In this document: piece by piece, positions 1-32,318 of the stretch
Layout of the letters: every line of letters starts with the position of its first letter
Numbering within the stretch: position 1 is the stretch's first letter
From: an uncultured Prevotellaceae bacterium
GTDB lineage: Bacteria > Bacteroidota > Bacteroidia > Bacteroidales > Bacteroidaceae
Direction: 5' to 3'
DNA length: 32,318 nucleotides
Assembly (NCBI GenBank): GCA_945828295.1
Contig: CALZQV010000009.1
Coordinates: 1-32,318 of the forward strand
Made by a program: the position numbers and the translations under genes
Notes under the pieces: model-generated
The model's database searches: none
What the model saw: only the letters and a program-made list of their open reading frames with translations
What the model was told of the DNA's origin: nothing

Positions 1-98
1 GTGCGCCACAAGAATGGCAAGACCCATAAAATAGTTATGTAGAGCGGCCCCTCGGTCCCTCTTTCCAAACGACGATATTTAGGCCTGAAATAGTCGAC

Positions 99-199
99 GC
101 ATCGTTGAGCCTCCCTCAACGCATCGTCGAGGCTCCGTCAACGCATCGTTGAGCCTCCGTCAACGCATCGTTGATGCTCCGTCAATGCGTCGACGAAAT
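99..199. repeat. Intergenic 22-bp tandem repeat array (array 1), about 4 units plus a degenerate fifth; consensus GCATCGTTGAGCCTCCGTCAAC
   Basis: Units start at 99, 121, 143, 165 and 187 (degenerate): gcatcgttgagcctccctcaac / gcatcgtcgaggctccgtcaac / gcatcgttgagcctccgtcaac / gcatcgttgatgctccgtcaat / gcgtcgacgaaatcgg. Perfect inverted repeat TCAACG-CAT-CGTTGA at 138-152 and 160-174. Confidence 0.95.
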
Positions 200-227
200 C
201 GGGGGGAGTAAGGACGTAATAAAAGAA

Positions 228-260
228 GTAGGGAGGAAACCTCAAAAGTTTCCTCCCTAC
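228..260 (-). terminator. Intrinsic terminator downstream of the minus-strand TPR gene
   Basis: GTAGGGAGGAAAC-ctcaaaa-GTTTCCTCCCTAC is a perfect 13-bp stem; on the minus strand it is followed by TTCTTTTATTA. Confidence 0.85.
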
Positions 261-283
261 CTCTTATTATATGGTATGCGTTA

Positions 284-1726
284 TTACTTCTTTCCGCCGC
301 TCCAGAAGTCTTCCTCGGCCTTCTGCTTTGCCACGAATGCATCGTAGGCAGCCTTGGCGCGTGCGTTGGCGGCAGCGTTGGCCTGTGCCTCCTTGATGCG
401 ATTAGCCAAGCGGTTTGCGGCACCGCTGACGGTGATATCGGCTTCCGAAGCCTTGTCGCAATATGCGATGGCCTGGTCGTACTGGCCCAGTGCCGTGTTC
501 ACGGCAGCCTTCTGCAGATTGGCGCGGCCGGCCAGGTCGGCGTTGTAGCCAATGGCCTTATCAAGGTAAACGAGGGCACCCGTGTACTGCTTGCTGTTAA
601 TCAGGCTGGTAGCAATAATCAGGCAGATTCGGCCGCGGGTAGCATCGGTCTTACACAGCTCGATGGCTTTCTCGTAATATGTAAGCATGGCCTGCATGTT
701 GCCTTCCTTCTTGCTCAGACTTGCCATACCGATGGCCGACTCGTAGGTGGGTTCGATGGCATAGGCATATTCGGCAGCCTTGTAGTATACTTCGGCATCG
801 TCGCATTCGTTGCTCGAGAGCACCGTCATGGCCGAGCGCAGATAGTTCAGATTATCCTTGTTCTGCTCTACTTTCGGGGTGAAGAGGGCAATCAGCTGGT
901 CGCGATTTGCGGCGCCCGATTCGATAAATGTCTGCTCAATGTAGGCAAGAGGCTGGTCGTAGTCGTTGACAATCTTCATGGCCTTTTCGGGGTCGGTCTC
1001 TTCCTTGGCAAGCTGAAGCATCTTCTCGCACACTTCCTTATTGTTGAGGTAGTCGTTGAGGAACTGCTCGCGGTAATAGTCGTTCGAAGCCTTGTAAAGT
1101 TCATAGCTTACCCGGAATGAGTTGCGGATGTATGCGCCGCTCACCTCGTGGCCACCTTCTTCGTTGATAGCCTTGATGCCTTTGGCATACATGTCGTAGA
1201 TTTTGTTGTAGGTGTATTCAGGGTCAACACCATATCCGCAAAGGTAGTAATAGTCGGCTTTGGCAATCAGTACGTCGCCCTCCGTTGCGCGGCCGCGCTT
1301 TCCTTCAGGAATGCTCGCGTTCAGATACTTGAGGTACTTCATGCGAGTGTCGAACAGATTCATCAGGTCGGCCAGATAAACCTTCTTCTTTTCCACGTCG
1401 GTTTCTGTCTTGATGAGGTTATATAGCATCCAGGCGCCACGGGCATAGAGCGTAACGGTAGCAATGGGGGTATTTTTGATAAGCCACTTCCAGTTGTCGT
1501 ACATCTCGGCCCAGTTTTGGCTGTTATAGTACATCTGCAGCATCGTAACGTATCCACCCACCAGTTTGCTCGGGTCTTCGGCAGGTTCGGTGCCGATGTA
1601 GGCAACGCGATAGCGGACTTCGTCATTTGTCAGGTCGATGCTGGAGTCCAAGTTCTCGTACTGGGCAAATGTAGGTAGCGCCGTAAATGTCAGGGTTAGT
1701 GCAAGTGCAATGTTTCTTATCTTCAT
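284..1726 (-). CDS. Secreted tetratricopeptide-repeat protein
   Basis: 480-aa ORF with signal peptide (MKIRNIALALTLTFTALPTFAQ) and TPR-like repeats (AMLTYYEKAIELCK, GALVYLDKAIGYN, QYDQAIAYCDKASE). Confidence 0.9.
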   Translation of the reverse strand: MKIRNIALALTLTFTALPTFAQYENLDSSIDLTNDEVRYRVAYIGTEPAEDPSKLVGGYVTMLQMYYNSQNWAEMYDNWKWLIKNTPIATVTLYARGAWMLYNLIKTETDVEKKKVYLADLMNLFDTRMKYLKYLNASIPEGKRGRATEGDVLIAKADYYYLCGYGVDPEYTYNKIYDMYAKGIKAINEEGGHEVSGAYIRNSFRVSYELYKASNDYYREQFLNDYLNNKEVCEKMLQLAKEETDPEKAMKIVNDYDQPLAYIEQTFIESGAANRDQLIALFTPKVEQNKDNLNYLRSAMTVLSSNECDDAEVYYKAAEYAYAIEPTYESAIGMASLSKKEGNMQAMLTYYEKAIELCKTDATRGRICLIIATSLINSKQYTGALVYLDKAIGYNADLAGRANLQKAAVNTALGQYDQAIAYCDKASEADITVSGAANRLANRIKEAQANAAANARAKAAYDAFVAKQKAEEDFWSGGKK

Positions 1727-1837
1727 CTTTTTGTTAAATTGTTAAAATGTTATTGTTTCTCGTTGCAAAAGTATAAATAAAATCTTTATTAGGGTAAGAA
1801 TAACCGTTAAATAGGGTTATTTAATATCAAAATATGT

Positions 1838-2029
1838 TTAATAGTGGTCGAAGTGTTGCACTTCGCGCTTGGCATTTGTCTTCTCAAAGTCAACACACAG
1901 ATGCTTTGATTCGGCGACGAATTTCTCGTTCAGGATGTTGCAATGGCATATGATGGGGTTCTCGAACCATTGCATATATTTGCCGTGCTTGCACTCGATG
2001 CAACGCACCATTTCGTTTTTTGACGCCAT
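1838..2029 (-). CDS. Small Cys-rich protein, possible zinc-binding
   Basis: 63-aa ORF one nucleotide downstream of the lipoprotein gene; CIEC...CHC...C pattern. Confidence 0.6.
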   Translation of the reverse strand: MASKNEMVRCIECKHGKYMQWFENPIICHCNILNEKFVAESKHLCVDFEKTNAKREVQHFDHY

Positions 2030-2030
2030 A

Positions 2031-2621
2031 TTAGTTGCTGAATGACAGGATTTGGTTAATGTGATTGCGGATGACGAGCGAGTCGTCGGTTAGTAACATG
2101 ATGTCCATCGTGTCCACTCGGTTTACGAGTCCGTACTCCATCTGCTGCTGGCTGCTCAGCAGGATGCGCCCGTTCCACAGCTTCCATCCGTCGTATGCCA
2201 GATTCTTGCTGATGATGACGCCGTCGTCCTTCATGTCGATGGAACCATTCTCTGTATTCCAGGTCTGTGCCAGTTGCGTGACGTTGATGGCCGTCGTCAT
2301 GCTCTCTCCGTCGGCGCTGATGGTGATGGCAAAGCGGTCGGTGTAGTTGCGGATGTCGCCCGTGAGCCTGCCGTCCGTTCCCGTATATGGGTCGGTGCGG
2401 TAGAGTTCAAGCGTGTCGTTGTCGTCGGTAATGAATTGAAGGGCGCTCATTCCTGTGTCGGTTCCTAAGTGGCCCCATAGCGTAGAGTCGTTGACTGTCG
2501 TTACGGTCTCTATGCTGTCGCCCTCGATGTTTTCGATTTTTCCCGTCTGCTCGCGTTTGCAATTACTAAACAGAATCGCGTACGCACATAAAATAATACA
2601 TGGAACGATTCGACTTTTCAT
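2031..2621 (-). CDS. Putative lipoprotein
   Basis: 196-aa ORF with N-terminal signal and lipobox-like LFSNC; TAACTTTG -7-like element upstream on the minus strand (2664-2671). Confidence 0.8.
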   Translation of the reverse strand: MKSRIVPCIILCAYAILFSNCKREQTGKIENIEGDSIETVTTVNDSTLWGHLGTDTGMSALQFITDDNDTLELYRTDPYTGTDGRLTGDIRNYTDRFAITISADGESMTTAINVTQLAQTWNTENGSIDMKDDGVIISKNLAYDGWKLWNGRILLSSQQQMEYGLVNRVDTMDIMLLTDDSLVIRNHINQILSFSN

Positions 2622-2754
2622 GTGATGTCAGTGTATGATAACAGTATTACATATATTATAATACAAAGTTACGAAGAAATTGAGGATTTTAAAATATAAA
2701 GTAAAAAATAATTAGTACCTTTGGCCCAAATTACGCAGAATCTTTGGTACAAAA

Positions 2755-3720
2755 ATGGAAATCGTACTTTATTCTTTGGGAGTACTTGTGGGCTTGTGTG
2801 GAATCATCAAGGGTGCCGATTGGCTTGTCGACGGCTCCTCGGCCCTGGCTCGCAAGTTCCGCATTACAGAGATTGTGATAGGCCTCACCATTGTTGCTTT
2901 CGGAACCAGTATGCCTGAGTTCGTCGTCAGCCTGTTTGCAGCCCTGAAGGGCAGTGGCGACATGTCGGTGGGCAACATCATGGGTTCCAATATATTCAAT
3001 TCGCTGGTCATTCTGGGAGCCACGGCATTTGTCAGCACCGTCCCTGTCGGCCGACGAGCGTTGTATGTCGACATTCCCTGGAGCGCCCTTGCAGCCTTCC
3101 TTTGCTGGCTGTTCTGCTTCGATATGTTTTTGTGGCCCAAGTCGGAGAATGCGCTCACGCGTGTCGGTGCTATGGCTTTCCTTTTGGTGTTTGCCGTTTT
3201 TATGTGCTACAACTTCTGGTTGGCCCGTAACAGCCGCCGTGCAATGGAGGTTCAGGAAAGCACGGTGTCGAATACGACCATCTTTTTCCAAATCGTGGGA
3301 GGCCTCATGGCTCTGATTATCGGTGGTCGGGTGATGGTTGACTGCGCATCAAATGTTGCGAGTCTGCTTCACGTTTCGGAGGCCGTCATTGCGCTGACGA
3401 TTGTCGCTGGTGGAACCTCGGCGCCAGAGTTGGTGACAAGCATCATCGCTGCCCGTAAGGGAAAACTGGAGATGGCCATTGGCAATGCAATTGGCTCGAA
3501 TGTCTTCAATGTGTTCTTTGTGTTGGGGCTTGCCGGCATAATCACCCCCATGCACATTCAGAACATTAATCAGGTTGATTTGCTGATGTTTGTGGGAGGC
3601 CCTGTCCTGTTGTGGCTGATGGCCTTCCTCTTCCGCCGCATTAATAGATTGATGGGCGTGGTGCTGATTCTCGTCTACCTGTTTTTTTTGATGTATCTTG
3701 TGCGTCAGGTCACTGCTTGA
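2755..3720 (+). CDS. Calcium/sodium antiporter (CaCA family, YrbG-like)
   Basis: 321 aa; two alpha-repeat signatures, GTSMPEFVVSLFAALKGSGDMSVGNIMGSNIFN and GGTSAPELVTSIIAARKGKLEMAIGNAIGSNVFN. Confidence 0.95.
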   Translation: MEIVLYSLGVLVGLCGIIKGADWLVDGSSALARKFRITEIVIGLTIVAFGTSMPEFVVSLFAALKGSGDMSVGNIMGSNIFNSLVILGATAFVSTVPVGRRALYVDIPWSALAAFLCWLFCFDMFLWPKSENALTRVGAMAFLLVFAVFMCYNFWLARNSRRAMEVQESTVSNTTIFFQIVGGLMALIIGGRVMVDCASNVASLLHVSEAVIALTIVAGGTSAPELVTSIIAARKGKLEMAIGNAIGSNVFNVFFVLGLAGIITPMHIQNINQVDLLMFVGGPVLLWLMAFLFRRINRLMGVVLILVYLFFLMYLVRQVTA

Positions 3721-4132
3721 CACTCATCAACACCTTGGCGGGCACCTTTGCCAACTTCTTGTTTACGACTTTCTTCACGACTACGCCACCTTGCAGGTCC
3801 ATCGCGTAGGTGGAGTCGTTTAGCCACGTCAGTTGTATGCTTTGCGTCTCGCTGCCAAGGTCGTTCGACACGCGCAATGTGGCAACATGGTCGTCCTTGA
3901 TGTTGAATGACGTCACCATCCACTTGCCGTACACTCCGCCTCCGCCCAGATAACCATTCATGGGGCCAAACATCTCCATGTTAGGTACGTCGATACTCTC
4001 CTCGTAGAGATCGATGTGTAGTTCCATCCGCTCTTCCTTATTATAAAGATGCAGCTTCCAGGGCTCGGCTGCTTTTGATGCCAGTGTACCCACAAGCAGA
4101 GCGCATAAAATAAGTCTTTTCGTTCTCATCAT
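3710..4132 (-). CDS. DUF4251-like or otherwise uncharacterised secreted protein
   Basis: 140-aa ORF with signal peptide; 3' end overlaps the antiporter gene by 11 bp (convergent). Family assignment is uncertain. Confidence 0.65.
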   Translation of the reverse strand: MMRTKRLILCALLVGTLASKAAEPWKLHLYNKEERMELHIDLYEESIDVPNMEMFGPMNGYLGGGGVYGKWMVTSFNIKDDHVATLRVSNDLGSETQSIQLTWLNDSTYAMDLQGGVVVKKVVNKKLAKVPAKVLMSVKQ

Positions 4133-4136
4133 GCGA

Positions 4137-4167
4137 CAAAGTTAATGATTAACTTGATATACATCAA
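4137..4167 (-). promoter_or_regulatory. Bacteroidota-type promoter TTG-N20-TAACTTTG for the 4132 gene
   Basis: Minus strand: TTG (4167-4165), 20-nt spacer, TAACTTTG (4144-4137), directly abutting the start codon region. Confidence 0.6.
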
Positions 4168-4206
4168 TAATTTTCTTCCACATTTTGCAATCAACTGCCG
4201 TAAAAG

Positions 4207-4236
4207 TTGCTTTTTAAGATATTTTCACTACCTTTG
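4207..4236 (+). promoter_or_regulatory. Bacteroidota-type promoter for glycogen synthase, TTG-N19-TACCTTTG
   Basis: TTG at 4207-4209, 19-nt spacer, TACCTTTG at 4229-4236, ATG at 4258. Confidence 0.75.
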
Positions 4237-4257
4237 CGCCAAAATTAAGGCGCTTTA

Positions 4258-5955
4258 ATGGAAAATAATAAGATAATCCCGACATTTATCTTCGAATCGA
4301 GTTGGGAAGTCTGTAATAAAGTAGGAGGCATTTATACTGTCCTCTCTACACGTGCCAAGACACTTCAAGACGCAATGCCGGACCATGTCGTATTTATTGG
4401 TCCCGACTTTTGGAAAGGCAAAGAGAATCCCATGTTTAAGGAAAGTACAAGAATGTGGGCTCCCTGGGTGAAGGCGGCCAATCGCGAGGGTATAAGCGTT
4501 CGCGTTGGGCGTTGGAACATTCCTGGCAACCCATGCGTTATCTTGGTTGATTTCAATCCCTACTTCGTGGCCCGCGATCGCATCTATGCCGAAGCATGGG
4601 CCTCGTATGGTGTTGACTCACTTCACGCCTATGGTGACTACGACGAAGCCTCAATGTTTTCCTATGCGGCTGGTCGGGTAGTGGAGAGCTACTACAATTT
4701 TTACCTTTCGTCCAAAGGTGAGCGAGTAATTTACCAAGCCCACGAGTGGATGACGGGATTAGGTGCTCTCTACGTGCGCAAGCATGTGCCTGCCATCGGT
4801 ACAATCTTTACTACCCATGCGACAAGCATCGGACGTAGCATAGCCGGCAACAATAAGCCTCTTTACGACTATCTCTATGCATATAATGGCAACCAGATGG
4901 CTTATGAGCTAAACATGGAAGCGAAGCATAGCGTGGAACGTCAGACGGCTCATAATGTAGATTGCTTTACTACTGTAAGCGACGTTACCGCCAAGGAGTG
5001 CGAGGAACTTCTCGACCGTCCCTGCGATGTAGTCCTGATGAATGGTTTCGAGAATGACTTTGTGCCTTCGGGCTCGGCTTTCACCTCACGGCGCAAAAAG
5101 GCACGCCAGGCTTTGCTGCGTGTAGCTAATGCGCTCACAGGCATCACGTACCCCGAGGATACGATTATCCTTGCAACGAGCGGACGATATGAATTCAAGA
5201 ATAAGGGAATTGACGTTTTCCTTGAAGCTTTGCACCGCCTCGACTGGCAGGAGCAACTAAAACGCCAGGTTGTGGCCTTTATCGAGGTGCCGGCATGGGT
5301 GGCTGGGCCACGTGCGGATTTGCAGCAGCGACTGGCCACGAATACGGTTTACGACACAGCGTTGCCGATGCCTTTCCTCACGCATAACCTCAATGATGTA
5401 CAAAATGATAAGGTACTCAACAGCCTGCGTTGGTTCAATAAATCGAATCGGCCCGAGGAACGAGTAAAGGTCATCTTTGTGCCTTGTTACCTTGACGGGC
5501 ACGATGGCATATTCAACATGTCATATTATGATGTGCTCATTGGAAATGACCTTAGCGCCTATCCTTCGTATTACGAGCCTTGGGGCTATACGCCGCTCGA
5601 GAGCGTCGCTTTCCACGTGCCTTGCATCACGACGAGCCTCTCTGGCTTTGGTATGTGGGCCAACCAAGTAAAGGCCAAGGCCAAAGGCGCCGAAAACAGT
5701 GACGATGCCGCTAGTACATTGGCCGATGGCGTGGAAGTTATCCATCGCACCGACTATAACTACGCAGAAGTGGCCGATGGCATTGTCCGCGCTGTACTGC
5801 AGTACGCCTCGTGGGATAAAAAACAAGTCGACCAGGCCCGTCACAATGCCGCGTCGCTTGCCCAGCAGGCCCTGTGGAAAAACTTCATTCGCCACTATTA
5901 CGACGCCTATGATATAGCATTGCAGAAGGCAGCATATCGGCTCGAATCAATGTAA
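4258..5955 (+). CDS. Glycogen synthase, GT3-type (eukaryote-like GSY family)
   Basis: 565 aa; [25 protein letters not shown]-terminus, [16 protein letters not shown]-terminal [28 protein letters not shown]. Confidence 0.92.
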
Positions 5956-5984
5956 ACAAAACATTATCTAATAATTATTATAGT

Positions 5985-8546
5985 ATGAAAATCAAAGCTA
6001 GTAACGCCAATCAGGCTTCATTCCGCCCCATTAGTGCGCGCAGTAACATCCCAACGGAGTTGAAGAAACTCGAGGAGTTGGCACACAATATGTGGTGGGC
6101 CTGGAATCATGACGCACGCAGTCTGTTCCGCAACATCGACGAGAAACTCTTTGACGAGTGCGGCGGCAACCCTGTGATGCTGCTCGAGAAACTCAACTAC
6201 GAGAAGATGAGCCAAATCTCGAAGGACAAGGCAGTGCTCAAGAAAATGGACGACGTGTATGCCCAGTTCCGTGCGTATATGGACGTTAAACCCAACAAGG
6301 AACGTGCCTCTGTTGCCTACCTCTGCATGGAGTATGGCTTAAATCAGGTTCTGAAAATATATTCTGGCGGTTTGGGAATTCTGGCAGGCGACTATTTGAA
6401 AGAGGCCAGTGACTCGAATGTAGATATGGTAGCCGTGGGATTCCTCTATCGTTTTGGTTACTTCACGCAAACACTTGCGATGGACGGCCAGCAGATTGCC
6501 AACTACGAGGCACAGAATTTCGGTTCACTGCCCATCGAACAGCAACTGAACGAAGACGGCACCCCAATGGTTGTCGACGTACCCTATATGGACTACTTCG
6601 TGCACGCATACGTTTGGCGTGTAAACGTCGGACGTATTAAGCTCTATCTGCTTGATACCGACAACGAGCTGAACTCAGAGTTCGACCGTCCCATTACCCA
6701 TGCCCTGTATGGTGGTGACTGGGAAAACCGCTTGAAGCAGGAGATTTTGCTGGGCATCGGTGGCGTGCTCACCCTGAAGAAGCTGGGCATTACCAAGGAT
6801 GTTTATCATTGCAACGAAGGTCATGCTGCCCTCTGCAACGTGCAGCGTCTTGTTGACCTCGTTCAGTCGGGCATGAGCTTCACTCAGGCTCTCGAACTGG
6901 TACGCGCCTCTTCTCTCTACACTGTCCACACTCCCGTGCCTGCCGGTCACGACTATTTCGATGAAGGCCTCTTCTCGAAGTATATGCATGGCTATGCTGG
7001 CCTCTTGGGAATCACTTGGGATGAGTTCATCGGCATGGGCCGTATGAATCCTGATGATCATGGCGAAAAGTTCTGCATGTCAACCTTCGCATGCAATACT
7101 TCACAGGAGGTCAACGGTGTTAGCTGGCTGCACGGAGAAGTATCAAAGAAGATGTTCGCAGGCATTTGGCAGGGCTACTATCCCGAAGAGAGCCACGTAG
7201 GCTATGTCACTAACGGTGTTCATTTCCCCACATGGTGTGCTAACGAGTGGCGCAAGCTCTATCGCAAGCACTTCGATGAGAACCACCTGAACGACCAGTC
7301 GAACGAGAAGATTTGGGAGGCCATCTACAATGTAAGCGACGAGGAAGTATGGGAAACCCGCATGCAGTTGAAAAACAAACTGGTTGACTACATCCGTGAA
7401 CAGTTCCGTGAGAACTGGCTCAAGAATCAGGGCGACCCCAGCCGTGTGGTTAGCTTGATGGATAAAATCAACCCCAATGCTCTGCTCATCGGTTTTGGAC
7501 GTCGTTTCGCAACCTACAAGCGTGCTCACCTGCTGTTTACCGACCTCGACCGTCTGGCCAAGATTGTCAATAACCCCAACTATCCTGTACAGTTCCTCTA
7601 CACAGGTAAGGCACACCCCGCCGATGGTGCCGGTCAGGGCTTGATTAAGCGCATCTATGAGATTTCGCAGCGCCCCGAGTTCCTGGGTAAGATTATCTTC
7701 CTCGAGAACTACGACATGCAGCTTGCCCGTCGTCTTGTTTCGGGCGTCGACATCTGGATGAATACTCCGACACGTCCCCTCGAGGCCAGTGGTACCAGTG
7801 GCGAGAAGGCACTGATGAATGGTGTAATCAACCTCAGCGTAAAGGACGGATGGTGGCTTGAAGGCTATCGTGAAGGTGCTGGATGGGCTCTGACTGAGAA
7901 GCGTACCTATCAGAATCAGGCTTATCAGGACCAGCTCGATGCTGCAACTATCTACTCCCTCCTGGAGAACGAAATCATGCCTCTCTATTATGCTCGTAAC
8001 AAGAAGGGCTATTCTACAGGCTGGGTTCAGGTTATCAAGAACAGCATCGCACGCATCGCTCCTCACTATACGATGAAGCGTCAGCTCGACGACTACTATT
8101 CGAAGTTCTACAATAATCTGCGCGACCGCAGCGCCGCTCTGCGCAAGAATAACTGCCAGCTGGCTAAGGAGATTGCAGAGTGGAAGGAGAATGTAGCCGA
8201 GAAGTGGGATCAGATTCGTGTTGTGTCTGTTGAGAAGCCCGATGCACTTGTTCAGGGTCTGCCTTTGGTCGGCCAGAAGTATCGCATCCGCTTTGTCATT
8301 GATGAGGCTGGACTTGACAATGCTATCGGTCTGGAGCTCGTAACCCTCACCACCGATAAGGAAGGTCAGGACCACATCTACTCCGTAGAGCCCTTCAAGG
8401 TAACTGGTCGTGACGGCAATAACTATGTATTCGAACTCAACCACATTCTCAACAATGCCGGTGGATTCAAGGTAGGCTACCGCATGTTCCCCAAGAACGA
8501 TGCGCTGCCTCACCGTCAGGACTTCTGCTACGTACGCTGGTTGTAA
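5985..8546 (+). CDS. glgP: Alpha-glucan phosphorylase (GlgP/GT35, short form with DUF3417-like N-terminus)
   Basis: 853 aa; [65 protein letters not shown]. Confidence 0.95.
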
Positions 8547-8570
8547 TCCGATTCAGCACCGTGCAAATAA

Positions 8571-8602
8571 TAGGGTGGAGACCATTCTTGGTTTCCACCC
8601 TA
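8571..8602. terminator. Bidirectional terminator between convergent glgP and dnaG
   Basis: TAGGGTGGAGACC-attctt-GGTTTCCACCCTA, 13-bp stem with one G-T wobble, AT-rich on both sides. Confidence 0.8.
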
Positions 8603-8636
8603 TATTATTTTGCCCTTCTATATGATTGCTCTTTTA

Positions 8637-10820
8637 TTATAAGAGGACACGGCCGCCCTGAACCTTTGATAGGCGCTTCTCGATGTCCTTGAGCTCCTTA
8701 TAAAGTGTCATTACTTGCATGTAGCGTTTCTGGTCTTCCATCAGTGTGGGGTCTTGCATGTCACGCATAACCTGCTTTACACGACGTCGCACGAGTTCAA
8801 GTTTATAGTCGGTGATGATGTGACGAGCTAATGCAAAGAGTTCGTTGGCCCGTTCTTGTGCCTCCTGCTCGGGCGTGCGACGCATGGCGCTCTTTTGTTG
8901 ATGAAGGCGGCTCAGCTGTTCCGTGTCGGTGGCCAAATCAAAGGCTAAGGCTGCAACTTCAGGCTCGGGATAGTTGAGCAACAGCTGTTCGGTGCTGCGT
9001 TCGGACTCATCTTCGAGTGCAATATCAAGGATGTGGCGATGGAGGGGAATGGTGAACTCGAGCTCGTCCTGTCGCAAGGTTGCGTCAATATATTTTGCCA
9101 CAGACACAGTCTTGCTTGTGCCATCTTCAGCCTCCATCGTGCCAACAGGCTCTTGCCCATGTCGTACGATAAGGCGCAAGATTTCGCGTTCTTCTTGTTC
9201 AAGACGCTGTTCCTCACGTTGATGTATCTGGCGAACGAGTGGGGCATAGGGCGATTCTGGCGGGACCAAGTCGTTGGCTGGTTCCTGAGTGTCTTGTGGA
9301 ATGTCATTGGCGGTAAGTCCAGATAATGAACTCGACTCCATCGGCATTCCATCGCCACCTCCCACATCGCTATTATTTATATGCCCTTCGTTCCGATTCC
9401 GATATTCACGTTCGCGTTGTTTTTGTGCTTCTTCGTAATTCTTCTCAACCTGTTTGGCCACAGCGCTGGCAATGAGACGCTCCTGCATTTGCATGGTTTG
9501 AGCTGTCTCTTGAACATACACGCTGCGTGTGATTTCATTTGGAATGCAGGCGATGCTCTGCACAATGTTGTTGACCAAATTGCTTTTCTTGATGGGGTCG
9601 CCTTGCGCTTCTTCCATCAGCAGGTCTGTCTTGAACTTGATGAAGTCAACCTGATGTGTACTGAGATATTCCTGGTATTCCTCGGCATTATGCTTTCGGG
9701 CGAAAGAGTCGGGGTCGTCGCCGTCGGGCAACAGAAGCAGGCGTACATTCATGCCCTGAGCCAGCAGCATGTCAATACCTCGTTGCGAAGCTTTGATTCC
9801 TGCGGCATCACCATCGTAGATGACGGTGATATTGTCTGTCAGGCGGTGAATGAGGCGTATTTGGTCATCTGTGAGTGCTGTGCCTGATGATGCAACTACA
9901 TTTTCGATGCCGCTCTGATGCATGGCCATCACATCAGTGTATCCTTCAACGAGGTAGCAAAGATCCGTTTTGCGTATGGCTTGTTTGGCATGAAACAGAC
10001 CATAGAGCTCGCGTTTCTTGCTGTAGATGATGCTTTCGGGTGAGTTTTGATATTTTATGTTCACCCCTTTTGTGGCGGCGTCCAGCACACGTCCGCCAAA
10101 GCCAACCACCTTGCCCGACATGGTAAAGATGGGGAAGATGACACGTCCCCAATAGCGGTCGCGCAGTGCTCCTCGGTCGTTTTTCAGCGAAACACCGGTG
10201 CCGATGCCTGTTTCTGTGTCGTTGATGAGATACTTTTCCTGATATCCTGCTTTGAGCGCATCGTTGCTCATGACTCCCATACGTACGGTGCGCGTATTGC
10301 CGTCATCGTCGGTTTGTCGCACTTCGATGCTTTTGTCGGGACAGAAACCCAGTTGGAATTTCTTAATGATATCGTCGCGGAAACCACGCTGACGGAAGTA
10401 GGCAAGTCCGATGGCCCGCCCGTCGTCGGTTTCGTGAAGTTGCCGTTGAAACCATTCGTTGGCCCACTGATTGACGATGAACATCGATTCGCGGTCATCC
10501 TGGCGTTGCAAGTCCTCTTTCGTTTGTTCCTTCTCCTCAATGGTTATGCCATATTTCTTTGCCAGGTAGCGCAGGGCTTCGGGATAGGTTATCTGCTCAT
10601 GCTCCATGATGAAACCCACAGGGTTCCCTCCCTTTCCGCATGCAAAGCATTTGCAGTAGTTCTTGGCCGGCGAAACAATGAACGATGGTGTTCGGTCGTC
10701 GTGGAATGGACACAGGCCTTTGAGGTTGGCTCCGGCACGTTTTAGCGTGACGAAGTCGGACACAACATCAACAATGTTTGCCGCATCCATAATCTTATCA
10801 ATAGTCGCTCGGTCAATCAT
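8637..10820 (-). CDS. dnaG: DNA primase DnaG
   Basis: 727 aa; CHC2 zinc finger CPFHDDRTPSFIVSPAKNYCKCFACGKGG, TOPRIM YLVEGYTDVMAMHQSGIENVVASSGTALT and IYDGDAAG. Confidence 0.97.
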   Translation of the reverse strand: MIDRATIDKIMDAANIVDVVSDFVTLKRAGANLKGLCPFHDDRTPSFIVSPAKNYCKCFACGKGGNPVGFIMEHEQITYPEALRYLAKKYGITIEEKEQTKEDLQRQDDRESMFIVNQWANEWFQRQLHETDDGRAIGLAYFRQRGFRDDIIKKFQLGFCPDKSIEVRQTDDDGNTRTVRMGVMSNDALKAGYQEKYLINDTETGIGTGVSLKNDRGALRDRYWGRVIFPIFTMSGKVVGFGGRVLDAATKGVNIKYQNSPESIIYSKKRELYGLFHAKQAIRKTDLCYLVEGYTDVMAMHQSGIENVVASSGTALTDDQIRLIHRLTDNITVIYDGDAAGIKASQRGIDMLLAQGMNVRLLLLPDGDDPDSFARKHNAEEYQEYLSTHQVDFIKFKTDLLMEEAQGDPIKKSNLVNNIVQSIACIPNEITRSVYVQETAQTMQMQERLIASAVAKQVEKNYEEAQKQREREYRNRNEGHINNSDVGGGDGMPMESSSLSGLTANDIPQDTQEPANDLVPPESPYAPLVRQIHQREEQRLEQEEREILRLIVRHGQEPVGTMEAEDGTSKTVSVAKYIDATLRQDELEFTIPLHRHILDIALEDESERSTEQLLLNYPEPEVAALAFDLATDTEQLSRLHQQKSAMRRTPEQEAQERANELFALARHIITDYKLELVRRRVKQVMRDMQDPTLMEDQKRYMQVMTLYKELKDIEKRLSKVQGGRVLL

Positions 10821-10865
10821 AGGTCAGGTTGGAATCGTCGTTCAAATATTGAGGGCAGGATGAAG

Positions 10866-13800
10866 TTACTTCAGTACCACCTTTTTTCCGTTGATGATGT
10901 ACAGTCCTTTGGGAAGGTCGCTGTTATCGGCGACGCGCACGCCGCTTAGCGTGTACGTGCCGCTTGAGGCAAAAGGGTGGCGTGAAGTGGGTGCCGTTAT
11001 GGCATCTTCGCTGCCTGAATTAATATAAGTCAGTGTGAAGTTATCGAATATCGTCCAGTCGTTGCTGACAAGTGTCATCTTCTTGACGCCGATTGTCAGT
11101 TCTCCGTCGTTGCCAACCTTCACACGAAGCTTGGTCGGGTAAAGGCCATCTGCGAAGTATATGGCGCTTTGTTCCATGTCGTTAGGAACGTAGCCATAGG
11201 TCGTTGAGTTGCCAATAGCCCCTTTCTTTCCAGCTTCGTCCAGTATCGAAGGCAGCGGGGTGCTTGCTTCGTCGGTTGCCGATTTTGCATAAAGCGTGGC
11301 GTTCAAGGCTTCCTTGTCATTGTTCCTGTGTGATACGGCATTGGCTATAGAGCCGTCGCGATAGAATCCCTGGCAAGCCAACTCGTATTCCCCTTCGGGC
11401 AGTCCTGTAATGGTCTGATGGAAGTTAAAGTTTGCATTCCACTTCTCCACCTCATTCTGGTCGGCGGTCATCTTCGTGCCTTCCCAACCAGTTGTTGTGT
11501 TGCCTTCGAACGATGGGTTGATGATGTAGCCAGTCATGTCTTTAGAACTTGAGTCCTCGGGCATCTCCTTTTGCTCTGTTTTGATGACTCCATCCACAAC
11601 ACTTACGTAAACCGTCTCGTCCTCCTTCATGTTTATTGTTGCTGTGGCGGTGCCGGAATGCGTGACTATGCTTACCTCTGCATTTGCATCCTTGCTTGCA
11701 GTCAGATATGCGGCCTCGTCGTTGTTGGTGTCTTGAATAGCCACGAGGCTGCTGCCTTTGACAAATACTTTCAACACTTGGCCTATACTGTTGTTTTCGT
11801 GGGCCTTGAATGTTGCCGTTGATTTGCTGTCGTTAATCTTTGTGTCTACCTCAAACACGGGGGCACCCAGTTTGCATGTGACGTCGGAGAGCGTAGCTTC
11901 GTTGGTCGTTTCGGCAAAGTGGGAGAGCAACAGGTAGTTGGTCCCGTTGGGGTCAGCTGCAATAACGCCGTTCCATCCCTTGGGTACGATGTCGGTCAGG
12001 ACGTTGAGCTGCTGTTCCATTTGCTGAGTTGTCTCGGCTGATGCGTTGCTGTAGAATACGACGTTACGACGGTCGACGAGCGAACCTTTCGAGAAACTCC
12101 GGCTTGCATTGCTATATGATGGATATAGCTTCGCAGTCATGATGCTGTTGTTGTTGGCACGATCGCCGAAGGCCATCTGCTTGTCACTCTTTGATACTAC
12201 GCCCACAGCATTGTCGATGTTCACCCAGTTGGTGGTGAAGCGTTGCAGAGAACTTCCGTCGGATTGCTTGTGCTTGATACTGCCTTCGTCGTCTGCGGTG
12301 TCGCTGTAATAAAGTGTTCGCGTAGTCTTAGTGAGTTCGTCAACCGAAATGGCTGTCAATCCTCCGTATTCTCCTGTGATTGTTCCGCTGGAGAGTCCCT
12401 GCACGTAATCTAAGTAAATGACGGCATTGCCGGGTGTCGAATAGATGGCAAAGCGGTTGTCGAGAGAGCCCCCGTTGGTAGACAGCTCGCCGTTCATGGT
12501 ATAGCTGTCTCCCTTTAGCGTGTAGATACCGCTGACGACAGGTGTGGCGTTTGTGCTTTTCCCGCTTACCGTGTACCAGCCCAGCAGGTTGCCTGTATTG
12601 TTGGCACGATAGGGAACGACGATTTTATTCTTGTCCACACTGTTCGCAGCAATATAGCCAGTGTAGCTGCTCAGGCCTTTGCTCCACGAGAATGTAGTAA
12701 ATCGGTCCTTGGTGAAAGCACGGACAACATTTTGACTCGGAAGGATGCGTGCCTCGCTGTGGGCCGTTCGGAAGGCCTCCCAGTCCGTTGGGGCGAGGTC
12801 GGAGGTTGAGAGGGCGAGATGCATGAGATATGTCATCATGACGCGATGAGCCTCTACGCCCATGCGGCGTGCCTGTACGTCGGGGCGCAGGAGCCACGAA
12901 CCATCTGTTGTTGTTTTCTGTCGTGCCTTAATGCTCTTGTAGGCAAGGTTCTCCAGCATAAGTGCGTTGGCATCGCGCAGGCAACAAGCCTGTGTGGTGT
13001 AGGACGTGATTTGGTCGTAGAGGAACAGGCTCCAGTCGTTGCCGTTCGGCATGGCCAGTTCGCCGTCGGTCAGTGCCAGCCAGTTCAGTACGTTGTCCAT
13101 CACCTGCTGGTTGTTGTGCATGAGGGCGTTGGTCTTCCACTTTTCCTCGTATCCAAGTCCTGTCTGGAATAGTTTGAGTGCGAGAGCAGCCTCACCCAAT
13201 TCTTGCATCACTACATTCTGATATGACGTGTGGAAAAGGTTGTGGTTCTGCAGTGTGTAGTCATTGTAGAGGTTCTGTCCCTGATAGAGGTCGGCCACTG
13301 TTTTCGTGTCGTACCATTCGTCAATCACATTGTTGTTAGTGGCGTCGTTGGTGTGACTATAGCTGTTGATGGCAAACTGGCGCATGCGTTCGAACCACTT
13401 GGGCGCCAGTGGGTCGTTGGGGAACAGACCAAGTGCAGCGGCCAGCACGTCGGCTTCCCATCCGTTTTCCTCGGCTTTCGTATCGCCGTCGTATTTTGTG
13501 GGTATGGTGCGATTGAGCTCATAGTTACATTCGGCCTTCAGCATATTGTAGATGTAGCCTTTCTGGGCCTCGGAAAGCTTGTCCCACTGGAAGAAGGCAG
13601 AGTAGGCTACGGACATGGCCCACAGCGAGGATTCCCAAACGTAGTCGCTACTGCTCGTGCTGCCCCAATATTTGTTATCCGAGCAAACCTTCAGTTTGTT
13701 GGCTTTATGTGTGGAGTAGGCAAAGACGAGCGACTTCATGGCAATGTCTTCGATGCGGTCCCAGGTAATCCCCGCTGGGAGGCTGATGCCGGCGGGTTTG

Positions 13801-14681
13801 GCGTACTTGACCAGGAAGGCGCAAATCATCGAGAGGTCGGCGTTGGTGCGCACGCCGGCCTCGTTGCTTGCCATCGTGCTTTCACCCTTGAAGCATCCAC
13901 ATTCCTCATCCTTGCTGTTGGGCGAGCTGCATGCTTGATAGTCGTTGCTGAGGTAAGTGCTGAAGTCGGCCAGCATCTGCAGCAGGTCGGTCATCATCTC
14001 GGCTTCGTTGACGAAGGTCGCGTTGATGATGCCTTCGGTGGGCGATGCCACTTCGCTTTCTGTGGGGTCTTCGGGCTCTACGTATCCTTCGGGATAGCTG
14101 TAGAGATGGAAGTTGTCGATGAGAATGGATGCACCGCTGCTGTTGATGAATTTCACTTCCAACCCGATGACCAAGGTCGTCGTTTGTTTAAGCGTGAAGA
14201 CGAGCTCGGTGGTATCCCACTTGCTGGGCATGGACGTGTGGAAGGTTAGGGCCGTCTCGTTGCTGCCGGCCACGAGGGCTGCGCTGTGGCTCGCTGCCGT
14301 GATGCACTTATTGTCGACCGTCAGTTTGTAGGTACCCTCGGGCAGGGTGATGCTTTGTGTCAGGCTTGCTTCCGAGTCGCTCCAAGAGTTTCTGATGTAG
14401 TACATCTGATTGCCGTCGCTGGGCTTGCCCGGTGCGCCAAAGTTGTTGTCGGTGGCTGTGGCAGCGGCAGTCATGATGTCGCTCACTCCGTAGCTGCCAC
14501 TGAGTTGCCAGTTAACGACGGTGGATGCTGTGTAAGCGCCACGAGTGTTATCGGCGGGCAGGCTTGTGATGTCGTCCAGTTCGAATGACGGGTTGGCCAA
14601 GTAGCCTGTTACGTCGACAGCATCATTGGCGGAAAGCGTTAGGCTGCAAATCGTTGCAAGAGCGAGGATGTTTTTTTTCAT
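10866..14681 (-). CDS. Large secreted multidomain protein: two galactose-binding/CBM-like domains around a possible (alpha/alpha)-toroid lyase/hydrolase-like core, with a C-terminal sorting-like motif
   Basis: 1271 aa; signal peptide; two related motifs VTGYLANPSFE (N-terminal) and MTGYIINPSFE (C-terminal); core HNLFHTSYQNVVMQELGEAALAL; C-terminus GTYTLSGVRVADNSDLPKGLYIINGKKVVLK resembles Bacteroidota secretion tails. Confidence 0.8.
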   Translation of the reverse strand: MKKNILALATICSLTLSANDAVDVTGYLANPSFELDDITSLPADNTRGAYTASTVVNWQLSGSYGVSDIMTAAATATDNNFGAPGKPSDGNQMYYIRNSWSDSEASLTQSITLPEGTYKLTVDNKCITAASHSAALVAGSNETALTFHTSMPSKWDTTELVFTLKQTTTLVIGLEVKFINSSGASILIDNFHLYSYPEGYVEPEDPTESEVASPTEGIINATFVNEAEMMTDLLQMLADFSTYLSNDYQACSSPNSKDEECGCFKGESTMASNEAGVRTNADLSMICAFLVKYAKPAGISLPAGITWDRIEDIAMKSLVFAYSTHKANKLKVCSDNKYWGSTSSSDYVWESSLWAMSVAYSAFFQWDKLSEAQKGYIYNMLKAECNYELNRTIPTKYDGDTKAEENGWEADVLAAALGLFPNDPLAPKWFERMRQFAINSYSHTNDATNNNVIDEWYDTKTVADLYQGQNLYNDYTLQNHNLFHTSYQNVVMQELGEAALALKLFQTGLGYEEKWKTNALMHNNQQVMDNVLNWLALTDGELAMPNGNDWSLFLYDQITSYTTQACCLRDANALMLENLAYKSIKARQKTTTDGSWLLRPDVQARRMGVEAHRVMMTYLMHLALSTSDLAPTDWEAFRTAHSEARILPSQNVVRAFTKDRFTTFSWSKGLSSYTGYIAANSVDKNKIVVPYRANNTGNLLGWYTVSGKSTNATPVVSGIYTLKGDSYTMNGELSTNGGSLDNRFAIYSTPGNAVIYLDYVQGLSSGTITGEYGGLTAISVDELTKTTRTLYYSDTADDEGSIKHKQSDGSSLQRFTTNWVNIDNAVGVVSKSDKQMAFGDRANNNSIMTAKLYPSYSNASRSFSKGSLVDRRNVVFYSNASAETTQQMEQQLNVLTDIVPKGWNGVIAADPNGTNYLLLSHFAETTNEATLSDVTCKLGAPVFEVDTKINDSKSTATFKAHENNSIGQVLKVFVKGSSLVAIQDTNNDEAAYLTASKDANAEVSIVTHSGTATATINMKEDETVYVSVVDGVIKTEQKEMPEDSSSKDMTGYIINPSFEGNTTTGWEGTKMTADQNEVEKWNANFNFHQTITGLPEGEYELACQGFYRDGSIANAVSHRNNDKEALNATLYAKSATDEASTPLPSILDEAGKKGAIGNSTTYGYVPNDMEQSAIYFADGLYPTKLRVKVGNDGELTIGVKKMTLVSNDWTIFDNFTLTYINSGSEDAITAPTSRHPFASSGTYTLSGVRVADNSDLPKGLYIINGKKVVLK

Positions 14682-14699
14682 AGTATGATTCTTTTTGTT

Positions 14700-15125
14700 T
14701 TATTCGTCGTCGTCGAGGTCGAAATCGAAATCTCCGAAGAACACGGGCACGTCTTCCTTGAAGTCGTCGAGCGCGCGGCGTTCCTTCTTCGTGGGGCGCC
14801 CAGTACCTCGTGCACGGTCGACAAAGCCGCTGATTTTGCTCATTTCCAGCAGTTCGTACTGTTCCGGGCTTGTGATGTTCTCGAGGATTTCGGGGATGAG
14901 CTTAGCGCCCACGCGGTGTTCGATGGCCTGCAGGATTCGGAAGGAATAAGTGATGGGGGGCTTCTTGACGTCAATTATGTCGCCCACTCTCACCATGCGG
15001 GAGGGCTTGAGTTGGTTGCCGCCAAGGCTCACTTGGCCTTTCTTGCATGCTGCCGCTGCGAGGGTGCGTGTCTTGAAGATGCGTGCTGCCCACAGCCATT
15101 TGTCAATGCGTGCTTCGTTTTTCAT
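14700..15125 (-). CDS. S4-domain RNA-binding protein (Hsp15/RlbA-like)
   Basis: Starts at [53 protein letters not shown]. The 206-aa track ORF extends 65 codons too far upstream into pepT. Confidence 0.92.
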
Positions 15126-16360
15126 GATTGTGAAGCTGTTATTCGACAGATATTTACGATTGTCATCGTGGCTTTCTCCATGCTTTGTATGGGCACGAAT
15201 TCGTGACGCCCGTGGAAGTTGAGCCCGCCGGCAAAGATGTTGGGGCAGGGGAGTCCCTTGAAGCTGAGTTGTGCTCCGTCGGTGCCGCCTCGAATGGGCA
15301 CGATGGTGCAGAAGCCGCATGCCTCTTTTATTGCCTCTTGGGCGATGGCCGTGATGTGGGGCTTGTCGCGAAGTTGCTCCAGCATGTTATAGTATTGGTC
15401 CTTGATGCTCACGGTTGCGATGGTTTCGCCGTAGGTATCGTTGAGGGTAGCGGCAACTTGTTGCAGGCGATCCTTCCGCTCCTCGAAGCGAGTGCGGTCG
15501 TGGTCGCGTATGATGAAGCTCAGGGTGGCTTCTTCCACGTTGCCCGCCATGTTGGTCAGGTGGAAGAATCCCTCGTAGCCTTCCGTCGTTTCGGGCCGCT
15601 CGGCTTTCAGCATTTCCACGATTTCGTGAGCTACGATGCAGGCGTTAATCATTTTGCCTTTGGCGTAGCCGGGGTGCACGTTGCGGCCTTTGATGACGAC
15701 TTTGGCCGAGGCGGCGTTGAAGTTTTCGTATTCCAGTTCGCCCACTTCGCTGCCGTCCATCGTGTAGGCCCATTGGCAGCCGAAGCGCTCGACGTCGAAA
15801 AGGTGGGCGCCCATGCCAATCTCCTCGTCGGGGTTGAAGGCGACGCGCACTTTTCCGTGCTCGATTTCGGGGTGGCCCATGAGGTAGGTCATGGCGGTGA
15901 CAATCTCGGCGATGCCAGCCTTGTCGTCGGCGCCCAGCAGGGTGGTTCCGTCGGTGACGATGAGGTCTTCGCCGATGTGTTGCTTCAGTTCGGGGAAGAG
16001 CGACACGTGTGTGGTTACTTCGCTGTTGAGTTGTATGTCGCTGCCGTCGTAGGCTTCGATGATGCGGGGGCGAACGTTTGTGGCCGAGCAGTCGGGGCTT
16101 GTGTCGATGTGGGCGATAAAGCCGATTGTGGGGATGTTGCGCTTGGTGTTTGCGGGCAGTGTGGCGTAGACGTAGCCGTGTTGGTCCATCTCTACTTCCT
16201 CGAGCCTCAGTGTCTTGAGCTCCTCCGTCAGGTGGCGGGCAAGCTGCAGCTGTTTGTCGGTGCTGGGGCAGCGGCCTTCGCCTTCTTCGCTCGATTGGGT
16301 GTCAATCTTTACGTAGCTGAGGAATCTTTCGACCAGTTCGTTTCGATATGTTTCGTTCAT
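15122..16360 (-). CDS. pepT: Peptidase T (tripeptide aminopeptidase, M20 family)
   Basis: 412 aa; [93 protein letters not shown]. Confidence 0.96.
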
Positions 16361-16370
16361 AGTGGTGTTT

Positions 16371-17348
16371 TTATTTTCCTAATATGCGGTCCATCACCCA
16401 GTTGACGGTGGTGGCCGACGTGCTGTCGCAGTTGCATTGCTCGAGCCCTTGGAGGTGGCGCACGACTTTTTCAATCAGTGGCATCTGCACGTGGGGCGGG
16501 TTGGGCACGACGATCTCTTCCCGGCCTGCTTTGGTTAGGAGGACGATGGGTTCGTAGGTGAAGACGGAGAACTGGATGCTGCCCAGTTCGCCTCCGATGG
16601 AGATGCGGTCGACGCGTGCTGCCTCGTTTGCCACAAAGCACCACGAGCCGGAGCCTGGCATGCCGTCGCTGAACTGGAATGCTGCCGAGACGGTGTCTTC
16701 CGTCTGATAGAGGCCGGCGCGGTTGGAGCAGTATCCGTGGGCGCGCAGTATGGGGCCGAACATGTTCTGCAGGAGGTCGATTTGGTGGGGCGCAAGGTCG
16801 TAGAAGTAGCCGCCGCCGGCGATGTCGCGCTGCACGCGCCAGGGCAGGTTCTCGCGGTTGTAGTCGAGGTCGCGCGGGGGCACGGCGAAGCGTATTTGCG
16901 CGCACATGACCTTGCCGATGGCTCCCTCTTCCAGCATTTGCTTGACGCGCTGGAAGTAGGGCAGATAGCGGCGATAGTAGGCCACGAAACAGGGCACGCC
17001 CGTTTGTTCCGAGATGCGGTTGATGCGCTGGCAGTCGGGGTAGCTGGCAGCCAGGGGCTTCTCCACGTAGACGGGTTTGCCCGACTTCATGGCCATGATG
17101 GCGTAGGTTGCGTGGCTGCTGGGCGGCGTGGCGATGTATACGGCATTCACCTCGGGGTCGTCAACCAGTTCCTGTGCATCGGTGTACCAGCGCGGAATGT
17201 TGTGGCGCGTGGCGTATGACTTGGCCTTCTCCTGGTTGCGGCTCATCACGGCCACCACGCTCGAGCCGGGCACGAGCGAGAAGGCAGGGCCGGATTTGCG
17301 TTCGGTAACCTCGCCGCAGCCGATAAAGCCCCATTTTATGCTCTTCAT
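16371..17348 (-). CDS. Gfo/Idh/MocA family oxidoreductase
   Basis: Likely start [23 protein letters not shown] at 17348; EKPLA motif; [12 protein letters not shown]. The longer track ORF runs into the promoter and array 2. Confidence 0.93.
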
Positions 17349-17383
17349 ATTTGTTGTGCTAATCTTATGTAGATATGACCTTG

Positions 17384-17417
17384 CAAACTTACGAAAAAAA
17401 AATGAGATTTCCCACAA
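17384..17417 (-). promoter_or_regulatory. Putative promoter for the Gfo/Idh/MocA gene: -7 TAAGTTTG with A9/T9 homopolymer in the spacer
   Basis: Minus strand TAAGTTTG (17391-17384); nearest TTG (17417-17415) at 23-nt spacing; A9 at 17394-17402. Confidence 0.5.
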
Positions 17418-17418
17418 T

Positions 17419-17682
17419 GCGCTGCCACAAAATATGCGTTGGGGCGCATCGTCTTCTGCAATGCGTCGCAAGGCTCAAAACAAAGCGTCGCGACGGCCCT
17501 TGCGAAGCGTCGCGACGGCCGATACATTGCGTCGCGTTGCCCTCCGCAAAGCGTCGTTGTTTTAGGGTTGAAATAATGGGCTTTTTTCGTCGACGCATTG
17601 ACGAGCCTCCGTCGATGCATTGACGAGCCTCCGTCGACGCATTGACGAAGCTCCGTCGACGCATCGATTGGAGCGGGCCGTT
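17419..17682. repeat. 22-bp periodic intergenic array (array 2), two diverged sub-families in one register
   Basis: Unit boundaries every 22 bp from 17419 to 17661. Sub-family 2a at 17463-17556 (GCGTCGCGACGGCC..., CGTCGCGACG palindrome twice). Sub-family 2b at 17595-17674 (GCATTGACGAGCCTCCGTCGAC, three near-identical units plus a degenerate one). Confidence 0.85.
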
Positions 17683-17689
17683 GTAAGGC

Positions 17690-19900
17690 CTAATTGAAGA
17701 AGTTCCAACTGACGCCGAAATGGAACGTTCGTGGGTCCATGGGATAGTGGGGAGCCCAGAACATCCGGCCCGACCCTGCGTTCAGGTGATTCATGGCGAA
17801 ATAGAGCCGGCAGTGCTTGATGTGGAGATTCAGATAGGCATTCACGATGGGGTAGTTCCCTATCTTGACCATCGGCTGGCTGGCGTCCTGAACGGCAAAC
17901 TGCTGGATGGCAGGACAATAGTCGGGCGCGTAGTAGCGGGTGAAGTAGCGCAGGTCGCCGCCCAGTTCCACATTCAGCACTTTGGCTATCTTGAACTTGA
18001 AATAGATGTTGCTGTAGAGCGTGAGTTTGGGCAGCGGAAGCTTACCCGCGTCGCTGCTCGACTGGTAGGTGATGTCGTTGTCCCAATGGAAGGGCCCGAA
18101 GGCAAGGTCCTGGCACAGGCGGGCCGAGAAGACCTGCACGTTGCCACCCGTCTGGCGCACCACAACCGCGTGGCTGTAGTCGGCAGGAAGCGGGGATGAG
18201 GCATCGTCGCCCACAAAGGTGTTCTGCATCGCCAGGTGGGCATAGTTCTTCACATTCTCTACGCCCACGCTCACACAAGTGCCGATGCGCGGCAGGCGAA
18301 GTGAGCCTTCGATGCGCGTCTTGAATTCTTTCGACAAATCTTTGTCCCACCACAGGAACTGGCTGTGGTAGTGCTCCATGTAGATGTCGGGGGCTATGTC
18401 CTTGACGTAACCGTGCACCTCGACTTGCAACGTGTCGCGCCGCCCAATCTTCAGGTCGAGGTCGGCTGTGCCGTCGATGTTGAAGTCGCCCACGTCGTCG
18501 CCCACGAGCGAAACCTCGCCGCTCACGTTATAGTGGATGAACTTACCCTGCGTGCGCGTTATCTCACCGCCCACGAATATGTTCTGTTCCGTGTAGCGCT
18601 TGCGCCCCAGTGTGCCGCCGTCGAGCCAGGGGAGCGTGATGGTATTCAACTCGTGGAAGGCAAACACGGCAATGCCCATCTGCGCCCATTTGTTGAATCC
18701 CTCGCGCAGCGACAGACCGATGGTGTTCCGCACGGAAAGCGATTTCGTGCGGTCCTTCACGCTGGTCAGGTCGCCGTAATAGAGGTTGGTGTAATAGTCC
18801 TTTGGCGTGTTGTGGGAGTAGTAGGTGTGGCGCAGATTGTTGATGCTCAGGGTGTGGATGATGCTGCTCACGGGCACAAACTCCTTGGGGACGATTTGCT
18901 CCGAAGTCCACTTCGTGCGCAGTGAATCAAGAAGCAGCGCGCGCCTGAGCGAGTCGGTCTGAGCCAATGTGCGCAGGCTGTCCGACAACTGCTGCAGCAA
19001 TTCCTTGTCCCCAGGCATCTTTGGCTTTACGCTGTCCGGCAGCTCCACCTCGCGATGGAATCCGAGATTATAGCGATGCGTGAGGAATGCAGCCTGATTC
19101 TCGTTGCGGTTCCATGTATCAGTGAGCAATGTCGGGATGTCCTTCGACCCATAACTTCGGGGGAAACTCTGCGGATTGCGTATGTATGCGTCGTTCTCTA
19201 TACCACCGTTCTCTGCCATCTTGAAGTGGTTGACGTTGACGTACGCATGCACGTTGTAGCGGTCGCCAAGATAGTAGCCGAAGAACGTGCCGCCGAACTG
19301 GCTGTTGGCCTGTGAGTTGTAGTACCCTCTGCCATAAAGGTAGTCGAACTTCATGCCGATGCCCGCCTCCTTGTTGATGTTTGAGGCAAAGTAGGCGTGC
19401 AGTCGCTCTTGGCCGTTAGTCTTGTTGCCCACCTTGTGGAAGGCCAGGTTGGTCATCGGGCTCAGCGTGTTCGTGAAGCGGAACTCCTTCATCCCGCCCA
19501 AAAAGTAGTCGAAGGGTTGCAGAAAGAGCTGCGGATTGGAAGCATCGCGGTTCATGTAGATGCGGCTGAGACGAGGCGAACCGGCGTTGCCCAGGATGCT
19601 GTATTCACCATTGTATCCCGTTGTTTCGTTGTAGTTGTGAAACATGTGGGTGACGGTGTCGTTGTTGTCTGCCGGAATGATGTGGCCCAAGCGTTCGTCG
19701 ACGGTCCATTGCGTAACGCCAATGGGCACGTTCTCAATCTTATTCTCCGTTGTGTCTCTTCCCCAGGAACTCTTCTTCGCTTTCGAACCGCGACTGTCGC
19801 CAGACAGCGGGTCGTTGCCGTCATACGTGCCGTAGTTTTGTGCACTTACAACCACGCAGTTGAGCGCGATAAGAAGGATGTATAGGAATCGGCGTCTCAT
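17690..19900 (-). CDS. Putative outer-membrane porin (Porin_10-like Bacteroidota family)
   Basis: 736 aa; signal peptide, alternating beta-strand pattern, terminal aromatic FGVSWNFFN, NEAGIGMKFDYLYGRGYYNSQANSQFGG-type region. Confidence 0.85.
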   Translation of the reverse strand: MRRRFLYILLIALNCVVVSAQNYGTYDGNDPLSGDSRGSKAKKSSWGRDTTENKIENVPIGVTQWTVDERLGHIIPADNNDTVTHMFHNYNETTGYNGEYSILGNAGSPRLSRIYMNRDASNPQLFLQPFDYFLGGMKEFRFTNTLSPMTNLAFHKVGNKTNGQERLHAYFASNINKEAGIGMKFDYLYGRGYYNSQANSQFGGTFFGYYLGDRYNVHAYVNVNHFKMAENGGIENDAYIRNPQSFPRSYGSKDIPTLLTDTWNRNENQAAFLTHRYNLGFHREVELPDSVKPKMPGDKELLQQLSDSLRTLAQTDSLRRALLLDSLRTKWTSEQIVPKEFVPVSSIIHTLSINNLRHTYYSHNTPKDYYTNLYYGDLTSVKDRTKSLSVRNTIGLSLREGFNKWAQMGIAVFAFHELNTITLPWLDGGTLGRKRYTEQNIFVGGEITRTQGKFIHYNVSGEVSLVGDDVGDFNIDGTADLDLKIGRRDTLQVEVHGYVKDIAPDIYMEHYHSQFLWWDKDLSKEFKTRIEGSLRLPRIGTCVSVGVENVKNYAHLAMQNTFVGDDASSPLPADYSHAVVVRQTGGNVQVFSARLCQDLAFGPFHWDNDITYQSSSDAGKLPLPKLTLYSNIYFKFKIAKVLNVELGGDLRYFTRYYAPDYCPAIQQFAVQDASQPMVKIGNYPIVNAYLNLHIKHCRLYFAMNHLNAGSGRMFWAPHYPMDPRTFHFGVSWNFFN

Positions 19901-19908
19901 TCGTCTTT

Positions 19909-20454
19909 TTATGCCTCTTTGCTTATTACTTCGTGACCGCGCTGCAGAGCCTGCTCGTTTTGCGGAATCAGGTTGTGGTGGCGCTGCGGCAGTGTCTTGC
20001 GAAGGGCCTTCAGCACGTTGTCAATTCCCACAATGGGGCACACCTTTAGCAATCCGCCCAGCACAATCATGTTGAAACTCTTCACGTTCGACATCTCGGC
20101 TGCTGCGTCCATCGCGTCGATGCGATAGATGCTTATGTCGCTGCGACTTGGGGGAGTGCTGATGCCGTAAGGGTCGTAGATGATAATGCCGCCCGGCTTT
20201 ATCTTCTCCTCGAACTTATCCAACGAGGGCTGGTTCAGCACCACGGCGATGTCGTATGAGCTCAGAATGGGGGACGAGATGGCTTCGTCGCTCACGATGA
20301 CGGTGACGTTGGCCGTTCCGCCTCGTTGCTCTGGCCCGTAGGCCGGCATCCAGGTTACTTCCTTTCCCTCAAACAATCCGGCGTACGCAAGTATCTTGCC
20401 CATCGAGAGCACACCTTGTCCGCCAAATCCGGCTATAATTATTTCACTTTTCAC
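19909..20454 (-). CDS. 2-oxoacid:acceptor oxidoreductase gamma subunit
   Basis: 181 aa; MKSEIIIAGFGGQGVLSMGKILAYAGLFEGKEVTWMPAYGPEQRGGTANVTVIVSDEAISSP. Confidence 0.95.
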   Translation of the reverse strand: MKSEIIIAGFGGQGVLSMGKILAYAGLFEGKEVTWMPAYGPEQRGGTANVTVIVSDEAISSPILSSYDIAVVLNQPSLDKFEEKIKPGGIIIYDPYGISTPPSRSDISIYRIDAMDAAAEMSNVKSFNMIVLGGLLKVCPIVGIDNVLKALRKTLPQRHHNLIPQNEQALQRGHEVISKEA

Positions 20455-20496
20455 AATATATGTTTTAATCCTTATTCCTTAATCTTTTATACCTTT

Positions 20497-21261
20497 TCAT
20501 TTAATATCCTTCAGGTCGCCAAGCTTGTAGAAGGGGAACATGTTTTCCTCCATCCATCGATTTGCCTCCTCGGGCGTCTTCTTCCAGCCCGACGAGCAAG
20601 TGCCCACAATCTCCACGAGCGAACTGCCCTTGCCCTGCATCGAGTATTCGAAGGCTTTGCGTATGGCTGCTTTCGCCCGACGGATGTAGGCCACGTTGTT
20701 GACAGCCTGACGGGTGACGTAGCATGTGCCCTCGAGCGTGGCTGCTATTTCGGTTATTTTCAGTGGGTAGCCGTGCAGGTCGGCCTGTCGGCCATAGGGG
20801 CAGGTGACGGTCTTCATGCCCATCAGGGTAGTGGGGGCCATTTGTCCGCCAGTCATTCCATAGATGGCATTGTTCACGAAGATGATGGTGATGTTGTCGC
20901 CCCTGTTCAGCGAATGGATGGATTCTGCCGTGCCGATGCATGCGAGGTCGCCGTCGCCCTGATAGGTGAACACCAGATTCTCGGGCCAAAGGCGCTTGGC
21001 GGCACATGCGATGGCTGGGGCGCGTCCGTGCGCTGCTTCTATCCAGTCTATGTCAATATAGCTGTAGGCAAAGACGGCGCATCCGACGGGAGATATGCCC
21101 ACGGACTTGTCCTCCATGCCCATCTCCTCAATGACCTCCGCAATGAGTTTGTGGACTACACTGTGGCTGCAGCCCGGACAGTAGTGCATGGGCTTGTCGT
21201 TGAGCAGTTTGGGCTTCTTGTAAACTAAGTTTTCGGGTTGTATGATTTCCTGATTCGTCAT
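20497..21261 (-). CDS. 2-oxoacid:ferredoxin oxidoreductase beta subunit (TPP-binding)
   Basis: 254 aa; YCPGCSHSVVHKLI, AHGRAPAIACAAKR, YQGDGDLACIGTAESIHSLNRGDNITIIFVNNAIYGMTGGQMAPT. Confidence 0.95.
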   Translation of the reverse strand: MTNQEIIQPENLVYKKPKLLNDKPMHYCPGCSHSVVHKLIAEVIEEMGMEDKSVGISPVGCAVFAYSYIDIDWIEAAHGRAPAIACAAKRLWPENLVFTYQGDGDLACIGTAESIHSLNRGDNITIIFVNNAIYGMTGGQMAPTTLMGMKTVTCPYGRQADLHGYPLKITEIAATLEGTCYVTRQAVNNVAYIRRAKAAIRKAFEYSMQGKGSSLVEIVGTCSSGWKKTPEEANRWMEENMFPFYKLGDLKDIK

Positions 21262-21270
21262 TGTTCAATA

Positions 21271-21516
21271 CTATAACATTATTCGAATGAAAAACTCTAC
21301 AATTTTCACGACCATACCTATGCCGATGACTATCATCCCGAGGAGATGTTTGTCGGGATACATAAAATAAAGAACGACACCGGTTAGCGCGATGGCCAGG
21401 AATGCTACGTTGAGAATCTTACGGATGCCTTCCGTATTCGTGTGGCGAACGCGTTTGTTGCGTATCCGTTCCAATTCTTGCTGCTGTTGAGCCAGCATTT
21501 CATTTGCATCTTCCAT
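21271..21516 (-). CDS. Small two-TM membrane protein embedded in the oxidoreductase operon
   Basis: 81 aa; charged N-terminal helix then hydrophobic ILNVAFLAIALTGVVLYFMYP and LLGMIVIGIGMVVKIVEFFI; gaps of 9 and 11 bp to its neighbours. Confidence 0.8.
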   Translation of the reverse strand: MEDANEMLAQQQQELERIRNKRVRHTNTEGIRKILNVAFLAIALTGVVLYFMYPDKHLLGMIVIGIGMVVKIVEFFIRIML

Positions 21517-21527
21517 TGTAGAATGAA

Positions 21528-22616
21528 TTACTTATTAATGACCTTTTCTTTCAGTGCTGCGACAATCTCGTCGGGCCCAGGCACCATGCCGCCCATGCGA
21601 CCATAGTGGCTCACGGGTACTCGCCCTTCGACGGCCAGCTTGATATCCTCAATCATCTGTCCGGCATTGATTTCCACACTGAGTATTCCTTTTACCTGTT
21701 TGCTTAGACGGGCTATTTCTTCTGTGGGGAAGGGCCATAGCGTGATGGGGCGAAGCATTCCCACTCGGATGCCCTCTGCCCGACACAACTCAATGGACTT
21801 TTGGGCAATTCGTGAGGCGGAACCAAAGGCAACAATCAGATAGTCGGCATCTTCGGTCTTGAAGCTTTCGAATCGGACTTCGTTCTTGCGTATCGTTGCG
21901 TATTTCTCCTGCAGGTGCAGGTTGTGTTTCTCCATTTCTTTTGGCTCGAGCTCCAGCGAGGTTACGATGCTTTTGCCCTTTTCGCGCTTACCGATGGCCG
22001 CCCACGGGCATTCTTGCCGTACCTCCTCGTTGGTGCGACGAGGCTTGAGGGGTGGGAGCACCACCTTTTCCATCATCTGTCCGATTACGCCGTCGCTCAG
22101 CATCAGCACGGGATTGCGATACTTGAAGGCCAGATTGAAGCCTAAATCTACGAAGTCGGCCATTTCCTGCACGCTGGCTGGTGCGAGCACAATGACGTTA
22201 TAGTCGCCGTTGCCTCCCCCGCGTGTGCTCTGGAAGTAGTCGCCCTGACTGGGTTGTATTGTGCCCAAACCTGGGCCTCCGCGTTGCACGTTCACGATAA
22301 GTCCGGGCAGTTCTGCACCTGCCATATAGGTTATTCCCTCTTGCATCAGAGCCACGCCTGGGCTCGAGGAAGAGGTCATTACTCGCTTGCCGACGGCACC
22401 TCCGCCGTACAACATATTGATGGCAGCGACTTCGCTTTCGGCCTGCACGACAACCATTCCGGTCGTCTTCCAGGGTTCCTCTTTAGCTAATGTTTCCAGC
22501 ACTTCGCTTTGTGGGGTAATGGGATAGCCAAAGTATCCGTCGCAACCACAGCGTATGGCTGCGTGGGCGATGGCCTCGTTACCTTTCATCAACAAAATTT
22601 CGTTTTTCTCCTCCAT
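21528..22616 (-). CDS. vorB: 2-oxoacid:ferredoxin oxidoreductase alpha subunit (VorB, 3-methyl-2-oxobutanoate type)
   Basis: 362 aa; MKGNEAIAHAAIRCGCDGYFGYPITPQSEVLE, TSSSSPGVALMQEGITYMAGAELPGLIVNVQRGGPGLGTIQPSQGDYFQ. Confidence 0.94.
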   Translation of the reverse strand: MEEKNEILLMKGNEAIAHAAIRCGCDGYFGYPITPQSEVLETLAKEEPWKTTGMVVVQAESEVAAINMLYGGGAVGKRVMTSSSSPGVALMQEGITYMAGAELPGLIVNVQRGGPGLGTIQPSQGDYFQSTRGGGNGDYNVIVLAPASVQEMADFVDLGFNLAFKYRNPVLMLSDGVIGQMMEKVVLPPLKPRRTNEEVRQECPWAAIGKREKGKSIVTSLELEPKEMEKHNLHLQEKYATIRKNEVRFESFKTEDADYLIVAFGSASRIAQKSIELCRAEGIRVGMLRPITLWPFPTEEIARLSKQVKGILSVEINAGQMIEDIKLAVEGRVPVSHYGRMGGMVPGPDEIVAALKEKVINK

Positions 22617-22619
22617 CTT

Positions 22620-22835
22620 TTACCTTTTGCGATAAACCGTTATGCATCCGTCGGGACATACTTGGGCACAGCAGGTGCAGCCGGTGCACATGCCTTCCAC
22701 AACTTGTTCTGCGAAAGCATATCCTCTTTTATTAACGGTTTTCTTTGTTAATCTAATAATGTTCAAAGGGCAGGCAACGACACAAAGGTTACATCCTTTG
22801 CATCGTTCAGTGTCTACTACGATAGCTCCTCTCAT
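22620..22835 (-). CDS. 2x[4Fe-4S] ferredoxin-like subunit
   Basis: 71 aa; CKGCNLCVVACP and CTGCTCCAQVCP. Confidence 0.95.
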   Translation of the reverse strand: MRGAIVVDTERCKGCNLCVVACPLNIIRLTKKTVNKRGYAFAEQVVEGMCTGCTCCAQVCPDGCITVYRKR

Positions 22836-22861
22836 AATTCTTTTCCTTGAAAACTTGCTGT

Positions 22862-23062
22862 TTAGGGGTTAAACATTGCCTTGCAATAGTAGTTGAGAAT
22901 GTTGTCAAGCATTTCCTTTGCCTTGACCGCAGGCGACGATGGGTCCAACTCGATGGCGTGATTGTAGTTCTCGAGGGCATGTTGCCAATCGCTTTGTTTG
23001 CGATATGCGTTGCCCTTGCGATAGTACTCATGGGCCAGTGCCAATCGCTCTTCTTCGCTCAT
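22862..23062 (-). CDS. Small single-TPR protein
   Basis: 66 aa; LAHEYYRKGNAYRKQSDWQHALENYNHAIELDPSSPAVKAKEML. Confidence 0.8.
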   Translation of the reverse strand: MSEEERLALAHEYYRKGNAYRKQSDWQHALENYNHAIELDPSSPAVKAKEMLDNILNYYCKAMFNP

Positions 23063-23064
23063 GC

Positions 23065-23697
23065 TTAGTCTTCGATGACGTTTTTGCGTACGGGCTTGAC
23101 GGGAACCTCTTCCTTTTCTTCAAAGATTTCTATTGCATCATTGAAGATTTCCTCGGCACGATCAACGGTCTTGCGGCGGAACTTGTCGCTCTTGGGGTAG
23201 AGTTTAGTCTGTGCCTTGTTCAGCGCTTCTTTATCGCTAATCCATGTTTCGGCCTTGTAAATCTCACCGTTCATCGTCTCCATATCCTCGTTGTAGTAAT
23301 AGGTGATGTTGGTTATGGTGAGGGTGATGCGCTGTCCGTCAATGCTGGCCTTTATCTGGTAGCGGAAGCGCGTTCTGTCGAGGTTGAATGCTTTCTTCTT
23401 GAATATCATCCACTCGCAAACGCGTGCCGTGATGTCGTCGGAGTTCTCGTCTTCCATCATGCGCGCATAGTTGCCAGGTGCGGGAATCGATTCGTCTACC
23501 AGTTCTTCGATGAATTCGCGCATCGCCTTGCGCAACTCTGCCTCCGTCTTCCCAGGAACACTGAAGCTTTTCGTGAAGGTTACTATTCCGTTGACCTCGG
23601 GGACGGCGCCCTTCAGGTATTTCGAATCGTCTCTTTTCTCACGTGCTGATGCGCCTATGGCTACAAGCAGCAACAAACTAAGCAGTATCTTTTTCAT
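23065..23697 (-). CDS. DUF4468-like secreted protein
   Basis: 210 aa; signal peptide; VNGIVTFTKSFSVPGKTEAELRKAMREFIEE resembles the DUF4468 N-terminal pattern. Confidence 0.75.
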   Translation of the reverse strand: MKKILLSLLLLVAIGASAREKRDDSKYLKGAVPEVNGIVTFTKSFSVPGKTEAELRKAMREFIEELVDESIPAPGNYARMMEDENSDDITARVCEWMIFKKKAFNLDRTRFRYQIKASIDGQRITLTITNITYYYNEDMETMNGEIYKAETWISDKEALNKAQTKLYPKSDKFRRKTVDRAEEIFNDAIEIFEEKEEVPVKPVRKNVIED

Positions 23698-23726
23698 AAT
23701 GTTCGCTTTGTTTTATTTTAGTTGTT

Positions 23727-24947
23727 TTATTCGTATCTAAGTGCTTCTATGGGGTCCATCGTGGCGGCCTTGTGGGCAGGGATATAGCCAAAGAGCAACC
23801 CGATGAGGGCACATACGCCAAAGCTGACTATCACGCTCCACAGGGGCACGGTGGCAGGGAAGCCTATCATGTTTGCCACCCAGCTGAGCAGATAGCCTAA
23901 TCCGATGCCAATAATTCCGCCAGACAAACTTATCGTAACGCTTTCGAGCAGGAACTGTCGGCTTATATCAATTCCTCGTGCGCCCACCGACATGCGGAGG
24001 CCAATCTCCTTTGTACGCTCCGTCACGCTCACCAGCATGATGTTCATGATGCCAATTCCGGCAACGAGCAGCGAGAAGGCAGCCGCTACGACCAAGACGG
24101 TTTGCAGCGTGGTCATCGTGCTCGACATCGTCTCCATCATCTCCTGTTGCGAGCGTATGGTGAAGTCGTCGTCGCCGCCTTCCTTTATCTTGTGGTTGCG
24201 TCGCAGAATGGCCGAGAGCTCTTCGATTGCTTCGTCGCTCAATTCTTCTTTCAGGGCGCTGACGTTGATGCTGTTGAAGAAGGTTTGTGCGGCAATACGT
24301 TTCATGACGGTGGTGTATGGGGCAATCATCACGTTGTCTTGGTCCATGCCCCACGAGTTGTAGCCCTTGCTCTTGAGTATGCCCACAATGCGGAAGGGGA
24401 TGCTCTTGAATCGGATGGTTTTGCCCACGGCGTCGAAGTTCTTGTCTCCGAACAGTTCTTCCACGATGGTTGTGCCAACGACACACACCTTTGCACTCTT
24501 CTTTATGTCTTCGTCGGTGAAGCATTCTCCGTCTTTGATTTCCCAGAGCTTGATGCTCAGGTACTCGGGACTTTCGCCATAGACTGTCGTGTTGGTGTTC
24601 TTTGCGCCGTAGATAACTTGTCCGGCAGCGTTAACTTCAGGACTGATGTGGGTTATCAGCTTTGCTTCGTTTTGGATGGCTTCGTAGTCGGTCATCTTCA
24701 GGGTTTGCATTGCAGAGGGGTCGAGTCGCACGCCGCCTCGCATCTCGCCGCCCGGACGTATGGTGAGCAGGTTGGTGCCCATCTTCGAAAGTTCCGTGCG
24801 GATGCTTTCTTTCGAGCCTTGGCCGATGGCCATCATTGTGATGACGGCAGCCACACCAATGATGATGCCCAACGTGGAAAGCAGGGTGCGCGACTTGTTG
24901 CTCATGATAGCCGTAATGGCCACTTTAAGTAGATTTGTGAGGTTCAT
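23727..24947 (-). CDS. ABC transporter permease, MacB/FtsX family
   Basis: 406 aa; SNKSRTLLSTLGIIIGVAAVITMMAIGQGSKESI; ERTKEIGLRMSVGARGIDISRQFLLES; GYIPAHKAATMDPIEALRYE. Confidence 0.95.
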   Translation of the reverse strand: MNLTNLLKVAITAIMSNKSRTLLSTLGIIIGVAAVITMMAIGQGSKESIRTELSKMGTNLLTIRPGGEMRGGVRLDPSAMQTLKMTDYEAIQNEAKLITHISPEVNAAGQVIYGAKNTNTTVYGESPEYLSIKLWEIKDGECFTDEDIKKSAKVCVVGTTIVEELFGDKNFDAVGKTIRFKSIPFRIVGILKSKGYNSWGMDQDNVMIAPYTTVMKRIAAQTFFNSINVSALKEELSDEAIEELSAILRRNHKIKEGGDDDFTIRSQQEMMETMSSTMTTLQTVLVVAAAFSLLVAGIGIMNIMLVSVTERTKEIGLRMSVGARGIDISRQFLLESVTISLSGGIIGIGLGYLLSWVANMIGFPATVPLWSVIVSFGVCALIGLLFGYIPAHKAATMDPIEALRYE

Positions 24948-24952
24948 GTGTC

Positions 24953-25708
24953 TTAGTCGTCTTGGTTCTTGGGCAATGCGGCGAGAGCTTCTGCTGCATC
25001 CAGTATGTTCTTATTCTCAACATCCTCACGTATCTTGCCGTCGCGCAGCATGATGTTTCGGCTGCTGTATTGTGCAATCTCGGGGTTGTGGGTGACGAAG
25101 ATAATGGTGCGCCCTTGGCGATGAAGCTGCTGAAAGAGTACAAGGATTTCGAAACTCGTGCGTGTGTCGAGGTTACCCGTTGCTTCGTCGGCGAGGATGA
25201 CTGCCGGATTGTTGACAAGGGCGCGGGCAATGGCCACACGTTGCATCTGTCCGCCGGACATCTGGTTCGACTTGTGCTCAAGGCGGTCACCCAGTCCTAC
25301 AGCCTCCAGTGCCTTGATGGCAGCCTCGCGTCGCTGCTTGGCGTTGTAGGCGCTGTTATACATCAGCGGTAACTCCACGTTTTCCACAGCGGTCGTCTTG
25401 GCCAGTAAATTATAGTTTTGGAAGATAAAACCAATCTTTCTGTTCCTGAGTACTGCACGATCGCGTCGGCGCATCTTTCTCACGGGCACTCCGTCTAAGA
25501 TGTATTCGCCACTCGTCGGGGTGTCGAGGCATCCCAGTTGGTTAAGCAGTGTGCTCTTACCCGAACCTGAGGTGCCCATGATGGTCACGAACTCGCCTTC
25601 ATAGATTTTGAAGCTCACGCCACGCAGTGCCTTGACAATCTCGCTGCCTACGTGGAACTCGCGTCGCACATCCTGTAGCTCAATAACAACTTTTCTTTCT
25701 TTAGCCAT
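24953..25708 (-). CDS. ABC transporter ATP-binding protein (MacB-like, LolD family)
   Basis: 251 aa; Walker [13 protein letters not shown], signature [15 protein letters not shown], Walker [14 protein letters not shown]. Confidence 0.97.
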
Positions 25709-25744
25709 TATCTTTGGGGCTCTAATCGCTATTTTCGTGTAAGA

Positions 25745-26902
25745 CTACTTCTTACTCTTGTCGTTGTTCTTCTTTCGGGGGTGCGGCATGAAGGGATTGG
25801 CGTTTGCCACTTCCTCCTCTGGTTGTCCGCTCTGCACGTCGGTCAGCACCTCAGTGCCATCGGAGATGCCGCTCACGATTTGGGTTAGTGTGCCGTTGGT
25901 CATACCTGTTTCCACGGCGATGGCCTTGATGTTCGTTCCTTCCTTTACCCAAAGCTTATGTTCTGCCTGAGTGTCGGTAATGCTTTCCCCTTCGTTAAGC
26001 ATCGCGTCGGTGGGCGTGAAGCGTAGCGCTTTGGCAGGGACGGCGAGAACATCGTGCATTTCCAGCGTGTAGATGGTCACGTTTGCCGTCAGTCCTGGCT
26101 TTAGCTTGAGGTCTTGGTTTGGTGCGCTGATAACTACCTCGTAGGTGACGACATTACTCTCCGTCGTTGCTTCCTGGCGCACTTGTGTTACGACTCCTTC
26201 GAAGGTGTCGTTGGGGAATGCGTCGACGGTGAAGGTCACACGCTGCCCGTTCTTCACTTCTCCTATGTCGGCTTCGTCAACATCGGCAATTACGCGCATG
26301 TCGGTAAGGTCTTGGGCAATTTTGAACAGTGTGGGTGTGTTGAAACTTGAGGCAACGGTTTGTCCCTCTTCAACCTCTTTCGAGAGCACCACTCCGTCGA
26401 TGGGGCTTGTGATGGTGGCATATCCGAGGTCGGTTTGTGCGCGCTTCACGCTTTCCTTTTGTTGGGCAACGGTTTGCTGTGAGCGCAAGTATGACAGTCG
26501 AGCCTGCTCGAAGTCGTTGGCACTAATCAGCCCTTGGTCATAAAGATTCTTGAAGCGTTCGTAGTTTGCCTTTTGGTAGTCGAGGTCGCTTTGTGCGCTC
26601 TTCAGGCTTGCCTGTGCGCTGGCGAGCGTGCTCAGCAGGTTGGTGCGGTCCAGTTCGGCAATTACCTGCCCGGCTTTGACCACGCTGTTGTAATCGACAT
26701 AGAGTTTACTGACGATGCCGCTCACTTGCGTACCCACGTCGACGCTCGTTACGGGCTCGATGGTTCCGGTTGCCGTTACGCTGGTCGTAATATCCTGTAT
26801 CTCTACTTTTGCTGTGGAGTATGTAAACTCTACCTTGGGCTTACATGCGGCACACAGAATGCATAGGAGGCATAACCCACAAAGTTGTTTCATTTCTTTC
26901 AT
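25745..26902 (-). CDS. Periplasmic adaptor (MacA/membrane fusion protein)
   Basis: 385 aa; VDVGTQVSGIVSKLYVDYNSVVKAGQVIAELD, ITSPIDGVVLSKEVEEGQTVASSFNTPTLFKIA. Confidence 0.95.
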   Translation of the reverse strand: MKEMKQLCGLCLLCILCAACKPKVEFTYSTAKVEIQDITTSVTATGTIEPVTSVDVGTQVSGIVSKLYVDYNSVVKAGQVIAELDRTNLLSTLASAQASLKSAQSDLDYQKANYERFKNLYDQGLISANDFEQARLSYLRSQQTVAQQKESVKRAQTDLGYATITSPIDGVVLSKEVEEGQTVASSFNTPTLFKIAQDLTDMRVIADVDEADIGEVKNGQRVTFTVDAFPNDTFEGVVTQVRQEATTESNVVTYEVVISAPNQDLKLKPGLTANVTIYTLEMHDVLAVPAKALRFTPTDAMLNEGESITDTQAEHKLWVKEGTNIKAIAVETGMTNGTLTQIVSGISDGTEVLTDVQSGQPEEEVANANPFMPHPRKKNNDKSKK

Positions 26903-26919
26903 ATGTCTTTGTCTTGTAT

Positions 26920-28272
26920 TTACATTGAGATTTCTTCGCCGCCATAGAATTTCAGCAGCTGAATGTTGAGCAGCGTGGTGTACTTGCTTTGCAGTTCGTC
27001 CTGCTTGGCACTAACCAGGTTGTCGCGTCCCTGCAGCAACTCCACGATGTTCTTCAGCCCGTTCTTGAATTGGGCGTCGAGCAGTTCGTAGCTGGTCTGC
27101 GCGCTTTCAACCTTTGCGCATGCCGAGAGGAAGCGTTGCTGACTGCTGTTGGCATTGAGCCAGTAGTTCTCGATGGTGCTCGACAGCGCATTCTTCTTGT
27201 CCTGAAGGTCGAGCTCGCTCGTAACCTTTTGCAGTTTGGCTTTCTCTACGGCGCTCTTGTTGCGTCGGTTATCGAAGATGGGCACACTCAGGTTCACGCC
27301 GGCACTCAGGTTCAGGTTGTTCTTCATCTGTTGTCCCACCTTGTCGTTGCTCCCGCTATAATGGCTGTCCCCAGCGCTCGCGCTCACGCCAATCGTAGGG
27401 TAGTAGCCTCGCTTTGCGATATCGATGCCCATGTCGGCAGCCTTGATGCTGAGCTCCGCGCTGCGTATCTCGGGGCGCGTGTTGAGTGCTTTCTCGAAGG
27501 TGCTTTGGGCCGAAGGGATGGGGGCGAGCACTTGTTCGTCGGACGGGGCGCTACCAGCGACGTCAAACGGGGTGTCGATACCTAATTCGAGCAATGACTT
27601 CAGCTGCCGCTTGTAGTTCAGCACCTGTGTCTCACTGTTCACGATGTCGTATTGTGCGCTTCGCCACTGGGCCTCGAGCTGAGCAACGTCGGCCTTCGAC
27701 ATTTGGCCCTGCTTCTGCATTTCCACTCCTCGCTCGTATTGGCTCTTGGCGGTTTCGGCAAGCTGTTCGTTCACTTTCTTGGCTTCAGCGCTGTATAGGA
27801 TTTGCACGTACAACTGGGCAATCTGCTCCTGTATGGAAAGTTCGCTTTGTGCGGTTGCGAGTTTTGTGATTTCGTTCTGCACTTCCTGCGCCTTGACGTT
27901 CTTGTGGTTGATGCCACCGTTCCATACTGTCCAGCTTGCATTCAGCCCATAGGAGCCCTGCTCGGTGAACTTGTTGGAGGTCTGCGTCACTTGTCCGTTT
28001 TGCACGATGGCCATATTTTTTTCAAACGGGCGGAATCCGATGCTCTGACTTGTGGCAAAGCTTAGGCTGGGGAAGAGTGCTCCCTTGTCCTGCCACAGGG
28101 TGATTTCGCCTTCCTTCTGGCTGATGCGACTTTTCTGCAGTTGGATGTTGTTCTCGCGCGCATAATCGAGACATTGGCGTAGTGTCCACGAGCCTTGGGC
28201 AAAGGCTGGTAAAATCGTCAGGCAGACGAGGATGAGCGCCAGATATCTCTTACGTGTCTTTAATGTTTTCAC
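26920..28272 (-). CDS. TolC-family outer-membrane efflux protein, GTG start
   Basis: SWTLRQCLDYARENNIQLQKSRI typical TolC N-terminus. Start placed at GTG 28272 (VKTLKTRKRYLALILVCLTILPAFAQ) because the promoter lies inside the longer track ORF. Confidence 0.9.
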   Translation of the reverse strand: MKTLKTRKRYLALILVCLTILPAFAQGSWTLRQCLDYARENNIQLQKSRISQKEGEITLWQDKGALFPSLSFATSQSIGFRPFEKNMAIVQNGQVTQTSNKFTEQGSYGLNASWTVWNGGINHKNVKAQEVQNEITKLATAQSELSIQEQIAQLYVQILYSAEAKKVNEQLAETAKSQYERGVEMQKQGQMSKADVAQLEAQWRSAQYDIVNSETQVLNYKRQLKSLLELGIDTPFDVAGSAPSDEQVLAPIPSAQSTFEKALNTRPEIRSAELSIKAADMGIDIAKRGYYPTIGVSASAGDSHYSGSNDKVGQQMKNNLNLSAGVNLSVPIFDNRRNKSAVEKAKLQKVTSELDLQDKKNALSSTIENYWLNANSSQQRFLSACAKVESAQTSYELLDAQFKNGLKNIVELLQGRDNLVSAKQDELQSKYTTLLNIQLLKFYGGEEISM

Positions 28273-28306
28273 AATCACTATCTTTAATACATCTTTTTTG
28301 AGCAAA

Positions 28307-28338
28307 CAAAGGTACACTTTTGTTGTGACATAGCCAAA
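28307..28338 (-). promoter_or_regulatory. Bacteroidota-type promoter for the tolC-macAB operon, TTTG-N20-TACCTTTG
   Basis: Minus strand TTTG (28338-28335), 20-nt spacer, TACCTTTG (28314-28307). Confidence 0.7.
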
Positions 28339-28393
28339 TAATCTCTTTTCTTTTAACAATACTTAAAAAGACTCGCAGGTGTAGGCGAGAGTA

Positions 28394-28425
28394 TTTTGCG
28401 CTTTGCCAAAATTATGTTAACTTTG
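28394..28425 (+). promoter_or_regulatory. Bacteroidota-type promoter for riboflavin synthase, TTTTG-N19-TAACTTTG
   Basis: TTTTG 28394-28398, 19-nt spacer, TAACTTTG 28418-28425, ATG 28455. Confidence 0.75.
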
Positions 28426-28454
28426 CATGAATTTTAACCAAACAACAACAGATT

Positions 28455-29060
28455 ATGTTTTCTGGAATAGTAGAAGAAACGGCTCGCGTTGTAGCCATTG
28501 AGAGAGAACTTGATAATCTTCATTTCACCCTTTCATGCTCGTTTGTGAGTGAACTGAAGATAGACCAAAGCGTATCGCATAACGGCGTGTGCCTCACGGT
28601 TGTACGTCTTTCCGAAGGAACTTATACTGTAACCGCAATGCGAGAGACGCTTGAGCGCAGTAACCTGGGCCTTCTGAAGGTCGGTGATGAGGTAAATGTC
28701 GAGCGTTCGATGATGATGAACGGACGGCTCGACGGCCATATTGTTCAGGGCCACGTCGACACTACCGCACGCTGTATTTCCGTCGAAGACCAGAAGGGAA
28801 GCTATGTGTTCCGCTTCCGCTACGACGCTTCGCCCGAAATGGCTCGTCGTGGATATGTGACCGTTGACAAGGGCAGCGTGACGGTAAACGGTGTAAGCCT
28901 GACTGTATGCCGCCCGACCGACGACGAGTTTGAAGTATGCATTATTCCTTATACCTACGAGAATACGAACTTTCACGATATACGTGTTGGCTCGCTCGTG
29001 AATCTGGAATTTGACATCATTGGGAAGTATCTGAGCAAAATGATGGCGTATGTCGGTTAA
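28455..29060 (+). CDS. ribE: Riboflavin synthase, alpha-type
   Basis: 201 aa; MFSGIVEETARV, HNGVCLTVV, GRLDGHIVQGHVDTTA, GSVTVNGVSLTV - the duplicated lumazine-binding domains. Confidence 0.97.
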   Translation: MFSGIVEETARVVAIERELDNLHFTLSCSFVSELKIDQSVSHNGVCLTVVRLSEGTYTVTAMRETLERSNLGLLKVGDEVNVERSMMMNGRLDGHIVQGHVDTTARCISVEDQKGSYVFRFRYDASPEMARRGYVTVDKGSVTVNGVSLTVCRPTDDEFEVCIIPYTYENTNFHDIRVGSLVNLEFDIIGKYLSKMMAYVG

Positions 29061-29697
29061 AGCGATAATATTTGACCTCGACGGGACCCTGACTTATACC
29101 TTGCAGGACCTTTGCGACAGCGTGAACTACGCTTTGCGTAGCATGGGTTGGGAAGAGCGGACGCTCGATGAGGTGCGTCAGTTCGTGGGTAACGGAGTCC
29201 ATCTCCTTGTCGAGCGTGCTGTGCCTCAGGGTGTTAGCGTTTCCGACGTTGAGCGCTGCTTTGAAACGTTTCGTAGTCATTATCTTATCCATTGCCAAGA
29301 TAATACGAGGCTCTACGATGGCGTTCGCGAGATGCTTTGCGACGTAAAGTCCAGTGGATTGCTGACTGCCATTGTGAGCAATAAGTTACAAGCCGGAGTC
29401 GACGAACTCTACGATATCTATTTTCGCGGGCTCGTTGATGTGGCCATCGGCGAGAGGGAGGGCGTGCGTCGCAAGCCTTCGGCCGATATGGTTGAGCTTG
29501 CGCTGAAGACGTTGGGCGTTAAGGCAGAAGATTCTGTGTATGTGGGAGATAGTGAGGTCGACGTGCAGACAGCTGCCAATTCGGGCCTCCCTTGCATATC
29601 CGTCCTATGGGGCTTTCGCGACAGGGAACAGCTTATTGCAGCAGGCGCAACAACGTTTATTAATCACCCAAGTGAACTCTTGGAGATAATAAAATAG
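29050..29697 (+). CDS. HAD-family hydrolase, phosphoglycolate phosphatase-like
   Basis: 215 aa; IIFDLDGTLTYTLQDL, AIVSNKLQAG, KPSADMV, VYVGDSEVDVQTAANSG; start overlaps the riboflavin synthase stop by 11 bp. Confidence 0.93.
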   Translation: MSVKAIIFDLDGTLTYTLQDLCDSVNYALRSMGWEERTLDEVRQFVGNGVHLLVERAVPQGVSVSDVERCFETFRSHYLIHCQDNTRLYDGVREMLCDVKSSGLLTAIVSNKLQAGVDELYDIYFRGLVDVAIGEREGVRRKPSADMVELALKTLGVKAEDSVYVGDSEVDVQTAANSGLPCISVLWGFRDREQLIAAGATTFINHPSELLEIIK

Positions 29698-29710
29698 TTT
29701 TGTAATTTTG
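29680..29710 (+). promoter_or_regulatory. Putative promoter for aspS, TTG-N20-TAATTTTG
   Basis: TTG 29680-29682, 20-nt spacer, TAATTTTG 29703-29710, ATG 29743. Confidence 0.6.
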
Positions 29711-29742
29711 TCTCCTGAATTCATAAAAAGTAAATATAAAAG

Positions 29743-31503
29743 ATGTATAGAACAAAAACCTGTGGCGAGCTTCGTCTCGCCAATGTAGGAGAAATAGTAA
29801 CCCTGAGCGGGTGGGTTCAGCGCACGCGCAAGATGGGTGGAATGACCTTTGTCGACCTGCGTGACCGCTATGGCATCACTCAGTTGGTTTTCGACGAATC
29901 GAACAATGCAGAGCTCTGCGAGAGCGCCAACCGCATGGGGCGTGAGTGGGTTATCCAGGTTAAGGGTAAAGTCAGCGAGCGACAGAGTAAGAATGCCAAC
30001 CTGCCGACGGGCGACATCGAAATCATCGTTCAGGAACTGAATGTGCTGAACGAGGCCCAGACGCCTCCCTTCACAATTGAGGAGCAATCCGACGGCGGCG
30101 ACGACTTACGCATGAAGTATCGCTATCTCGACCTGCGTCGCCCCAATGTGCGTCGTAACCTGGAGCTGCGCCATAAGTTTGCCTTCGAGGTACGTCGCTA
30201 TCTCGACGAGCAGGGCTTTATGGAGATTGAAACTCCAGTGTTGGTGAACAGCACTCCAGAGGGAGCTCGCGACTTCGTTGTGCCTTCGCGCATGAATCCC
30301 GGTCAGTTCTACGCCTTGCCCCAGAGCCCTCAGACGCTGAAGCAATTGCTGATGGTGGCAGGTATGGACCGCTACTTCCAGATTGTGAAATGCTTCCGCG
30401 ACGAAGACCTTCGTGCCGACCGTCAGCCTGAGTTTACGCAGATTGACTGCGAAATGTCGTTCGTCGAGCAGGAAGACATCCTGCAGGTATTCGAGGGCAT
30501 GAGTCGTCACCTGTTCAAGAGTCTTTTGGGCATCGACATTCCCACGCTGCCTCGCATGACGTGGGCCGATGCAATGAAATATTATGGCAGCGACAAGCCT
30601 GACACACGTTTCGACATGAAGTTCGTAGAGCTGATGGACGTGCTGAAGGGCACAGGTGAGTTTAGTGTCTTCAATGAAGCTGAGTATATCGGCGGTATCT
30701 GCTGTGAGGGGCAGGCCGTATACACGCGCAAGCAACTCGACCAGCTGACGGACTTCGTTCGCCGTCCGCAGATTGGCGCTAAGGGCCTTGTTTATGCTCG
30801 CGTGGGCGAGGATGGTGTTGTGAAGAGCAGCGTCGATAAGTTCTATTCGCCCGAGGTGCTTGAGCGCCTGAAGCAAGCGATGAACGCCAAACCCGGCGAC
30901 CTCATCCTTATCATTAGCGGCCCCGACACGCTGAAGGCTCGCAAGCAGCTCTGCGAGTTACGCCTGGAGATGGGCAGCCGCATGGGCCTTCGCCCCAAGG
31001 ACAAGTTCTCCTGCCTGTGGGTCATCGACTTCCCCATGTACGAGTGGAGCGATGAGGAGCAGCGTCTGATGGCCATGCACCATCCGTTCACTTCGCCCAA
31101 GCCCGAGGACATTCCCCTGCTCGATACAGATCCGGCCAGCGTGCGTGCAAATGCCTACGATATGGTCATCAACGGAGTTGAGGTTGGTGGTGGAAGCATT
31201 CGTATCCACGATGCAAAGCTTCAGGAAAAGATATTCGAGATTCTTGGCTTCACGCCAGAGCAAGCTCAGCAGAAGTTTGGTTTCCTGATGAATGCCTTCA
31301 AGTACGGAGCTCCCCCTCATGGTGGCTTGGCATACGGCCTCGACCGATTCGTCAGCCTTTTTGCCGGTCTCGATTCGATACGCGACTGCATCGCATTCCC
31401 CAAGAACAACAGCGGACGCGACGTGATGCTCGATGCTCCTGGCGTTATCGACCAGAGCCAGCTCGACGAGCTTCATCTGAACGTCAGTCTGCCTGCCGAG
31501 TAA
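29743..31503 (+). CDS. aspS: Aspartyl-tRNA synthetase
   Basis: 586 aa; [67 protein letters not shown]. Confidence 0.98.
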
Positions 31504-31516
31504 ATCATAGAATAAG

Positions 31517-32318
31517 ATGATGAAAAGAGCCCTGTTACTATCCATCCTATTCTCCCTCTGCCTGCTGGGCCGCGCTCAGGAGAGCACGGGGGGAGGTTTG
31601 CTACAACAAGCCATACGCTCATTCGACAGCTACGGGCGTAGAGGGCAGACGGAAGCTGCTGTGGAGAATGGTATCAGGGCCACAACGCTCTACTATACCA
31701 ATAATAAGTATCACGAAGCCTTCGAGTTTCTCCATCGCGTGGAAGCCACGATTTCTGCCGACCAGAAGTCGACGGCTGCCCAGAAGGCCGCAATGCGCTA
31801 TCAAGTAAGTAAGGGACGAATGCGCATGTATACGCGCCTTCGCAAGAGCAATAACGCATTAGAGCAAATTGACGCGATGGAGCGCCACATGAAGAAGTCG
31901 GAGAGCGACAGCCTCTATAATGATTTCCTCTACTGCAAGGCCACATGTCACTATACTTTTGGTCAGAACGCGAAGGGCGAGAACGCGTTTCGCGAACTGA
32001 CGGAACGCCTGACTGCCGATGGCGATTACGCGAAGGTTGACGAGGTATACAAGACGCTCATCAGCAACGGGCGCAGAAGCAATAACGCAGGACTGCTGGC
32101 ACAAGCCTACGCGAGCTATGTTGCGTGGAAAGACTCGGTAGGGGCCCTGAAGCTGGCCGACGAGACGGGCGCGCTGAACGCTGAACTCGCGACCAGGCAG
32201 GAGGCGATAGAGAAGCGTGACGGACAATTGAAGAGCCGCCAGGCCGCCGTCGTGTCGCTTTCGCTGTTGGCAGTGGCGCTCATTGCCCTGCTGGTTGTGG
32301 CTGGGTTGGCGCTCATGA
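31517..32318 (+). CDS. TPR-containing secreted/membrane protein, truncated by the window end
   Basis: Open to the window edge; signal peptide MMKRALLLSILFSLCLLGRAQ, TPR-like helices, C-terminal TM start (VVSLSLLAVALIALLVVAGLALM). Confidence 0.75.
   Translation, partial: MMKRALLLSILFSLCLLGRAQESTGGGLLQQAIRSFDSYGRRGQTEAAVENGIRATTLYYTNNKYHEAFEFLHRVEATISADQKSTAAQKAAMRYQVSKGRMRMYTRLRKSNNALEQIDAMERHMKKSESDSLYNDFLYCKATCHYTFGQNAKGENAFRELTERLTADGDYAKVDEVYKTLISNGRRSNNAGLLAQAYASYVAWKDSVGALKLADETGALNAELATRQEAIEKRDGQLKSRQAAVVSLSLLAVALIALLVVAGLALM

Follow-up and report, generated by a model that had tools for sequence, protein, structure and literature searches.

The 22-bp tandem array near the left end of the window (the whole 32,318-nucleotide stretch of DNA analysed here) is, with near certainty, one copy of a dispersed, non-coding extragenic repeat, and comparison across related species suggests that it is the helical spacing of 22 bp, rather than the sequence, that these species keep. 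Dispersed extragenic repeats are a known kind of family; what is surprising is that a spacing of 22 bp stays fixed where the sequences are unrelated. Such repeats are usually recognised through a shared sequence, whereas here the sequence shifts from species to species and the spacing stays. The features concerned are as follows:

1–42, + strand: apparent 3′ end of a gene (...VRHKNGKTHKIVM*), cut by the contig start
84–102: left arm of an outer imperfect inverted repeat, CCTGAAATAGTCGACGCAT, 79% complementary to 185–203
93–192, + strand: Array 1, a 22-bp tandem array (TRF score 144, direct repeats, pattern matches), consensus GTCAACGCATCGTTGAGCCTCC
138–152: perfect dyad, TCAACG-CAT-CGTTGA, read from the sequence
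160–174: perfect dyad, TCAACG-CAT-CGTTGA, read from the sequence
185–203: right arm of the outer imperfect inverted repeat, ATGCGTCGACGAAATCGGG, pairing with 84–102
228–260: terminator-like hairpin in the gap between Array 1 and the TPR gene, with a 13-bp stem and a T-rich tail on the + strand
284–1726, − strand: gene for a TPR-repeat protein of 480 aa (ORF; Pfam TPR_8)
17480–17536, + strand: 22-bp array of a second type, unit ACAAAGCGTCGCGACGGCCCAT (TRF score 72)
17589–17668, + strand: array of the same family as Array 1, four dyads, unit GTCGACGCATTGACGAGCCTCC (TRF score 133, pattern match)

TRF gives Array 1 a period of 22 bp, 4.5 copies and 85% matches, with in-register units starting at 93, 115, 137 and 159 and a degenerate fifth from 181, in agreement with the four units plus a degenerate fifth reported in the preliminary description. 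That description placed the array at 77–199; a real, intergenic 22-bp array does lie there, but it starts at 93 according to TRF, and the region 77–92 is unrepeated, though it holds part of the outer inverted repeat at 84–102. The two dyads at 138–152 and 160–174 are perfect and separated by a GCCTCCG linker, as had been stated. A degenerate form of the unit matches eight times in the window, compared with 0.03 matches expected from shuffles. Because the 22-bp units are contiguous and unique spacers are absent, Array 1 is not a CRISPR array, and a 22-bp unit in an intergenic location is likewise not a protein-coding repeat; both possibilities had been dismissed beforehand, and we reject them too. 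The array also lies outside any convincing gene, as claimed: the sole overlapping ORF of at least 60 aa (160–423, − strand, 87 aa) crosses the terminator and enters the TPR gene, and is unconvincing. The outer inverted repeat brackets Array 1, and A/T-rich outward ends, roughly GATTTTCAGGCC, recur by eye at other arrays as a loose motif.

Array 1 appears to sit between converging genes. On its left, a + strand reading frame, of which the last 13 codons are visible, stops at 42 and runs towards the array; on its right lies the TPR gene. The arms of the intervening terminator-like hairpin extend to 18 bp when found as an inverted repeat (223–240/248–265). Its scored T-rich tail, CTCTTATTAT, is on the + strand and a T-rich stretch is present on the − strand also, so that the hairpin at 228–260 is probably bidirectional. 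No terminator was found in the sequence between the + strand gene end at 42 and Array 1, making transcription of the array from the left possible. Array 1 is thus shielded from the TPR gene but could be transcribed from the left-hand gene, and the earlier expectation that read-through would be limited holds for the right side, where the hairpin stands, but not for the left.

The evidence for dispersal comes from the 1.93-Mb rumen Bacteroidaceae MAG to which the window belongs (G000). With three or fewer mismatches the unit, GTCRAYGCATYGNYGARSCTCC, has 185 matches in this genome, compared with 0 for the reversed control, and the stretches examined around these matches contain at least 44 arrays with three or more in-register dyads, intergenic and in both orientations. 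The preliminary description had named a lack of other copies in the genome or its relatives as the outcome that would tell against it; the unit recurs at dozens of G000 loci, and in relatives too. Four dyads are present in 26 of the 44 arrays, five in nine, three in seven and six in two, a distribution of lengths and copy numbers that is biased by short-read assembly, since several G000 contigs end inside an array. The arrays appear to break such assemblies, which makes them relevant to metagenome work. By rough ORF calls they occupy convergent, tandem and divergent gene gaps alike. Unit identity is 82% within arrays compared with 76% between them, and 84% for adjacent units compared with 78% for non-adjacent ones. 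The G000 family thus shows dispersal between genes and local homogenisation. Its consensus changes from one species to the next, with the 22-bp period retained. Within the window, the array at 17589–17668 lies 22 bp from the stop codon of a Porin_10 gene (Pfam) and adjoins the second-type array at 17480–17536, the two sharing their period and differing in sequence. GCGACGC-type repeats resembling this second type flank other G000 arrays (for example at L088, L091 and L117).

In the G000 unit profile two dyad axes fall at 7.5 and 18.5, a distance of exactly 11 bp, with complementarity of 0.75 and 0.68 compared with a median of 0.23, and the conservation of the profile is mirror-symmetric about the dyad axis (r = 0.92). 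The 11-bp distance is not independent of the 22-bp period, since a symmetric unit in any tandem repeat gives two axes half a period apart. Among the pooled arrays described below, 17% of period-22 units have at least seven of eight dyad pairs, compared with 2% after shuffling; for intergenic units of other periods the values are 7% and 2% (mean-score z 5.7). Dyad symmetry is enriched in period-22 units, yet is not exclusive to them. In G000 the variable pairs 4–11 and 6–9 show less complementarity than is obtained when dyad halves are shuffled between arrays (z −3.0 and −4.8), and perfect 14-bp palindromes account for 1 of 182 dyads. This under-complementarity is consistent with a site bound by a dimer and speaks against a stem in RNA, for which the reverse would be expected. 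The stem-loop implied by the preliminary description is therefore present in the sequence and fold of Array 1, but the dyad halves are not kept complementary across the family, and an RNA hairpin with compensatory change was rejected for G000, the variable pairs of its 182 dyads being anti-complementary. In G123, by contrast with G000, pairing is kept in the stems at L356, L358, L361 and L362 (GGAG/CTCC, GCGG/CCGC and GTGG/CCAC); these variants, read by eye in few arrays, could be compensatory.

How far does the repeat extend beyond its own genome? The comparison drew on Bacteroidaceae/Prevotellaceae MAGs from rumen and gut. Across the 139 genomes that represent the genus, the G000 unit is clearly above background only in G133 (37 matches) and G120 (15), whose own forms of the unit have diverged (the G133 consensus is GTCGACGCGTCGTCGAGGCTCC). 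The closest relatives by TPR gene, G021, G145 and G001, have background or few matches; their near lack of the unit implies rapid gain or loss of the family, the behaviour expected of a selfish repeat. A spacing-based pattern finds other units with the same 22-bp step in species such as G052 (TCAACGTGTTGA core, 163 matches), G073, G058 and G092, and in other genera too, such as G359. In G336, of the same family and another genus, the reversed, uncomplemented control of this pattern gave 69 matches, so that G336 probably carries 22-bp dyad arrays of its own, built on a different unit.

The period itself was surveyed with TRF. In 658 kb of the genus, in stretches chosen independently of the G000 repeat, there are 19 intergenic arrays of period 22, compared with eight of period 21, many of them made of 7-bp-based units, and two of period 23. 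Six intergenic period-22 arrays were found in other genera of the family, whereas none of eight intergenic arrays from other families of the order (177 kb) has this period and 200 kb of E. coli K-12 holds no period-22 array. In 220 kb of G123, the most complete genome, the period is 22 in 11 of the 14 intergenic arrays, with 11 and 33 occurring once each, and these period-22 arrays comprise several unrelated unit sequences. When the non-redundant intergenic arrays of the genus are pooled, with the flanks of two chosen genes included, 55 of the 122 have period 22, compared with 15 for period 21, four for 23 and eight for 44. In the nearest relatives no array lies downstream of the TPR and porin orthologues, while 22-bp or 44-bp arrays, mostly unrelated in sequence, fill these slots in G087, G046, G092, G085, G110, G009, G074 and G136. 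A 22-bp array, TCATGTCGGTGTCATCGTATCG, also lies at about 2769479–2769536 of G163:C1, a single-contig genome from another genus, so that period 22 is not an assembly artefact alone.

Some arrays in G000, G133 and G120 end in a tail, consisting of a half unit, then approximately CAACG, 12–35 alternating purines and pyrimidines, and an A/T-rich stretch. The sequence of the tail varies and the alternation is kept, as expected for DNA that would be prone to adopt the Z form. About one third of G000 arrays carry a tail; Array 1 has none. In G000 and G133 together, tails face gene starts rather than ends by 17:4 (binomial p 0.007), whereas tail-less ends are divided 37:36 (Fisher p 0.023 for tailed compared with tail-less ends). 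In G120 the ratio is 1:3, including two overlapping loci, with no start bias, so that the bias seen in the other two genomes is provisional. A special position of the arrays relative to genes was rejected on the even division of tail-less ends and on the occupation of all three kinds of gene gap. Alternating tracts of 12–30 bases, varying in sequence, lie at one array end at L091, L092, L094, L101, L115, L119, L125 and L131 in G000, and at L133, L136, L142, L145 and L146 in G133. At L146 a purine/pyrimidine tract near 3593 on the reverse strand stands without an array.

Among known systems, the REP and BIME repeats of enterobacteria and pseudomonads share with the present family short, dyad-symmetric extragenic units in more than 100 clustered copies with a species-specific consensus, and a REP unit may measure as little as 22 nt (PMC2817692). 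Dispersed, high-copy extragenic dyad units are what we find here (185 matches, at least 44 arrays). The present units, however, run head to tail with a fixed 22-bp step, whereas those of REP/BIME alternate in orientation, and they are without the GT(A/G)G head that defines REP (PMC2817692). No Y1/RAYT transposase (PF01797) was matched in G000, G133, G120 or G052, genomes that are 82–97% complete, implying that, as far as incomplete genomes show, this is not a RAYT-driven REP; with neither the transposase, the head nor the alternating orientation, a REP–RAYT system was rejected.

Within the Bacteroidales, the BrickBuilt MITEs of Porphyromonas gingivalis are likewise dispersed and intergenic, with a tandem core (23 nt) and a tail, and have a leader in addition (PMC4596501); P. 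gingivalis W83 also has 41-nt 464/PgRS repeats and 22–23-nt direct repeats. The arrays described here differ in having 3–6 units of period 22, sequences that differ between species, no identified IS partner and no firm terminal inverted repeats, the shared ends amounting to a loose outward motif and the 79% inverted repeat to one copy; array-less orthologous slots do exist. PINSR of Prevotella intermedia/nigrescens, from a related Prevotella lineage, is also lineage-specific, intergenic and non-coding, with about 180 copies (PMC4755523), but by its description has a 188-bp unit. The tandem repeats of archaeal Borgs resemble the present arrays in that many, of independent sequence, arise quickly in one lineage; they differ in their varied unit length, perfect repetition and location, about half being in ORFs, and the parts of the account consulted report neither a fixed 22-bp step nor a dyad (PMC9879509). 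Plasmid iterons (17–22 bp, confined to one locus next to the gene for a replication initiator) were rejected in view of the dozens of dispersed loci and of the neighbours in the window, which are TPR, lipocalin-like, porin and Gfo/Idh genes. No similarity was found among 72,556 plasmids or in a phage collection, and a phage or plasmid origin was likewise rejected. A literature search outside subscription journals found no description of 22-bp intergenic arrays in Prevotella or the Bacteroidales.

Why do these arrays keep a 22-bp step? The best reading is that the array acts, if at all, on double-stranded DNA. We propose, tentatively and as somewhat short of probable, that the family is a BIME-like, species-specific 22-bp dyad repeat with a role in dimeric double-stranded-DNA binding or topology, the protein and topology part being a proposal drawn from sequence. 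A trans-acting dimeric factor that binds double-stranded DNA, such as a nucleoid protein or a topoisomerase-type activity, would recognise the dyads, whose axes, 11 bp apart, would recur on one face of the helix at roughly one per turn. Each array would then be a short stretch between transcription units that is bound by protein or absorbs supercoiling; local duplication of units in tandem, together with copying between loci, would maintain it. Since unrelated sequence families share 22 bp in one genome, one sequence-specific protein is insufficient to explain the period. A wider version, possible but doubtful, is that some factor in this Bacteroidaceae clade forces intergenic tandem repeats of whatever sequence into a period of exactly 22 bp. 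The factor could be an enzyme whose duplication of DNA proceeds in 22-bp steps, or a protein filament that selects dyads every helical turn, and unrelated arrays would then repeatedly arrive at this period, in some cases at one and the same gene junction. The constant spacing, with its dyad axes 11 bp apart, points to a process on double-stranded DNA in the Bacteroidaceae of gut and rumen, be it binding, duplication or topology. The arrays are many and short and lend themselves to assay, so that the factor behind such a process is open to direct search.

The chief rival to a dimer-binding dyad repeat is a neutral or selfish minisatellite, in which slippage or unequal exchange, helped by the dyad, produces functionless arrays and the 22-bp step is a bias of the replication or repair machinery. 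It accounts better for the unrelated sequence families that share a period in one genome, and it is favoured by the greater likeness of adjacent units, the solely intergenic location and the rapid turnover, in which the closest relatives have no array in a slot that in other relatives is taken by unrelated 22-bp arrays. It accounts less well for the mirror-symmetric conservation about the G000 dyad and for the dispersal of one unit over dozens of loci, since slippage alone does not disperse; nor does it lead one to expect the clustering of copy number at four dyads, assembly-biased as this is, or the bias of tails towards gene starts. We consider it doubtful on balance. A non-autonomous transposable element with inverted ends, a 22-bp core and a tail, mobilised in trans by a transposase, would supply that dispersal, in both orientations, and for the G000/G133/G120 family a MITE like BrickBuilt is possible. 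In keeping with it are the outer imperfect inverted repeat at 84–102/185–203, the recurrent A/T-rich outward ends, the common tail and the 23-nt core of BrickBuilt (PMC4596501). The outer ends are loose, however, the tail is on about one third of G000 arrays, an unsystematic look identified no target-site duplication, and one element family leaves the unrelated 22-bp units of many species unexplained; we regard this origin as unlikely.

An element acting as RNA, its arrays being transcribed within a 3′ or 5′ untranslated region and folding into one long hairpin or a series of them, seems very improbable. Array 1 folds better than its shuffles (z −5.2 as DNA, −5.4 as RNA) and may be read through from the left-hand gene, but self-complementarity is built into any tandem array of dyads and a good fold follows automatically. 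The variable dyad pairs of G000 lack covariation and are anti-complementary, convergent, tandem and divergent gaps all hold arrays, and a known structured RNA was rejected on 0 matches in the window (Rfam 15, gathering score).

Intergenic repeats of period 14 or 21 built from 7-bp units (for example TTAACCTTTCAACTTTCAACT) form a separate class that is common in the genus, with examples at L179, L180 and L190 and in other stretches of the genus.
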